NCBI GenBank assembly: GCA_019359675.1
Contig: JAHHGX010000065.1
Coordinates: forward strand, 496,001-560,000
Reading direction: 5' to 3'
Source of the DNA: Calothrix sp. FI2-JRJ7
GTDB taxonomy: Bacteria; Cyanobacteriota; Cyanobacteriia; Cyanobacteriales; Nostocaceae
Length of the DNA: 64,000 nt
This document shows positions 1 to 64,000 of the stretch, piece after piece; the stretch's first letter is position 1; each line of letters begins with the position of its first letter. Below the pieces are notes generated by a model. The model made no database searches and was not told where the DNA came from. It worked only from the letters and a program-made list of their open reading frames with translations. A program made the position numbers and the translations under genes.

Positions 1-396
1 CTCACCACATTCCCAGCAACAGCAAGCACCAACGTTAATAAAACACCATCTTCACCAACCTCAACGCTACTAGCGCAAGTAGTCGATCAAGAAGCACTCT
101 ACAAAGCAGGCAACGCATTAGAAAGAGCAGCAAACGCAATGCTCGCAACCCAAACTGCAAAAAGTACACAACAAGTGCAACTGCATTTTGACACAGCATT
201 AGCAGCAATGGAAGAATCAGCAAGTTTATTAGAAAAAGCTGGTGTTCCTGAAGGCGCCAAAGCAATGAACCGCGCGCTTGCATTAGTACAAGCTGCGGTC
301 AATGCTGAGTCTGATGCTGAAGCAGACAACTTCATCAAAGAAGCAGGTAAAGCTTTAGATGATGTAATTGCAGCAATAGAAAAAGCAGCTAGTTAG
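1..396 (+). CDS. Ala-rich helical protein, 3' part only
   Basis: The reading frame is open from base 1 to the TAG at 394-396, so the gene begins outside the window and at least 131 residues are visible. The visible part is rich in Ala, Glu, Lys and Gln with no Cys and reads as long amphipathic helices. The first 25 or so residues are Thr/Ser/Pro-rich and resemble a linker. An internal ATG at 139 exists, but the frame upstream of it has the same composition, so the real start is upstream. The stop overlaps the stop of the convergent DAHP synthase gene by a few bases. No family recognised; function unknown. Confidence 0.6.
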   Translation, partial: LTTFPATASTNVNKTPSSPTSTLLAQVVDQEALYKAGNALERAANAMLATQTAKSTQQVQLHFDTALAAMEESASLLEKAGVPEGAKAMNRALALVQAAVNAESDAEADNFIKEAGKALDDVIAAIEKAAS

Positions 397-1268
397 GCTA
401 CTAATTGAAAAGGGGTAGATGTCTGACGACCCACCCCTACGGTATTTGTTGATATTTTGCGTCCGACTGCTGCGGCAACTGGTACTAATGTGTGAACTAA
501 ATCAATCATTTCTTCTAAAGAGAGTGCTTGTTGTGCATCGGAAACTGATTTTTCTGGGACTGGATGACACTCAATTATTAATCCATCGGCGCCACATGCA
601 ATTGCGGCACGTGATAATGGTGCTATTAGTTCGCGTCTGCCAGCAGCATGTGATGGGTCTACAATAACTGGTAGATGTGTAATTTGTTTGAGTGCTGCTA
701 CGGCGCCTAAGTCTAATACGTTACGAGTATAGTTATCGAAACTGCGAATACCACGTTCGCACAGTACTACATCAGAATTACCGTGACTTAAAATATATTC
801 TGCTGCCATGACAAACTCTTCAATTGTGGCAGCTAAACCGCGTTTAAGTAGAATTGGTTTACCCGCTTGTCCAAGTTCTTTGAGTAAATCAAAGTTTTGC
901 ATGTTGCGACTGCCTACTTGCAGCATATCAGCATGAGCAGCTATAACTTCGATTTGTGAAATCGCCATTACTTCTGTAACTACAGGTAGATTATATTTGT
1001 CTCTTACTTCTGCTAGTACTTTCAACCCAGTTTCACCCATACCTTGAAATGCGTAAGGAGATGTGCGAGGTTTGTAAACTCCACCACGTAATGCTTTTAC
1101 AGGGAAATTATGGAGTTTTTCTGCTACGGTTTCCATTTGTTCGTAACTTTCTACCGCACAGGGGCCACCAATAATAATTATTTCTTCGGCGCCGAAGATT
1201 ACATTATCAGAGATTTGGACTAAAGATTGTTCTTGGTTTGATTTAGCAGCAAGTTTAGCGTTATTCAT
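393..1268 (-). CDS. aroF: 3-deoxy-7-phosphoheptulonate (DAHP) synthase
   Basis: First enzyme of the shikimate pathway: condenses phosphoenolpyruvate and erythrose 4-phosphate to DAHP in the cytoplasm. The 291 residues carry the hallmarks of the type I-beta family (AroA/KDO8P-synthase-like barrel): GPCAVES at about 35-41, KPRTSP at about 66-71, a Lys-Arg-Gly near the middle (LLKRG), DPSHAAGRRE and ECHPVPEKS near the end. The start is the ATG at 1266-1268 (MNNAKLAAKS). A longer reading from 1331 would translate a terminator hairpin and is rejected. There is no obvious extra regulatory ACT or chorismate-mutase domain, so feedback control is more likely at the RNA level: the leader upstream holds an aromatic-rich peptide gene and a terminator (see 1299-1418). 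Confidence 0.93.
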   Translation of the reverse strand: MNNAKLAAKSNQEQSLVQISDNVIFGAEEIIIIGGPCAVESYEQMETVAEKLHNFPVKALRGGVYKPRTSPYAFQGMGETGLKVLAEVRDKYNLPVVTEVMAISQIEVIAAHADMLQVGSRNMQNFDLLKELGQAGKPILLKRGLAATIEEFVMAAEYILSHGNSDVVLCERGIRSFDNYTRNVLDLGAVAALKQITHLPVIVDPSHAAGRRELIAPLSRAAIACGADGLIIECHPVPEKSVSDAQQALSLEEMIDLVHTLVPVAAAVGRKISTNTVGVGRQTSTPFQLVA

Positions 1269-1298
1269 TGCAAGATGTTGTTTATATGTGTGAAAGTC

Positions 1299-1328
1299 AA
1301 AAAAAACCCGGAGTGTTAATACTCCGGG
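1299..1328 (-). terminator. attenuator terminator in the aroF leader
   Basis: On the minus strand an 8-bp stem (CCCGGAGT/ACTCCGGG, positions 1307-1328, 6-base loop) is followed at once by eight T (1306-1299). It is a canonical intrinsic terminator, yet it lies 24 bases after the leader-peptide stop codon and about 30 bases before the aroF start, inside the transcript's leader. Its 5' arm (CCGGAG) can alternatively pair with CTCCGG at 1361-1366, which lies in the Pro-Pro-Glu codons at the end of the leader peptide. A ribosome finishing the peptide would cover that segment and favour the terminator; one stalled upstream would leave it free. Confidence 0.8.
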
Positions 1329-1352
1329 CAAAAGTTTGTCGTCATGACGCGC

Positions 1353-1418
1353 CTATTGCTCCGGAGGATATCCGAACCAAAAATAAAATCCGTAAAACCA
1401 GCTTGTAAGGTATGTCAT
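1353..1418 (-). CDS. aromatic-rich leader peptide of aroF (21 aa)
   Basis: A 21-codon frame (ATG at 1416-1418, TAG at 1353-1355) with 10 aromatic residues: Tyr3, Trp7, Phe8, Tyr9, Phe11, Tyr12, Phe13, Trp14, Phe15 and Tyr17; the core reads SWFYGFYFWFGY, followed by PPEQ. This composition, the position just upstream of DAHP synthase and the terminator 24 bases after the stop match leader peptides of amino-acid operons controlled by attenuation (trpL/pheL type). The start ATG sits within GTCATGAC, which can pair with a second copy near 1341-1348, so start access may depend on folding. No clear Shine-Dalgarno sequence is visible. The same frame is open further upstream (an ATG at 1500-1502), giving an alternative 50-residue reading through the first hairpin. 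Expression is inferred. Confidence 0.72.
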   Translation of the reverse strand: MTYLTSWFYGFYFWFGYPPEQ

Positions 1419-1440
1419 GACGAACAAATTAATAGAAGTA

Positions 1441-1524
1441 CAAAAAAACAAAAACCGCAGAACATGTAGTCTGCGGTTCACTGGGTGATTTCCATGTGGA
1501 AACATAATTCACTCCCAGTGAACC
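1441..1524 (-). promoter_or_regulatory. upstream hairpin plus terminator-like hairpin, aroF leader
   Basis: Two adjacent hairpins on the minus strand. The first pairs GGTTCACTGGG with CCCAGTGAACC (outer ends 1524 and 1475, 11 bp). The second pairs AACCGCAGA with TCTGCGGTT (1453-1478, 9 bp), followed by a T-rich run (TTTTTGTTTTTTT) down to 1442. They share about four bases (AACC), so they may compete. This may be a first attenuation step ahead of the leader peptide, or the 3' end of a separate small RNA. The rest of the divergent gap up to 1832 is AT-rich and contains no further recognisable element. Confidence 0.5.
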
Positions 1525-1832
1525 ACCCGACGCCAAAAATAAAAATAGCTAATTGTATGTATCATTGATTAGATTGCTGGAAAAACTTATAATAATCCTA
1601 TCCTTTACAATTTAACAGGGTATAACAGCAAAGTCAATATATGAGCATCATTAAAAAAAATAGTGTTTATTCTGTAAAGTACGGCTTACTGAAGTAAAGC
1701 TTTATAGATAATAGGTAGTAGTCAATCGGCAACCACCAGGGTAAGCATGATATGAAAGAGCATCGATTGAGTGGAAAGCGCGGCGCCTATTAACCATCTA
1801 TTGCACAACGTTATCGACGCATCGACTTATAT

Positions 1833-2321
1833 ATGAAGCCCAGTTCCAAACTTTTATCAACATCATTTAACTATCACGGTGCTTATCCCTGTCCGGTTTG
1901 TCGTGTGGGTAAAATTACTCATATGCCCATGATGGAGGCAATGTCTTGTGATTTTTGTCAACAAATCTTCACTGTCAATATAGAACAACAGCAACTAAAA
2001 ATGCCTTCGCGACAACCTCCTTTAGTTTGGCGTTGGAATGGTTTTAATTGGACAGAAGCTCAACTAGAAGGAGTTGAATTTGGCTGGGGTTACGTTTTTG
2101 CAGCACTTGCCTTTATATTTTTACCAACAGGACTAATAGGTATCGTTGCTTACAATTTCCCCCCATCGCCAGAGGCTCCGTTAAGCTGGGTACCTTATAT
2201 TTGGACTGCGTTGACTTTTATATCGCACTTTACAATCATTTTATGGTTGTTCATTGAGATATATCAAGTACCGATTCGAGCTTATTTGCGAGCGATACGC
2301 GAGCGTTTGCTGACTCGGTAG
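1833..2321 (+). CDS. zinc-ribbon membrane protein, conserved hypothetical
   Basis: 162 residues. The N-terminal third has two CxxC pairs (CPVC near residue 20, CDFC near residue 40) that would form a zinc ribbon. Two hydrophobic segments follow at about 90-115 (YVFAALAFIFLPTGLIGIVAY) and 125-150, ending in a basic tail (RAIRERLLTR). This layout suggests an inner-membrane or thylakoid-anchored protein with a cytoplasmic metal-binding head. It stands alone, between the divergent aroF leader and the J-domain gene. Function unknown. Confidence 0.75.
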   Translation: MKPSSKLLSTSFNYHGAYPCPVCRVGKITHMPMMEAMSCDFCQQIFTVNIEQQQLKMPSRQPPLVWRWNGFNWTEAQLEGVEFGWGYVFAALAFIFLPTGLIGIVAYNFPPSPEAPLSWVPYIWTALTFISHFTIILWLFIEIYQVPIRAYLRAIRERLLTR

Positions 2322-2528
2322 ATAAAAATTGAGGATTCTGAGTCCGGGAATAGGGGATTACAAAATGTATATTCTCTAGTCCCGATTCATAATTCTAGGT
2401 AATCACAAAAATTAAAAAACACTGTATTTGTGATGTCCTGAACGAATTGGTCAAAAGATTTACTCCTGAAAAGAGCAGATAAGGGGCTAAATCGCTCATA
2501 ATTAAAATGGTAAAAATAAAAGTGCCTT

Positions 2529-3452
2529 ATGAGAGAGCTGGAGCGATACTACCGAATTTTAGAATTGGAGCCAGGAGCTACTCTTGATGAAGTTAACCAG
2601 GCTTACAAGGATTTGGCTTTTGTATGGCATCCAGACCGCATCCCGTTGGATAATCAACGTTTAAGAGAAAAAGCTGAGAGAAAGCTTCAAGACATTAACG
2701 AAGCGCGCGAGAAGTTACGCTCGTACAAATCGCGCTTTAACGTTAATCGCACATCCTCGCAAACAACGTACAGGCAATCATCCAGACCTGTGTCACAACC
2801 GCCACCAAAGTCAACTAGATATACCTCTCAATCAACCTCACAATCAAGAACATACGAGCCAGCACCAGAGCCTAAACCGCAGCCAGCACCGGAACCTAAA
2901 CCACACGAGCCAGCACCGGAACATGAAGCAGAATCGGCAAAAGAACCCAAATCAGAAGCGGCGCCAAAATCTCCATCTTCAAGCCAAACAACTTACAGAC
3001 CTGCCTCTTCAACCACACCAAAATCTACACCTCAGCCAAGTTACCAAGAACAAACATATCAATCCAATTATCAACCGCCTAAGCAACATCCCGATTTAAG
3101 CGGCAAAGACTACAGTAATGCCAACTTAAGTAACCGTGATTTCTCCGGTAGAAACTTGAGTTACGCAAATCTTAGCGGTGCCAATCTTAGCGACACATTT
3201 ATGCACAAAGTAAATTTACGTGGTGCAAATCTGTCTGAAGCTAATTTATTTCGGGCAAATTTACTGCTAGCCGATTTACGAGAAGCCAATTTACAGTCAG
3301 CCAACCTAATAGGCGCCGATTTAAGCGGTGCTGATTTACGTGGCGCCGACTTCCGTAATGCCAGAGTCATGATAGGCGATAGAGTTCAAGTCAAACTCAT
3401 CGGCGCCATGTTAAGCGGCGCCATCATGCCCGACGGTTCCGTACATGATTAA
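2529..3452 (+). CDS. J-domain protein with C-terminal pentapeptide repeats
   Basis: 307 residues in three parts. Residues 1-65 form a DnaJ-type J domain with the HPD tripeptide (VWHPDRIP, about 34-41), which stimulates Hsp70 ATPase. Residues 70-185 are a low-complexity Pro/Gln/Ser/Glu linker with PAPEPKP-type repeats. Residues 190-300 are a pentapeptide-repeat solenoid (ANLSGANLS, ADLSGADLRGADF) expected to fold as a right-handed quadrilateral beta-helix. There is no G/F region, zinc finger or CTD, so it is not a classical DnaJ. It probably recruits DnaK to a partner bound by the solenoid or linker; the partner is unknown. The GGCGCC palindrome recurs in the repeat-coding part. Confidence 0.85.
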   Translation: MRELERYYRILELEPGATLDEVNQAYKDLAFVWHPDRIPLDNQRLREKAERKLQDINEAREKLRSYKSRFNVNRTSSQTTYRQSSRPVSQPPPKSTRYTSQSTSQSRTYEPAPEPKPQPAPEPKPHEPAPEHEAESAKEPKSEAAPKSPSSSQTTYRPASSTTPKSTPQPSYQEQTYQSNYQPPKQHPDLSGKDYSNANLSNRDFSGRNLSYANLSGANLSDTFMHKVNLRGANLSEANLFRANLLLADLREANLQSANLIGADLSGADLRGADFRNARVMIGDRVQVKLIGAMLSGAIMPDGSVHD

Positions 3453-3531
3453 GTTAGGAGGCGCGGAGTTAGGAAGTAATGACTGTGATGTGAGAAACTT
3501 AACAATGGTTTACAATTACACCATTAGTTAA

Positions 3532-4017
3532 ATGAGTACCACAATCACAGACATAGCAGTCAAAACAATCGACGGGCAAGAAAAAAACCTCAGTGAATAT
3601 ACAGGAAAAGTACTACTAATAGTAAACGTCGCATCTTACTGCGGTTACACAGGGCAATATAGCGGACTAGAGAAATTAAACCAAAAGTACCGCGATGGCG
3701 GATTACGTATACTTGGATTCCCTAGTAACGATTTCGGCGCCCAAGAACCAGGTACAAACCAAGAAATTGCAACATTTTGCGACAGAAACTATGGTGTAAC
3801 TTTTGACTTGTTCGATAAAGTTCACGCAAAAGGGTCTGATAAACACCCACTTTACGAGCGACTAACAAGCGCAGTGGAACCAAAAGGTGACGTATCTTGG
3901 AACTTTGAGAAATTTGTAGTCGGCAAAAATGGTGAAGTAGTTGCACGCTTTAAAAGCGGTACCACACCCGAAGCACCAGAATTAATCGAAACAATTGAGC
4001 GAGAGTTAGCAAAGTAG
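3532..4017 (+). CDS. glutathione peroxidase-family thiol peroxidase
   Basis: 161 residues, the full length of the bacterial GPX family. Reduces hydroperoxides, in cyanobacteria mostly with thioredoxin or NADPH-linked donors rather than glutathione. The peroxidatic Cys is Cys37 (VASYCGYT), the Gln lies in FPSNDFGAQEPG (about 61-72), and the Trp and Asn in VSWNFEKF (about 120-127). A second Cys in ATFCDRNYG is the probable resolving Cys. No signal peptide, so cytoplasmic. It is followed directly by two hairpin repeats (4018-4167). Confidence 0.9.
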   Translation: MSTTITDIAVKTIDGQEKNLSEYTGKVLLIVNVASYCGYTGQYSGLEKLNQKYRDGGLRILGFPSNDFGAQEPGTNQEIATFCDRNYGVTFDLFDKVHAKGSDKHPLYERLTSAVEPKGDVSWNFEKFVVGKNGEVVARFKSGTTPEAPELIETIERELAK

Positions 4018-4078
4018 GGTGCGTGAAAGCTATTACAATCAAGCAATGTAACGCCAGATTTAACTGCTTTCACGCACC
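4018..4078. repeat. GGTGCGTGAAAGC inverted-repeat element, copy 1
   Basis: Starts right after the peroxidase stop codon. GGTGCGTGAAAGC at 4018-4030 is matched by its exact complement GCTTTCACGCACC at 4066-4078, with a 35-base AT-rich loop. Related copies lie at 11682-11741, 44204-44263 and 57796-57855, and the loop sequences are recognisably alike, so this is a dispersed family and not just a local terminator. In RNA it would form a long hairpin and could act as a terminator or mRNA end. Confidence 0.8.
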
Positions 4079-4107
4079 ATCAACTCGCGGGTAACTCTAT
4101 AGTTATT

Positions 4108-4167
4108 GGTGCGTGACGCTACCAGATTGCTCGCTTTGTTCGATAATTGTTTGTAGCGTCACGCACC
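4108..4167. repeat. GGTGCGTGACGCTAC inverted-repeat element
   Basis: GGTGCGTGACGCTAC near 4108-4122 is complementary to GTAGCGTCACGCACC at 4153-4167. It is the sister form of the element at 4018-4078 (same GGTGCGTGA end, different inner arm), and the same tandem arrangement of the two forms recurs at 11609-11741. Confidence 0.78.
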
Positions 4168-4178
4168 CTACTTTGATT

Positions 4179-5000
4179 ATGAATGTTGCAATTATTGGAT
4201 GTGGTTATGTTGGTACGGCAGTTGCTAAATGTTGGCAGCAGAAAATGACGCTGGTTGTAACAGCGACCACTACTACACTCCCAAGAGTTCCAGAACTACA
4301 AACTTTTGCCCAAAAAGTATTTGTTTTAGAAGCAAGTGACCGCGCAGAATTAGAAAAAGTCGTACATGGTCAAGATTGTGTATTGTTGAGTGTTGCACCT
4401 AGACGCGGTAATTCTTATCAAGATACTTATTTAGAAACTGCCGAAACACTCGCACAAGTCTTAAAAAAAGCTCCAGTCAAACAATTAATATATACGAGTA
4501 GTTGTTCAGTATACGGTAATCAAAACGCTAATTTAGTCGATGAAACAACACCTCTGCCGCCAACTAGTGAAAGTCAGCAAGTTCTCTGTGACACCGAACA
4601 AGTATTACTTACTGAATTAAAAGATAAATTACATGTTTGTATATTTCGTCTTGGTGGAATTTATGGGCCAGGACGCGAACTAGTAAAAATTTACGGTCGA
4701 GTCGCAGGACAAACTCGTCCTGGAGATGGAAGCGAACCATCTAACTGGATACATTTGGATGATATTGTCGGCGCCATCGAGTTTGCGCGTCACTATCACC
4801 TTCAGGGAATTTATAATTTAGTTGACGATGCTTATTTATTGAATCGCGAAGTAATTGAGCGTGTGTGTGAGACTTATAATTTACCCAAAGTCACATGGGA
4901 TACCTCACAACCATCCAACAAAAACTACAACGCTAAAATCTCAAATCAAAAAATTAAAGCTGCTGGTTACAAGTTAATTCATCCGGAGTTGATTTTTTAA
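4179..5000 (+). CDS. NAD(P)-dependent epimerase/dehydratase (extended SDR family)
   Basis: 273 residues. The start is the ATG at 4179 (MNVAIIGCGYVGT), because the frame upstream of it runs through a repeat. GCGYVGT is the nucleotide-binding glycine motif (GxGxxG). YTSSCSVYGNQ supplies the Ser and Tyr of the SDR active site region, but the usual YxxxK is not evident (after SVYGNQ a Gln-rich segment follows), so activity is uncertain. LGGIYGPGRE and WIHLDDIVGAI are standard for nucleotide-sugar epimerases of COG0451. Two bases separate it from the next gene, so the two are probably cotranscribed. Confidence 0.82.
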   Translation: MNVAIIGCGYVGTAVAKCWQQKMTLVVTATTTTLPRVPELQTFAQKVFVLEASDRAELEKVVHGQDCVLLSVAPRRGNSYQDTYLETAETLAQVLKKAPVKQLIYTSSCSVYGNQNANLVDETTPLPPTSESQQVLCDTEQVLLTELKDKLHVCIFRLGGIYGPGRELVKIYGRVAGQTRPGDGSEPSNWIHLDDIVGAIEFARHYHLQGIYNLVDDAYLLNREVIERVCETYNLPKVTWDTSQPSNKNYNAKISNQKIKAAGYKLIHPELIF

Positions 5001-5001
5001 C

Positions 5002-5901
5002 ATGCTAACTCAAGATACTACACAGACACAATATTACACCTGGCTTTCTTATCGCTGCGCTTACGAGGTGTACAATCCTACTAATACACCAAATGGCGCC
5101 CCTTTATTATTGATTCATCCCATCGGGGTTGGTTTATCACGCCAATTTTGGCAGCGTTTTTGCCAAGAGTTTTACAATCAAGGTCATCAGAATCAGATTT
5201 ATAATCCTGATTTAATTGGGTGTGGTGATAGTGATATGCCCGCAGTACCATCAACACCTGACTTTGAAGCACAACAGTTACAATTCTTTATTCAAAATAT
5301 AATTCAGAAACCTGTAATTTTAGTTGTACAAGGCGCCTTATTTCCTGTAGCCGTCGAATTATACGAGAAAATACCCGATTTAATCGCGGGAATGGTGTTA
5401 TCTGGACCTCCCACATGGTCACTAATTAGTAAAGATAGACCCAAATGGCGCCAAAATTTAGCATGGTCAATATTTAGTTCACCATTTGGAAATTTATTCT
5501 ACCGTTATGCGCGTACCGAGAAGTTTTTACGCAACTTCTCAACTAAAAGATTATTTGCTTCCTCTGATAAAGTTGATAGTGAGTGGCTGAATACTTTACG
5601 TCAAGGCGCCTCTAATATGGCTTCTCGCTATGCTGTATTCTCATTCTTAGCAGGATTTTGGCGCCAGGACTATCGTAGCAGAGTAGCAGCAATTCAAAAA
5701 CCCGTACTTGTAGTTATGGGTGAAGTAGCATCGAGTATAGCCAAAGAAGGAGAACAAGAAAAAGCAAACGAACGTTTAGCCGAGTACTTAGCGTGTTTAC
5801 CTCAAGGACAAGGTATTAAAATTCCAGGAAGAAATGTTTTGCCATATGAGTCAACAACAGAATTTGTGAAAGCAATGTCATCATTTATTAAATCTATATA
5901 A
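5002..5901 (+). CDS. alpha/beta-hydrolase fold protein, probable missing nucleophile
   Basis: 299 residues starting directly after the epimerase stop. LLLIHPIGVGLS (about 31-42) is the oxyanion-hole HG-like strand end, DLIGCGDSD (about 72-80) the cap entry, and VLVVMGE the late strand before the acid loop. At the nucleophile elbow, where GxSxG is expected, it reads VVQGALFP, with no Ser, Cys or Asp at the nucleophile position. It may therefore be a non-catalytic scaffold or use another chemistry. No signal peptide. Confidence 0.8.
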   Translation: MLTQDTTQTQYYTWLSYRCAYEVYNPTNTPNGAPLLLIHPIGVGLSRQFWQRFCQEFYNQGHQNQIYNPDLIGCGDSDMPAVPSTPDFEAQQLQFFIQNIIQKPVILVVQGALFPVAVELYEKIPDLIAGMVLSGPPTWSLISKDRPKWRQNLAWSIFSSPFGNLFYRYARTEKFLRNFSTKRLFASSDKVDSEWLNTLRQGASNMASRYAVFSFLAGFWRQDYRSRVAAIQKPVLVVMGEVASSIAKEGEQEKANERLAEYLACLPQGQGIKIPGRNVLPYESTTEFVKAMSSFIKSI

Positions 5902-5931
5902 AAGTATGGTGGGCCGAAGCCCACCTTACAA

Positions 5932-6567
5932 TTACTTACCTTTTTGTTTATTCAAATAATAATGCCACAAAATTCTTGTTGCTATTGCACGCCACGGGCG
6001 CCATTTCTCAGCAATAACTTCTAGTTGTTGTGGTGTTGGACGTGTAGATAAATCTTTTAATTTCTGATAAGCAAGAATCACTCCTAAGTCAGATGCAGGA
6101 AAAGCATCAGGACGCTGTAACGACATCATTAAATATATATCTACAGTCCAATTACCGATACCTTTAATTTTTGTAAGTTCCGCGCGTAAAGTTGCCTCAT
6201 CACCCAATTCAAGTTTATCCAAGTCAAGTTGCTTATTAGCTAACGCAGCAGCTAACGCACGGGTATATACAATCTTTTGACGACTTAAACCTGCTGACTG
6301 TAACTGCGAATCATTAAACGTAACAAAATTCTCCGGTGTCAAAGGATTAACCAAAAGTTCTAACTTCTTAAATATTGCATTTGCCGAAGCAACCGAAACT
6401 TGTTGTCCTAAAATAATTCGTATAAGTCCAATAAAACCCTTTTCCCGTATCCAGTTAGGTGGGTATCCATAGGTTTGAATAATTTCTGCTAAGTCACTGT
6501 CATGAGTTACAAGTTCTTGTATACCTAGCGCAATCGTTTCTTCTGTAAGGGGTTGCAGTATTAACAT
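5932..6567 (-). CDS. AlkA-like DNA-3-methyladenine glycosylase (HhH-GPD family)
   Basis: 211 residues. Base-excision repair glycosylase that removes alkylated purines. The helix-hairpin-helix is at about 130-142 (KIKGIGNWTVD), followed by the catalytic Asp in FPASDLGV (about 156-163). ILGQQVSVASA (about 52-62) is the conserved family helix. It lacks the N-terminal AlkA_N domain of E. coli AlkA and the iron-sulfur Cys cluster of Nth/MutY, so it belongs to the short AlkA/MAG class. It converges on the hydrolase gene with about 30 bases between. Confidence 0.88.
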   Translation of the reverse strand: MLILQPLTEETIALGIQELVTHDSDLAEIIQTYGYPPNWIREKGFIGLIRIILGQQVSVASANAIFKKLELLVNPLTPENFVTFNDSQLQSAGLSRQKIVYTRALAAALANKQLDLDKLELGDEATLRAELTKIKGIGNWTVDIYLMMSLQRPDAFPASDLGVILAYQKLKDLSTRPTPQQLEVIAEKWRPWRAIATRILWHYYLNKQKGK

Positions 6568-6672
6568 TATGTTTTTATTTATACGTGGATACTCTTGCTA
6601 TAATCAAAGGTAATCTTATGATAGGAAAGTAGTAACATTTGTCCTATCGCTTCCAATATTATTATTACGCAA

Positions 6673-7257
6673 ATGCAAGTCACAGAAAAGCGGTACTCTA
6701 CCATAGAGGAATACTTAGCTTTGGAGGAAAAAGCCGACTCCAGAAGCGAGTATATAGATGGAGAGATTATTCCAATGGCAGGTGGAAGTGCAAATCATAA
6801 TCGAATAGCTGGTAATTTTTATGCTGTTATGAATTTTGCGTTCAAGCGAGAAAATTATGAAGTATTCAACAGCGATATGCGTCTTTGGCTACCAAAGCCA
6901 CGTATTTATACATACCCAGATGTAATGGTTATAGCAGGTGAACCAGAATTTTTTGAGAATCGTAAAGATATAATTACCAATCCAAAAGTAATCATTGAGG
7001 TTTTATCAAAATCTACTGAAAGCTATGATAGAGAAGATAAGTTTAAGGCTTATCGCACAATACCGTCGTTTGAAGAATACTTACTGATTGAACAGGACAT
7101 TATTTATATACGACATTATTCAAAAACATCAAATAAGCGTTGGTCATTACAAGAATATGATGAGGAAGATGAAAAAATTTCCCTCACAACTATTCCGTTT
7201 GAAATTACGTTGCAAGATTTATACAATAAGGTAAAGTTTGATACGATTGAATCATAA
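6673..7257 (+). CDS. Uma2 family protein (DUF820, PD-(D/E)XK fold)
   Basis: 194 residues, typical of the Uma2 family that is expanded in filamentous cyanobacteria. YSTIEEYLALEEKADSRSEY, then DGEIIPMAGGSANHN, SDMRLWL, YPDVMVI and a later VIIEVLSKST segment give the D...ExK-like restriction-endonuclease fold core (Asp in YPDV, Glu in IIEVLS). These proteins are annotated as putative endonucleases, but a biological target is not established. Stands alone, with its own AT-rich upstream region. Confidence 0.9.
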   Translation: MQVTEKRYSTIEEYLALEEKADSRSEYIDGEIIPMAGGSANHNRIAGNFYAVMNFAFKRENYEVFNSDMRLWLPKPRIYTYPDVMVIAGEPEFFENRKDIITNPKVIIEVLSKSTESYDREDKFKAYRTIPSFEEYLLIEQDIIYIRHYSKTSNKRWSLQEYDEEDEKISLTTIPFEITLQDLYNKVKFDTIES

Positions 7258-7340
7258 AAAGAGGAAGGAAAGTCTAAATAGGCACGCTCTTGCCTATGCT
7301 ATGATACAATCTGTCAAACTTGGAATAACAGTTTTATAAC

Positions 7341-7730
7341 TTACTGCCAAATGCGCTCTACTGAGTAATTATCAAATGCAGAATCAGCACTGGCAATAGG
7401 TATATTTTCAATTATTGCTTGTGCAATTAAAAGTTTATCAAATGGGTCACGATGATGTAGTGGAAGTGTTGCAGTACAATTAATATGCTCAAGAGTTATA
7501 TTTAGCAATTTAAAGTCGTTCAAACTCAATTGTTGCTCAATAAAAGTTTTTATTGGTAAACTTAAAGTTAATTTACTAATGCTTTGCTTAATAGAAAGTT
7601 CCCACACACTAGCAGTATTGATTACTTTCTCATTACTGTCATCTTCAATTATGACTCTAATTTTATCACTAAACCTTCGGTCTCCTATAAAAAACCAAAT
7701 TAAAGTATGAGAGTCTAATAATAATCGCAT
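7341..7730 (-). CDS. PIN-domain toxin (VapC-like ribonuclease)
   Basis: 129 residues. Acidic residues typical of PIN nucleases: Asp6 in LLLDSHTLIW, Glu in ASVWELSIK (about 44), Asp in HRDPFDKLLIAQA (about 95-99) and Asp in ASADSAF (about 115). Toxic RNase neutralised by the upstream antitoxin gene, whose stop overlaps this start at 7730, so the two are translationally coupled. Confidence 0.9.
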   Translation of the reverse strand: MRLLLDSHTLIWFFIGDRRFSDKIRVIIEDDSNEKVINTASVWELSIKQSISKLTLSLPIKTFIEQQLSLNDFKLLNITLEHINCTATLPLHHRDPFDKLLIAQAIIENIPIASADSAFDNYSVERIWQ

Positions 7731-7954
7731 TACATATAATCCTTAAAATCTTCTAAAGGCGCCTCAAAATCATCTGATATAGTAATTATGTCTTTTGCGC
7801 TTCCAAATAGTGGTGGGCGTTTTTTGTCTCTTGTAACTGAGGTTAACTTCATTACAGGTTTTTCATCCTTGGTAATGATTATTTCTTCACCATTCATTAC
7901 AACTTCTATTAAATTTTGTAATTGTTGTGATGTTTCACTAACTGTAATTTGCAT
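7730..7954 (-). CDS. Phd/YefM-type antitoxin
   Basis: 74 residues. N-terminal fold MQITVSETSQQLQNLI followed by EEIIITKDEKPVMKL, the hallmark of the Phd/YefM DNA-binding domain. The acidic C-terminal tail (SDDFEAPLEDFKDY) would wrap the PIN toxin encoded next. Expected to bind the toxin and repress the shared promoter upstream of 7954. Confidence 0.9.
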   Translation of the reverse strand: MQITVSETSQQLQNLIEVVMNGEEIIITKDEKPVMKLTSVTRDKKRPPLFGSAKDIITISDDFEAPLEDFKDYM

Positions 7955-8007
7955 AGGTATTAGATTAATGTAATTGTTTACTTTTTATTATATAGCAATT
8001 TTTGACT

Positions 8008-8028
8008 GCACAGGCAGGATGCCTGTGC
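8008..8028. repeat. GCACAGGCA-type palindrome
   Basis: GCACAGGCA-n3-TGCCTGTGC, a near-perfect palindrome just downstream of thrS. Relatives occur at 39509-39529, 45532-45552 and, with changed flanks (GGGACAGGC), at 63714-63737; a family of short dispersed elements. Confidence 0.7.
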
Positions 8029-8038
8029 TACATGAGTG

Positions 8039-9892
8039 TTAGAAGTTCTCGAAGTTAGTGATTGCGTTTTTCATTTTATCGATGACTTCTGTTACTGCTA
8101 CGCTTCCTAGTTCTCCTGATGCACGTGTGCGAATACTTAGGGTGTTTGTTTCTACTTCTTTGGCGCCTACAACTGCCATTACTGGTATTTTTTGTTTTTC
8201 GGCGTTACGAATTAGTTTACCTAGTCTGTCTCCACTGATATCTACTTCTGCACGGATACCTACAGCGCGCATTTTGGCGGCAGTATCTTTGGCATAATCT
8301 AAGAATTGTTCGCTGACTGGTAGTAAACGTGCTTGTTCTGGCGCCAACCATAATGGAAAGTCACCTGCGTATTCTTCGATTAAAATACCAATTAATCGCT
8401 CTAAGGAACCAAATGGCGCCCGGTGTATCATAATTGGACGTTTACGTGAACCGTCTTCGGCTACATATTCTAGGTCGAAACGTTCTGGAAGGTTGTAGTC
8501 TACTTGTACGGTTCCAAGTTGCCATTCTCTTTCTAATGCGTCTTGGAAGATAAAGTCTAATTTTGGACCGTAGAAGGCAGCTTCTCCTATACCTAGGAAG
8601 TGATCCATTCCCAAATGTTCAACTGCGCGACGAATGGCGCCTTCCGCTTTTTCCCACGCTTCGTCTGAACCTATGTATTTGTCGCTTTCTGGGTCACGGA
8701 AGCTTAAACGTGCTTTAAAGTTCTTTAGTTGCAAACTTTTGAACACTGACAATATTAAATCAACGACGTTGAGAAATTCAGAGTCGAGTTGTTCGGGTGT
8801 TACAAATAAGTGCGAGTCATCAACTGTAAATCCGCGCACACGTGTTAAACCACCTAATTCTCCAGATTGTTCGTAGCGGTATACTGTACCAAACTCGGCG
8901 AGACGCATTGGTAACTCACGGTATGAACGTAGTTCGCTGCTATATATCTGGATGTGGAAAGGACAGTTCATTGGTTTCATCACAAAACCTAATTCATGTG
9001 CTTTCGCTTCTTCATCCTCTGCCATTAGAGGAAACATGTCTTCTTTGTACTTCTGCCAGTGTCCCGAAGTTTTAAATAAATCAACTTTGGCAATATGAGG
9101 AGTAACAACAGGCAAATAACCGCGTTTGATTTGTTCTTGTTGGAGATAACCTTCTAAAAGACTCCGTAATAAAGTACCTTTGGGTGTCCATAATGGTAAA
9201 CCAGGCCCTACTAAGTCAGAGAATATAAATAACCCTAACTCTTTTCCTAGTTTACGGTGGTCACGACGTAGTGCTTCTTCTTTACGTCGCTTATACTCTT
9301 CTAGCTGTTCGGGTGTTTCCCATGCGGTGCCATATATACGCTGTAATTGTGCCTTGGTTTCGTCGCCACGCCAATAGGCGCCTGCTAACGTTTCAAGTTC
9401 AATTGCTTTCGGGTTTAACTCGGCTGTATTGTCAACGTGAGGCCCACCACACAAATCCCACCATTGGTCTCCCACGTGGTAAATTGTTATGGGTTCTTGT
9501 TTGATGTCCTCTAAAATTTCTAACTTGTAAGGCTCGTTAATTGCCTTAATTCGACGTTCCGCTTCTTCTCGACTAACTTCTTCGCGCGTTACTGGCAGTT
9601 TACGGTTGATAATCTTTATCATCTCCTTGTAGATGGATTTTAAATCCTTCTCAGCAAAAGGTTCTGGACTATCAAAATCGTAGTAAAAACCATTTTCAAT
9701 CCAAGGACCAATCGTAACTTGCGCCTTGGGAAACAGCTTTTGTACTGCCATTGCCATGACGTGAGAAGTCGTGTGGCGAATTTTCTTCAAGCTTTCCGAC
9801 TCGCTTGTGCGGGGTAAACTAATTTTTTCGACGGATGAGTGTTCTGATTGCTCTGGCTGATTATTATCTAGTTGTGTTGCGTTTGGCGACAT
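8039..9892 (-). CDS. thrS: threonyl-tRNA synthetase
   Basis: 617 residues; charges tRNA-Thr in the cytoplasm. The editing domain begins early: HTTSHVMAMA (HxxxH, about 40-49), with its second motif in CGGPHVDN (about 145-152). The catalytic core has motif 1/2 elements (MNCPFH zinc Cys, YRYEQSGELGGLTRVRGF) and motif 3 (APFGSLERLIGI). The anticodon-binding domain fills the last 100 residues. The N-terminal TGS domain of the E. coli enzyme is absent and replaced by about 35 low-complexity Ser/Glu/Gln residues, so the protein is shorter than the 640-residue standard. The ATG at 9890-9892 is the only good start. Confidence 0.96.
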   Translation of the reverse strand: MSPNATQLDNNQPEQSEHSSVEKISLPRTSESESLKKIRHTTSHVMAMAVQKLFPKAQVTIGPWIENGFYYDFDSPEPFAEKDLKSIYKEMIKIINRKLPVTREEVSREEAERRIKAINEPYKLEILEDIKQEPITIYHVGDQWWDLCGGPHVDNTAELNPKAIELETLAGAYWRGDETKAQLQRIYGTAWETPEQLEEYKRRKEEALRRDHRKLGKELGLFIFSDLVGPGLPLWTPKGTLLRSLLEGYLQQEQIKRGYLPVVTPHIAKVDLFKTSGHWQKYKEDMFPLMAEDEEAKAHELGFVMKPMNCPFHIQIYSSELRSYRELPMRLAEFGTVYRYEQSGELGGLTRVRGFTVDDSHLFVTPEQLDSEFLNVVDLILSVFKSLQLKNFKARLSFRDPESDKYIGSDEAWEKAEGAIRRAVEHLGMDHFLGIGEAAFYGPKLDFIFQDALEREWQLGTVQVDYNLPERFDLEYVAEDGSRKRPIMIHRAPFGSLERLIGILIEEYAGDFPLWLAPEQARLLPVSEQFLDYAKDTAAKMRAVGIRAEVDISGDRLGKLIRNAEKQKIPVMAVVGAKEVETNTLSIRTRASGELGSVAVTEVIDKMKNAITNFENF

Positions 9893-10709
9893 CGGCTGTT
9901 TTACCTTTGGCTTAATTCTTTAATTACTTGTATTTGAACTTGCGCTTATATTGTAAAAAAATAGTTCCTATACTAACAGGACTTACATAAAAATCATAGA
10001 AACCCGGTTTCTTTGCTGATAACTTGTAATAAAAACGACGATTTTGCATAGAAACCGGGTTTCTTGACGTAAGCCGTGACTAACATGGTTTTTTTTTGAT
10101 TATTACGGCGCCTCATTTAACGCGCGTCATTCACAACTCAAGCCATGCGGAGGATGATTTCAACAATATCAAGTCAACAAACTCTAACCTATAGATACCG
10201 CTACGGCGCGATATATTCTCTCACGCTTTCTTAATAAAATATTTATATTCCGTTCATCTTTACACAAAGATACCTCCTCTGACACATTGACTTACTACTT
10301 TATTGGTACTTAAATGAAAAAACTAAATCAATTTGCTTTTCATTACCTGCAATGGTAATTTTAATATTCCAAGCGCAAAATTAATTTTGGTATTGGACTT
10401 GTTACAAATATGATTTTTGCACTCCAGACGGCGCCGAAGAACATAGGTCTGCATCTATGTTAGCGATTCTTATTTGGACTAAGGGAAAAAGTCATATCTT
10501 TGTATCACTTCTGTACATATTGACAGTAAACGGTTTGCGTTCCCTATCTTAGTTAAAGTTTTACAGGAAATTAATCAAATCGACTATAATATAAATTGTA
10601 GCCCTTGCTACAGAATGCCAGGTGTGAGAAGTATCTTATGATTCTAGAGTGTTAAGAATCGTTAAAAAAGTTAATATTAATAAGAAAGTTAGAAGTATGC
10701 TTCTCATTT
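9893..10709. other. 817-bp gene-free stretch upstream of thrS and DUF2605 gene
   Basis: Divergent gap. It holds the GAAACCCGG repeat at 9998-10064, two GGCGCC palindromes (near 10108 and 10430), and a short inverted repeat AACATAG/CTATGTT near 10440-10462. A possible promoter for the DUF2605 gene is TATAAT near 10584 with a weak TTTACA about 19 bases upstream. No open frame with coding character was seen. Confidence 0.5.
9998..10064. repeat. GAAACCCGGTTTC paired-palindrome repeat
   Basis: AGAAACCCGGTTTCT at 9998-10012 and AGAAACCGGGTTTCT at 10050-10064 flank a 37-base AT-rich spacer containing AACTTGTAATAAAAA. The same design recurs at 37532-37679, 53488-53687 and 62510-62558. Confidence 0.8.
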
Positions 10710-11027
10710 ATGCGGGACTCAAATCTACCAGAACCGGAATTACTAAAGTCAGTTTTACAGCCCTTATTGGAAGATTTCCAGTATTGGTTTGCCCGTGCCT
10801 CGCACTTGCTTGAAACTGAACGGATTGATTTTATGAGTACACAGCAGCAGTCGGACTTGAAGCAGCGAGTAAAGCAAGCGCAAGAACAGGTAAACACCGC
10901 GAAGATGATGTTTACCGCGACTGAGGGGCAAGTTGGAATCGAGATGGAAGCCTTAATGCCTTGGCATCAGCTTGTTACCGAATGTTGGAATGTGGCTATG
11001 AAGCATCGCGCTCAACGCGAAGTGTAG
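10710..11027 (+). CDS. DUF2605 domain protein
   Basis: 105 residues, all helical, with the pattern LLKSVLQPLLEDFQYWF then LLETERIDFMS and a late MEALMPWHQLVTECW. This matches the cyanobacteria-restricted DUF2605 family, usually found next to a DUF2973 gene as here (11286). No membrane segment. Function not known. Confidence 0.85.
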   Translation: MRDSNLPEPELLKSVLQPLLEDFQYWFARASHLLETERIDFMSTQQQSDLKQRVKQAQEQVNTAKMMFTATEGQVGIEMEALMPWHQLVTECWNVAMKHRAQREV

Positions 11028-11285
11028 GAAGTACAGTTATATTACTTATATCACTTTACAAATACAAAGAAATGATTTAACCAGTTTATCTTCAGATTAA
11101 AGTATATTATGCTACTTAATATCGATAAAAGATAAGAGTGTAGCCCAATATTTAGCTAGTTAAGTAAGTTTTCGTAGTTCTTGTTTTGATTTGATTGCAT
11201 TTAAATTTCAGTATCAAGTAGAAACTGCAAATCTAGTATCGATTTATAAACCCTTTAATAACACGCTGCCTTGGAGGAAACCCAT

Positions 11286-11600
11286 ATGTTACATCTTATT
11301 TACATTCTTGCTTTTACAGTTCTCGCGATTATTGCTGTTGCGAATTTGATTCGTAACTTAATTATGTTTAGTTTTGATAGAGAGCGAACATATACAACAA
11401 GACCGCAAGGTGGTAACTACGGTTACACAGCAAGAAAGCAATTTGTGCCTCATCCAGAATTGTTGGATAGTTCGGGCAATTTAATTAAAGAACCTTTATT
11501 AGTAATGCGTTCTATTAACGTAGAAGATGCACGTCAGCAGCTTGATGCAATATTTGAAGCGTCACCTGGACACAAAAGCGACGTTCAAGAAGAAAAGTAA
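11286..11600 (+). CDS. DUF2973 domain membrane protein
   Basis: 104 residues. Starts at the ATG at 11286, with a strong Shine-Dalgarno GGAGG at 11273-11277. One N-terminal membrane helix (LIYILAFTVLAIIAVANLIRN minus its ends, about 4-24), then a soluble tail with FVPHPELLDSSGN and EDARQQLDAIFEASPG. Matches the cyanobacterial DUF2973 family. The pair with DUF2605 suggests a shared, unknown role, perhaps membrane-associated. Confidence 0.87.
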   Translation: MLHLIYILAFTVLAIIAVANLIRNLIMFSFDRERTYTTRPQGGNYGYTARKQFVPHPELLDSSGNLIKEPLLVMRSINVEDARQQLDAIFEASPGHKSDVQEEK

Positions 11601-11608
11601 AAAAGTAG

Positions 11609-11669
11609 GGTGTGTGACGCTACTAGAAAACTTGTACTTCATTTTAGATTGTCGGTAGCGTCACGCACC
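11609..11669. repeat. GGTGTGTGACGCTAC inverted-repeat element
   Basis: GGTGTGTGACGCTAC at 11609-11623 faces GTAGCGTCACGCACC at 11655-11669, one mismatch in the arm. Sister of 4108-4167, inverted in orientation by its loop sequence. Confidence 0.75.
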
Positions 11670-11681
11670 TTAAATGTAGGA

Positions 11682-11741
11682 GGTGCGTGAAAGCAGTTTA
11701 CTTTTCGTTTCATTGATAGGTTGTAATGGCTTTCACGCACC
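11682..11741. repeat. GGTGCGTGAAAGC inverted-repeat element, copy 2
   Basis: GGTGCGTGAAAGC at 11682-11694 faces GCTTTCACGCACC at 11729-11741. It lies a few bases after the debranching-enzyme stop and 12 bases from the neighbouring element, repeating the pair layout at 4018-4167. Confidence 0.78.
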
Positions 11742-11746
11742 CTACA

Positions 11747-14074
11747 TTAGGCTTCGATGACGACACGTAGGTTGCCGCGTTTTTTCGCTACACGGCAAGC
11801 TGTAGTGTTACCTGAACGCTCAAATTCTAGGTCGAGAATAGTTGGACCTACACGTAAGTTGTGTATAGAAAGGTGAGTAATTGATTCGGGTAAAGCTGGG
11901 TCAATAACTCTAAGGCAGTTGTTTGGTGCATCTGGAACAAGATTGACAATCATTTGTATTAGTTGGAAGACGCTACCAGTTGCCCATGCTTGTGGTGAAC
12001 ATGCTACAGGATATAGCACTGGAGCGTTATCTCCATCACGTTCGTATCCACAAAGTAGTTCAGGTGGACGTTGGTATGGTTGAACGCTGGTCATGTCAAC
12101 TAATCCCTGAAAAACTTCGAGTGCTTGGTCTATTAAACCGAGGGAACGTAAACCCATAGCAATCATTGAGTTGTCATGAGGCCATACTGAACCAATATGG
12201 TATCCCATTGGATTGTATGCAGGTGATAAGCTGCTCAAGGTACGAATACCCCAACCGTTATACATGTCCGGCGCCCGTAATCTTTCGGCAACACTGTAAG
12301 CTTTTTCGGGAGTAAATATACCGAGTTGTAAACAGTGACCTGGGTTAGAAGTAATACTATCTACATGTTTCCCATCACCATCTAAAGCTAGCGCACAGAA
12401 ATCTTGGTCTTCCATCCAAAAATCACGGTTAAAACGCATTTTGAGACTACGCGCTTCATCCGTCCAACGGTCTGCTAAATCTAAACGCTTCTTCATTCGG
12501 GCAATTTCAGCCAGACGTAATTTAGCAGCATAAACATAAGCTTGCACTTCACATAGCGCAATTGAACCATATGCTAGTTCACCTTTACGGTTAACTATAC
12601 AATCACCAGAATCTTTCCAACCTTGGTTTGCTAAACCTAGTCTCGACCTGCGGTGATAGCTTAAATAACCTGTTTGTTTCATATTGCGGTCAATCCATTC
12701 CATCCCGGAAAGCGCATTATTCCACAAATTTTCTAGGGTTTCAGAGTCATGTGTCCAAGCGTAGTACTCAGCATAAAGCATTAACCATAATGGAGTCGCA
12801 TCGACTGTACCGTAATAAGGAGTATGAGGTACTTCTTTACAGCGTGCTAATTCTCCAAATCGTAATTCGTGTAGAATTTTTCCTGGTTCCTCTTCACGCC
12901 ACTCATCTTCGAGCTTACCTTGGTATATAGCAAGCAAAGCTAAAGTTTCCTTCGCAATTTCAGGATTTAACATCAAGGTTTGCGAAGCGGTGATTATTGA
13001 GTCACGTCCAAACAGGGTGGAAAACCAAGGTACTCCAGCAGATACAGTTTTATGCTTACCAAATGACTGTCGTAGCAAATACATATCCTGTTCCGCACGC
13101 TCGATAACTCGGTTGAATATACCTTTATCAGCGCGAATCCGGGTAATTTCCTCTACCCAGTTTTGCTCTTCCATTACTTCAGCAGCTTTCGCCTGACCTA
13201 ATGTTACAGGCGCACTGACTGTTGAACTCGACTTATTATTTGTAACTGGTCTAGCACGATAGCCTATTTTTTGCTTTTCATGCGGCGCCAGTTCAAAGCG
13301 CCAAAGTGCTGTATAACCTTTAAAATAATCTGGCTGACGGTGCTGGAACCTAATCCGCGACTCCATTATTATTCCATCTAAACCCTGATAAGCAAGGAAT
13401 AAAAACTTTTCGGTTACTTCGTCTGAATTATGATGATGTTCATGGTCTTCTTCTGATGGCACCTCAAGATGAGATACCCCTTCAGCTAAACGCAATAAGC
13501 GACCGCGTTTTTCTCTGCCATGTCCACGCACTTCAAATAAATCGGCGAAATCACCGTCAAAACTAAGACTAAGCTCAAAACTAATTGTTGTAGTACTGTA
13601 ATTAGATACTTCTATTTCTTCAAATAAGGCGCCGTTTAACACAAGCTCACGACGAATACCAATCGTATCAGGTCGTAAACGCTCATCAATACGCGGATTA
13701 GTACATAAAACAGATAATGAAAACCCTTTATCAGCAGTACTGCTTAATAAAACAGGCGAGTATCCGTCAATTTGTAACTCTAAGCGACTTAAAAAGCGTG
13801 TATCTGAACAAAATAATCCCATACTTGGGTTGCTGTCACCAAGACCGCACCCAGAAATATTACCTAAAGTATCTGTAACTAAAAATAAATCGTCATCTTT
13901 AATAGTTAATGTAGGCTGTGGACGCGAGCTAGCCACACAAGGCCATTCAGGAATAGGGATTTGGTCGGCAGGGACAAAAGCTTTTCCGTCCAGCAAAATT
14001 TTTTCCGGTGCGATTAATGTATCCGGTGTCATGCTCCAATTTCCAGGTGATAACAGGTCTAGTTTCTTCGTCAA
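11747..14074 (-). CDS. amylo-alpha-1,6-glucosidase-type glycogen debranching enzyme
   Basis: Up to 775 residues. An N-terminal glycogen-debranching N domain (GSGL-like loop ISGCGLGDSNPSMGLF, DTRFLSRLEL) and a C-terminal (alpha/alpha)6 barrel with VPWFSTLFGRDSIIT, DATPLWLMLYAEY, NQGWKDSGD (catalytic Asp region) and PHDNSMIAMGL. Probably cleaves alpha-1,6 branches or related glucans; similar proteins are annotated as amylo-alpha-1,6-glucosidases. The frame opens after a TAA with no ATG before residue 16: either TTG at 14074 or ATG at 14029 (MTPDTLIAPEK) is the start. The region just upstream holds the 18-bp palindrome A6-GGCGCC-T6 (14090-14107). Confidence 0.88.
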   Translation of the reverse strand: MTKKLDLLSPGNWSMTPDTLIAPEKILLDGKAFVPADQIPIPEWPCVASSRPQPTLTIKDDDLFLVTDTLGNISGCGLGDSNPSMGLFCSDTRFLSRLELQIDGYSPVLLSSTADKGFSLSVLCTNPRIDERLRPDTIGIRRELVLNGALFEEIEVSNYSTTTISFELSLSFDGDFADLFEVRGHGREKRGRLLRLAEGVSHLEVPSEEDHEHHHNSDEVTEKFLFLAYQGLDGIIMESRIRFQHRQPDYFKGYTALWRFELAPHEKQKIGYRARPVTNNKSSSTVSAPVTLGQAKAAEVMEEQNWVEEITRIRADKGIFNRVIERAEQDMYLLRQSFGKHKTVSAGVPWFSTLFGRDSIITASQTLMLNPEIAKETLALLAIYQGKLEDEWREEEPGKILHELRFGELARCKEVPHTPYYGTVDATPLWLMLYAEYYAWTHDSETLENLWNNALSGMEWIDRNMKQTGYLSYHRRSRLGLANQGWKDSGDCIVNRKGELAYGSIALCEVQAYVYAAKLRLAEIARMKKRLDLADRWTDEARSLKMRFNRDFWMEDQDFCALALDGDGKHVDSITSNPGHCLQLGIFTPEKAYSVAERLRAPDMYNGWGIRTLSSLSPAYNPMGYHIGSVWPHDNSMIAMGLRSLGLIDQALEVFQGLVDMTSVQPYQRPPELLCGYERDGDNAPVLYPVACSPQAWATGSVFQLIQMIVNLVPDAPNNCLRVIDPALPESITHLSIHNLRVGPTILDLEFERSGNTTACRVAKKRGNLRVVIEA

Positions 14075-14599
14075 AAAAGCGTCAACAGGAAAAAAGGCGC
14101 CTTTTTTTTATTCAATTCGTTATTGCCGTGTTGCCGTAGAACCGCAAACAGCACTGTTAGAAATATCTATACCAAGCATTTTGGTATAAAACTTACACAA
14201 TAAACGCAACGAGTCGCTTTGTTAACTTATGTAAATCTTTTAGAAATTTTATAGATTATAACGTCAGATAGTATGTCAAAGACGATAAAAATGTGTTGAT
14301 TTCCGCATGATTAAATGTAGATTTCAAGACACAAATCAACCGAAAACATTATTACAGCTTTAAAGCATAAATGGCGCCTGATATCAAAATCTTTTCTATT
14401 TGATTAAATTATATATGTTAAAAAACGCCTGTAATTGTTCTACAAGAACAAAATAGTGCAAAAAAGAGCTTAACAGACGATTATTCATTCGTTAAATCAA
14501 GCAAACACAAATTTAAGGGCATAAGTATTTTTAATATTCCTGGGAACGGATGCAACGGATGTAACGGATAGGTTGTCCGCTACATCCGTTACATCTGTT
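14075..14599. other. gap with palindrome and ATCCGTT repeats
   Basis: About 525 bases between the start of the debranching-enzyme gene and the end of the glycosyltransferase gene. It contains the palindrome at 14090-14107, one further GGCGCC near 14372, and from 14545 a repeat cluster (next entry). A TATATAT-like AT-rich stretch near 14408 could be a promoter. No coding frame supported. Confidence 0.45.
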
Positions 14600-14610
14600 T
14601 TATCCGTTGC
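14545..14610. repeat. ATCCGTT/AACGGAT repeat cluster
   Basis: AACGGATG, CAACGGATG, TAACGGATA on one side and CATCCGTTACATC, TATCCGTTGC on the other form an imperfect hairpin. The right end supplies the last codons and stop (AAC GGA TAA: Asn-Gly-stop) of the glycosyltransferase. Same motif family at 26955-26986, 32505-32535 and 49312-49373. Confidence 0.7.
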
Positions 14611-15631
14611 CCAAAACCATCGAATAAGCGCGTTCATACTCCGATGCCATAGATTCAACACTAAAGCGGTTAACAACATACTCGCGACAAGTATGACGGT
14701 CAAGCTTCATAGCATTAGAGACCATTTCAATCATGGCTTCAAGAGAGTGACACACGTAACCAGTTTTGTCGTGAGCAATAACTTCGGGTACAGACCCCAG
14801 ACCCATAGCAACAACAGGTGTACCAGTTGCCATTGACTCAATCATCACTAAACCAAATGGTTCTCGCCAATTAATGGGGAATAAAGTTACAGATGCTTCT
14901 GATAGAAGTTTCACCTTTTCTTCGTGAGAGACTTCACCCAAAAACTGAATTTGCTCACCATCGATGAGTGGTTCAACTTGCTCGGTGTAAAAATCTTTGT
15001 CTACAACGTCAATTTTACCTGCCATTTTTAAGGGTAAGCCAGTCGCACGCGCAATTTTGATTGCTTCGACGGGGCCTTTTTCTGGCGATATGCGTCCAAC
15101 AAAAGCTAGATAAGGTGGTTGTACAGGTTCTGAGTTAAAAGCGTAGACGTTTGTGTCGATACCGTTATAGACGGTGTGAATGTAATTTAAGCCCAAACGT
15201 GGTTCGCGCTGCGAAAAGCTAATACTAATGAACTTTTGCCAAGCAAAGCGACGGTATATTTTCTCATTTTCTGGAGAAAAGGCGCCGTGGAGTGTGTGAA
15301 CAGTAGGAGTTTTGACGAAACTGCTGTAAGAAAGAGCTTGGTAGCCAAAGTGAGAGTGGATAACATCAAAATGATGCGCGTGTTGGAAAACATCAGCGAG
15401 GAGCATATGCTCATAAATACCCGGTTCCTTGATATTCGGGTCAAGTCGTAGCGCTTGTGGGTGTACTGTTCTAAGTTTTGCTGCTGTTATTGAATCTCCT
15501 GAAGCAAATAATGTGACATCATGACCACGCCGAACTAATTCGTCGGTTAATAACTTAACAATTAGTTCAATACCACCATAACCTTTAGGAGGTACACGTT
15601 CCCATAAAGGAGCAACAATCGCAATTTTCAT
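14600..15631 (-). CDS. glycosyltransferase family 4 protein
   Basis: 343 residues, GT-B fold. Starts MKIAIVAPLWERVPPKGYGG, the N-terminal nucleotide-fold with the glycine-rich acceptor loop. In the C-terminal half: FVGRISPEKGP (about 177-187) for the NDP-sugar, and EPFGLVMIESMATGTPVV (about 262-279), the EX7E motif of retaining GT4 enzymes. Substrate cannot be told; family members act in exopolysaccharide, glycolipid and sucrose pathways. Its last residues (GNG) come from a dispersed repeat. Confidence 0.93.
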   Translation of the reverse strand: MKIAIVAPLWERVPPKGYGGIELIVKLLTDELVRRGHDVTLFASGDSITAAKLRTVHPQALRLDPNIKEPGIYEHMLLADVFQHAHHFDVIHSHFGYQALSYSSFVKTPTVHTLHGAFSPENEKIYRRFAWQKFISISFSQREPRLGLNYIHTVYNGIDTNVYAFNSEPVQPPYLAFVGRISPEKGPVEAIKIARATGLPLKMAGKIDVVDKDFYTEQVEPLIDGEQIQFLGEVSHEEKVKLLSEASVTLFPINWREPFGLVMIESMATGTPVVAMGLGSVPEVIAHDKTGYVCHSLEAMIEMVSNAMKLDRHTCREYVVNRFSVESMASEYERAYSMVLGNG

Positions 15632-15657
15632 GTTTCACCGCAAGCAGGTAAAGGAAA

Positions 15658-15900
15658 ATGCCTACTACTGTTGAAAATGCAAGACATGATGTTGAAGTAA
15701 GTGAGTATATAAATACTGACTCTTCTTCAAGGCATAGGGAAATGATTTACCTGCTGTTTTTAAACTTATTTTCTTGCCTCATCTCCCCCATCAAAGTCTT
15801 TGCTGACAAGGACTCAACTACTTATGACGATAAAGTTACACGTGCAAAACTATCTGAAATAAATAGTTTAGAATTGAGTTTATTTTACATGATTTTGTAA
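15658..15900 (+). CDS. possible small secreted/membrane protein, doubtful
   Basis: 80-residue frame divergent from the glycosyltransferase, with a hydrophobic stretch (YLLFLNLFSCLISPIKVFA) that resembles a signal peptide, though it lies 28 residues in. No ribosome site, no family resemblance, low-complexity flanks. May be noncoding. Confidence 0.25.
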   Translation: MPTTVENARHDVEVSEYINTDSSSRHREMIYLLFLNLFSCLISPIKVFADKDSTTYDDKVTRAKLSEINSLELSLFYMIL

Positions 15901-16553
15901 TTATATTTTTTCAGTAAAGTTATATTACATAAATTTGTCAAACATCACAATATCTGTATATTGAATCGTAAATATAGCAATTTAATTGTTATTTTGCGTA
16001 TTATTATTGAGTAAAAATGGTGTTTTTATATACTAACAAACTTAATGAAAAATTAACTGTATGAAAATACCATGTGTTCTGTTTATCACTTAACACGTTG
16101 AATCTGAGTCAAGACAGGTAAGTGTGAATTCATTTACGAATCTAAACTTATGTTAAGGTTTGTTTTAAGGATAGTCATGCGTCTGGAGTGGTGTTGAGTA
16201 TGTTGTAAACAAGGGAGTGTCAGGAAAAATAGGGAATTGAAATACTGAGATAATTTTAAACAAATGTAATATTATTAATACTTTTTTAATATTGCTAATT
16301 ATACTACCGGAGTGATGGCGCCAAGTTGTCATTATTAGGGTAGATAAAATTTAACTAATGTGCGAATATGTAGAGGAAACTAACCATGTATAATAAGAAA
16401 AACAAATATTGATAGAGAGGAATCTAAAACTTTCGGCTTGGGCTTTGCTAATCTTTACATATCGCAACCATGTGTTTGGATTGAAAGACCGTTGTAATTT
16501 GTACAATGCAGCTGAGAGATAGTTTTTTGTCCAGATTGTTGCTCGAGACACGC
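15901..16553. other. 650-bp gene-free AT-rich stretch
   Basis: Very AT-rich. One GGCGCC near 16317. No repeat family member and no convincing frame. A plausible location for the promoter of the DICT-kinase gene; I could not single out one site. Confidence 0.4.
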
Positions 16554-18566
16554 ATGAGCATTTCGACTTCGGTACTGAGCGATTTGCTACAGACCTTACC
16601 CTACCTACGACCACAACTGTATTTTAAAGCTTCGCTAACAGCCCTCTCCCATGCGATGGAAGACCAAGTATTGGCGGCAACTCTCGAAGCACCACTGGTG
16701 ATAGCCAGTTTTCAGCGCGAGCGTTTTTATCGCCAAGAGGCACATCGATATGAGCGACTAGCACAACGAAGTGACCAAGTATATGTTTTGGCTGCCCCGG
16801 AAACTGATTTTACTAGCAGTTCCGAGTATTACGAAAAAGTAGCTTTTGAATCAGAAGATGCCCTAAGTAAAGAATGGCATCTAATTGTGATTGCTCAAAA
16901 CTACGCCACTTGTTTGGTTTGTCGAGAGTTTTCACGTTCAACCAGCCGACAGGATAGTCAAGATGAGGAAGACCTACGCGAATTAAGTCCAAGCTTAGAT
17001 ATGGACACAGCGCGAAGGTTTGAGGGAATCTGGACGTCGGAGCGAGGTGTTAGCCTGAAAGCTGCTGATTTGCTATTAACGCGCATTCAAACTTACCGAC
17101 CGGAGCTAACCAAAAAAATCAACTCGGCTCGGCGCCGATTTGGTATTGGTAAGTACAAAGATGTTTTAGAGCCTGTTAAAACAAACGAGTATGCCTGTGA
17201 TATAGACACAGACCCGTTTGTACAGCGCTTAGTAACTTATTTGCAGGCGAGTCAATACAAATTGCATAAAGCTTATCGTTCAATTGCCGCCCAAGCACGA
17301 AAAGAACGTTTAGTCAACTCAATTACAACAACAATTAGGCGCTCATTAAACCCACAAGAAGTACTTCATGCAGCAGCGCAAGAACTAGGACAAATATTAG
17401 GCGCCTGTCGGTGTTTAATTTATCGCGCGCAGGTGGCTGACTTGGGGGCGACAATCGAGCATGAGTTTATTCGTGCGGGGGTAACATCGATAAAAGGGCA
17501 AACTTGGCAGCTAGACAACAATCCCTTATTTGCGGAAGTTGTAAAGCATTCAGAAGGGGTGTGCGTCGCCGATACGATGAATGACAGTCGTACATCAACA
17601 TCAAGCGTAGTATGGAAACACGTAGAGAAACTAGGAATTCGTTCTTGGTTACTTGAACCTGTTTATTATCAAGGACGATTGTTGGGAATTGTTGAGTTAC
17701 ACTACTGTGGAAATTCGCCACACATTTGGCATACAGGCGAAATAGATTTAGTTAAATCAATAGCAACTCAAATAGGCGCCGCATTAATTCAAGCTGAGTC
17801 GTTTGCCAACCTCGAAGACCTCAACACTCAACTTGAAGCACTCGACCGTACCCGTAGTAACTTAATCGCCATTACTGGACACGAGCTACGCACACCACTT
17901 TCAACAATTCAAGTTTGTTTAGAAAGCCTTGCTTCGGAACCTGATATGCCCTTGGAATTGCAGCAAGTAATGCTCAACACCGCTTTATCAGATTCCGAGC
18001 GAATGCGAAAGCTCGTGCAAGATTTCTTAACACTATCGAATCTTGAAAGCGGTCGAGTTGAATGGCATCCAGAATCATTGACATTACAGGAATGTATCGA
18101 TTTAGCCCTGAGTCGAGTACGTGCCCGTACAGCAATTGAAAATCTGCCGCAAATCACTACCGACATCGCCGATAATTTGCCCTTAGTATTGGCAGATGGA
18201 GATTGGCTAGTAGAAGTTTTTGCAAAGCTGATGGACAACGCTTGTAAATTCACTCCACCCGACGGAAAAATCACAATCATTGGGCGCCTCAACAGCAAGC
18301 AAATGGTCGAAGTCACAATTGCCGACACAGGTAGAGGAATCGAGCCAAATCGTCTCGAAATTGTATTCGACCGTTTCTACCAAGAAGAAGGCGCCTTAAG
18401 AAGAACAGCAGGAGGAACAGGACTAGGGTTAGCAATTTGTCGTCAAATCGTCAACGGCTGGGGAGGAGACATATGGGCACAATCAACAGGAAAAAATCAA
18501 GGAAGCGAATTTCACTTTACTGTACCCATTGTTACGAAAAGTCAAGAATTAAAAGTTACGAGTTAA
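16554..18566 (+). CDS. DICT-GAF sensor histidine kinase
   Basis: 670 residues from the ATG at 16554 (MSISTSVLSDLLQ). An N-terminal DICT domain (about 1-130: RPQLYFKASLTALSHAMED, LVIASFQRERFYRQEA), a GAF domain (about 260-430: LNPQEVLHAAAQEL, SWLLEPVYYQGRLLGIVEL), then a HisKA dimerisation helix with phospho-His in AITGHELRTPLSTI (about 445-460) and an ATPase with N box FAKLMDNACKFTP, ADTGRGIEP and GGTGLGLAIC. Soluble, no membrane segment; DICT domains occur with light- and redox-type sensors in cyanobacteria. No response regulator adjacent. The signal sensed is unknown. Confidence 0.93.
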   Translation: MSISTSVLSDLLQTLPYLRPQLYFKASLTALSHAMEDQVLAATLEAPLVIASFQRERFYRQEAHRYERLAQRSDQVYVLAAPETDFTSSSEYYEKVAFESEDALSKEWHLIVIAQNYATCLVCREFSRSTSRQDSQDEEDLRELSPSLDMDTARRFEGIWTSERGVSLKAADLLLTRIQTYRPELTKKINSARRRFGIGKYKDVLEPVKTNEYACDIDTDPFVQRLVTYLQASQYKLHKAYRSIAAQARKERLVNSITTTIRRSLNPQEVLHAAAQELGQILGACRCLIYRAQVADLGATIEHEFIRAGVTSIKGQTWQLDNNPLFAEVVKHSEGVCVADTMNDSRTSTSSVVWKHVEKLGIRSWLLEPVYYQGRLLGIVELHYCGNSPHIWHTGEIDLVKSIATQIGAALIQAESFANLEDLNTQLEALDRTRSNLIAITGHELRTPLSTIQVCLESLASEPDMPLELQQVMLNTALSDSERMRKLVQDFLTLSNLESGRVEWHPESLTLQECIDLALSRVRARTAIENLPQITTDIADNLPLVLADGDWLVEVFAKLMDNACKFTPPDGKITIIGRLNSKQMVEVTIADTGRGIEPNRLEIVFDRFYQEEGALRRTAGGTGLGLAICRQIVNGWGGDIWAQSTGKNQGSEFHFTVPIVTKSQELKVTS

Positions 18567-18612
18567 GAGTTAGGAGTTAGGAATCATTAACTCATAACTC
18601 ACAACTCTTAAC
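18563..18612. repeat. heptamer repeat (AGTTAGG type) with inverse arm
   Basis: After the kinase stop: GAGTTAAGAGTTAGGAGTTAGG then the inverse TAACTCATAACTCACAACTC. Short-tandem heptamers of the AGTTAGG kind, forming a hairpin; similar arrays at 19130-19205 and 31837-31872. Confidence 0.7.
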
Positions 18613-18703
18613 TTAATAAAAAGTGTTACAGACTATGAAATAATCGCAATAATGTCTACCGGGCAATGTTAGGATGCCGTAAAAACTATGAAGTGAAAAC
18701 CTT

Positions 18704-19123
18704 ATGGCAGCAACACTTTCTGGACAAGCTCCTTTATTCGGTGGCTCCACTGGCGGTTTGCTTACAAAAGCAGCCGAGGAGGAAATGTACGCAATCACCT
18801 GGACTAGCCCCAAAGAGCAAGTTTTTGAAATGCCCACTGGTGGCGCCGCTAAAATGCGTCAAGGTGATAACCTGTTGTATTTAGCTCGTAAAGAATACGG
18901 CATCACACTCGGTGGTCAACTCCGGAAATTCAAAATCACAAACTACCAAATTTACCGGATTCTCCCAGGCGGTGAAACTACAAAGATTCACCCAGCAGAT
19001 GGTGTATTCCCCGAAAAAGTTAACCAAGGACGCGAGAAAGTACGTTACGTTGACCGCAGAATTGGTCAAAACGGCAGTCAAGCTCAAGTCAAGTTCAGCG
19101 GTAAGCATACTTACGACGCATAA
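18704..19123 (+). CDS. psaD: photosystem I subunit II (PsaD)
   Basis: 139 residues, the normal length. Peripheral stromal subunit of photosystem I that docks ferredoxin and stabilises PsaC. Recognised by [16 protein letters not shown] at the start, [20 protein letters not shown] and the basic loop [17 protein letters not shown] follows the AAAACCTT leader at 18704. trpE follows on the same strand, an arrangement conserved in other cyanobacteria. Confidence 0.98.
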
Positions 19124-19129
19124 CTAATT

Positions 19130-19205
19130 TAAAGTTATGAGTTAGGAGTGAGGAGTTAGGAGTTACAAGTCTTAATTCTTAACTCCTAACTGATAACTCT
19201 TAACA
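19130..19205. repeat. heptamer repeat array between psaD and trpE
   Basis: AGTTATGAGTTAGGAGTGAGGAGTTAGGAGTTA followed by its inverse TTAACTCCTAACTGATAACTC; a hairpin of about 25-bp arms. Could terminate psaD transcripts ahead of trpE. Confidence 0.75.
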
Positions 19206-19219
19206 CCAAACTCTTTTCT

Positions 19220-20731
19220 ATGATTTTTCCCGACTTCTCGCAATTTACTGAATTAGCTAATCTTGGTAATTTTGTTCCGGTATATCAAGAGTGGGTTGCA
19301 GACCTAGATACGCCTGTTTCAGCTTGGTATAAGGTATGTGCTGGACAACCTTATAGTTTTTTGTTGGAATCAGTCGAAGGTGGTGAGAAAGTCGGACGTT
19401 ATAGTTTACTTGGTTGTAATCCTTTATGGGTATTAGAAGCGCGTGGAGAACAAACAACGCAAACGCATCGTGACGCTTCACAAGTAGTATTCGATGGCGA
19501 CCCATTTGAAGCATTAGCAAACTGTTTGGCGCCATATCATCCAGTTAAGTTACCAGAGTTACCACCGGGAATAGGTGGTTTATTTGGATTTTGGGGTTAT
19601 GAATTAATCAAGTGGATAGAACCGCGAGTGCCAGTTCATACTCAAGATGAGCGTAATATACCTGATGGATTGTGGATGCAGGTAGACAATTTACTCATAT
19701 TTGACCAAGTTAAACGTAAAATTTGGGTAATAGCATATGCAGATTTACGTAATAGTGATGTTAAGGAAGCGTACAACAAAGCTGTAGAATGTGTTACGCA
19801 AATGGTGAATAAATTATCATCACCGCTTCAGCCAGCCAAAACTATTTTAGAATGGACACCTCCAGCTTTGGCGCCTCGTTCAAACGAAACCGAAGAATAT
19901 CAAAGTAACTTTAGTAAAGAAGAATTTTGTCGCAGCGTTGAAAAAGCGAAAGAATACATCAAAGCAGGCGATATATTTCAAGTAGTAATTTCTCAGTGTC
20001 TAACAACCGAATATAGCGGAGACCCCTTTTCACTTTACCGCTCACTACGTCAAATTAACCCATCACCATACATGGCATACTTTAACTTCCAAGACTGGCA
20101 AATAATAGGCTCCAGTCCAGAAGTTATGGTAAAAGCCGAAAAAGATGCCGACGGTAACAATATAGCAACATTGCGTCCAATAGCAGGCACAAGAAAACGT
20201 GGTAAAACCCCAAAAGAAGACGACGCACTAGCGAAAGACTTATTACAAGACCCTAAAGAAATTGCCGAACACGTCATGTTAGTAGACCTAGGCAGAAACG
20301 ACTTAGGCAGAGCATGTGAAAGTGGCAGCGTATGCGTAGATGAACTAATGGTTATCGAGCGATACTCCCACGTCATGCACATCGTCAGTAACGTAATAGG
20401 TAAACTGGCGCCATCAAAAACAGCATGGGACTTAATGAAAGCTTGTTTTCCCGCAGGAACAGTAAGTGGAGCGCCAAAAATTCGAGCAATGGAAATAATC
20501 AACGAACTAGAACCATCTCGCCGAGGAGTATACTCAGGCGTATATGGATACTACGACTTTGAAGGACAATTAAATACAGCCATTGCCATCCGTACAATGG
20601 TAGCGCGCGCAGGTAAAGTTAGTGTACAAGCAGGCGCCGGTTTGGTGGCAGACTCGGAACCAGAGAAGGAATATGAGGAAACTTTGAATAAAGCGCGCGG
20701 TTTGTTGGAAGCTATTAGGTGTTTGAGATAG
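19220..20731 (+). CDS. trpE: anthranilate synthase component I
   Basis: 503 residues. Converts chorismate and glutamine-derived ammonia (from TrpG, not in this window) to anthranilate, the first step to tryptophan. N-terminal half has the Trp-feedback site LLESVEGG (about 49-56). Catalytic half has IAGTRKRGKT, VMLVDLGRNDLGR, PAGTVSGAPKIRAM and a C-terminal QAGAGLVADSEPEKEYEET. The longest frame start at 19220 fits the family. No leader peptide or terminator was seen before it, unlike aroF; allosteric inhibition is therefore the visible control. Confidence 0.97.
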   Translation: MIFPDFSQFTELANLGNFVPVYQEWVADLDTPVSAWYKVCAGQPYSFLLESVEGGEKVGRYSLLGCNPLWVLEARGEQTTQTHRDASQVVFDGDPFEALANCLAPYHPVKLPELPPGIGGLFGFWGYELIKWIEPRVPVHTQDERNIPDGLWMQVDNLLIFDQVKRKIWVIAYADLRNSDVKEAYNKAVECVTQMVNKLSSPLQPAKTILEWTPPALAPRSNETEEYQSNFSKEEFCRSVEKAKEYIKAGDIFQVVISQCLTTEYSGDPFSLYRSLRQINPSPYMAYFNFQDWQIIGSSPEVMVKAEKDADGNNIATLRPIAGTRKRGKTPKEDDALAKDLLQDPKEIAEHVMLVDLGRNDLGRACESGSVCVDELMVIERYSHVMHIVSNVIGKLAPSKTAWDLMKACFPAGTVSGAPKIRAMEIINELEPSRRGVYSGVYGYYDFEGQLNTAIAIRTMVARAGKVSVQAGAGLVADSEPEKEYEETLNKARGLLEAIRCLR

Positions 20732-20787
20732 GAGGGACTCTAGGGATGCCCATCCCACAAGCTCATCCCACCCATTGTTTTGCATTT

Positions 20788-22170
20788 TTAATTTTTACCA
20801 AAAAGCCGCTTGAGCAAAGGTAATTTACCCTCATAAGGAGGATACAAAAGTTTCATGTCAAAAGCAAATCCTCGTTTCAAAACACTCTTGTAATGGGAAA
20901 AAACATCAAAACTAGCTTTGCCGTGATACTTACCAATTCCACTATCTCCTACACCACCAAAAGGTAACGAAGCCACCCCGTAGTGCTTAATGGTATCATT
21001 GATACAAACACCACCAGATGAGGTTTCACGTAATATCCGCGCTTGCAAATTTTTATTATTGCTAAACAAGTATAAAGCAAGCGGTTTCGGGCGAGAATTT
21101 ATTGCTGTTATAACTTCATTAATGTCTTCGTACTCAATAATAGGAAGAATTGGTCCAAAAATTTCTTCCTCCATTATTGAATCTTGCCACGAAACATTAT
21201 TGATTACAGTTGGAGCAATAAATAATTTCTCTGAATTATGTTCCCCGCCAAAGTAAATATCTCCTTCGATGAAATTCACCAATCTATTATAATGTTTTTG
21301 ACTGATGATTCTAGCGTAATCCTGGCTCTCTATCGGATGGGCGTCATAAAACTCTTTGATACTATCTGCTAATGCTGTTAAGAGTTTCTCTTTGATAGAC
21401 TTATGCACTAACAGATAATCAGGTGCAATACAAGTTTGCCCAGCGTTCAAAAACTTGCCCCATGCTATTCGCCGCGTGCTAACTTCAAGATTGATATCTG
21501 TATCAACTATACAAGGGTTTTTACCACCTAATTCGAGAGTCACAGGTGTCAGGTGTTTTGCCGCTTCCTTCATAATAATTTTACCGACCGCAGTACCACC
21601 TGTAAAAAAGATATGGTCAAACTTTTCTTGCAGTAACTCTTGAGTAGTTTCTACCCCTCCTTCAACAACTGCAATATATTCGCGCGGGAAAATCTTTGAT
21701 ATTACCTTATTTATCACATGGGAGGTATGGGGTGCAATTTCAGAAGGCTTAACAATTGCACAATTACCAGCTGCAATGGCGCCAACCAACGGGAGTAAGC
21801 TTAATTGAAAAGGATAGTTCCAAGGGGCTATAATTAAAGCAACTCCTAATGGTTCAGGGTATAAATAAGCTGACCCAGGTAAAAAAGCAACCTCAACCCC
21901 TTTTCTTTGAGGTTTTACCCAATTCTTCAATTGCTTGATAGCATCAGCAATATCAGTAAAAATCATCAAAAATTCTGCAACATAAACTTCAAATTCAGGT
22001 TTATTTAAGTCTGCTTTTAACGCTTCAGCAATTTCCGAATCATATTGCAATATCGCTTGTTTTAACTTTTTTAGTTGTGCAATGCGGAAACTAACATCTT
22101 TAGTTGTACCCGTATAGAAAAACTGACGCTGCTTGCTGACAATCTCACTAATTAACGATTGAGTAATCAT
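20788..22170 (-). CDS. aldehyde dehydrogenase
   Basis: 460 residues, the short cyanobacterial aldehyde dehydrogenase type. Oxidises fatty or aromatic aldehydes with NAD(P). Seen: PWNYPFQLSLLPLVGAIAAG (cofactor/structural), FTGGTAVGKIIM (nucleotide site), catalytic Glu in TLELGGKNP (about 207-215) and Cys in NAGQTCIAPD (about 239-248), late PFGGVGDSGIGKYHG. C-terminal tail extends with basic and aromatic residues (FDMKLLYPPYEGKLPLLKRLF), a form linked to membrane association in related proteins. Convergent with trpE over a short repeat. Confidence 0.95.
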   Translation of the reverse strand: MITQSLISEIVSKQRQFFYTGTTKDVSFRIAQLKKLKQAILQYDSEIAEALKADLNKPEFEVYVAEFLMIFTDIADAIKQLKNWVKPQRKGVEVAFLPGSAYLYPEPLGVALIIAPWNYPFQLSLLPLVGAIAAGNCAIVKPSEIAPHTSHVINKVISKIFPREYIAVVEGGVETTQELLQEKFDHIFFTGGTAVGKIIMKEAAKHLTPVTLELGGKNPCIVDTDINLEVSTRRIAWGKFLNAGQTCIAPDYLLVHKSIKEKLLTALADSIKEFYDAHPIESQDYARIISQKHYNRLVNFIEGDIYFGGEHNSEKLFIAPTVINNVSWQDSIMEEEIFGPILPIIEYEDINEVITAINSRPKPLALYLFSNNKNLQARILRETSSGGVCINDTIKHYGVASLPFGGVGDSGIGKYHGKASFDVFSHYKSVLKRGFAFDMKLLYPPYEGKLPLLKRLFGKN

Positions 22171-22362
22171 AATTACGTACTATCTTTTACAAAATGAACC
22201 TGTACTTATATCCTACAGTAGCTATAATTTATATCAATCGCAAATACGTAGGTTGGGTGGAGCGACTTAGAGGTTACCAACAAGCTTAACAAGTAGGCGC
22301 CCTCCTAGAAACTGACAATACCAATAATATATAATTAATATATAACCAGTAACCTAAAATCA

Positions 22363-22788
22363 ATGACTCAAACAATGGGAGCAGTTTACACAAAAATCAA
22401 ATTAACCAACGCAATCGACGAAGCATTAATAAGTCGAGGTTTACTGGCACCTAGCTTACTGCGTACATGTGAAGTGGATGCATTAGTTGATACAGGTTCA
22501 ACATATTTAGTGATATCACCAGAAATATTACAAAAACTAGGTTTGAGAATTGTAGGTCAGCAAATAGCCAAGTATGCGGATGGTCGAGAAGATACAGTAG
22601 GAGTAACAGAAGCTTTGTTCATAGAATGCGAAGGGCGCCGAACTACAGAAGATGCACTAGTTACAGGCGATATGGTTTTAGTAGGTCAGGTCGTTTTAGA
22701 GAAATTAGATTTATTAGTTGATTGTAAAAACCAACGTTTAATTCCCAACCCTACCAATCCTAATTATCCCGTTACTTATATATTGTAA
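22363..22788 (+). CDS. retropepsin-like (clan AA) aspartic protease family protein
   Basis: 141 residues. DALVDTGSTYLVISPEI (about 39-55) carries the DTGS active-site motif, preceded by an ALVD strand, and later LVGQVVLEKLDLLVDCKNQRL resembles the flap and second-strand part of single-lobe pepsin-like domains. Such small proteins need to dimerise to be active. The gene lies in an accessory region with toxin-antitoxin and repeat elements. Its target is unknown. Confidence 0.82.
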   Translation: MTQTMGAVYTKIKLTNAIDEALISRGLLAPSLLRTCEVDALVDTGSTYLVISPEILQKLGLRIVGQQIAKYADGREDTVGVTEALFIECEGRRTTEDALVTGDMVLVGQVVLEKLDLLVDCKNQRLIPNPTNPNYPVTYIL

Positions 22789-22980
22789 CTTTACGCTATT
22801 ATTTGCCAATCAAATATAGCCATCTGTTTAGAATTGGTGAATATGAGTATGTACTATCAAGCGCTCAAAAACTTGCTAATATTCGGTAAATCGCTGCACA
22901 CCTACAACGTTAAAATATAAGCTAAGTTAATTTAAGCTTATAATACTTGTTAAACCTATACTTTGTATTTTAAAGCTTTT

Positions 22981-23085
22981 ATGCACTTACAACGGATTCA
23001 AGTTCCTAGTTTTCGTGTTTTACAAGATATCGATATTACCTTTGAAAAAGAGTTTACTCCCAGGAAAGCGGGAAAACTGCGTTAA
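22981..23085 (+). pseudogene. truncated AAA-type ATPase gene fragment
   Basis: 34 codons starting MHLQRIQVPSFRVLQDIDIT, which reads as the first strands of an SMC/RecF-like AAA ATPase (interaction strand before the Walker A loop). The frame then hits a stop at the edge of the repeat element at 23081, so Walker A and the rest are missing. Interpreted as the 5' stub of a defence-type or repair ATPase removed by insertion/deletion. Confidence 0.55.
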
Positions 23086-23201
23086 CTGACATCTTGCACC
23101 TTCTCAACAATGGTAAGGTGGGCACTGCCCACCCTACGCAAAAATAAAGGTTACAAGCTCTTTTATTCTCAATAAGCGCAAGGTGCAAGATGTAAGTTAA
23201 C
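23081..23201. mobile_element. 121-bp MITE-like element
   Basis: Terminal inverted repeats of 22 bp: left 23081-23102 and right 23180-23201, 21 of 22 matching (GTTAACTxACATCTTGCACC inward). Inside lies GGTGGGCACTGCCCACC, an inner palindrome. No coding frame, so movement would need a transposase elsewhere. The left end provides the stop of the truncated ATPase fragment. Confidence 0.6.
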
Positions 23202-23284
23202 GTTCGTGACTCATGACATAAGTTCACATTTTATCCGTTTGCAGTATATAAAAGATTGCAATACTGCGTAGGTTTTGGATATTT

Positions 23285-23381
23285 GTAGGTTGGGTGGAGG
23301 CTTTGCGTTTACGTAGTACGCCGTAGGCGCAACCCAACAAAGTCTTGGAAACGTTGGGTTCCGTCCCTCCACCCAACCTAC
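23285..23381. repeat. GTAGGTTGGGTGGA long inverted repeat
   Basis: GTAGGTTGGGTGGAGG at the left and CCTCCACCCAACCTAC at the right, with GCAACCCAACAAAG...ACGTTGGGTT inside, form a nested hairpin. Half-sites also occur near 22250. The right end overlaps the C-terminal codons of the gene at 23378-23779. Confidence 0.65.
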
Positions 23382-23779
23382 GATTTTCGCGTTTGTAAGC
23401 TTAACCGAGCAGTATTGTAAAAGATTGTGGTGATAGGCATTAACTGTGAAGATTGAGCAGTACTTGTAAATGTAGGAGCAGATATTTCTTCTATTGATTT
23501 TGAATTAATAACGGATTTTACATTCTCAACATCATAGCTAAATAATGTTGCTTCTGTATTTTGGTCATTTGGTACTTGAATATTTTCAACAGGACTTTTG
23601 GAGGAAACTACAGAATTTTTAATTGATTGCCCTTCAATCATATAACGCTTGAAATAATCCAAGAATTCCTGTGCCGAAACTTCTTTCAAACTAGTTCTCT
23701 TTTCAGCTTTTTTAATGGAATTAGTTATAGTTCCATAAAGTTTGTTTATATATTCTTGCCTAGACTCACATGTACTCAA
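23378..23779 (-). CDS. hypothetical protein, start uncertain or 5'-truncated
   Basis: 133 residues if started at a TTG at 23779, with Ser/Lys/Glu-rich composition and no membrane segment. The same frame stays open upstream to 23956 with protein-like composition (NPNYFRSLSYWKAYSLCQLS) but offers no ATG, so this may be the C-terminal remnant of a larger gene. The last residues (LSLQTRKS) come from the edge of the inverted repeat at 23285-23381. No family recognised. Confidence 0.4.
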   Translation of the reverse strand: MSTCESRQEYINKLYGTITNSIKKAEKRTSLKEVSAQEFLDYFKRYMIEGQSIKNSVVSSKSPVENIQVPNDQNTEATLFSYDVENVKSVINSKSIEEISAPTFTSTAQSSQLMPITTIFYNTARLSLQTRKS

Positions 23780-24090
23780 TTGACATAAGCTGTAAGCCTT
23801 CCAGTAAGAAAGACTCCGAAAATAGTTTGGATTCTTTATAGATATACCTAATATTTTTAAACTCTTTATCTGTTTTGATATATATGTATAAATTTTAGTA
23901 TAGTTTTCTTCATTATCTTCAACTCTTGATTCTTTAGTTGCAATTGCGGTAGTAAATTAGAAATTCATGCTGCTGTTTAATCGAATATGCTCCTAGCGCA
24001 GTATCTACAAGCCTTTCAGAATGTTAGAGGCTGCCAGTAATTACGTTTGGCATTGAGCTTATAATGGTAACAAGGGCGATTGAGGCAATT

Positions 24091-24297
24091 ATGAATTTTT
24101 CTGTAGAGGTTGAGCGCGAGGATGATGGACGCTGGATAGCAGAAGTTTTAGAGCTTCCAGGGGTACTGGTATACGGGCAAACTCGCGAAGAAGCAATAGC
24201 TAAAGTCCAAGCTTTGGCCTTACATGTGGTAGCTGACAGGTTAGAGCATAGTGAAGCTACCCCAGAATTTATGAGCGTCTCTTTTATTGCGGCATGA
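24091..24297 (+). CDS. hicB: HicB-type antitoxin
   Basis: 68 residues from the ATG at 24091 (MNFSVEVEREDDGRWIAEVL). The partly degraded RNase H-like HicB fold is shown by GRWIAEVLELPGVLVYGQTR and TREEAIAKVQALAL. Antidote to the HicA mRNA-degrading toxin encoded next, whose ATG overlaps its stop (ATGA at 24294-24297). Order is antitoxin first, the reverse of the common E. coli order. Confidence 0.92.
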   Translation: MNFSVEVEREDDGRWIAEVLELPGVLVYGQTREEAIAKVQALALHVVADRLEHSEATPEFMSVSFIAA

Positions 24298-24506
24298 GTC
24301 AGTGGTCATCTACCAAAGCCAAGCGCGTACTTGCAGCACTTTTACGTATCGGTTGGAGTGTCAAACGTCAAACAGGTTCTCATAAAGTTCTTGAACATCC
24401 TGAATATCCTGATTTCGTCTTCGCTTTTCATGACGGGGATGAAATAGGTTCGCGGATGTTAGCTAGAATCGCCAAGTCAACAGGATTAAAGCCAGAAGAT
24501 TTGTAA
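24294..24506 (+). CDS. hicA: HicA-type mRNA interferase toxin
   Basis: 70 residues, double-stranded-RNA-binding-like fold. The catalytic His is His30 in QTGSHKVLEHP; LLRIGWSVKRQTGSH and LARIAKSTGLKPEDL are the usual family segments. Overlaps hicB by four bases, so translationally coupled. Confidence 0.93.
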   Translation: MSQWSSTKAKRVLAALLRIGWSVKRQTGSHKVLEHPEYPDFVFAFHDGDEIGSRMLARIAKSTGLKPEDL

Positions 24507-24573
24507 AAATACACTATGGTTAATATTGACACCTTTCAAGACATTACTATAAGCAAGTAACTAAGGTCTGATT

Positions 24574-25158
24574 ATGTATCCTCTAGTTATTGACCTAACT
24601 CCCTTTATTAACTTAACCGACGAACAATTTTTTGAGCTTTGCCAAAACCATGAACTCATCAGGTTTGAACGCAATGCTGATAGAACTATAGTACTGCGAC
24701 CGTTGTTTGGTGGCATTAACAGCATTAAGAGCGCGAACTTATGCGGTCAACTCGGAAAGTGGAACCGTGATGAGGAGTTAGGGGTTGCTTTTAGTTCATC
24801 TGCTGGTTTTACTTTACCAAACGGCGCCGTTCGCTCTCCAACTGTTTCTTGGGTGAAGCGAGAAAAATGGGATGCGTTGACAGAACAAGAGCAAGAGGTA
24901 TTTGCTCCTGTGTGTCCAGATTTTTTAGTTGAGTTTTGTACAGAGTATGACTCCTTATGCCAGTTACAAAGTAAAATGCGTGAGTATTTAGATAATGATT
25001 GTCAGCTTGGTTGGCTAATTGACTTAGAAACTTGGCAGGTAGAAATTTATCGGCAAAATAAAGATGTGGAAGTTTTACAGTCTCCTGCAACTCTCTCAGG
25101 TGAGCTTGTGTTACCCGAATTTGTATTAAATCTAGAGAGTATACAATCAATTAGATAA
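24574..25158 (+). CDS. Uma2 family protein (DUF820)
   Basis: 194 residues. FELCQNHELIRFERNADRTI, MRPLF-like start of the fold, then SAGFTLPNGAVRSPTVSWVK and VCPDFLVEFCTEYDSL, where the Asp and the acidic patch of the PD-(D/E)XK core lie. The second strand reads VEFC rather than VEV(L/R)S, a moderate divergence from the copy at 6673. Sits 67 bases after hicA and 45 bases before the next small gene; probably part of the same accessory block. Confidence 0.87.
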   Translation: MYPLVIDLTPFINLTDEQFFELCQNHELIRFERNADRTIVLRPLFGGINSIKSANLCGQLGKWNRDEELGVAFSSSAGFTLPNGAVRSPTVSWVKREKWDALTEQEQEVFAPVCPDFLVEFCTEYDSLCQLQSKMREYLDNDCQLGWLIDLETWQVEIYRQNKDVEVLQSPATLSGELVLPEFVLNLESIQSIR

Positions 25159-25203
25159 GTCAACTTTAAAATTTATTTGAAAAACTCTACAGTGAGGAAA
25201 ACT

Positions 25204-25383
25204 ATGTTAGATGCTTTAGAACCTATAAATGACATGTTGGTTCCAAAAGAAGCAGAAGAGGTTGACCCTTATGATACACCCGTTGAGGAGATTAAAGCTA
25301 GCTTAAGAAGAGCTTTACATGATGCCAAAACTGGGCAGCGTTTACCACTATCTCAAATGTGGGAGGGAATCGATACCGAATGA
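25204..25383 (+). CDS. small antitoxin-like protein, no partner seen
   Basis: 59 residues from the ATG at 25204, with GAGG at 25193-25196 as ribosome site (MLDALEPINDMLVPKE). The C-terminal half (DPYDTPVEEIKASLRRALHD, LPLSQMWEGID) resembles the tail of small cyanobacterial antitoxins that contact a RelE/ParE-like toxin. No toxin gene follows; 25384-25630 is noncoding. Could be a solitary antitoxin or a partner of the Uma2 gene ahead of it. Confidence 0.6.
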   Translation: MLDALEPINDMLVPKEAEEVDPYDTPVEEIKASLRRALHDAKTGQRLPLSQMWEGIDTE

Positions 25384-25630
25384 ACACCATTAATAATAAG
25401 CTCTGGAGCTAATATAGGCACCTATCACCTGAAATCTTGCATCTCTAAGTAAAAACTATAGAACACAGTAATTAAAGTAATAAAAAGAACATTTATTACT
25501 TAGTGCTTTTAAGAGGACTTATGCCCCACCGCATATGGGTTTTCAACCCTATGCGCGTAGGAACGTAGCTAAAGCTTTTCGCAAGCAATTAAGTTGTTAT
25601 TTATAATCAACCATCCGTTACATCCGCTTA
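25384..25630. other. short noncoding gap
   Basis: AT-rich. Contains one ATCCGTTACATCC motif near 25613 that belongs to the ATCCGTT repeat family. No other feature seen. Confidence 0.4.
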
Positions 25631-26689
25631 TCATACACGCTTGCAACTAGGATTATTGATAGGCGCCATTAAAATCGGCAAAGCGTTGATATTTCGCAAG
25701 TCATACTCCATTGTAAAAGTCTGCTTGTCGTCGGTGGCAAAAAAATGAATATCGCTAAAAGTTACCTTTCCTGGCAGTGTACACAATGCATTTGTATTAG
25801 ATTGTGCTTGACCGAGTGCAATATATTTGAGGTTTTCTTTGGGGTTTGTGCGTAAAACAGGTTTGAATAAAGTATTGTTTTTAAAACATGACTCGATATT
25901 ATCTTCGACGATACCGTGTTTAATCGATATATGTAGAGGAAACCGATATAACGGTTGATTCCTTGTTGTAAATATCGATTAAAATCACGAATATTTTGTA
26001 CTGTTATCGTTAACTTGTGAAATTTCAGGAGTAATTCAGGTTGTTTGGTGGGATTACTTGTGTGATTCAAAGTTAAACGCTGCTTTTGCAATCCTTGATA
26101 TGACGAAAAATTATAATTAAAATTCAAACTAGGTTTACCAGTCAATGCTTGTAAACTAGTCACCATCCCTGCAACAAACTCTTCAATTTCAGTATTACTC
26201 AGTAAACTAGATAACTGCTGCCTAATGCAATAACTGATTTGACCAATTAGTTGTTGGAAGCGTGCATCCGAACCTGGACTAATATTAACAGTAGCAGAAC
26301 GTGCGCTACGTGAACCGGCGCCTAAAGGGTTTTGTACTTGTGAAGCTGCAACATGGGTAGCAATTTTATCAATATTAACCTGTAAATGTAACCCTTGAAA
26401 AGAAAATTCAAATACTTGCTGATTCTGAAGAGCTTGTAAAATTTTAGCCAATAAATCAGTATAATCTACATATACTAAAGCGTTATCGCCTGAAATATTA
26501 TTCAATCTCAACTCCCTGGTAGATATTAAATGCGAATTTAAATAAGTTTTGTATCCAGTTTGGATTGATAGAAGGGGGAAATACAGTTTCTCCAATCTTT
26601 AAAAACGAAGTGGATATTATAACTAGTTCACCGCATGAAGATTGATTACTCCGCTTCCGTTGTATTATCTCAGGTAATGTGCTTAACAC
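25631..26689 (-). pseudogene. hypothetical gene interrupted by two frameshifts
   Basis: Three frame segments join into one protein-like reading of about 350 residues. First: 26689 (GTG start) to about 26500, ending FKFAFNIYQGVEI. Second, shifted by one: about 26500 to 25945, NNISGDNALVYVDYTDLLAK through DFNRYLQQGINRYIGF. Third, back in the first frame: about 25945 to the TGA at 25631, PLHISIKHGIVEDNIESC through DIHFFATDDKQTFTMEY. The second shift is at a TTT run in GGTTTCCTC and fits a one-base loss. The two shifts compensate, so the ends share a frame. No known family; soluble. Either a decaying gene or two base-calling errors. Confidence 0.55.
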
Positions 26690-26891
26690 ATTTTTTCGTT
26701 AATTAAAATTAATACGGTGAGGTAGTCATTTAGTAATAATCTTTGTGTGTATTAAATTACCACCGCTATTCTACTTAAAACAATTAGTAACAAAATTATG
26801 ACGAATCACAGTATAAATACGAGATCAAAAAAGATTTACACGAAATAACAGGCGGGCATCAAGATATTGCAGTAATGTATATAAAGCTTAT

Positions 26892-26927
26892 GTAAGTTGG
26901 GTTACGGCTTTGCGTAACCCAACTTAC
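26892..26927. repeat. GTAAGTTGGGTTACG hairpin
   Basis: GTAAGTTGGGTTACG pairs with CGTAACCCAACTTAC across a 6-base loop, downstream of purQ. Strong hairpin, possibly the purSQ terminator region, but without a T run. Confidence 0.6.
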
Positions 26928-26954
26928 CATGATATAACGGCGCCAAAAAATCAA

Positions 26955-26986
26955 CCATCCGTTACATCCGTTAATAATCCGTTGCC
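26955..26986. repeat. ATCCGTT repeat at the 3' end of purQ
   Basis: CCATCCGTTACATCCGTTAATAATCCGTTGCC runs up to the purQ stop (CTA/TAG at 26986-26988). Written in shortened form: three ATCCGTT units spaced 7 and 9 bases apart. Confidence 0.65.
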
Positions 26987-27660
26987 TAGACCATTGCTGC
27001 GACTTTTTCGAGTAATCCTGCGAACATTTTTAATCCGTCGGTGTTACCGAGCATTGTATCAGACGCGCGTTCGGGGTGTGGCATCATACCTACAACATTA
27101 CCAGTAGAATTGCAAATACCAGCAATATTATTTAATGAACCGTTAGGATTATCGTTTTCGTAGCGGAATACTACTTGGTCGTTGTCTTCGATAGCTTTGA
27201 GTGTGTCTTCTGAAGCATAAAATCTTCCTTCACCGTGGGCAATGGGTAAAGTGATGATTTCACCTTTACTATATTGTTGTGTCCAAACAAGACTGTTTTT
27301 TTCAACTTTGAGCGGAACTCGGTCGCAAATGAAATGTAAATCGCGATTCCGCGTTAATGCTCCTGGTAAAAGTCCAGCTTCGGTTAGTACTTGAAAGCCA
27401 TTACAAATACCAAGCACTAGTTTACCAGATTGTGCGTGTGCAATTACCTGCTGCATTACAGGTGAGAACTTCGCAATGGCGCCACATCGTAAATAATCAC
27501 CATAACTAAACCCACCAGGAATGATTATTACATCTAAGTCAGAAATATCAGTGTCTTGGTGCCAAACCATTCGCGTTGGTTGCTGAAGGATATCGCGCGT
27601 TACATAAGCAACGTCTCTATCGCAGTTAGAACCAGGAAAAACTATAACCCCAAATTTCAT
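26986..27660 (-). CDS. purQ: phosphoribosylformylglycinamidine synthase, glutaminase subunit
   Basis: 224 residues. Supplies ammonia from glutamine to PurL for the fourth step of purine synthesis, in a complex with PurS and PurL (PurL is not in the window). Class I glutamine amidotransferase: nucleophile Cys86 in LGICNGFQ, His and Glu in MPHPERAS near residues 196-203, and SNCDRD at the N terminus. Strong Shine-Dalgarno AAGGAGG eight bases before the ATG at 27658-27660. Follows purS in the same direction, 42 bases apart. Confidence 0.97.
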
Positions 27661-27702
27661 ACCTTAACCTCCTTTGCCCTTTACCCTTTCCCGTTTATCC
27701 CG

Positions 27703-27978
27703 TTAAACTCCAACTTGAGATTCAACTTCGATTAAATCAAAGCGGTAATTTTCAATTACAGGATTTGCTAGCATAGAATCACACATCTTGTCTAAATCTT
27801 GACGTGCAGCATTATCATCTGGTGCAGTCAGGGTGAGTTCAATGAATTTACCAATTCGACACGACTCAACGTTGCTGTATCCTAGCTGCGTAAGTCCTGA
27901 TACTACTGCTGTTCCTGCTGGGTCTAAAACTGACGGACGCAGCGTGACAAAAATTTTGGCTTTGTATTTTCTCAGCAC
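27703..27978 (-). CDS. purS: phosphoribosylformylglycinamidine synthase subunit PurS
   Basis: 91 residues, small alpha-beta dimer that bridges PurQ and PurL. Opens KYKAKIFVTLRPSVLDPAG and contains SNVESCRIGKFIELTL, both typical. The frame starts with GTG at 27976-27978, the only good start. Forms an operon with purQ. Confidence 0.94.
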   Translation of the reverse strand: MLRKYKAKIFVTLRPSVLDPAGTAVVSGLTQLGYSNVESCRIGKFIELTLTAPDDNAARQDLDKMCDSMLANPVIENYRFDLIEVESQVGV

Positions 27979-28120
27979 TTGCTTTTTATTGAATTTAAGT
28001 TACGAAACTTATACTACATCTTTCAAGGGTTCATTGTTTGTGTTGATTATAAGTATAAGTTAAGCTACATCTAGCGTCACTATTTAAGTCTAAATGATAT
28101 CGGCACACCAAAAAACTGTC

Positions 28121-28525
28121 ATGAAAGCTTCGCGTACCCGTAGTCAAGAGCGGATTTTAAGCCTGCTCAAAACAATTAAGCTTGGTATTTCTGCCCAGGA
28201 TATGTACGTAGAATTGCGTAGTCGTAACCAAAGCATGGGTCTAGCTACCGTTTATCGTTCACTCGAAGCGTTAAAGCTGGAAGGAATGGTGCAAATGCGA
28301 ACTCTCCCAAATGGTGAAGCGTTGTATAGCTTGGCACAACAAGACAAGCATCACCTAACTTGTCTAGCTTGTGGTACTTCAATACCCATTAACCAATGTC
28401 CTGCACACGACCTTGAAGTTGAACTCCAAACTGACCACAAATTTAAGATTTTCTATCATACTCTGGAATTTTTTGGTTTGTGTAGTCAGTGTCAACTAGC
28501 ACAAACTGCACAACTAAGTCAATAG
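28121..28525 (+). CDS. zur: Fur-family metalloregulator, Zur/FurB-like
   Basis: 134 residues from the ATG at 28121 (MKASRTRSQERIL). Winged helix with the recognition helix MGLATVYRSLEALKL (about 49-63), then the metal sites: CLACGTSIPINQC (two CxxC-type ligands) and CSQCQ at the end form the structural zinc site; HH in DKHHLTC is the regulatory site. The sequence style (short N-terminus, RTRSQERIL) matches the zinc-responsive FurB/Zur of Nostoc-type cyanobacteria better than FurA or PerR; this subtype is an inference. An upstream in-frame ATG at 28094 would add nine residues. Confidence 0.85.
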   Translation: MKASRTRSQERILSLLKTIKLGISAQDMYVELRSRNQSMGLATVYRSLEALKLEGMVQMRTLPNGEALYSLAQQDKHHLTCLACGTSIPINQCPAHDLEVELQTDHKFKIFYHTLEFFGLCSQCQLAQTAQLSQ

Positions 28526-29055
28526 TGCTGAGTGAGTCGTGCTAAGTACTGAGTGTTGAGTTGAAAGTGTCCTAAGCGTGATGACTTTGAAGAATATATA
28601 GTACTAGATGTATGGTGGCTTTTTTTTAATTACTCTGGTGAGGCTTTAGTAATACATCGGTATTTACAAGCAAATATCTACAGTCAATAATTAACCCCCT
28701 GCTGCACTAGTTAGTATTTGTGGGGAACCAGAAGCTGTAGTAAAAAGCGTAAAATGTAAGTCTAGAGTCAGCATTCATTTCTACCCTTTACACTTACCCT
28801 TCTCTTCATACGTGCTGAACGTTCCCCTGACTTTTAGTGTTTTGGCTTTAAAGCAATGAAAAATTCAAATCGAACAATTCTTAAAATCCCGGTTTCTCTA
28901 AGAAACCGGGATTTTGATTTGAGGCACCATTCCCTAAAATGCCTTTTTGTGCTTATATACACTCATGAATTTGTCTGTTATTTTTTACAGAAACAAAATT
29001 ACTTTGACTTTTAAGTATATAAAAGTCAAAAAAATCACAAATAAACAATATACTT
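28526..29055. other. 530-bp gap with heptamer repeat and strong hairpin
   Basis: At 28527-28560 a GCTGAGT-type heptamer array (GTGCTGAGTGAG ... TACTGAGTGTTGAGT), the complement of which lies inside mutL at 42679-42720. At 28883-28915 a 15-bp perfect hairpin. Between them nothing coding. Confidence 0.5.
28883..28915 (+). terminator. 15-bp hairpin AAAATCCCGGTTTCT
   Basis: AAAATCCCGGTTTCT is followed after three bases by its exact complement AGAAACCGGGATTTT. It looks like a terminator with an A-start/T-end tail and may be a compact relative of the GAAACCCGG repeats. It lies 140 bases before the phosphatase gene. Confidence 0.55.
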
Positions 29056-31023
29056 ATGATTTCGACTTCTAGTATAATTAATTGCATAAATCCGGCTTGT
29101 ACAGCACCCAGAAATCCAGTTGGGAATCGTGAGTGTGCAGCTTGTCAGACACCATTAGTTTATAAATATGTTTGGGCAGCAGGTGAAGAAGCGAGGAAAG
29201 TGCCTGTTAATGAGATAGTAGTAGATAGATACGAAGTGGTGGCGCCTTCGATTTGGCTTGATACAAAACCGAGTTTACTTGATACGGAAATATCTGTAGA
29301 AATTACTGCCTATTCTAAATTATATAGTCAGCATTTACACATACCTCAAGTGTATGATTTGATTGGGACAAGCAAAATTGTTTTACTAGAAAATGTACCA
29401 ATAGATAACAACGGCAAACTTGCGAGCGTTATAGATGATGCATGGGAACAAGCAACTGCGGTTCGTCAAGTATATTGGCTATGGCAAATTTTGCAACTGT
29501 GGGAACCTTTATCTGTTAATAATTTAAGTGGTAGTTTATTAGTATCAAATAATTTACGAGTAACTGGTTGGCGCCTGCGTTTACTAGAATTAATAACAGC
29601 ACCCGCATCATTACAACAACTAGGTGAACACTGGCAACATCTAGTATTAACAGCACATCCATCTATTCGTGACCAATTAGAATCAATAGTCAAACAAATT
29701 ACCCAATATGAACCAGTAGACATAAAAAATATACAAATTCAACTCAATCATTTATTGCTTTCAGCCGCTTCAGAGCTACCACTTAGTATCAAAACAGCAG
29801 GCGCCACTCATCCCGGTGCCCAATTAAAACAAAACGAAGACGCTTGTTTTCCTAGTAGTGCTGATATCGAAGATTCTCAGTCAGTACGAGTATCAATTGT
29901 TTGTGATGGTATTGGTGGGCACGAGGGAGGAGAAGTAGCAAGTCAACTCGCAGTGCAATCTGTAAAATTACAAGTTCGCGCTTTACTTGCCGAAGCAGCA
30001 CTAAGCAACGAACCTGTTCCTCCTGACTTATTAATGTCTCAACTCGAAGCAAGTTTACGTGTTGTTAATAACTTGATATGCAACGCAAACGACCAGCAAC
30101 ATCGCTCAGGTAAACAGCGGATGGGGACGACGCTGGTAATGGCATTACAAGTAGCACAAACTATTCAAACACCAATGGGATGGGATGCAGAAAATTCCCA
30201 CGAACTATATATAGCGAGTATTGGTGATAGTCGCGCTTACTGGATAACTCGCGATGGTTATCAGCAACTAACTTTAGATGATGATATTGCCGCGCGTGAA
30301 GTACGTAATGGTCGCAGTTTATATCGTAAAGCTTTAAGTCGTGCGGATGCAGGCGCCTTAACACAAGCTTTAGGAACAAAAGAAGCTCAAAACTTACACT
30401 TTTCGATTCAACGCTTCATTATCGAAGAAGATGGTTTACTTGTACTGTGTTCAGATGGGTTCAGCGATAATAATTTAGTTGAACGCACATGGCAATCATT
30501 CGCACCTGCGGTATTAAATGGTTACATGACGGTATCTGAAGCAGTTGACGCTTGGATAAATAAGGCGAATGAAATCAATGGTCACGATAATATTTCGTTA
30601 GTACTTAATTACTGTCACGTATCACCAGATTATGTATCGGCAACTTCGCAGACGCCACTTCATATATTTGAGAATGTTGATGAAGAAGCAGATAAAGAAA
30701 CCGAAGAATTAGTTGAAGTTATTACAATTCAAGCCAAGTCAGATAATATTCAGGAGTTAGACAGCGACTCACAACCACCGTTAGATTTAGAATTACCACT
30801 TGACGCGCCTGTGGTAAATGGAGTTGAAACACCACCTCTGAAAAATAAACGTTTAGTTCTACTTCGTTTTCCGTTAGTGTGGTTAGTAAGTTTAACACTG
30901 CTATTGTTACTGGGTAGCGGAGTCGGATTGTTTGTGTGGTGGCGTTACAGCCCAAAAACATTTAACTCATTGTGTCGTCAGCTACCAATAACAGTACAAC
31001 GTGTATGCCCAAATCGGAAATAA
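29056..31023 (+). CDS. PP2C-type serine/threonine phosphatase with zinc-ribbon start and membrane anchor
   Basis: 655 residues. Residues 1-35 form a zinc ribbon (CINPAC, CAACQT). Residues 45-230 read like a degraded kinase-like region (EIVVDRYEVVA, LHIPQVYDLIG, IVLLENVP) without catalytic residues. The PPM domain is at about 245-505: NEDACF, VCDGIGGHEGGE, MGTTLVMAL, IASIGDSRAYWI, CSDGFSDNN and GHDNISLV provide the metal-binding acids. A single hydrophobic helix at about 610-630 (FPLVWLVSLTLLLLLGSGVG) anchors the C-terminus with the catalytic part in the cytoplasm. Partner kinase unknown. Confidence 0.9.
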   Translation: MISTSSIINCINPACTAPRNPVGNRECAACQTPLVYKYVWAAGEEARKVPVNEIVVDRYEVVAPSIWLDTKPSLLDTEISVEITAYSKLYSQHLHIPQVYDLIGTSKIVLLENVPIDNNGKLASVIDDAWEQATAVRQVYWLWQILQLWEPLSVNNLSGSLLVSNNLRVTGWRLRLLELITAPASLQQLGEHWQHLVLTAHPSIRDQLESIVKQITQYEPVDIKNIQIQLNHLLLSAASELPLSIKTAGATHPGAQLKQNEDACFPSSADIEDSQSVRVSIVCDGIGGHEGGEVASQLAVQSVKLQVRALLAEAALSNEPVPPDLLMSQLEASLRVVNNLICNANDQQHRSGKQRMGTTLVMALQVAQTIQTPMGWDAENSHELYIASIGDSRAYWITRDGYQQLTLDDDIAAREVRNGRSLYRKALSRADAGALTQALGTKEAQNLHFSIQRFIIEEDGLLVLCSDGFSDNNLVERTWQSFAPAVLNGYMTVSEAVDAWINKANEINGHDNISLVLNYCHVSPDYVSATSQTPLHIFENVDEEADKETEELVEVITIQAKSDNIQELDSDSQPPLDLELPLDAPVVNGVETPPLKNKRLVLLRFPLVWLVSLTLLLLLGSGVGLFVWWRYSPKTFNSLCRQLPITVQRVCPNRK

Positions 31024-31313
31024 GGCTTTGCTCCCCACTATCAAGTGCGCCAATATTGTGTGAGAATTAGGAGATGATTAGACCTCTTGCTATATTTAGA
31101 TGGTTTTATCGTCTAAACTCGTTTATCTCCATAGAGTTATATTTTGGATAACTCAAGCCTGCACGAGCAGGCTTTTGTTCGTCTAAAAGCATCTTAAAGT
31201 CCGAATAAATTACCAATATTATTTATGACCAGTAATGATTACAAAAGGACTTTAACTCAAATCACAGCAAGCAAGAGGCGATCTTTTTTGTCGTGCGTCA
31301 TATTTGATGAGGG
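31024..31313. other. gap with terminator-like hairpin
   Basis: Contains the hairpin at 31156-31176 that probably ends the phosphatase transcript. No repeat or gene seen otherwise. Confidence 0.4.
31156..31176 (+). terminator. hairpin after the phosphatase gene
   Basis: AGCCTGC-ACGA-GCAGGCT followed by TTTTGTT: a 7-bp stem with a short T run, 133 bases after the stop codon. Confidence 0.6.
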
Positions 31314-31370
31314 ATGAGTGTGGAGACACTAGTAGAAGTGCAAACAGTAAAGTTAGGTGTAAGTGCTGAT

Positions 31371-31595
31371 ATGAAAACAGGCGATCGCGTTCGTGTTAAA
31401 GAGTCGGTTATAATTTACCATCATCCTGAACATCGCGGTAAAGCCTTTGACCTCAAAGGCACAGAAGGACAAGTAGAACGTATTGTAACCGAGTGGCATG
31501 GTAGGCCTGTTAGTGCCAACTTGCCGATATTGGTTCAATTCACTAAAAAATTCAAGGCACATCTACGTGAAAACGAACTAGAAGCCATCCAATAA
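31371..31595 (+). CDS. ftrV: ferredoxin-thioredoxin reductase, variable chain
   Basis: 74 residues from the ATG at 31371 (MKTGDRVRVKESV). Variable subunit of the reductase that passes electrons from ferredoxin to thioredoxin; it clamps the catalytic chain. SH3-like barrel with YHHPEHRGKAFDL, GTEGQVERIVTEWHGRP and SANLPILVQF as in other FtrV. A longer frame from 31314 would add 19 residues not found in typical FtrV. The only HIP1 octamer noticed, GCGATCGC, lies at the start of this gene. Confidence 0.92.
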   Translation: MKTGDRVRVKESVIIYHHPEHRGKAFDLKGTEGQVERIVTEWHGRPVSANLPILVQFTKKFKAHLRENELEAIQ

Positions 31596-31604
31596 ATGTA
31601 ACAA

Positions 31605-31826
31605 TCACCGCCGGCGAAACCATGCAAAAATATTCAATTCGCCGCGCATTTTTTCAAGTTCATTACGGTGACGCGCGGCAGTCGCGCGGTACCATTCACA
31701 GTGCTGTTTGTGTGTACTCCGAACCTTTATCTCATCATAATATTCCCTCGTTACCTGTGCTGCCTCAAATACTTCCTCCACTTCCGCAGGCGCCGAAGGT
31801 ATAATATGTGGAAAATCTTTTGACAT
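31605..31826 (-). CDS. small conserved cyanobacterial protein
   Basis: 73 residues, helical, acidic then basic: PAEVEEVFEAAQVTREYYDE, HKQHCEWYRATAARHRNELE and a basic end (FAWFRRR). This looks like a conserved hypothetical of cyanobacteria. Convergent with ftrV, stops nine bases apart. No membrane segment; role unknown. Confidence 0.65.
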   Translation of the reverse strand: MSKDFPHIIPSAPAEVEEVFEAAQVTREYYDEIKVRSTHKQHCEWYRATAARHRNELEKMRGELNIFAWFRRR

Positions 31827-31836
31827 AAAAAAATTA

Positions 31837-31872
31837 TTAGTTAGGAGTTATGAGTTAGGAGTTATGAGTTAA
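31837..31872. repeat. AGTTAGG/AGTTATG heptamer array
   Basis: TTAGTTAGGAGTTATGAGTT and continuing once more; five 7-base units, no inverse arm. Same family as 18563-18612 and 19130-19205. Confidence 0.7.
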
Positions 31873-32248
31873 TTTGCCCTATCTCTTATTGTAGCGATTA
31901 GGACTTAAAAGCTAAAAATCTTGGCGCCTGTATGTGGTGTGTAAGGTATCGTCCATCCAAGTAAAGAAAAAAAACTAAGATTAAGATAGACGATGACATA
32001 GCAACCAGTGAAATTTAGAGCGATGATATTATAGATAGTTCCTAAAGGTGTACTACTGAATGTCTAACGATTTGTTAAAAAATTTCAATGTTGTCGTATA
32101 TGTTTACGGTTAGTTCGTAGAAAAGCAGGAAAAATCATTATAATTGATAATAATATATTAGACGAAGCCATTAATAATATTCGTAATGATTTTGCGATGT
32201 CACTTGGTAAAGCAGATTATCAAATTTAGATTAAAGGACAGCACATGT

Positions 32249-32458
32249 GATAATTCTCAAGACTTTGCTAAGGCAATTGAATATTTTACCAAAGCAATTA
32301 ATATACAATAAAAGCTCGACGCCGACACCGAACTAATAATAATTTTAGAAAATCTAGCTTCACTTTACAAATCTCAAGAAAAATATAGCGAAGCTGAATC
32401 GATACACACCAGAATATCAGAAGTAACAAAGCAGGCAACGGATGATAAACACATGTAA
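32249..32458 (+). pseudogene. TPR gene remnant
   Basis: An open frame (with one internal TAA at about 32309) reads DFAKAIEYFTKAINIQ, stop, then ELIIILENLASLYKSQEKYS and EAESIHTRISEVTKQ to the TAA at 32456-32458. These are recognisable tetratricopeptide helices (AxxYxxQxKYxEAE), so it is a decayed end of a TPR/CHAT-type gene. Confidence 0.45.
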
Positions 32459-32504
32459 CAGATAGCTTCTTTGATAAAAGAAATCATAAATCTTTGCCCA
32501 TAAT

Positions 32505-32535
32505 AACTCATCCGTTACATCCGTTATATCCGTTG
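32505..32535. repeat. ATCCGTT cluster at YdcF gene end
   Basis: CATCCGTTACATCCGTTATATCCGTTGCC (29 bases, split here as three ATCCGTT units) directly precedes the stop region of the YdcF gene. Confidence 0.65.
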
Positions 32536-32540
32536 CCAAT

Positions 32541-33329
32541 CTATAACCAACCTCGTAAGCGATATATAACAATACCAATATATTCTTTAAGCGCGCTAGT
32601 AAAGTGGTCTATATTACTAGTATCAGGTAGCAAATTTAAAATAGCAGCTTTTGGTGTACTCGTTAATTCTTGCAATTCACCAGTACTAACTAAAAAGTCG
32701 GTTGGCGCCGCAATTACATCTATATTTTGCTTTTGAAAGATTAACAGCGAACGCGGCATATGAATAGCAGATGTAACAAGTAATACACGCTTAATATTAC
32801 GTTGCTCTAAAATTTTTCTAACATTAACTGCGTTTTGATAGGTATTGAGGGAATCTGGTTCTTGAATTAATGCTTCTTTGGGTATACCAATCGAAGTTAA
32901 AATTGTCGCCATATCTTCAGATTCGGGCGTACCTTTACCGAACCACTCGATTCGACCACCGCTTAGTATAAGTAAAGGCGCCTTTTTTTGGCGATAAAGT
33001 TGTGCAGCATAAATAACTCTATCTCCAGACTCTTGTAAATCTACCGTTGGTCGCGGTAAAAGTGCCGAGCGAGTAGCACCACCGAGTACTACAATCGCTT
33101 CAGCATTTGGTAACTGACTTGGAGTATTTTGCCATTCGAGCGAACGCACTAAATAGCGCGACACCCAACCATTACTAGTACCCAATAGTAGTATTAGCGC
33201 AAAAGCAATACAAAACGCCGCAGTACGTGGGCGCCGACCAACAGTCAAAAAAGCCACTATTAACACCACGCAACTGAGTCCAAGCGGGTAGAAAAATAGT
33301 GGTATCAATTTAGAAAAATAAAGAAACAT
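32541..33329 (-). CDS. YdcF/DUF218 family membrane protein
   Basis: 262 residues. Two membrane helices at the N terminus (about 10-30 and 35-55), then a DUF218 domain: AIVVLGGATRSALLPRPTVD, RVIYAAQLYR, ILSGGRI, PKEALIQEPDSLNTYQNA and VLLVTSAIHMPRSLLIF (His/Met near 190). Related to ElyC/SanA, tied to envelope and peptidoglycan-precursor metabolism; exact role not known. Confidence 0.88.
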   Translation of the reverse strand: MFLYFSKLIPLFFYPLGLSCVVLIVAFLTVGRRPRTAAFCIAFALILLLGTSNGWVSRYLVRSLEWQNTPSQLPNAEAIVVLGGATRSALLPRPTVDLQESGDRVIYAAQLYRQKKAPLLILSGGRIEWFGKGTPESEDMATILTSIGIPKEALIQEPDSLNTYQNAVNVRKILEQRNIKRVLLVTSAIHMPRSLLIFQKQNIDVIAAPTDFLVSTGELQELTSTPKAAILNLLPDTSNIDHFTSALKEYIGIVIYRLRGWL

Positions 33330-33382
33330 AGAGAATTAAGGAGCGGGAATAAGTTTTTGAGTAGATTTCCCCAGGTTTTAAT

Positions 33383-33883
33383 TTATTCCCAAAATCGAAA
33401 ATTGATTCTGCCACGTGGACGACGGAACCGACGAGTTTCTTTGCGATGACGACCAAAAGTTTGTTTAGGTAGTTCGGCAATTTCGTCTTCGGTCAACTCA
33501 GGTGGTAATTCAGTTTGCGTTGCTTCTCGACTTCCCCACCAAGCAATAATCGTTCCACCACCGAAACCAGCCAGTCCACTTAACAAAATATTTAAGGGTG
33601 CTGGAAAGATTCTTAATAGCATAAAGCCAGCCAGGAAAAATAACCAGTATTTTAACCCAGCGTCGATACCTTCCGAAGTCGCAATATTTGACTGTTGAGG
33701 ACCACTTTTGTTAGTTTCGCTAATCCAACCAAGTGCAAAACCACCCAAAATGCCTAGAAATATACTCCAAGCGTATGGCAAACCTGTCATTGACAGCACG
33801 AGCGTCAAAAACAAGCCAAATATTAGCTGGTTAGAAAAGTTCGGAGAAATAGGTACCGGATTATTATTTTTTTGTGGTGCCAT
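33383..33883 (-). CDS. membrane protein, hypothetical
   Basis: 166 residues. Four hydrophobic stretches between about 18 and 115 (IFGLFLTLVLSMTGLPY, SIFLGILGGFALGWI, YWLFFLAGFMLLRIF, ILLSGLAGFGGGTIIAWW), then an acidic piece (ELPPELTEDEIAELP) and a strongly basic, Arg-rich end (HRKETRRFRRPRGRIN). Nine bases from the next gene upstream, so probably in one transcript with it. No family known. Confidence 0.72.
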   Translation of the reverse strand: MAPQKNNNPVPISPNFSNQLIFGLFLTLVLSMTGLPYAWSIFLGILGGFALGWISETNKSGPQQSNIATSEGIDAGLKYWLFFLAGFMLLRIFPAPLNILLSGLAGFGGGTIIAWWGSREATQTELPPELTEDEIAELPKQTFGRHRKETRRFRRPRGRINFRFWE

Positions 33884-33892
33884 GAGAAAATA

Positions 33893-35437
33893 CTATTGGC
33901 CAATTACATCATCTAATTGTGACGCTAGTGGTTGAGTTGTGTCCAAGATTTTTATATAACTTTTTTCACTTGCTGTAAATGCTTCTGATGATTGTAGCTG
34001 CGATGACAGTAAATCAACTGTTGCATCCGCTATATCACCACTACGACTACTCAACCGTGCGTTCAACACTTCTACAGGCGCCGTACACTGTATTATCTGT
34101 ATTGGAATCCCTTTTTCAGTTGCTTTATTTATCGCATTACTACGTAAATTTACTCTATCATACTTGGCATCTAAAATCACGTTAAACCCAATATTCGCAA
34201 GCATTACACCCAAATCTACCAATCGAGCATAAGTCTTCGCCGTCATTTCTGGAGTGTATAATTCGTTGCTACCACGTTCATACAATCCCACACCCCCTAG
34301 ATGCTTCCGTACTGCATCACTACGTAAATGAATGGCGCCAATTTGTTTAGCTAAATAACGAGCGGTCGTACTTTTTCCAGACCCCGACACCCCCGACATC
34401 AAAATCAATCGTCCCGTTGAAGAATGCGTATATTCCCATGCTTGGGTGTAATATGCTGCCGCAGTTTTTGCCGACTCTTCTTTTACAGCGGCAGGAACAC
34501 CTGGGTCATCAAGTAAAAATGAAGTTACCTTAGCACGTACATATGCTTGCCGACTCAAATATAAAGGCAATACCTGTAAACCTTCCCAATCACCCGTTTG
34601 TTCAACATAAGTATTTAAGAATATATTAGCTAAATCCTTACGTCCGCGCGCCTCCAAATCCATTACAGTAAACGCGACATCATACATTACATCAACAAAA
34701 CGAAACGGTTCGTTAAACTCAATACAATCAAAAAGTAAAATTTGGTTATGCCACAAACAAATATTCCGCATGTGCAAATCACCATGACACTCACGGATAA
34801 AGTTATTAGCAATGCGACTTTGAAACAGTTCGTTGCGTTCTGCAAAAAACTTATCAGTATATTGCTGGGTTTCGTCGAACTGCTGTTGTATTTGAGGACC
34901 ACCTATATAATTTACAGTCTGTTCGTAGTTTTGGTCGAACGCTTCCCTAACCTTTGACACAGTTCCAAAACTACTAATATAGTCCGATGTCTCAGTTTTA
35001 CCGTGATAGCGTGCAACAACCCTTCCCAAATCTTCAATATACGACTCGTTTATTTTCCCCGACTCGAACATCGTGCTAAATAAACCATCATCAGGAAACT
35101 GTCGCATCTTTAGGGCATATTCTACAGCATCACCCGTGGCGCCGAATTGATATTGCTCATTGCTTTGATAAATAGGCAAAACTTCCAAATACAACGACTC
35201 AGCACCTCGCTGGTTAAGACGCAACTCCTCATGACAAAAATGGCACCGTAACTCTAAAGTAGAATAATTCAAAAAGCCAAAATCCACAGGCTTTTTTAAC
35301 TTATATACATAGTCACCAGTTAACAGAACATACGAACAGTGCGTTTGAATTAGTTGTATAGGTTCCTGACACGGATGTGGATAGAAACCAGGTTGTTGCA
35401 TTTGTTGAATTAAAGCAGGAAGCGAAGTATCAGACAT
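33893..35437 (-). CDS. two-domain protein: APH-like kinase fold plus P-loop kinase
   Basis: 514 residues. N-terminal 330 residues form an aminoglycoside-phosphotransferase-like kinase fold (YVYKLKKPVDFGFL, HGDLHMRNICLW with the catalytic Asp, LFDCIEFNEPFRFVDVMYD). C-terminal part is a nucleotide kinase of AAA type with Walker A GVSGSGKSTTARYLA (about 348-362) and RSDAVRKHLGG. The combination is known in the AAA_33/gluconokinase-like family of small-molecule kinases; substrate unknown. Confidence 0.88.
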   Translation of the reverse strand: MSDTSLPALIQQMQQPGFYPHPCQEPIQLIQTHCSYVLLTGDYVYKLKKPVDFGFLNYSTLELRCHFCHEELRLNQRGAESLYLEVLPIYQSNEQYQFGATGDAVEYALKMRQFPDDGLFSTMFESGKINESYIEDLGRVVARYHGKTETSDYISSFGTVSKVREAFDQNYEQTVNYIGGPQIQQQFDETQQYTDKFFAERNELFQSRIANNFIRECHGDLHMRNICLWHNQILLFDCIEFNEPFRFVDVMYDVAFTVMDLEARGRKDLANIFLNTYVEQTGDWEGLQVLPLYLSRQAYVRAKVTSFLLDDPGVPAAVKEESAKTAAAYYTQAWEYTHSSTGRLILMSGVSGSGKSTTARYLAKQIGAIHLRSDAVRKHLGGVGLYERGSNELYTPEMTAKTYARLVDLGVMLANIGFNVILDAKYDRVNLRSNAINKATEKGIPIQIIQCTAPVEVLNARLSSRSGDIADATVDLLSSQLQSSEAFTASEKSYIKILDTTQPLASQLDDVIGQ

Positions 35438-35440
35438 AGT

Positions 35441-35600
35441 GATTTTAGATTTTAGATTTTAGATTTTGGATTAGATTACATTAAGAAAATTAGATATGTA
35501 GGTTTGTTGAGTATTTTATAGTACAAAACAACTCAGGAAGCATTCACAATCCAAAATCTATTCATGTCCCTATACCGGGAAAATCTAAAATCCAAAATCC
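35441..35600. repeat. GATTTTA inverted repeat
   Basis: Four GATTTTA/GATTTTG units at the left, the reverse complement at the right, with AT-rich DNA including CCTATACCGGGAAA between. Terminal-repeat design like a small nonautonomous element. Confidence 0.55.
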
Positions 35601-35613
35601 CTAGACAGCTTAA

Positions 35614-35640
35614 CAAAAAAACCAGGGCATTAACCCTGGT
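35614..35640 (-). terminator. terminator after rplY
   Basis: On the minus strand ACCAGGG-TTAATG-CCCTGGT followed by seven T. Ideal intrinsic terminator 60 bases past the rplY stop, probably ending the purA-rplY transcript. Confidence 0.88.
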
Positions 35641-35699
35641 CTAATTATTGCTTCGTAGAAACTTCAAATAGCGGAAAATACAGATACTTAGTATCCTTA

Positions 35700-35999
35700 T
35701 TAACCTTTTCCAAGAGAAAAGAAGCTCAAATGATACAAAGTGCCTTTAGCAGGATGAGTTTGCACTTCCTTAATCACCGTATTACCAACCCATTGTCCAT
35801 CAGTTATCTTGAGTTCAATTGGTGTATCATTTACACGCACTTTTCTAAGCAACGTTTCAACGGTTTTTCTGTCAATCACAAGCGATATAGATTCATTACC
35901 GTTGTGACCATACAAATTAGCAGGTAATAATCCTGAACGACGTAAGGCATTTGGTTTACTACCTTCGGGTCGCTTCTTACATTCAACTGTCAGTGGCAT
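35700..35999 (-). CDS. rplY: 50S ribosomal protein L25 (short form)
   Basis: 99 residues; binds 5S r[22 protein letters not shown] and PANLYGHNG are the L25 signature, with no CTC domain. Downstream of purA on the same strand with a hairpin repeat between (36061-36082). Confidence 0.92.
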
Positions 36000-36060
36000 A
36001 TCAATAAACTTCTTCTTTTCGTTTTCGCAGCAAATCTTAGTGTAACAGAGAATATTTGTA

Positions 36061-36082
36061 GAGACTGTACATGTACAGTCTC
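36061..36082. repeat. GAGACTGTAC perfect palindrome
   Basis: 22-base perfect palindrome GAGACTGTAC-AT-GTACAGTCTC between purA and rplY. A relative, GTAGAGACATTACATGTAACG and on, is at 39601-39630. Confidence 0.65.
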
Positions 36083-36093
36083 CTAACTTTGTT

Positions 36094-37794
<1,701 letters not shown>

Positions 37795-39534
37795 ATGAAG
37801 AAGTTGTCTAGACTGAAAAAACTGACGACTGTTTTTGTGGTAACGGCTTCAGTCGTCGTGATAAATGCCATAATTTCTTACAGTAATACATTTAAACTCT
37901 TTTGTCATCAACATTCAGTAAACCAAGCTTTACAGGTTATTAGTCAACTCGAACGAACGCTTTGGGAGTTTAATAATACTCAAATATCTTTTCAAACTTA
38001 CTTAGTCACAAATAATCAAAATTCTTTATCAGATTATCGCGTTGGAGTTGAGCTAACGAATACAAGTCTTAAACAGCTTGATACCATCTTTAGTCACGCA
38101 AATGACACGCAGTATATAAATTTACTTAAAAACGAAATTACTAATAGTTTTAATCTGTTAGAAAGTCAAATAAACGGTAACAAAAATCAAGAATTGTTAT
38201 CAACAGAGGTTTTGACTCGTGATATTCAGCAATTGTTTGAGAAAATCAAAGCAAACGAGTCTAAACAGCTTCAAACAGTTATCAAAGCTTCGCAAATCAG
38301 CTTTGTTCATACAATAACAACTTTTTCGATTGCCACATTTGGGAATATAGGGTTACTACTACTATTCTATTTGCTATTGCGAAGTGCCTTAATGCATTTA
38401 CAGGTGGCAGAACGAAGGTTAGCTTCGTGTGAGAATCGTTTACAAGCGTTAATGGATGCAAGTGAGTGCGTGGAGTTAATTGCTCCCGACACAACGTTAT
38501 TAGAGATAAATGCGAATGGAATAAAAATGATGAAAGCTTTCGGTGCAAACGAGCTACTTGGCAAACGAGTTGATACAAGAGTAGAGCGTGAGTACCTAAG
38601 AGCATTTGCAGCATTGCATGAAAGTGTATGTAAAGGAAACACAGGAACATTAGAATTTGAGGTTAACGTTCAAGGGACACGTCGTTGGGTGAAAACACAC
38701 GCAGTCCCGTTGAGTTGCGAAGATGGGATTTTTCTAAATTTATCGGTGACACGTGACATTACCGAAGAAAAGCAACTATTTTCTACACTGTTACGTTTCC
38801 AACGTCTCGACACTATTGGTTCTTTAGCTGGTGGTATTGCTCATGACTTGAATAACGTGCTTTCTCCAATTATTTTGTCAGCACAGTTATTACGGATGAA
38901 ATTGCCTAACAACGAATATAACTCTTTGCTAACGACGCTAGAAAACAACGTCAAACGTGGAGCAAACCTAATTAAACAGATATTATTATTTGCTCGTGGT
39001 GTTGATAAACAGACTCTTATTGACTTGAAAGCAGTATTTAGCGATGTCGAGCTTTTCATCACCCAAACATTTCCTAAATCTATTGCCTGCCAAATCAGTG
39101 TATCTCCATATTTAGGCTGTGTAATGGGAAATACCACTCAAATACACCAAGTCTTGATGAACTTGGTTGTCAACGCACGAGATGCAATGCCACAGGGTGG
39201 TAAATTAACTTTACATTTGAACGGCGCCGACACCGAGAGCAATTTCGTCATCATCACAGTCACAGATACGGGAATCGGGATACCAGCATCTAATTTAGAG
39301 CATATCTTTGAACCATTTTTCACTACCAAAGAAGTTGGCAAAGGAACTGGTTTAGGACTTTCGACGACAAAAAGCATCATCAACAATCATGGTGGGTTCA
39401 TTAACGTTCATAGCAAAGTCGGTGAAGGTACTTGCTTCAAAGTCTATTTACCTGTAATTAAAAGCAACCCTACCGATATTTTACCAATACAGTTAGCAAG
39501 TATACGTAGCACAGGCATCTTGCCTGTGCGATAA
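37795..39534 (+). CDS. membrane sensor histidine kinase with PAS domain
   Basis: 579 residues from the ATG at 37795. N-terminal membrane helix (about 8-27), a periplasmic helical sensor (about 30-180, [14 protein letters not shown]), a second membrane helix near 190-205, a PAS domain (about 220-325), then HisKA with [19 protein letters not shown] (His at about 345) and ATPase motifs [22 protein letters not shown] and [11 protein letters not shown]. NtrB-like H-box. C-terminal codons (STGILPVR) lie within a dispersed repeat. No regulator gene adjacent. Confidence 0.93.
39509..39529. repeat. GCACAGGCA palindrome inside a coding end
   Basis: GCACAGGCA-TCT-TGCCTGTGC lies at the end of the kinase gene and codes its last residues; relatives at 8008-8028 and 45532-45552. 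Confidence 0.75.
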
Positions 39535-39600
39535 GTTTTTCCATGTATATAGTGGCGCCTGCGATAGATGGTGTCGATATTCGCAGTGCGCTATAAACAC

Positions 39601-39630
39601 TGTAGAGACATTACATGTAACGTCTCTACA
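39601..39630. repeat. TGTAGAGACATT palindrome
   Basis: TGTAGAGACATTACATGTAA then CGTCTCTACA; near-palindrome of 30 bases. The TGTAGAGACG palindrome is common in Nostocales-type genomes. Relative at 36061-36082. Confidence 0.7.
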
Positions 39631-39710
39631 CGAAAAATTATTCTGCATACAGATTACTTTTTACATTGTTTTTGTTAAGATTAATAAAATTTATATCAAA
39701 AAGTGGCATT

Positions 39711-40748
39711 ATGGCATTATATGCGGAATTGCATCGGCATTTGGGAGGTTCAGTAGTACCTCGTGTACTATGGAGATATTTCCAGCGTCATTCCGAGGAT
39801 ATGGTATCCCGCTTTAATGATTACTCAACATTTGAAGAATTTTATACAAAGCCTCGTAATACCCTGGATGAATATCTAGAATTACACACATTAGTTGAAA
39901 GTGTTCAAACTGTAGAAACTCTCCCTTATTTTATTTATCGCTTATTGAGAGGCGCCTATATATTTGAAAATCTGGCGTACTTAGAATTGCGTTATACTCC
40001 CTATCTACGCACACCCGAACACCTGAGTCAATCAGAACGAATTGACAAAATGAGAGAAATAGTTGAGGTTGTGGGTAAAGCAAGTCAAATACCAGAGTAT
40101 CCCATTGTCACAAGTCAAATATTGTGTATGCACGCACGTTTACCATATGAAGTAAACAAAGCAATAGTTGACCTAGCAGCAGAAAACAAAAACTTCGTAT
40201 GTGGGGTAGATGTAGCAGGAGGAGATAGTTACTACGCAGAAAGGTTAGAAGAGTGGATACAACTTTATAATTATGCGCTGTCATTAGGAGTGAAAACTAC
40301 TGGACACTTATATGAAACAACAGCAGGTTGTTATCCAGAACTACTACCTTGTTTAATGCGTATCGGACACGGAATTCAAGTTCCTTTATTACATCCTGAG
40401 TTGTTACCTGAACTCGCACAGCGTGGACAATGTTTAGAAGTTTGTCCAACCACATACATTAAAACGGGTACGTTGGAAGATATTCGTCAATTAAAAACAG
40501 TGTTTGACCGTTGTTTTGAAGCGGGGGTGGATATTGCAATTTGTACGGATAATGCGGGACTACATAACGTGCGCTTACCGTTTGAATATGAAAATTTGTT
40601 GACTTACGACATCATCAATTTCCAACAGCTACAAGCTTGTCAAGATGCTGCGTTTAAACACGCTTTCGCTTGGCCCTACGGTCAACGTCCCGCATCCCTA
40701 TTAAACGGAATACTCAATACTCAACCAGTATTGGTACCCACACCATAA
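39711..40748 (+). CDS. adenosine deaminase family protein
   Basis: 345 residues from the ATG at 39711. Zinc-dependent purine/adenosine-type deaminase barrel: AELHRHLGGSV (HxH, about 5-15), VCGVDVAGGD, TGHLYETTAG (where HAGE is usual, so a Tyr for Gly and Glu kept) and ICTDNAGLHN (Asp-Asn instead of the Asp-Asp pair). The differences in two active-site positions mean the substrate may not be adenosine; aminodeoxyfutalosine- or AMP-type deaminases are alternatives. Confidence 0.82.
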   Translation: MALYAELHRHLGGSVVPRVLWRYFQRHSEDMVSRFNDYSTFEEFYTKPRNTLDEYLELHTLVESVQTVETLPYFIYRLLRGAYIFENLAYLELRYTPYLRTPEHLSQSERIDKMREIVEVVGKASQIPEYPIVTSQILCMHARLPYEVNKAIVDLAAENKNFVCGVDVAGGDSYYAERLEEWIQLYNYALSLGVKTTGHLYETTAGCYPELLPCLMRIGHGIQVPLLHPELLPELAQRGQCLEVCPTTYIKTGTLEDIRQLKTVFDRCFEAGVDIAICTDNAGLHNVRLPFEYENLLTYDIINFQQLQACQDAAFKHAFAWPYGQRPASLLNGILNTQPVLVPTP

Positions 40749-40763
40749 AAAAGATATAAAAAA

Positions 40764-40840
40764 ATTGTCATTCTGAGCGCAGCGTAAACGGAGTTTTCCC
40801 GTTATCCAGAGGATATCCGCTTATGGTAGGGTAGAATCTT
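40764..40840. repeat. GTCATTCTGAGCGCAGCG-type element
   Basis: ATTGTCATTCTGAGCGCAGC at the left and TAGAATCTT at the right, with an inner GGATATCC palindrome-like part. This is a repeat that occurs widely in bacterial genomes between genes. Confidence 0.55.
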
Positions 40841-40904
40841 AAAATTTCAATAGTAATGAGATGCTTCACGGGGCGTGACTCATGACATAATTGAAATGCC
40901 TTAT

Positions 40905-41249
40905 CTACATAAATAAGCTGGGGTCTACGTGAAAGAATTTTCCTAAAGCTTTAGCTTGTTCTTTAGTAATTTCTTGCTTACCATCAACAATTTGAGAAAC
41001 AATATCATTGGAACCTATAATATCAACTAAAGCTGATTGCTGAATATTTTGTTGTTCCATTAAAAAAAGTAGCATCGAATGAGGAGTAGAAGCTTTACCA
41101 GGAGAGTAATATTCTTGTTCAAATTTTTCAATTAAAGTAATAAGTAAATCATAAAGCTCGTTTTCTTCTAAACTTCTATTCCGACGATGCATTAATTCTT
41201 CGACAATAGCTAAAGCTTTTTCATTCTCTTCTTCGTCCCTAATAAGCAT
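40905..41249 (-). CDS. HigA-like helix-turn-helix antitoxin, no toxin seen
   Basis: 114 residues from the ATG at 41247-41249. Resembles the DUF/HTH HigA antitoxins found in cyanobacteria: HRRNRSLEENELYDLLITLI then MLLFLMEQQNIQQSALVDII and EITKEQAKALGKFFHVDPSLF. No HigB-like gene lies on either side. It could act alone or with a toxin elsewhere. Confidence 0.78.
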   Translation of the reverse strand: MLIRDEEENEKALAIVEELMHRRNRSLEENELYDLLITLIEKFEQEYYSPGKASTPHSMLLFLMEQQNIQQSALVDIIGSNDIVSQIVDGKQEITKEQAKALGKFFHVDPSLFM

Positions 41250-41499
41250 AAATATAGCCTTTTCAATGAGCAAACTTCAAAAATCTTAATTTTTAATTAT
41301 ATACACCAAAAATTGTACTGCACAGTGTGCAGTACATCGAAAAAACAACTACCAATGAAAATTTAATACAATTATACACCTTCTACATTTCAATAATTTG
41401 GTATTGCTTTTAGTAACAAAATGTAAATTTATATTTGTAACTAAACTTAATAAATTAAACAATTGTATTGGGGTTTACTTTTGCCGTAGACTGTAGGTT

Positions 41500-43254
41500 A
41501 TGGCTAACACGATTCAAACTTTACCCCAAGAAGTCGTACATCTGATTACGGCAGGAGAAGTAATTGACTCGTTTGCGGCTGTAGTTCGGGAGCTTGTTGA
41601 AAATTCTCTCGACGCAGGTGCAACGCGAATTGTAGTGTATTTATATCCTGAGCAGTGGCGAATTCGCGTAGCTGATAACGGTTGCGGAATGAACTACGAA
41701 GATTTGCAGTATGCAGCGAGCGCCCACAGTACAAGTAAAATACATAGCGGCGCCGATTTGTGGAAAATTCACAGTTTAGGGTTTCGAGGAGAAGCGCTAC
41801 ATAGTTTAACAATGTTGGCAGACCTAGAAATTATGAGTCGTCCAACAAATTGTTATATTGGCACCGATATAAACAACTGTGGTTTTAGAGTTACATATAG
41901 TAACGGTGGAGAAATACAAGAAATAGCAGCAACCGCAATGGCGCCGGGTACAGTTGTGACAGTATCAAATTTATTTGGTTATTGTAAAGCACGTAGACAA
42001 GGATTACCAAATACATCACAGCAACTCAAAGCAGTACAAGAAACAATTCACCAAATAGCCTTATGTCATCCGCAAGTAACATGGCAAGTGTGGCATAATG
42101 ACCGCCTCTGGATAAATACGAGTCCAGCAGCAACAATGGGTAAATTATTACCACAAATATTAAATCGAGTTAGGCAAGGAGACTTACACGAATTAACTTT
42201 AGAGTTAGCTTCATATGCGTGTAGAGATAACATATATTTAGTGATTGGACTACCCGACAGATGTCACCGTCATCGTCCCGACTGGGTAAGACTAGCAGTT
42301 AATAACCGCATGGTTAAAGCAGCTGAACTCGAACAGACAGTACTTTCAGCATTTCATCGAACATTACCACGTGACCGCTTTCCAGTTTGTTTACTACACT
42401 TATCAATATCTCCCGAACACATCAACTGGAACCGCAACCCCACCAAAAGCGAAATTTATTTAAATAACCTTCATTACTGGCAAGAACAAATAAATCAAGC
42501 CATCGAACAAGCACTGCGTATAAACTCCGACACATTAAACGAAACAGTACAAACCAGTCGAGTTAGTAAACTTATCACAACAGCCGAAAAACAAAACACC
42601 TATCGTACCCGTCGTTCAATTCAACCTACTCCAAAAACAGACACAGAGGCGCCGGATACAGTAAACTCATTACCAGAAACACTCAAAACTCAGCACTCAG
42701 AACTCAGCACTCAGCACTCTTTTAAAGTCGTAGCCCAAATCAACAACATGTATATAGTTGTTGAACATCCTGGTGGAGTGTGGCTAGTAGAACAACACAT
42801 TGCCCACGAACGAGTATTATACGAACAAATATGTGATGACTGGCAACTAGTTGCAATGGAACCGCCATTAATCTTATATCAACTATCAACCGCAAACGTA
42901 GAACAACTACAACGCATAGGACTAGAAATAGAACCCTTTGGAGAAAACATGCAGGCAGTACGCACCATACCCGCAATGCTTAAAGCGCGCGAAGACTGTC
43001 ACCAAGCAATCCTCGAACTCAGCCAAGGAGGAGACCTAAAAGCAGCACAAGTTGCCGTAGCATGTCGCAGTGCCATACGTAACGGTACAAATTTAACCAT
43101 AGAAGAAATGCAAACCTTAATCGAACAATGGCAACGTACCCGTAACCCCCGCACATGTCCCCACGGGCGCCCCATCAGCTTATCACTACTAGAAACATCC
43201 CTATCCAAATACTTCAAAAGACACTGGGTAATAGGAAAAAGCCACGGCATCTGA
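41500..43254 (+). CDS. mutL: DNA mismatch repair protein MutL
   Basis: 584 residues. GHL ATPase domain: ELVENSLDAGAT (about 29-40), ADNGCGM, LGFRGEALHSL, then SWAR/linker and a C-terminal dimer/endonuclease region with VEQHIAHERVLYE (a variant of DQHAxxE) and TCPHGRPI. The linker includes a 42-base heptamer repeat (42679-42720) encoding KTQHSELSTQHS. MutS not in the window. Start ATG at 41500. Confidence 0.96.
   Translation: MANTIQTLPQEVVHLITAGEVIDSFAAVVRELVENSLDAGATRIVVYLYPEQWRIRVADNGCGMNYEDLQYAASAHSTSKIHSGADLWKIHSLGFRGEALHSLTMLADLEIMSRPTNCYIGTDINNCGFRVTYSNGGEIQEIAATAMAPGTVVTVSNLFGYCKARRQGLPNTSQQLKAVQETIHQIALCHPQVTWQVWHNDRLWINTSPAATMGKLLPQILNRVRQGDLHELTLELASYACRDNIYLVIGLPDRCHRHRPDWVRLAVNNRMVKAAELEQTVLSAFHRTLPRDRFPVCLLHLSISPEHINWNRNPTKSEIYLNNLHYWQEQINQAIEQALRINSDTLNETVQTSRVSKLITTAEKQNTYRTRRSIQPTPKTDTEAPDTVNSLPETLKTQHSELSTQHSFKVVAQINNMYIVVEHPGGVWLVEQHIAHERVLYEQICDDWQLVAMEPPLILYQLSTANVEQLQRIGLEIEPFGENMQAVRTIPAMLKAREDCHQAILELSQGGDLKAAQVAVACRSAIRNGTNLTIEEMQTLIEQWQRTRNPRTCPHGRPISLSLLETSLSKYFKRHWVIGKSHGI
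42679..42720 (+). repeat. ACTCAGC heptamer repeat within mutL
   Basis: Six 7-base units (ACACTCA, AAACTCA, GCACTCA, GAACTCA, GCACTCA, GCACTCT) read in frame as 14 codons in the MutL linker. The same repeat, in the reverse sense, is noncoding at 28527-28560. Confidence 0.8.
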
Positions 43255-43373
43255 AAAAAACCCTCGTAATAAGCACTTCAGTGCTTCAAAACCTTAACAA
43301 AATATCAAACTATATCATACGTTCCCGAAGGGTAGCATCTAAAAAACACACAGTGTTCATGAAGACTAAAATA

Positions 43374-43553
43374 ATGTTCAAAATAGATATAAAAGAAGCA
43401 GAAAATTGCCTTGCCGAGCTGATAAAAGAAGTAGCAAGCGGCAAAGAGGTTATCATCACCCGAAGCGATGGAGCATCTTTTAAAATTGTGCTTGTTACAC
43501 CAGAAGAACCACGTTCAAAATTTGGAAGTGCCAAGGGTCTAATTGAAATGTAA
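43374..43553 (+). CDS. Phd/YefM-type antitoxin, no toxin seen
   Basis: 59 residues from the ATG at 43374 (MFKIDIKEAENCLAELI). IKEVASGKEVIITRSDGASF is the family core; the tail (KFGSAKGLIEM) is the toxin-binding end. No PIN gene follows; instead the truncated HNH gene converges from the right with 18 bases between. Confidence 0.78.
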   Translation: MFKIDIKEAENCLAELIKEVASGKEVIITRSDGASFKIVLVTPEEPRSKFGSAKGLIEM

Positions 43554-43571
43554 AATGATTTTGATGAACCA

Positions 43572-43787
43572 TTATTTACTTAAGATATTAACAAATATAG
43601 TTTTGCAATTTGGGCAGGCGAAACAGAGATTCTCAAATAGCGTTTCACCACCAAGCGCTCTGGGTTTAATATGCTCAAACTCAAACGTCATACCAGTAAG
43701 GATTTCAGCCGTTCGGCAATAAGCACAGGCATTAAAAAAGCGAGCGCGAACTTGTCGCTGCAACTCAACTGGAATATAAGCGCTCAT
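43572..43787 (-). CDS. HNH endonuclease, C-terminally truncated
   Basis: 71 residues from the ATG at 43785-43787, overlapping the stop of the small gene upstream. NACAYCRTAEIL (zinc CxxC), FEFEHIKPRALGG (the HNH His/Asn region) and CPNC follow the HNH family. Full-length relatives continue for another 60-70 residues past CPxC; here the frame ends after NILSK next to the antitoxin gene, so the 3' part is missing. Probably inactive or a minimal domain. Confidence 0.75.
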   Translation of the reverse strand: MSAYIPVELQRQVRARFFNACAYCRTAEILTGMTFEFEHIKPRALGGETLFENLCFACPNCKTIFVNILSK

Positions 43788-43921
43788 GCAATCTCTACCA
43801 ATGCATCTAAACACTTAAGCGTATATCGAGCGCGTGCTTTCAGCACCATTAAATAATCCGCATCCACTAGCAGACGAGCTAATTCAGCCAGATCATCAGA
43901 AGACAGTTGCGACGGGAGCAT
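43784..43921 (-). CDS. 45-aa protein ahead of the HNH gene
   Basis: ATG at 43919-43921 to TGA at 43784-43786. Helical: QLSSDDLAELARLLVDADYL then MVLKARARYTLKCLDALVEI. Its stop overlaps the HNH start and its start overlaps the end of the 48-aa gene by 26 bases, so the three are likely cotranslated. No known family. Confidence 0.6.
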   Translation of the reverse strand: MLPSQLSSDDLAELARLLVDADYLMVLKARARYTLKCLDALVEIA

Positions 43922-44042
43922 TTCTTGCTAGCAAATCATGCAAGTGAGCTTGCTCTGCTGTAGACAATTTAAAATTTGCCAACGCGCGCAACTCATCGAC
44001 ACTCAAGCCAACTAAACAATCCGCATCTAGTGCTACAGACAT
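43896..44042 (-). CDS. 48-aa protein at the head of the HNH cassette
   Basis: ATG at 44040-44042 to TGA at 43896-43898. Helical and acidic: LSVDELRALANFKLSTAEQA then HLHDLLARNAPVATVF. Resembles small regulatory or antitoxin-like partners. Overlaps the next gene in another frame, a layout seen in compact gene modules. Function unknown. Confidence 0.6.
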   Translation of the reverse strand: MSVALDADCLVGLSVDELRALANFKLSTAEQAHLHDLLARNAPVATVF

Positions 44043-44203
44043 TTCATTTCTCACAGAAGATATTTGAATCTAGTTTAGCAACTTTATTTTCTATAGAGAG
44101 GCGCCTGTAATTTAGCTATACTATCTTGTACATTAATTAATCTTTCAACCGCGTTTTCAGGTCTAATCATACAACACCGCAGTCTAACTCACAATAACTG
44201 GAT

Positions 44204-44263
44204 GGTGCGTGAAAGCGCTGAAATTTTCGTTTTTGTTCAAGTTTGTTAATGCTTTCACGCACC
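44204..44263. repeat. GGTGCGTGAAAGC inverted-repeat element, copy 3
   Basis: GGTGCGTGAAAGC at 44204-44216 faces GCTTTCACGCACC at 44251-44263; loop related to that of 11682-11741. Confidence 0.78.
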
Positions 44264-44283
44264 CTACATCATTAAATAAACTT

Positions 44284-44362
44284 CTTGTGGGATGGGTGTC
44301 CTCTAGAATCCCTTATATCATGTGTATTTATAGAGGCGGGCAAGGATGCCCGCTCCACAAGA
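44284..44362. repeat. GGGATG...GCGGGCAAGGATGCCCGC element
   Basis: CTTGTGGGATGGGTGTCC at the left, then GCGGGCAAGGATGCCCGC (44336-44353) and CCACAAG at the right. Relatives of this GGGCAxxxTGCCC/CCACAAG type at 20740-20765, 62221-62252 and 63714-63737. Confidence 0.6.
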
Positions 44363-44386
44363 TAATGCTCCACAAGATATGTATTG

Positions 44387-45481
44387 TTACAAGTTACTAA
44401 AAACACAATCAATTACAGTAGAAGCATGGCGCCTTAAAACATCTTTACTTAGCAAATGTGCTTCATACTGTCCAGTCATAGCTAAAAGTTTATCAACTCG
44501 TGTTTTAGCACTTTCGACAATTTGTTCATCAAGACTACCATTATTAATTGAGTCAGCAAAATCTTGTGCTATAGCAATAGTTCTTTCAACTGAAGATGAA
44601 GGTAAATTGCGCGATACCATTAGTAAATCGCAACCTGCGTTAAATGTTTGTGTTACCGTTCCTGGTTTTGCGTACATATCCGCAACGGCTTTCATATCTA
44701 AATCATCGGATACTATTACCCCTTTAAATCCCAATTCTTCGCGAAGTATTCCTGTTAATATTGTTTTTGATAATGTTGCTGGCACATTCGCATCTATCTT
44801 TGGAAATAAAATATGTGCCGTCATTACCATTGGAACTTCGGCGCCAATTAATGCTTGAAAAGGTAAAAGTTCACGCGCTTGTAGTTCTTCTTTGGTTAGA
44901 TGCAGTACAGGTAACTCTAAATGTGAATCGGTACTTGTATCACCATGTCCAGGAAAATGTTTTGCACAACCAATTATACCTCCATCGCGAAGCCCAGCTA
45001 GATATGATATGGCGCCTTCGCTTGCAGACTCTGGAGTCGTGCCAAAAGCGCGTGTGCCAATAATTGGATTATTTGGATTAGAATAAATATCGGCATCAGG
45101 CGCCCATGAAACATTGATACCCATCGATTTGAGTTCGATAGCAGCACATGCAGCAATTTCTCGTGCATGAGCAGAAGCTAAATACGCTTCGGGAAAACGA
45201 GTAATTGGCATCGGGGGACGATGAACACGACCACCTTCATGGTCAAGCGACATAAACATGTGATCTCTTTCTGCGTATTCCCGAATTTGCGCGCTTAGTG
45301 ATTTAAATGTTTCTAGCCAAACTTCGTAAGGGCGCCCAGTCACAAAGTTTTTACCGTAAAATACTATTCCTATCGGTTTTACAGTACTGAGTAACTTTTT
45401 ATCGTCGTCATTCAAGTGAGTTCCAGAAATACCAATAAGCAGATGATTGCCGAATTTTTCTAGTTGAGATGGGGTAGACAT
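44387..45481 (-). CDS. nagZ: beta-N-acetylhexosaminidase (glycoside hydrolase family 3)
   Basis: 364 residues from the ATG at 45479-45481 (MSTPSQLEKFGNHLL). Cleaves GlcNAc from muropeptides in peptidoglycan recycling. KHFPGHGDTSTDSHL (about 168-182) is the NagZ signature with the His/Asp pair, and VIVSDDLDMKAV (about 260-271) carries the nucleophile Asp. No signal peptide. A longer frame from 45562 reads into a dispersed repeat (STGILPV) and is rejected as start. Confidence 0.94.
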   Translation of the reverse strand: MSTPSQLEKFGNHLLIGISGTHLNDDDKKLLSTVKPIGIVFYGKNFVTGRPYEVWLETFKSLSAQIREYAERDHMFMSLDHEGGRVHRPPMPITRFPEAYLASAHAREIAACAAIELKSMGINVSWAPDADIYSNPNNPIIGTRAFGTTPESASEGAISYLAGLRDGGIIGCAKHFPGHGDTSTDSHLELPVLHLTKEELQARELLPFQALIGAEVPMVMTAHILFPKIDANVPATLSKTILTGILREELGFKGVIVSDDLDMKAVADMYAKPGTVTQTFNAGCDLLMVSRNLPSSSVERTIAIAQDFADSINNGSLDEQIVESAKTRVDKLLAMTGQYEAHLLSKDVLRRHASTVIDCVFSNL

Positions 45482-45531
45482 TGCTTTCTCCCGTGGTTGT
45501 ATTTTAAATACGTGCAAGCAGATGATAACCT

Positions 45532-45552
45532 GCACAGGCAAGATACCTGTGC
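45532..45552. repeat. GCACAGGCA palindrome
   Basis: GCACAGGCA-AGA-TACCTGTGC, one mismatch, just upstream of nagZ. Confidence 0.7.
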
Positions 45553-45660
45553 TACAAGACACAATAAATTAGATATATATCGAATTATATTAGTCAAGTA
45601 CCCAAAAGAAGGGTTTATTATTAAAATAGTTTGTAACCATGATTACATGAAAAATAATTT

Positions 45661-46197
45661 ATGTATAAAAATCGAAAAAAATGTAAAATTAATTATGAAG
45701 AAGTCATTAACGAAGAAAGTAATGAAGAATTATTAGCTGCACGAGAGGAGATAGAATTTTTACGCCAGTTAATAGAAACTCAAAAGTCACATATATATAA
45801 TCTTGAAAACGAATTGCTTGAGGCAAACCAAGAGTTAGAAGTTATAAATGATGAATTAGCAAAAATGCTAATGGCAGGGGTGAGTTTTGATGAGGCTAAA
45901 GCAATGTTGAATTGTTCTGAATGTAGTAGTGAGTTAGTGGAAAAGTTGCTCAATATTATCTATGGATTATCGAAGGAACCCGAAGGATTGAAAGAGAAAG
46001 TAAAGTTTAATATTGAAATGAGCCAAGTTAATAATCAGCTTGCTAGTAAAGTTATTAATCAATCACGGCAGCTTAGGAATAATTCCAAACAAATGCAGAG
46101 TCGATATCAAGAGCTAGTTAATAGATTTATTACTTTTAAAGGTAATTTAAATAAAATTAAAGAATACTTAAATAATTCTAATAATTCGCCTGTGTAG
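45661..46197 (+). CDS. coiled-coil protein, hypothetical
   Basis: 178 residues, very AT-rich, with a strong coiled coil at about 18-70 (LLAAREEIEFLRQLIETQKS, LENELLEANQELEVINDELAK) and another at about 120-160. One Cys-x-x-Cys pair (NCSECS). No membrane segment. The TPR gene begins 47 bases later. Unknown family; perhaps a partner of the TPR protein. Confidence 0.6.
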   Translation: MYKNRKKCKINYEEVINEESNEELLAAREEIEFLRQLIETQKSHIYNLENELLEANQELEVINDELAKMLMAGVSFDEAKAMLNCSECSSELVEKLLNIIYGLSKEPEGLKEKVKFNIEMSQVNNQLASKVINQSRQLRNNSKQMQSRYQELVNRFITFKGNLNKIKEYLNNSNNSPV

Positions 46198-46243
46198 AAT
46201 AATAGTATAATTAGTTATACGGCATTAAATAGAGTTGATGCTT

Positions 46244-47365
46244 ATGAACGAACACGATTTAACAGCGCAAGAATTACTCTCTGAAGGCGCCCGTCTACTA
46301 GAAGCGCGCGAATTCGAGAAAGCAATAGCACCCCTAGATGCAGCTATCACACATGACCCAAACTACAGCGATGCTTGGAGTTGTCGAGGTTTAGTATTAG
46401 GACATCTCAAGCGTCACACAGAGTCAATAGAAAATTTTAACCGCGCTTTGGAACTCAACCCCAAAGACCGTCGTGCCTGGTTTAATCGCGGTTTAATATT
46501 AGCTGAATTAGGTAAACATCTTGAAGCAATTCAAGGTTTTGAGCAATTACTAATACTATATCCTTATGACTACGAAGCTTGGGATTCAAAAGGTAACTCG
46601 TTATTTGAATTAGGGCGCCATACCGAAGCTTTAAACGCTTATGAACGAGCAATAGAATTTAACCCTAGCTATTACAAAGCTTTTACAAATCGCGGCAACG
46701 CATTAATCAACTTAAAACGTTTTAAAGCAGGTATTCGCAGTTACGACCAAGCCATAAGTATTCAACCCGATGACCCAGCAGTATGGTTTAATCGTGGTTG
46801 TGGTTTCATGGTTTCGGGAGAACCACAAGAAGCACTAAAAAGTTTTGATAAAGCGATTGAAGTTGACGCGACATATGCACCAGGTTGGGCAAACCGTGGA
46901 TTTATGTTAAGTCAAATGGGAAATGACGCAGAAGCATTACCCTGTTACGACCGTGCATTAAAACTACAACCCAATGATACAAAAACTTGGTATAATCGCG
47001 GCATAACTTTACGGCGCCTAGGCAAAACCAAAGAAGCAATAGATTCTTACAAAAAATCTGTAGAAGTAGACCCAAACAACTACGAAGCTTGGGATAATCG
47101 AGGTTACGCTCTGACCAAACTTGGTAAATACCAAGAAGCACATCAAAACATTGACCGTTCGTTAGAAATTAAACCGAATCATGTAAATGGTATGTATAAC
47201 AAAGGTTATTGTTATGCATGTCAAGGCAAAACAAGCTTGGCTGTCGATTGGATTGCCAAAGCGATTGCAATAAATCCTAACAAATATTTACCAGCAGCAA
47301 GAACCGACCCTGACTTAGAAACTCTACGCCACAATAAACGATTTCAAAAAATTTTAAAATTATGA
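46244..47365 (+). CDS. tetratricopeptide repeat protein
   Basis: 373 residues starting at the ATG at 46244 (MNEHDLTAQELLSEG; TTG or ATG at 46235/46238 are alternatives). About nine TPR units in a row with the W-x-x-R/K-G spacing (AWSCRGLVLG, AWFNRGLILA, AWDSKGNSLF, AWDNRGYAL), each with PxxxxAW. No signal peptide. A protein-protein scaffold. Its stop overlaps the stop of the convergent kinase gene by six bases. Confidence 0.92.
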   Translation: MNEHDLTAQELLSEGARLLEAREFEKAIAPLDAAITHDPNYSDAWSCRGLVLGHLKRHTESIENFNRALELNPKDRRAWFNRGLILAELGKHLEAIQGFEQLLILYPYDYEAWDSKGNSLFELGRHTEALNAYERAIEFNPSYYKAFTNRGNALINLKRFKAGIRSYDQAISIQPDDPAVWFNRGCGFMVSGEPQEALKSFDKAIEVDATYAPGWANRGFMLSQMGNDAEALPCYDRALKLQPNDTKTWYNRGITLRRLGKTKEAIDSYKKSVEVDPNNYEAWDNRGYALTKLGKYQEAHQNIDRSLEIKPNHVNGMYNKGYCYACQGKTSLAVDWIAKAIAINPNKYLPAARTDPDLETLRHNKRFQKILKL

Positions 47366-49072
47366 TAGAGACGTGCAATGGTGGTTAGGTAACTTAATTG
47401 TAAACTTTGTTTGCCCCGAAGAGCTTTCCAACTCCAAAGAGGCGCCTATAACTTCCACCATTTTTTTTACTAATGTTAACCCCAACCCAGTTCCACCATG
47501 TTGCCAAGGGTCATTATTAGGAATACGATAAAACTGGTCAAAAATACGATGCTGTTCTTTTTCAGGAATTACGACACCTGAATTTGTCACACTTAACTCT
47601 ATAGCTTGGTCGGTAAATTCAGCTTGTAATCCAATAGTCTCTCCTGCGGGAGTATACTTACACGCATTAGTTAGTAGTTCAACTACAATATGTTCTAAAG
47701 AAGCAGCATGAGAACTTAGTAGCGGTAAGTCTTCTGGTAAGTCAATTACTAAATTTTGCTGCTGTTGTTGAATTCGCGCTGAAAATGATTGAATAATTTC
47801 GGGAATAAAGATTTGTAAATTTATTAACTCTGATGTAAACACTTCTGATTTAACATCTAAATAACATAGCATAAGTAAATTTTCCATTAATCTATTATGG
47901 CGCCGAGCAGAAGAAGTAAAAATTTCTAAAACGCGCGCAAATTTTGGAGATTTATAGTGAGGATACTCAGATTGAAGTAACTTTTCTAAAGTTTGCATCG
48001 CAAGTTGCATACTACTCATTGGACTCCGCAACTCGTGAGAAATTGTTTTTAGAAAATCATCTTTAAGACGGTTAAGCTTTTCTAATTCTTTAACTTGCTG
48101 TTGCGATGCTTCGTAAAGTCGAGCTTGACGTATTGCAATAGCACATTGACTCGCGACTTGCTGTACTAGTTGCACCTCTAACTCTTCAAATACAGCTTCA
48201 CTAGGTTTTAATAACCAAAGATTACCAAGAATACCTTTGCTAGCACCGTTTTCAAAAATTGGACAAGCTAATTTAGTATACTGCACATCGTTAACATTTG
48301 AACTAATACTGACAAATTGTGAAGGAATTTTTTTTAATAGCTGTTGATATATTGGTTCTATAACCTGTTGTACTTTGCCATGATATCGTAAGTGAAGAGA
48401 AGGCGCCTCTTTACTATCTTCTTTAATATACTCATATACAACAGTTGCCATCGTCAGCTTTTCATCATAAAGTTCTATCTGACAACTATCTGTATTTAAA
48501 ACTTTGACTAACTCCTCTGTAACTGTTTGCAATATCTGAGTTTCATCTAAACTATCGCGAATCTTCTCTGTTATTTTCCCTACTAAAGCTTGTTGACGCT
48601 CAACTCGTGTACGTGCGTACACTTCTTGCTGTAACTTCTCATTTTGACATGCTAACGAGAAGCTCATTTTTTTAAGCGTCAAATGCGTTTGAATACGTGC
48701 TAAAAGTTCTCGGTGTTCAATTGGTTTTGTAACATAATCAATACCTCCTATCTCAAAACCCTTAACTTTGTTGACAGTTTCAGAAAGTGCCGTCAAAAAG
48801 ATTACAGGAATATGTTGAGTCTCAGATTTCGCTTTCAGTAAACGACAAACCTCAAAACCATCGATACCAGGCATTAAAATATCTAACAAGATTAAATCAG
48901 GAAGAATCGAATTTGCTATTTTGAGAGCATTTTCGCCGTTTTGTACCGCTAAAACTCGAAATCCATAACTTTCTAGCAACGCGAACAAAACCTGCAAATT
49001 ACTAGGATTGTCATCCACAATCAAAATTGTGTCAGCACTGTTTGACTTGACATTGCTATTGTTCGAGTCCAT
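47360..49072 (-). CDS. hybrid response regulator / GAF histidine kinase
   Basis: 570 residues. Receiver domain at about 12-130 with phospho-Asp in LPDLILLDILMPGIDG and Lys in EIGGIDYVTKPI; a coiled stretch; a GAF domain at about 170-330; HisKA with KTISHELRSPMSSM (about 350-363) and ATPase motifs VVELLTNACKYTPAG and GGTGLGLTLVKKM. The REC domain lies at the N terminus, so the protein probably takes phosphate from another kinase and then acts as kinase. No membrane segment. Confidence 0.93.
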   Translation of the reverse strand: MDSNNSNVKSNSADTILIVDDNPSNLQVLFALLESYGFRVLAVQNGENALKIANSILPDLILLDILMPGIDGFEVCRLLKAKSETQHIPVIFLTALSETVNKVKGFEIGGIDYVTKPIEHRELLARIQTHLTLKKMSFSLACQNEKLQQEVYARTRVERQQALVGKITEKIRDSLDETQILQTVTEELVKVLNTDSCQIELYDEKLTMATVVYEYIKEDSKEAPSLHLRYHGKVQQVIEPIYQQLLKKIPSQFVSISSNVNDVQYTKLACPIFENGASKGILGNLWLLKPSEAVFEELEVQLVQQVASQCAIAIRQARLYEASQQQVKELEKLNRLKDDFLKTISHELRSPMSSMQLAMQTLEKLLQSEYPHYKSPKFARVLEIFTSSARRHNRLMENLLMLCYLDVKSEVFTSELINLQIFIPEIIQSFSARIQQQQQNLVIDLPEDLPLLSSHAASLEHIVVELLTNACKYTPAGETIGLQAEFTDQAIELSVTNSGVVIPEKEQHRIFDQFYRIPNNDPWQHGGTGLGLTLVKKMVEVIGASLELESSSGQTKFTIKLPNHHCTSLS

Positions 49073-49361
49073 CGCGAAACCTCACCTTACTTAAATTGCG
49101 TTCCGCTTATGTAGTACAAATGGCTTCAGCGGTTTGGCTCCAGATAAATTCCATTACCATCAATGTACCGCATAAAACCAATTTCTTAACTTTATTTTTA
49201 TATTCTACCTGTATCGAAGGTGATTAAACATAATTGCCATAAGTTATAAAATCTTAAATAAATTTGATAAAAGTTACGATCAGAGACATTCTAGAGTAAC
49301 ACAGCATAATTGGCAACGGATAAAACGGATGTAACAGATGTAGCAGAAAAACCATCCGTTA
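49073..49361. other. 289-bp gap with ATCCGTT cluster
   Basis: Noncoding. ATCCGTT-type repeats at 49312-49373 run into the end of the large fusion gene. Rest AT-rich. Confidence 0.45.
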
Positions 49362-49373
49362 TTATCCGTTGCA
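49312..49373. repeat. ATCCGTT/AACGGAT hairpin at a gene end
   Basis: GGCAACGGATAAAACGGATG on the left and CATCCGTTATTATCCGTTGC on the right; the right arm supplies Cys-Asn-Gly-stop of the CheB-CheR fusion gene. Confidence 0.7.
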
Positions 49374-52300
49374 TAAGAATTGGTGGAGGAAATGTTGAAG
49401 TTGGTTTACTTGCAGGTTTTCTGCTAGCTTTTGCACTGAGTGAACGAATGGTGTAAATTGGGCGCCAAGTTGTTCTAAGATAGACGCTTGCTCTAAAATT
49501 GCTCGAATGTCACCTTGTATTGCAAGGTCGTAGAGTTGATTTAGGGTTTCGGTGCTGGGTGGAACGATGGCAGGTGAAACTGAGTCATTAATAACATCGT
49601 CTTGTGTGGAATTTACTGGTTCACGGGTTATCCATTCCAGGTTTAGATAAGCTTTTAATATAGATAATAATTCTGAAAAACGTACTGGTTTAGGAAGGAA
49701 AGCGTTGCAACCTGCTTCGATACACGCAGTTTGTTCTTCAGGAAGCTGAAGTGCAGAAGTTGCAATTATAACTGTATTGTTGCTCATGTCTTGCCGTCGA
49801 AGTCTTTGGGTTACTTCTAAACCGTTGACTTCTGGCATTATCCAGTCGAGTAAAATTAAGTCGGGTTCATTTTCATGATTCTTGCGTATAGCTTCTACCC
49901 CATCACTAGCTTGACTAACATCAAAACCTAATAATTCTAAGAAATTAACAATAAACGTTCGGTTATTCGTTTTGTCATCTACAACTAAAATCTTTCGTAT
50001 GGCGCCTTCATAACCTATAATTTTCTGGTCGTTATTTAATTGTCGTACAGCATTGTAATTTTCTGGTAAGTCTAAATCAAACCAAAATGTGCTTCCTGTT
50101 CCTTGAAGACTGGTAACTTGAATCTTTCCACCCATTTGCTGGACAATATTTTGACTAATAGTCAAACCAAGTCCTGTACCTTCTTGGGAAGAATTATTTT
50201 GATTCAACTGTTGAAAAGGTAAAAATATATCTGTTAATTTATCGCTAGGTATGCCAATACCTGTATCTGTAATTTTAAAGCGAATTTTTGTTTTATTGCT
50301 TGATTGAAAATTTTGTTCAAAATCTTCGATATAGCCAACTTGAAATAATACACTCCCAAAGTTTGTAAATTTGATGGCATTGCTTAATAAATTCAGAAGA
50401 ACTTGACGCAACCTAGTTTCATCGCTACATATAACCACAGGTAGTAGTGACAGCGCTTGATATTTAAAATCAAGACCTTTTTGCTGTGCGCGTAATCTTA
50501 CCATCGCGATTAAATTATCTAGAAATGCCAGAAAATGAAAATCATTAACTTCTATTTCGAGTTTTCCAGCTTCGATTTTTGCTAAGTACAAAATATCATT
50601 AATAAGTGTCAGTAAATGTTGTCCTGACTGATGAATTATTTCAAGCTCTTGATAACTTGAATTTATATCTATATCACGTTGTAGTATCTGTGTAAATCCT
50701 AAAATCGCATTTAAAGGAGTTCTAAGTTCATGACTAATATGAGCGATAAAAGCACTTTTCGCACGATTGGCAGCTTCAGCGGATTCTTTCGCTTGTGCTA
50801 GTTCTGCTGTACGCTCGGCAACTCGTTTTTCTAGCTCTTCGTTAACTCCACGCAAAGCAATTTCTGCTTGAATAAGCTTTTGCTGTACTTGTTTTATTTC
50901 ATCGATATCAACAAACGTTAGTACTACCCCATCTAGGCGCCCATCTTCTTGTAAGTATGGGTTAACACGCATCAATAAGTTAAAGCCAAAGTTAGACCCA
51001 ACTCTAGAAATTTTGACTTCTTGCTCGACTTGTCGCTGAGTTTCAATAACTTGTTGTAGTTTTGCGAGTAAATCACTGCAATTTAAATTATGGGTGATAT
51101 GCTCTAATGGGCGCCCAATATCTGCTTCAACTAAATTAATAGCTACGGTAGCAGCAGGAGTAAACTTGCGAATTTTGAGCGAGCTATCTAGAAAAACAAC
51201 ACCAATATCTGTACTACGCAGTAAATTATCGATATCGTTATTAAGTTCGGTTAATTCCTCGATTTTAGATTGAAACTCCGCGTTAACAGTATAAAGCTCT
51301 TCATTCACAGAGTGTAACTCCTCGTTAGTGCTTTGCAATTCTTCATTCGAGGCAATTAACTCTTCGTTCGTTGCTTGCTGTTCCTCGTTGGTTGTCTCCA
51401 ACTCTTCAATAACCGCTTGCAAATTTTCGCGTGTTTGTTGAAGCTCATACTCTAACTCCATTATTCTTTGCGATGCTTCGTTGTCTGCTTCAAAACGTTC
51501 GCTGTCGGTGAGTTGTGGTCTTGTATCCTCTTGAATTATGACCATGAAAAAATCACCCGCGAGTTTGTTCGTTTCGTGATATGTAACTTTCAAAGTAACA
51601 ACGCGGCTATCATCTTCCCCACCTAATTTTATCCCACTGTAGGCAACTAGGCGCCTTTCACGCGAAGCACGATGCAATGCAGTACTCAAAGCTAGCTGCA
51701 AACTCGGGACAACTAACTTTGAAACTTCAGTACTAGCTCGACCTGTAGAAAATTGTAGTATTTCAAGCGAATGATTAAAGATGTGGAAAAGCTGATAATT
51801 TCGGTCTACAAGCAAGCAAGTCGCATTTTGTTCGGATAGAAAAACGCTGAATGCTTCATTAAGTATAGGCTCAAGTCGTGCTTCAGCTGTTTGTTGGGGT
51901 TGTGACTGAGGTAAAAAATTGCTCCTTGAAATCTTTTCAACTCTAAGAGTGGGAATGGGTAAACGTACCTCACGTCGCTTTTGGTAAATTTTACTCTTCT
52001 TGCTTAGTGGTTTAAACTCTTCTTGGATATTTCCAAGCGTTTCAGCTTCTCCTAAGAATAATACCCCTTGCGACAATAGCGAAAAGTGTAAATTTCGTAA
52101 AACCTGCTGTTGTAATTCCGACTGCATATAAATAAGGACATTACGGCAAGTTATCATGTTCATGCGCGTAAAACCCGCATCCTTCGTTATATCGTGAGGG
52201 GCAAACAGCACTCGCTCCCGCAATTTACGAATAACTTGGTAAGATTGTTCCCTACGAATAAAGTAGCGCTGCAAACGTTCGGATGTAACGTTATTAGCAA

Positions 52301-53405
52301 TTGTTTCAGGATAAACCCCGTTTGTTGCCTTCTCTAAAGCTTCTTTGTCTATATCTGTAGCAAAAATCTTGACTCGAACTTGCTTATGCATTCTCTCCAT
52401 CGCTTCTTCGAGTAATATCGCAAGCGAATAAGCTTCTTCACCGGTTGCACAAGCTGTCACCCAAAACCGCATTTCCTCCCCAGGTTTGGCAAGCTCTATC
52501 AACTGCGGTATTACCGATGTCTCCAAATACTTCCATGCTTCTGGGTCACGGAAAAAGTGAGTCACGCTAATTAATAAATCATGACGAAGTATTGAGCGTT
52601 CTTCTGAAGAAAGCTCTAACAAGCTGATATACTCTTCTAAATTATTACAGCCACTAATCAAACAACGGCGATGAATGCGACGAGTCAGTGTACTAGTTTT
52701 ATAGTGGGAAAAGTCTGTTTGTTCGTGTTTAGCCAGAATACTCGCAATTCTTTGTAGTTTATGCGAGTCAAACGGTTGAAGTTGGCTTCTACTCGATATT
52801 GGTATTTCAATGGGGAAACGTACTAATTTATACAGAAATGCAGCTAAAGCAGGCGCCGAAAGTACTTGGTCAACAACTCCGGTAGCGATTGCAGTACGAG
52901 GCATTCCATCAAATTCAGCGGTAACAGGGTCTTGTGCCATTGCGAACCCACCAGCTTCATTTATTGCTCTTAACCCGTTGCTACCATCACTACCCGTTCC
53001 TGACAAAATTATTCCAACTGCGTGTTGAGTACAATTTCTGCCCAAAGACTCAAAAAATATATCAATCGGAAAATTTAACCCGTGACGGTTTCTGTCTTCC
53101 TGTTCGAGTAAATGTAACTGATTATTTTCCACCACTAAATTCTTACCCGGTGGAATCAAATATATCGAATTTGCTTCTAACATCATTCCTTCCGTCACCC
53201 GATAAATCGCCATTCGCGTTCGTCGCTCTAGCAATTCCTTCATCAAACTCTTAAAATCGGGCGATAAATGCTGTATTACCACAAACGCGGCGCCGCTATC
53301 AACTGGCATATTCTCCAAAAACTCTTCTAAAGCACGCAGTCCCCCCGCAGATGCTCCAATCCCGACTACGAATAATTGTGTTTGACTTGGTTTTTGGTTC
53401 GTCAT
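49362..53405 (-). CDS. CheB-CheR-PAS-histidine kinase-receiver fusion
   Basis: 1347 residues. CheB methylesterase at about 8-190 ([12 protein letters not shown] with Ser, [13 protein letters not shown] with His, [10 protein letters not shown] with Asp); CheR methyltransferase at about 205-475 ([25 protein letters not shown]-like [15 protein letters not shown] site, [11 protein letters not shown]); a long coiled coil at about 635-720 rich in EELxxxNEEL; a PAS domain at about 735-845; HisKA with [16 protein letters not shown] (about 905-920); ATPase with [13 protein letters not shown] and [12 protein letters not shown]; a receiver at about 1155-1275 with [10 protein letters not shown]. No CheA/CheW beside it. 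Such fusions occur in cyanobacteria and are usually cytoplasmic sensors, with signal unknown. Confidence 0.95.
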
Positions 53406-53717
53406 ACCTACTCTGTAACTTCAAATCTCGAATGTTAATTTATTATTAATTTTTGTTAAATATTGTCAATAATTATTATAAAGCATCAGAAACCGGGTTT
53501 CTTTATCAAAACTTGTAATAAAAATAAAGATTTTGAGTAGAAACCCGGTTTCTTGAGTTATATAAGCAAAACTTGTAATAAAAATAAAGATTTTGAGTAG
53601 AAACCCGGTTTCTTGAGCTATATAAGCAAAACTTGTAATAAAAATAAAGATTTTGAGTAGAAACCCGGTTTCTTGAGTTATATAAGCATGAATTATGTAC
53701 TATATTAAAAAAGCTTA
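53406..53717. other. 312-bp gap filled by tandem repeats
   Basis: Mostly the GAAACC repeat array (53488-53687), AT-rich flanks. Lies between the divergent fusion gene and the HD gene. Confidence 0.5.
53488..53687. repeat. GAAACC palindrome plus three 60-bp tandem units
   Basis: AGAAACCGGGTTTCT at 53488-53502 then three units 53508-53567, 53568-53627 and 53628-53687, identical apart from one or two bases, each with AACTTGTAATAAAAATAAAG and TAGAAACCCGGTTTCTTGAG. This is the expanded form of the pair repeat at 9998-10064. Confidence 0.85.
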
Positions 53718-54362
53718 ATGTTACTACAAAATAAATGGCGGCGCCTGCTAAAATTATTTGAGATTAATGAAAATATAATCAATCAGACTTTTAGTGAAAT
53801 AGCAACATTATACGAGTGCCAAGGTCGCTATTACCACAACTTAAAACATATTAAAGAAGTATTAGAAATTATAGATAATCTATATAGTAAGTATAAATTA
53901 GATGCATCATTAGAGTTTGCGGCTTGGTTTCACGATATTGTCTACGACACACAAGCGCATAATAACGAAGAAAAAAGTGCAGAATATGCGCGAAACTTAT
54001 TATCATTACTAAATATTCCTAGCTCGACCGTAGATAAAACCTGTCGGTTGATTTTAACAACAAAGCATCATAAAGCATCTGAAGATGATTTAGAAAGTCA
54101 AATATTACTCGATGCTGATTTAGCGATATTAGGAAGTGACCCACAGCGATATCGTGAGTACATCCTGGGTATTCGTCAAGAGTATGCTTGGGTCAAAGAG
54201 AATGAATATAATACTAAGAGAAGTCAAGTATTGCAAAAGTTTTTACAACGCGCGAGAATATTTTCAACTTCGGAATTATATCAGCAATTAGAATTGATAG
54301 CTCGAAATAATATCAAAACCGAAATTATAGCGTTAGAATTACCTGGGGGGATGAACTCATAG
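53718..54362 (+). CDS. HD-domain protein
   Basis: 214 residues. Predicted metal-dependent HD hydrolase (COG4339 type): YHNLKHIKEVLEI (first His), AAWFHDIVYDTQAHNNEE (His-Asp pair, about 75-92), ILTTKHHKAS and LDADLAILG (fourth ligand Asp). Substrate unknown; the family covers nucleotide or dinucleotide hydrolases. Its stop overlaps that of the convergent kinase by a few bases. Confidence 0.88.
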   Translation: MLLQNKWRRLLKLFEINENIINQTFSEIATLYECQGRYYHNLKHIKEVLEIIDNLYSKYKLDASLEFAAWFHDIVYDTQAHNNEEKSAEYARNLLSLLNIPSSTVDKTCRLILTTKHHKASEDDLESQILLDADLAILGSDPQRYREYILGIRQEYAWVKENEYNTKRSQVLQKFLQRARIFSTSELYQQLELIARNNIKTEIIALELPGGMNS

Positions 54363-56597
54363 TATTGGAATTTCAATTACGAACTCAGTACCCTGTCCAG
54401 GTTCAGATATACATTCTAACTTTCCGTTATGCTTTTCAAGAATAATTTGTTTACTAATTGAAAGCCCAAGACCAGTACCTTTACCAACTGGCTTAGTAGT
54501 AAAAAAGGCGTTAAAAATTTGGTCTTTCTTTTCATTAGGAATACCCGAACCATTATCGCTAATTTTTATGATTGCGTGTGATTTATTGCTACACAGAGAA
54601 GTAGAAATACGAATAGTAGGTTTATTTACATCCTGACGCGGCGCCTTTTGAATATTTAGAAAGAAAAAGTCTTCTAATGCGTCGATAGCATTAGCAATTA
54701 AATTCATAAAAACTTGATTAAGCTGACCAGGGTAACATTTAATTAAAGGCAGAGCGCTATATTGTTTAATAATATTAATGCCAGGGTTATGACCACTTGC
54801 TTTAATTCGATGATGTAAAATAAGCAAAACACTATCGATAATGGAGTGAATATTGACATTCTGAGTAGTAGTATCATCAATGCGCGAGAAGCATCGTAAA
54901 CCGTGAATAATTTCATAAATTCTATCGGTGCCAGTTTGCATAGAAGACAGTATTTTAGGAAAGTCTTCTTTGAGATAATCTAGTTCGATAGCTTCAGCTT
55001 GTTTTTGTATTTCTGGCTCAGGAATTGGGTAGTGTTTTTGATAAAGTTCAAGAATATCAAGAAGATTACTAGCATATTCGTTAGCAAAATTAATATTATT
55101 GCAAATAAAATTAATCGGGTTATTGATTTCGTGTGCAACCCCCGCAACCAATTGTCCTAACGATGACATCTTCTCGGTTTGAATAAGTTGGGTTTGGGTA
55201 CGCTGCAATTTGTACAACGTTTGTTCGAGTTCAGATGCTTTGTATCGCAGTTGCGCTTCCGAATGTTCAAGAGCAGCTTGAGTACGTTTTGATTCGGTGA
55301 TATCCATTACCAAGCCATCCCAGAGAATATCACCGTTTGGTTGTTTTGCGGGACGAGCGGCGCCTTTTATCCACTTTTCTTTGCCGGAAGCAGTGACAAT
55401 TCTTCCCTCCCATTCCCAAGGTTCTAATTGAGTAGCACTAAGTTGAATTGAAGTAGCTAAACGCACACGGTCAGTCCGTAGTACAATATCTAGTAGCCTT
55501 CTTGGGTTTTGCTGAATTTCAAAAGGAGTAAGCTCGTATATTTCGTAACAGCTAGGACTCACAAATGGAAATGAGTAAGAACTATCTGCTTTTAACAAAA
55601 ATTGATAAATGGCGCCTGGTATATTTGCAGCAAGCTGTTGAAATTGTGCCTGCGTTTGTTTAAGGGTAGACTCAGCACGTGCAAGTTCAATAGCAACTGC
55701 TGCCAAATGAACTGCTTTAATAATTAGCTGTTTATCAGCATCGCTAGGAGTACGAAGTTGGTCGTAATAAACAGCAAACATCCCCAGTAATTCGCCGCTT
55801 TTCGTCAAAATAGGCAATGACCAGCAGGAACGCAGCCCAAATTGTAAAGCTAAATCTCGATTTTGACTCCACAATGCGTCTTTTGAAATATCCTCTACAA
55901 TTACTAACTCTTTAGTTCTCGCTGCTATAGTACAAGAACACGCCTCGGTGCCGATATCAATACCATCCATTGCTTGTACATATGTATCTGGTAAACTAGG
56001 AGCGGCGCTGTGATACAACTGTTTATTTTTAGGGTCTAACAGTAAAAACGAACACTTCATTTCCTTAGATAACCCTTCAATAACTAGAGCTAATGCATTT
56101 AGCACTTCAGGAAGAGGAGTTCCTCGCACTATTAATTCTAAGACCTGGTTTTGCCCGACTAATATGGCTTCTACGCTTTGCCGTTCTAATTCGTGTTCTT
56201 GTGACTGTAGCTGTCGTGATTTTACAGATTCGACCTCAAAGTTAATACTTTCGTGTAACCGACTAATTTCTGATGTCAAAATAATATCACTTACCCCTGC
56301 TTTCAAACAGCGAACAGCATCAACAGCATTAATTTGGTCGGCAATCAAAATTAACGGTATCGAATTAGAAGCTGCACGTAAAATTCTTAATATATCGACA
56401 TGACACAAATGAGTATCGCCGAAATCAGCGATAATCACATTCCAGTTGCTTGAAAATACCAGGTTCTCAAAAGCAACCACGGTATTGACTTGCTGCCTTG
56501 CGACTATATACGACCGGACGTTTTTTAGTTGTTCAAATACTAAATCCGTATTTGTACCCGATTGCAATAGTAGTATGTGCAACGCTTGATTCACCAT
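54357..56597 (-). CDS. pseudo-receiver/GAF/PAS histidine kinase
   Basis: 746 residues from the ATG at 56595-56597 (MVNQALHILLLQS), with AAGGAG before it. N-terminal receiver-like domain (NVIIADFGDTHLCHVDILRI: the acid is in a non-standard loop), GAF domain (about 145-315), PAS domain (about 320-445), then HisKA with GQLVAGVAHEINNPINFI (about 490-507) and ATPase with FMNLIANAIDAL, DNGSGIPNEKK and GTGLGLSISKQI. The ATPase/H-box are of NtrB-like type. Soluble. Confidence 0.92.
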   Translation of the reverse strand: MVNQALHILLLQSGTNTDLVFEQLKNVRSYIVARQQVNTVVAFENLVFSSNWNVIIADFGDTHLCHVDILRILRAASNSIPLILIADQINAVDAVRCLKAGVSDIILTSEISRLHESINFEVESVKSRQLQSQEHELERQSVEAILVGQNQVLELIVRGTPLPEVLNALALVIEGLSKEMKCSFLLLDPKNKQLYHSAAPSLPDTYVQAMDGIDIGTEACSCTIAARTKELVIVEDISKDALWSQNRDLALQFGLRSCWSLPILTKSGELLGMFAVYYDQLRTPSDADKQLIIKAVHLAAVAIELARAESTLKQTQAQFQQLAANIPGAIYQFLLKADSSYSFPFVSPSCYEIYELTPFEIQQNPRRLLDIVLRTDRVRLATSIQLSATQLEPWEWEGRIVTASGKEKWIKGAARPAKQPNGDILWDGLVMDITESKRTQAALEHSEAQLRYKASELEQTLYKLQRTQTQLIQTEKMSSLGQLVAGVAHEINNPINFICNNINFANEYASNLLDILELYQKHYPIPEPEIQKQAEAIELDYLKEDFPKILSSMQTGTDRIYEIIHGLRCFSRIDDTTTQNVNIHSIIDSVLLILHHRIKASGHNPGINIIKQYSALPLIKCYPGQLNQVFMNLIANAIDALEDFFFLNIQKAPRQDVNKPTIRISTSLCSNKSHAIIKISDNGSGIPNEKKDQIFNAFFTTKPVGKGTGLGLSISKQIILEKHNGKLECISEPGQGTEFVIEIPIL

Positions 56598-57082
56598 TTG
56601 CTCCTTCTCAAGCCTGCTGTCTAAAAAAATGTTTACAATTAGGCAGTTGAAAACGCGCTCCTTACCTAGCAAAAGAATGTAAAGTACAAGTCAATACACC
56701 GCTGACACAATAAATCTAGTACTACACGTTTTCAAAGTTATTGCCTTTCTTATTTTTATTCTATTATCTACCAAACATTTTTGCACTTGCTGTTTTTGAT
56801 AATACATTTGATTTGTTTAGGTCAAGGATAATATTTTTTTTTAATGCTTAATTGTTCCTTTTTTTACGCCAAAAAAGAAAAATATATTCAGGGCACTAAG
56901 GGTTTTAATTTATTTTATATTAACTTGATTTATACTTGCTAGTTTACCCATACTGTGTAGCAATACATCAAAGCCAGATTCATTCATTGGAATTAGCTTG
57001 ATATTTGCTGGTTAGATAAACTATTAAATAGGACTTGTTAATTTTTAGAAACAATAGGACAACTGTTTTATACCTAAACCTT
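56598..57082. other. 485-bp AT-rich divergent gap
   Basis: Between the kinase and the NarL-type regulator. No repeat found; two AT-rich blocks near 56830 (T-run) and 56910 could hold promoters for both. A 12-residue extension to the kinase gene reading from 56672 is not favoured. Confidence 0.35.
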
Positions 57083-57733
57083 ATGATAAAAGTGCTGCTG
57101 GTAGATGACCAATACTTGATACGTCAAGGGTTGAGAGCTTTATTAGAACTAGAGCCAGATTTAGAAATTGTAGGAGAAGCTGAGAATGGCAGGGAAGCGA
57201 TTGATTTAATAGCCCAGTTACATCCTGACGTAGTATTAATGGATATGCGAATGCCAGTTATGGATGGAGTAGGCGCCCAACGAGAAATCCAGCAAAGATT
57301 TAGCAATACAAAAACACTAGTATTAACAACATTCGACGATACAGAGTATGTAGCAGCAGCTTTACAGTATGGAGCAATGGGTTATTTACTCAAAGATACT
57401 CCATCAGAGGAGTTAGCGGTAGCAATTCGTGCAGTACATCGAGGTTACACACACTTGGGACCAGGAATAGCTAAAAAACTATTTGCATTTTCTCAGGACG
57501 TAGAACCAACACCTCCACCACCAGCTTTAGAACAACTTACCCCACGTGAAAAAGAAGTATTACGTTTAATTGCAAATGGCGCCAGTAATCGTGAGATAGC
57601 CAAACAGTTATATATTTCTGAAGGAACAGTGAAAAATCATGTTACAAATATTCTCAACCGATTAAACTTACGCGACCGCACTCAAGCAGCTTTATTCGCC
57701 AAATCATATTCATCTTTTTTGGAAGATACCTAA
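57083..57733 (+). CDS. NarL/FixJ-family response regulator
   Basis: 216 residues from the ATG at 57083 (MIKVLLVDDQYLIRQG). Receiver with Asp-Asp (VDDQ), phospho-Asp in VVLMDMRMPVMDG and Lys in YLLKDTP; LuxR-type HTH at the end (LTPREKEVLRLIANGASNRE, EGTVKNHVTNILNRL). DNA-binding two-component output regulator; probably a partner of one of the kinases upstream, but which is not visible. Confidence 0.93.
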   Translation: MIKVLLVDDQYLIRQGLRALLELEPDLEIVGEAENGREAIDLIAQLHPDVVLMDMRMPVMDGVGAQREIQQRFSNTKTLVLTTFDDTEYVAAALQYGAMGYLLKDTPSEELAVAIRAVHRGYTHLGPGIAKKLFAFSQDVEPTPPPPALEQLTPREKEVLRLIANGASNREIAKQLYISEGTVKNHVTNILNRLNLRDRTQAALFAKSYSSFLEDT

Positions 57734-57795
57734 ATGTAGGGTGGGCTATGCCTCACATATTATCTAGTTTATGATAGTAGAAGTGCATTAGGTAG

Positions 57796-57855
57796 GGTGC
57801 GTGAAAGCTATTGCAACCAATGAATGTAACGCAAAATACAGTGCTTTCACGCACC
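57796..57855. repeat. GGTGCGTGAAAGC inverted-repeat element, copy 4
   Basis: GGTGCGTGAAAGC faces GCTTTCACGCACC across a 34-base loop similar to that of copy 1 (TATTGCAACCAATGAATGTA). Confidence 0.78.
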
Positions 57856-58013
57856 ATTAATACTATCTAGTTTATGATAGTAGAACCAATAATTAATAGC
57901 TAAACTATGGCACCAGCAACTTTAAATCAAATAGATTGAAAACCCTAATAACCATCCGTAGTACATTTATAAAGCTATGTCTGGAAAGCATTGAATAAAA
58001 CTTTAGACTTTAA

Positions 58014-58036
58014 AAATTCCCCCGAAATTCGAGGGG
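58014..58036 (-). terminator. terminator after the deaminase gene
   Basis: On the minus strand CCCCTCGAATTTCGGGGG followed by AATTTTTAAAG: stem with central mismatch, weak T run. Nine bases past the stop of the deaminase gene. Confidence 0.55.
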
Positions 58037-58044
58037 TTGGGGGA

Positions 58045-58473
58045 TTATCTTTGAAACAATTCCATACATTCAAAGCGTAGAACTCCGCGTGTGACTCTAA
58101 TATTTTTAAAACTCTTGGCAATTATTTCTTCACAAGATATATCGATTTGTGATTGTTTTACTTCCATTAAATCTTTAATCGAGGCGCCGTAAACAATTTG
58201 TGATATTCCTGTCCATACACAAGCGGTGGCACACATTGGACAAGGTTCACCAGTTGTATAAATTGTATATCCTTCTAAAGAAGTATTTTTTAGATTAGCC
58301 GTTAATTTACGAATCGCATTGATTTCTGCATGTGCAGTAGGGTTACAGTCTTGTCGCACGGTGTTATGGGCAACAGTAACAACTTCGTTATTTTTGACAA
58401 TTACTGCACCATAAGGTGCATCACCTTTTTTTGCCGCTTCAAGGGCTATACGCATAAAATATTCATTATCCAT
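58045..58473 (-). CDS. nucleoside/guanine deaminase (cytidine-deaminase-like family)
   Basis: 142 residues. Zinc site HAEINAIR (His and Glu) and PCPMCATACVW (two Cys), with NPTAHAEIN like GuaD and tadA-type enzymes. The C-terminal GASIKDLMEV and FECMELFQR are closer to guanine deaminase than to tRNA-adenosine deaminase. Divergent from the ion channel gene, 43 bases apart. Confidence 0.85.
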   Translation of the reverse strand: MDNEYFMRIALEAAKKGDAPYGAVIVKNNEVVTVAHNTVRQDCNPTAHAEINAIRKLTANLKNTSLEGYTIYTTGEPCPMCATACVWTGISQIVYGASIKDLMEVKQSQIDISCEEIIAKSFKNIRVTRGVLRFECMELFQR

Positions 58474-58516
58474 ATGATTTATCTCATGGGTTCTTTTTCT
58501 TCATTAAACAGTATTT

Positions 58517-59290
58517 ATGCTACTTAGTAGAGAAAAAATTGATTTCTATCTCAAAGACCTCGACACACCAGGGGGAAAGATTATCAATCTAGCTATAGCT
58601 GGTTTAGTACTGATTTCATCTGGTATTTTTGTTGCTCAAACGTATACTTTACGTGCAGATTTTAATGAGTATCTAAATATAGTAGATAAAATTATTTTGG
58701 TAATTTTTGTCTTTGAATACGGTTTGCGGTTGTGGAGTAATAACTTTAATATTAGAGATTTATTAAGTTTTTATTCGATTATAGATTTACTAGCAATTTT
58801 ACCTTTCTTTTTAGGCGCTGCTGATATCAGTTATATTCGTTTACTACGTTGGTTTAGGATTTTACGTCTCATCAGGTTTATAGATAGCAAGTACATGTTT
58901 GGTATCAGTAATGAAGATGGCGCCATTTTTGCACGGATACTATTTACATTATTTGCGATTATCTTTGTATTTTCTGGGTTAATCTACCAAGTCGAGCATC
59001 CAGTTAACCCTACTAGCTTTAGAACTTTTTTAGATGCATTCTACTTTTCGGTCGTTACAATGACGACAGTCGGATTTGGAGATGTAGTACCAACATCGCA
59101 ACCAGGACGTTTGCTTACAGTTTTTATGATTCTGACAGGAATAGCACTTGTTCCTTGGCAGATAGGTGATTTAATCAAACGATTGGTTAAATCAACAACT
59201 CAAATCGAAAGCAATTGTACTGGTTGTGGTTTAGCGTTTCATGATGCTGATGCCCAGTTTTGTAAAAGATGTGGTACAAAGTTGGGTTAG
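58517..59290 (+). CDS. voltage-gated-type ion channel with C-terminal zinc ribbon
   Basis: 257 residues, six membrane helices. S4-like RLLRWFRILRLIRFID (about 109-124) with spaced Arg; pore loop TMTTVGFGDVVPT (about 185-197) giving the K+ selectivity filter TVGFGD. After the last helix (about 205-225) a short helix and a zinc ribbon (CTGCGLAFHDADAQFCKRCG). No ligand-binding domain. A small potassium channel with a metal-binding tail; the tail may respond to redox or zinc. Confidence 0.88.
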   Translation: MLLSREKIDFYLKDLDTPGGKIINLAIAGLVLISSGIFVAQTYTLRADFNEYLNIVDKIILVIFVFEYGLRLWSNNFNIRDLLSFYSIIDLLAILPFFLGAADISYIRLLRWFRILRLIRFIDSKYMFGISNEDGAIFARILFTLFAIIFVFSGLIYQVEHPVNPTSFRTFLDAFYFSVVTMTTVGFGDVVPTSQPGRLLTVFMILTGIALVPWQIGDLIKRLVKSTTQIESNCTGCGLAFHDADAQFCKRCGTKLG

Positions 59291-59334
59291 TAGTGGCAAC
59301 GGATAGTTTTGTTAATTTTTTGTGGGGAATAAAT

Positions 59335-60456
59335 ATGAAGGTATCGAAAATTTTAGGTTTGATTTTTATATTAGGTGGTATTTTGGGTTTTTCACAGGCG
59401 CCTGCAAGCGCAATAAGTCAAAGGTTGGTAGCGGCAGGTGATAATGTTGAGAGTGATACGTTGCCGACTATTAGTAGGAATGCATTTTTCTATTTTTTGC
59501 GAGGTAACGAACGTTATGGTAGGGGAGATAAACGTGGAGCAATCGAAAATTTTAATCAAGCGTTAAAGTTGAAGCCTGATTTTGCCGAGGTTTATTATAA
59601 TCGGGGTTTAGCGCGTGCGGAGTTAGGAGATAATTTAGGTGCGGTGGAAGATTTTAATGAAGCGCTACTAATAAATCCAGATTATGCTGCTGCTTATAAT
59701 AACCGAGGTAATGCGCGTAAGGATTCTGGAGACGCGAAGGGAGCAATTGCAGACTATAATAAAGCGCTACAATTAAATCCTTCGGATGCGGAAACATATA
59801 ATAATCGTGGACGTGCGCGTTATAGCTTGGGAGAAATGCAAGCAGCAGTAAGCGATTATAATCAAGCGTTACAACTGAATCCGAAATTAGCAGAAGTTTA
59901 CCTGAACCGTGCCAATGCGCGGGTAGACTTACAAGATATGAAAGGGGCAATGTCCGATTATAATCAAGCGTTACAGCTTAATCCCAAAGATTATCAAGCA
60001 TATTACAATCGTGGATTAACTCGACGTGAGTTAGGTGATATGCAGGGGGCAGTTGCTGATTATACCCAAGCATTGCAAGTGAATCCGAATTACGTTGATG
60101 CTTATAATAACCGGGGAACTACGCACTTACAAATGGGCAATAAGCCAGCGGCAATAGCTGATTTTAATCAAGCTTTGCAGCTAAATCCGAATCTTGCTGA
60201 AGCTTACTATAACAGAGGCAGAGCGCGTGCGGATATGGGAAATAAAAAAGGTGCGATTCAAGATTATAGTAGAGCGTTACAAATAAATCCTAAGCTTGCT
60301 CAAGCTTACGGAAATAGAGGAGTTGCTCATTTTCAACTTGGTGATAAAAATAACGGCACTGCTGATTTACAGAAAGCTGCCCAAATGTTTAAACAGCAAG
60401 GACTTCCTGAATTTTCCCACCGTGCGCTAGAAATCATTAAAAAGTTTGATAATTAA
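59335..60456 (+). CDS. exported tetratricopeptide repeat protein
   Basis: 373 residues from the ATG at 59335 (MKVSKILGLIFILGG), a signal peptide with a hydrophobic core and a likely cut after APASA (about residue 27). Then about nine TPR repeats (AEVYYNRGLARAELGDNLGA pattern) very similar to each other, so probably recently duplicated. Gly and Asn at repeat turns (YYNRG). Acts outside the cytoplasm or in the thylakoid/periplasm. The preceding GGCAACGGATAG after the channel stop belongs to the ATCCGTT repeats. Confidence 0.92.
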   Translation: MKVSKILGLIFILGGILGFSQAPASAISQRLVAAGDNVESDTLPTISRNAFFYFLRGNERYGRGDKRGAIENFNQALKLKPDFAEVYYNRGLARAELGDNLGAVEDFNEALLINPDYAAAYNNRGNARKDSGDAKGAIADYNKALQLNPSDAETYNNRGRARYSLGEMQAAVSDYNQALQLNPKLAEVYLNRANARVDLQDMKGAMSDYNQALQLNPKDYQAYYNRGLTRRELGDMQGAVADYTQALQVNPNYVDAYNNRGTTHLQMGNKPAAIADFNQALQLNPNLAEAYYNRGRARADMGNKKGAIQDYSRALQINPKLAQAYGNRGVAHFQLGDKNNGTADLQKAAQMFKQQGLPEFSHRALEIIKKFDN

Positions 60457-60520
60457 AGACATTTACTCCCAATATTGCTTGTTGGGGGTAGTATGTTGAT
60501 GTCTTGATAAATGTATAAAT

Positions 60521-62215
60521 ATGCCGACTATTTACGTAAACCCTGATAGTGGTAACGATAACGCCAATGGTAGCCAACAGGCGCCGTTAAAAACGATTAC
60601 AAAAGCGCTTGAACGTGCAAGTGCAGGTATAACTATTCAGTTAGCTGATGGTAACTATAATACTACAAGTGGAGAAAAATTCCCTCTCAATATTCCAGGT
60701 GGCATTACAATTACTGGCAATGAAGCAAAAAAAGGTAGTGGAATTGTCATTGAAGGAAGCGGAGAATATCTAAGTCGTTTCTTCGCTCGCCAGAATGTAA
60801 CTATACTAATGAATAGTGGCGCCGAACTACGGGGTGTTACAGTTACGAACCAAGCAACTCGCGGAACAGGAGTTTGGATAGAATTAACAACTCCCTTGGT
60901 TGCCAACTGTACTTTTATAAAATGTAAGCGCGAAGGAATTTTTGTATCTGGTGATGCCAACCCAATTGTTCGAGATAATATTTGCACCGAGAACGCAGCC
61001 AATGGAATTGCAATAGCAAAAAACGGTAGAGGTGATATACGTAATAATTCGTGCTTTAAAACTGGTTTTGGTATCGTAGTTAGCGATACAGCATCACCAA
61101 GATTAACCGACAACAAAATTTACGAAAACCGTTCAGGTTTCATTATCTCTAACGACGCGCGTCCAATATTGCGAAGCAACGTATGCGAACGCAACGTTCA
61201 AGATGGCATGACTGTAATAGCCAATGCTCTACCCGATATTGGTAGTACTAATAGCCCAGGTGGTAACATTTTCCGCAATAACGGGCAATTTGATATACAA
61301 AACGTTGGTTCCAATAAATTAGTATCACTCGGAAACCAAATAGACCCAGCAAAATGCAAAGGGGAGATTGAATTTGTCGGGAATCAGGCGCCAACCCCTG
61401 TACCATCTCCCGTACCATCTCCCGTACCATCTCCAACCCCCGTACCAACCCCTACACCATCACCAACCCCTACACCAGCACCAGTTCCGGCACCACAACC
61501 CGAACCCGAACCTTCTCCTGAACCATCCCCCGTACCATCCCCAGTACCAATTCCCGTACCAATTCCCGTACCATCTCCAACACCTCCAACACCCGTACCA
61601 TCCCCGGTACCAATTCCCGTACCACCTCCATCACCAGACAATGGTGAATTAAAAGATATAAATGGACATTGGGCAGAAGCATTTATTCGAGAATTAAATA
61701 AACTTGGTATAGTTACCGGGTTCCGTGACAAGACATTTAAACCAGATGCAACAATGACACGCGCACAGTATGCAGCGTTAATAGTAAAAGCTTTTAACCC
61801 AACAGCGAAACGGCAAGCGATAAAATTTAGAGACGTACCTGAAAGTTTTTGGGCACATGGCGCCATTCAACAAACTTACCAAGGGCAATTTCTCTCTGGA
61901 TATCCGAACAATACATTCCGTCCTAACGAAAATATTCAACGAGTGCAAATAATAGTTTCGTTAGTTAGTGGACTTGGGTTAGGTAATAACGCAGCTAAAT
62001 CTTTGAAATCTTATGACGACCAAGGTAAGATACCTAACTATGCTCTAGACGAAGTTGCAATAGCTAGTGATAAACGCATTATTGTAAATTATCCAAACAT
62101 TAAACAACTTAATCCCACTCGTGAAGCTACACGTGCAGAAGTTGTGGCAATGGTATATCAAGCTTTGGTGGATGCTAAACGTGTTGCGGCAATAGAGTCG
62201 CCTTATATAGCTTAG
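60521..62215 (+). CDS. beta-helix (DUF1565) protein with three SLH domains
   Basis: 564 residues. DUF1565 start [16 protein letters not shown], then a right-handed parallel beta-helix (about 40-285) with NGIAIAKNG- and [17 protein letters not shown]-type coils. A Pro-rich linker (about 290-370, PSPVPSPVP repeats) leads to three S-layer homology domains (about 375-560: [42 protein letters not shown]), which bind cell-wall polymer. No signal peptide is seen at this start, though SLH proteins are normally exported; the true start may lie upstream or export may be unusual. Confidence 0.9.
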
Positions 62216-62220
62216 ATATT

Positions 62221-62252
62221 GGGACGGGCAATCTTAAGCCCATCCCACAAGA
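62221..62252. repeat. GGGCAATCTTAAGCCC element
   Basis: GGGACGGGCAATCTTAAGCC then CATCCCACAAG; hairpin of the GGGCAxxxTGCCC/CCACAAG type. Confidence 0.6.
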
Positions 62253-62261
62253 GTATAATGT

Positions 62262-62477
62262 TTATGAATCTTCTTCTAAGAGTTCTAGGACGGCAGCGTC
62301 AAGTCTTTTATTGGCATTTTCGGATAGTTTGAAGCAATAAGCACTTACGGCGCCTGATATTAGTCCCAAAGCTGCTGTTGCTTTGGCTTCTGATGTTTTG
62401 CCAATACAAACTGATACGGCAACAATCATTGTCTTTATCAAAGCAATATGAAATGAAAGCCGAACAATCATTATCAA
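62262..62477 (-). CDS. small hypothetical protein
   Basis: 71 residues reading ATAALGLISGAVSAYCFKLS and NKRLDAAVLELLEED near the end, preceded by a hydrophobic piece. Start uncertain (TTG at 62477, or ATG at 62471). No family. Could be a fragment of a bigger gene. Confidence 0.35.
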   Translation of the reverse strand: MIMIVRLSFHIALIKTMIVAVSVCIGKTSEAKATAALGLISGAVSAYCFKLSENANKRLDAAVLELLEEDS

Positions 62478-62509
62478 TGGCTCAAGAAATATAATTTAGG
62501 AATTACTAT

Positions 62510-62558
62510 AAACCGGGTTTATTCGTTGAAATAGATTTTGCATAGAAACCCGGTTTCT
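62510..62558. repeat. AAACCGGGTTT...GAAACCCGGTTTC pair repeat
   Basis: AAACCGGGTTT at 62510-62520 and AGAAACCCGGTTTCT at 62544-62558, with TTTGCATAG between. Right end provides the TAG stop of the PIN toxin (62557-62559). Confidence 0.75.
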
Positions 62559-62976
62559 ATTGAGAATTAGTCAACTCTTGAATTAACTGTTCAGGAGTTA
62601 GAATTCGCGGAGTAGTAACAGGATAATCCCTAGGGTTGCGAGTAATAATCGCATCTAAGTTATTGTTTACAGCTGTACTGTATTGAATAGCATCTTCAAA
62701 GTCTTTAAAGTTGCTGGTCAGTGCCATATTTATTGATGCGCTATCTACTGTGGCAATTTGACATAAGGTTACAATGTGCCTTAAAAACTCAAGGGCTAAA
62801 TTTCGACCTTTTTCTTTACGGATAATGTAGTAAAGGTCGCCAAAAGAGGATGCAGAAATATAGCCTTCGATTTGTTTTTCTTCAACAAATGATAGAACTG
62901 TCTCGCTATTGCTAAAAAAAGGCTGTCGCTCAAGAGCTATATCTACGATAATATTGGTGTCGAGTAATACTTTCAC
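62557..62976 (-). CDS. PIN-domain toxin (VapC-like)
   Basis: 139 residues. Acids Asp6 (LLDTNIIVDIALER), Glu in the next helix region (about 45), Asp in FKDFEDAIQYS (about 91-94) and Asp in LDAIITRNPRDY (about 107-117). It overlaps the antitoxin gene by four bases. Its stop is provided by a GAAACC repeat. Confidence 0.9.
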   Translation of the reverse strand: MKVLLDTNIIVDIALERQPFFSNSETVLSFVEEKQIEGYISASSFGDLYYIIRKEKGRNLALEFLRHIVTLCQIATVDSASINMALTSNFKDFEDAIQYSTAVNNNLDAIITRNPRDYPVTTPRILTPEQLIQELTNSQ

Positions 62977-63257
62977 AGATTATGTTTCTCTTTCAAGGCT
63001 TCCCATCTTGCTTCATCTGGGTCAAAGTCAGGAGAGGCAGGTTGTGTCTTTTCAAACCAGCCTTGTAAGGCTTTAATTTTAGTTGGTCTTTTGGGTGTTT
63101 TTTGTTGTAATTCAGCAGCAGTTTCTGCGGAACTGGAGACTGCCTGTTCTTTTTGCAAGATAATCACTTCGACATCTCCGACAGGTATTTGAATAGATTC
63201 GTTAATAATTAAATTACCTGTAACGTCAATTTTACCGTTAATTTTATAAGCTTGCAT
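62973..63257 (-). CDS. antitoxin partner of the PIN toxin
   Basis: 94 residues. Opens MQAYKINGKIDVTGNLIIN with an AbrB-like swapped-hairpin feel (IPVGDVEVIILQKE), an acidic C-terminal tail (DFDPDEARWEALKEKH). Coupled to the toxin by a 4-base overlap. ATG at 63255-63257. Confidence 0.82.
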   Translation of the reverse strand: MQAYKINGKIDVTGNLIINESIQIPVGDVEVIILQKEQAVSSSAETAAELQQKTPKRPTKIKALQGWFEKTQPASPDFDPDEARWEALKEKHNL

Positions 63258-63405
63258 ACTTCTGTTCCTTTTTGCTTATAGTACAGTATAAAATCATTTT
63301 AGCGCCAAATATATTATTGATTCTGTTTTTGTAAGCCTACACTGACGTAAATGGACAGTGTAGGTTTATAAAGGTAAAAATCAATACGATAAATAATGAC
63401 CAGAG

Positions 63406-63609
63406 TTAAATATCATCGGGTAATATCCACTTGGGTGGTTCACTTAATTTTTTGAGTCGCGCAGCTTCTGCGATTTCAATGATTTTATCGAGTGAGGTAT
63501 CTTCGATAAACTTGGATGCAGCTTCGCGAACTTCTTTGTTGGGGCAATTTTCATCACCCAATACACAGCCATTGACGCACTGTACTTTACAGTTGATTTC
63601 TTGTTCCAC
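63406..63609 (-). CDS. small Cys-rich hypothetical protein
   Basis: 67 residues from the GTG at 63607-63609, with GGGAGGGG seven bases upstream as ribosome site. N-terminal cluster KVQCVNGCVLGDENCPN with three Cys, then acidic helices (LDKIIEIAEAARLKKLSEPP). This style of small cyanobacterial protein recurs in Nostocales. No function known. Confidence 0.65.
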   Translation of the reverse strand: MEQEINCKVQCVNGCVLGDENCPNKEVREAASKFIEDTSLDKIIEIAEAARLKKLSEPPKWILPDDI

Positions 63610-63713
63610 GGTGAACCCCTCCCTTTGATGCTAACCAATAGGTGAATAATGAATGCGGTGAGCATAATTACTTGCTTAACAAAATAATTTTAACTTGATT
63701 TTGGGGGGATTTT

Positions 63714-63737
63714 GGGACAGGCAGGGATGCCTGTTCC
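63714..63737. repeat. GGGACAGGCAGGGATGCCTG element
   Basis: GGGACAGGCAGGGATGCCTG then TTCC; relative of the GCACAGGCA palindromes. Confidence 0.6.
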
Positions 63738-63801
63738 ACAAGAGACTGATTACACAAGAGACTGATTACATAAGATACTTGTTACACAAGAGACTCAGTA
63801 T
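63738..63801. repeat. four 16-bp tandem units (ACAAGAGACTGATTAC)
   Basis: Units at 63738-63753, 63754-63769, 63770-63785 (diverged) and 63786-63801; the last reaches the end of the MFS gene stop. Confidence 0.7.
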
Positions 63802-64000
63802 TAACTTTCTGCTGTGGCTTGTTCTTTGGATGTGGTTGGGTTTTGTTTGTTTAAGACTTGTAGAATAACTAGTCCTGATAGGGTACTTAGTGCTATTGCT
63901 AACCATGCAGTTTGGGCTATGTTAGGTGATTGGTCTACTGCCCAACCACCGACAATGGGACCGATTACGTATCCTATTGTCCAGCATTGATAGGCTATTG
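63801..64000 (-). CDS. MFS transporter, C-terminal part
   Basis: The last 66 residues of a gene that continues past the window: a membrane helix pair (WTIGYVIGPIVGGWAVD, WLAIALSTLSGLVILQVL) and a polar end (KQNPTTSKEQATAES). Typical end of a major-facilitator transporter (MFS, 12 TM). Substrate unknown; stop TTA/TAA at 63801-63803. Confidence 0.75.
   Translation of the reverse strand, partial: IAYQCWTIGYVIGPIVGGWAVDQSPNIAQTAWLAIALSTLSGLVILQVLNKQNPTTSKEQATAES

Follow-up and report, generated by a model that had tools for sequence, protein, structure and literature searches.

DAHP synthase forms the entry to the shikimate pathway and carries out the first step toward phenylalanine, tyrosine and tryptophan. 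The enterobacterial trp, phe and his attenuators operate through leader codons, the masking of region 2 at the stop codon, a 2:3 antiterminator and a 3:4 terminator. At aroF of Corynebacterium glutamicum, a leader peptide was reportedly first described by Neshat et al. in 2014. Passages of PMC11802643 and PMC4046766 describe a single leader peptide (aroR) with Phe-Tyr-Phe for this gene, and the trpL and pheL leaders are named in the former. Tandem attenuators that respond to different signals (ATP and proline) in an additive manner are described, in part of PMC3641672, for the Salmonella mgtCBR leader, and the uORFC-13-1 motif upstream of aroF, with 24 examples from Acholeplasma and environmental sequences and a proposed reading frame, is presented in a passage of PMC8632094. 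With regard to cyanobacteria, a 2016 paper (PMC4833913) refers, in the passage concerned, to a lack of reliable data on attenuation. An excerpt of PMC1262725 treats Actinobacteria, and a word search of the main text of PMC2965389 returned no cyanobacteria, Nostoc or Synechoc-. Our literature search, which covered few subscription journals, yielded neither a cyanobacterial leader-peptide attenuator nor a tandem aromatic pair.

Two leader modules upstream of aroF

The window, that is, the whole 64,000-nucleotide stretch of Calothrix sp. FI2-JRJ7 DNA analysed here, carries aroF, the regulated gene, on the minus strand (393..1268, ATG at 1268), and its product was identified as DAHP synthase by both TIGR01361 and PRK08673, each above cut-off. 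On the same strand lies the leader peptide that had been reported in the first-pass annotation, here designated leader peptide 2, MTYLTSWFYGFYFWFGYPPEQ (1353..1418, minus strand), with its frame running from ATG at 1418 to the TAG stop at 1353. The frame of 21 codons with 10 Phe/Tyr/Trp residues claimed there was confirmed, as were the terminator with eight T ahead of aroF and its distance from the aroF start. This terminator 2 (1299..1329, minus strand) is composed of a hairpin at 1329-1306 (regions 3 and 4), with 9 paired bases and a 6-base loop, and of eight T at 1306-1299, the first of which doubles as the last paired base of the hairpin. The proposed alternative pairing was also found to hold at the level of complementarity: CTCCGG at 1366-1361, in the final codons of leader 2, has its complement, CCGGAG, in the 5' arm of terminator 2, and forms the putative 5' arm (region 2) of antiterminator 2 (1361..1366, minus strand). 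In the window, a last Tyr codon of leader 2 lies very near region 2, and a ribosome held there would cover region 2. An additional predicted helix, S1, joins an upstream arm over the leader 2 start (1414..1425, minus strand) to a downstream arm between the leader 2 stop and terminator 2 (1338..1350, minus strand; pairing partner read as 1350-1338).

The window contained three frames in which at least 8 of 14 residues near the end were F/Y/W, compared with seven in total in 20 first-order Markov sequences of equal length; the leader 2 peptide alone is thus only moderately unusual with respect to chance. Chance is excluded because the module is conserved, as described below, and not because of the peptide alone. 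By eye, neither leader start in the window had a Shine-Dalgarno site nearby.

A second module, absent from the first-pass annotation, was detected upstream of the reported one. Leader peptide 1, MIHTISYFYFWRRVVHWE (1509..1565, minus strand, stop TGA), contains an aromatic codon core encoding Tyr-Phe-Tyr-Phe-Trp (1533..1547, minus strand). The 5' arm of antiterminator 1 (region 2; 1514..1524, minus strand), for which covariation was observed, is located inside the final leader 1 codons, and pairs with a 3' arm (region 3; 1475..1485, minus strand) to give, in the window, a perfect 11-bp helix of 1524-1514 with 1485-1475. The last five bases of this 3' arm double as the first bases of the 5' arm of terminator 1 (1442..1479, minus strand), which consists of a hairpin at 1479-1452 and a T tract extending to 1442. 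This overlap would make antiterminator 1 and terminator 1 mutually exclusive. The covariance model of module 1 (R1) matched the leader 1 locus with an E value of 1.3e-18, and that of module 2 (R2) matched the reported locus with an E value of 2.8e-10. The earlier proposal of an attenuator at aroF therefore needs to be extended: its aromatic leader, its antiterminator opposed to a terminator and its target, aroF, are well supported by comparison of genomes, and it had noticed only one of the two modules. Since the unit is a tandem pair, an open module 2 attenuator alone would be insufficient for aroF expression.

Conservation of the modules in orthologous upstream regions

Orthologous aroF upstream regions were taken from genomes of the order, in which at least 135 places with a close aroF orthologue were present (6 of those 135 were left out of the sample), and from 80 loci of named genomes, including Calothrix PCC 7103 and 7716, Dulcicalothrix, Nostoc, Brasilonema, Fischerella and Chlorogloeopsis; AroF identity reached 95-96% in the closest named relatives. 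The 210 upstream pieces were reduced to 195 that were distinct over the last 300 bases, and to 192 after the removal of three shorter than 280 nt at contig ends. A set of 97 diverse regions was chosen, of which 63 entered alignments A1 and A2 and 32 entered alignment A3. The covariance models of module 1 and module 2 were built from 63 and 32 regions, respectively, which match by construction.

Using a strict text rule, which itself requires aromatic residues, both leaders were identified in 170 of the 192 distinct regions. With the covariance models, module 1 was identified in 183 regions (100/100 and 83/92 in the two sets), and module 2 in 190 (100/100 and 90/92); 182 regions had both modules, and 191 had one or more. 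The 10 regions without one or both modules include eight with module 2 and without module 1, one (L193, of genome G028) in which aroF is preceded by module 1 alone, with no module 2 by the model, and L177, the sole region with neither, where the aroF match has no usable start. Among the 170 regions recovered by the strict rule, leader 1 was 17-21 residues long (one of 14) with 5-9 aromatic residues, and leader 2 was 17-27 residues long with 7-10. The stop codon of leader 1 was TGA in 166 of these 170; the start of leader 2 was uncertain in some relatives, GTG being assigned in 17 of the 170. The orthologous regions kept both the hairpin and the aromatic codons, and the outcome that the first-pass annotation had named as contrary to its proposal, an absence of the frame or of the hairpin, was not what we obtained.

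The module 2 model also gave weak matches (E 0.001-0.01) at the module 1 site in 18 of the 192 regions, which may hint at an old duplication, or at shared composition. At least two leaders 1 (L169 and L195, of genomes G033 and G153) carry an early stop just before region 2; in these natural variants, the masking of region 2 by a ribosome that finishes the leader might differ.

A promoter-like site, TTGACT-N17-TAAATT, was located 5' of leader 1 (1609..1637, minus strand), and a site about as far from leader 1 is conserved in relatives. A rule of a TTGACA-like and a TAnnnT-like element 16-18 nt apart, applied 25-140 nt upstream of leader 1, identified such a site in 148 of the 151 testable regions, where mononucleotide shuffles gave an expectation of 12.8; the median from the end of the -10 box to the leader 1 ATG was 47.5 nt. 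The same rule applied within 115 nt upstream of leader 2 gave a site in one of the 151 regions. A general promoter scan of positions 1-4000 showed no excess, with 9 sites found and 9.0 expected. The position of the conserved site before leader 1, and not between the modules, implies that both modules should share one transcript, and we infer a transcription start upstream of leader 1. A transcript starting between the terminator and aroF, the second outcome that had been named as contrary to attenuation, is not what the sequence suggests, given the conserved promoter-like site 5' of both modules.

The eight regions with module 2 and without module 1, together with L201, in which module 1 is degraded, could be taken to indicate that only module 2 regulates aroF, with module 1 marking where an unrelated small RNA or gene further upstream happens to end. 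However, module 1 occurs almost as often as module 2, possesses an aromatic leader and an antiterminator of its own, and stands at a steady spacing from module 2 (median 85 nt, range 74-175, from stop 1 to start 2 in the 170 regions). The promoter-like site is likewise 5' of module 1 rather than between the modules, and L193 has module 1 without module 2. We consider regulation by module 2 only to be very improbable, and favour regulation of aroF by both modules.

Coding pattern and RNA helices

To describe the coding pattern, 94 leader-1 and 78 leader-2 cores were chosen from the 97 diverse regions by their aromatic-residue pattern. The aromatic positions encoded Phe, Tyr or Trp in 464 of 470 codons of leader 1 and in 544 of 546 codons of leader 2, with synonymous alternation between TAC and TAT (Tyr), TTT and TTC, and GGC, GGT and GGA (Gly). 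In leader 2, pairwise differences were more numerous at the third codon position (6517) than at the first (1504) or second (3238), and 4109 were non-synonymous vs 4864 synonymous. In the leader 1 core, the second position was as variable as the third (6234 and 5819 pairwise differences), with 6590 non-synonymous vs 3313 synonymous; this non-synonymous excess arises because Tyr-Phe swaps alter the second position and because one free flanking codon is included. The codon-class evidence supports a coding function of the frames and is not proof of one, as selection by pattern favours this result.

Conserved open frames would also be expected if the leaders encoded two functional small peptides or mainly served ribosome reinitiation at aroF, and reinitiation at leader genes is proposed for bacteria in a passage of PMC4833913. 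However, the peptides vary except in the aromatic core and at the ends that form helices, the leader 2 stop is a median of 102 nt away from aroF with the terminator between, and the same paper, in the part concerned, reports no short-distance peak in cyanobacteria. A role of this kind is the least probable of the explanations that we weighed.

Covariation of the predicted helices was tested in the 63 regions against shuffles (500 for antiterminator 1) and slid controls. For antiterminator 1, 92.6% of cells were paired, with double changes in 9 of 11 pairs (42 cells); none of the 500 shuffles was as good, and the slid controls reached at most 52% pairing. Terminator 1 showed 99.3% pairing with double changes in two pairs, antiterminator 2 showed 98.2% with double changes in only two pairs, and terminator 2 showed 92.8% with double changes in 4 of 9 pairs (28 cells). 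Antiterminator 1 and terminator 2 both exceeded the shuffles and the slid controls. By covariation, the predicted antiterminator helix is well supported in module 1 and weakly supported in module 2. RNAalifold on alignments A1 and A2 recovered the two terminators, along with a small local hairpin within the end of each leader, and neither of the long antiterminators; the latter were examined as explicitly specified helices. For helix S1, the duplex of each region with its own partner averaged -14.5 kcal/mol, compared with -10.9 for the partners of other regions and -8.8 for shuffled partners, and was stronger than the mismatched mean in 76 of 97 regions. A comparable helix from the leader 1 start to the stretch past its stop received no support, the own duplex being stronger in 47 of 97 regions.

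Folding was then computed for the 97 regions with the ribosome footprint blocked out. In module 1, the antiterminator was favoured in 75 of 97 regions with no ribosome, in 85 with a stalled ribosome and in one with the ribosome at the stop codon, where the terminator was favoured in the other 96. In module 2, the antiterminator was ahead at full-length equilibrium in 7 of 97 regions with no ribosome, in 22 with a stalled ribosome and in none with the ribosome at the stop codon. With the transcript ending after region 3, the antiterminator of module 2 was formed in 53 of 96 regions with no ribosome, in 72 with a stalled ribosome and in none with the ribosome at the stop codon, which masked region 2 in all 96 shortened transcripts. 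Since the terminator of module 2 mostly prevails at full length even when the ribosome is stalled, the shortened transcript, which corresponds to the state reached while the RNA is being synthesised, is the only form that supports its antiterminator. In these models, attenuation appears clear for module 1, and for module 2 would be kinetic and is less sure.

Mutually exclusive and conserved helices are equally expected of a metabolite riboswitch or a target of an RNA-binding protein, with the frames being incidental. In such a case, one would not anticipate aromatic-to-aromatic and synonymous codon changes that keep the frames open, nor stop codons placed at the 3' edge of region 2. No Rfam family reached its gathering score in the 64-kb window, and a permissive Rfam scan of 1201-1860 gave ten matches, the best with an E value of 0.047, all far below gathering score. 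These observations render a riboswitch or protein switch highly improbable, even more so than regulation by module 2 only. A search for Rho (TIGR00767) in the Calothrix genome gave no match at E <=0.001, while the control search matched 12 of 14 genomes, above cut-off in eight; intrinsic terminators fit with this result.

Distribution across genomes

The module 1 model matched 143 of 388 genomes of the class, with one match each, spread over 16 families; the genomes outside the order numbered 124. All of the 29 loci of the best module 1 matches were upstream of an AroF relative, 28 of them with both leaders; 18 of these best loci were outside the order, and 17 of the 18 had both leaders. In the 20 listed genomes without module 1 (225 further such genomes were counted), the AroF matches were only about as strong as that of the distant synthase. 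A draw of 292 genomes from the phylum, for which the share of other classes is not given, produced 29 matches, none outside the class. Strong module 2 matches (E <=0.001) in 148 genomes of the order were directly upstream of aroF on the same strand in 46 of 46 cases, and weak matches at aroF were obtained in G088 and G071 (E 0.016 and 0.018, respectively). Twelve extra module 2 matches away from aroF in the 148 genomes had E values of 0.01-0.2; the six inspected were ordinary terminators or chance, with no aromatic-rich frame.

Within the Calothrix genome, the module 1 model gave a single match, with no second even at E up to 10, and the module 2 model gave one strong match and seven at E >=1.5. 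Four further YFYFW-coding patterns in this genome were set aside, as their frames were unlike leader 1 and no hairpin with T tract was present within 200 nt; the hairpin and T-tract rule does recover terminator 1. Two further DAHP synthases are encoded in this genome (contigs C25 and C76), 50-51% identical to AroF. For one of them, the 450 nt examined contained no frame in which 5 of 12 residues were aromatic; the other had three frames with 5-6 aromatic residues of 12, at 154-402 nt.

One genome (G094, contig C48) has no intact aroF; most of module 1 is fused there to a short broken aroF remnant as a shortened unit. Beside this decayed aroF, a relative of a protein encoded in the window was observed by eye; the window protein, of 162 residues and without an NCBIfam match, is encoded at 1833-2321 on the plus strand, divergent from aroF. 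Further along the plus strand, 2529-3452 encodes a product with an N-terminal J-domain-like part and C-terminal pentapeptide repeats, both below curated cut-offs.

Proposed mechanism and comparison with known attenuators

The region upstream of aroF displays the features of a leader-peptide attenuator, namely, a short frame rich in residues of the pathway products, an intrinsic terminator between leader and gene, and an exclusive antiterminator whose 5' arm a ribosome at the stop would mask. We propose that two ribosome-mediated transcription attenuators in series very probably control aroF. In module 1, a ribosome that completes leader 1 and is positioned at the TGA would cover the 5' arm of antiterminator 1, allowing terminator 1 to form and to halt transcription. 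If the ribosome were instead held on the Tyr, Phe and Trp codons, this arm would stay free, antiterminator 1 would form and the polymerase would pass. Module 2 would follow the same scheme with leader 2, the last codons beside the stop being the 5' arm of antiterminator 2, and helix S1 would favour termination when leader 2 is untranslated. The aroF gene would be transcribed only if both terminators were passed, that is, if charged Phe-, Tyr- or Trp-tRNA were so scarce that ribosomes were held on both leaders. Leader translation, stalling, termination and the response to starvation are all inferred here from sequence comparison.

Whether this arrangement represents an ancient, class-wide cyanobacterial switch of aromatic biosynthesis appears evenly balanced. 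Such a switch would be a two-stage series gate that demands two independent stalls, and the opposite defaults of the untranslated modules (module 1 open, module 2 closed) would sharpen the response and guard against transcription without translation. If the class-wide two-stage gate were true, ribosomes would closely follow RNA polymerase at cyanobacterial aroF. A working attenuator needs a ribosome close behind the polymerase, so that at this locus the coupling of transcription and translation in cyanobacteria can be tested directly. A passage of PMC7858274 mentions that RNA localisation in cyanobacteria can be independent of translation, which bears on the question of coupling. Control of DAHP synthase is also relevant to the engineering of cyanobacteria for aromatic products.

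Compared with aroR of C. glutamicum, as described in the passages cited above (PMC11802643, PMC4046766), the cyanobacterial locus is likewise a putative leader-peptide attenuator at a DAHP synthase gene in which aromatic codons would be sensed, and differs in having two leaders in place of one, with 5-10 aromatic residues each, including Trp, in place of Phe-Tyr-Phe, and in belonging to another phylum. The uORFC-13-1 motif resembles it in placing a frame with Phe codon(s) and a terminator 5' of aroF, whereas that motif, in the part of PMC8632094 concerned, is one unit with at least one Phe codon and is described with no aromatic-rich peptide. The four-region logic is shared with the enterobacterial trp, phe and his attenuators; in contrast to these, region 2 lies here within the final leader codons, two units stand in series, and a helix from the start to beyond the stop of the leader is predicted in module 2 and not in module 1.

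The tandem arrangement has its nearest counterpart in mgtCBR, where two short frames in one leader mRNA each belong to their own attenuator, according to the portion of PMC3641672 cited. Two frames, each with a terminator and an antiterminator, are similarly predicted at aroF, with both modules in 182 of 192 regions. The two systems differ in their signals: both aroF frames are rich in Phe, Tyr and Trp and by sequence would sense the same signals rather than different ones, and this same set of aromatic codons stands before a biosynthetic gene in many families of the class. Leader-peptide attenuation is itself known; as far as our search extended, what appears to be new in this putative, conserved tandem aromatic attenuator of aroF is its phylum and its tandem aromatic form. 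It would extend leader-peptide attenuation to a phylum for which the 2016 paper, in the passage cited (PMC4833913), had no reliable data, and would add like signals to a tandem form that we otherwise found described, in part of PMC3641672, only for unlike ones.
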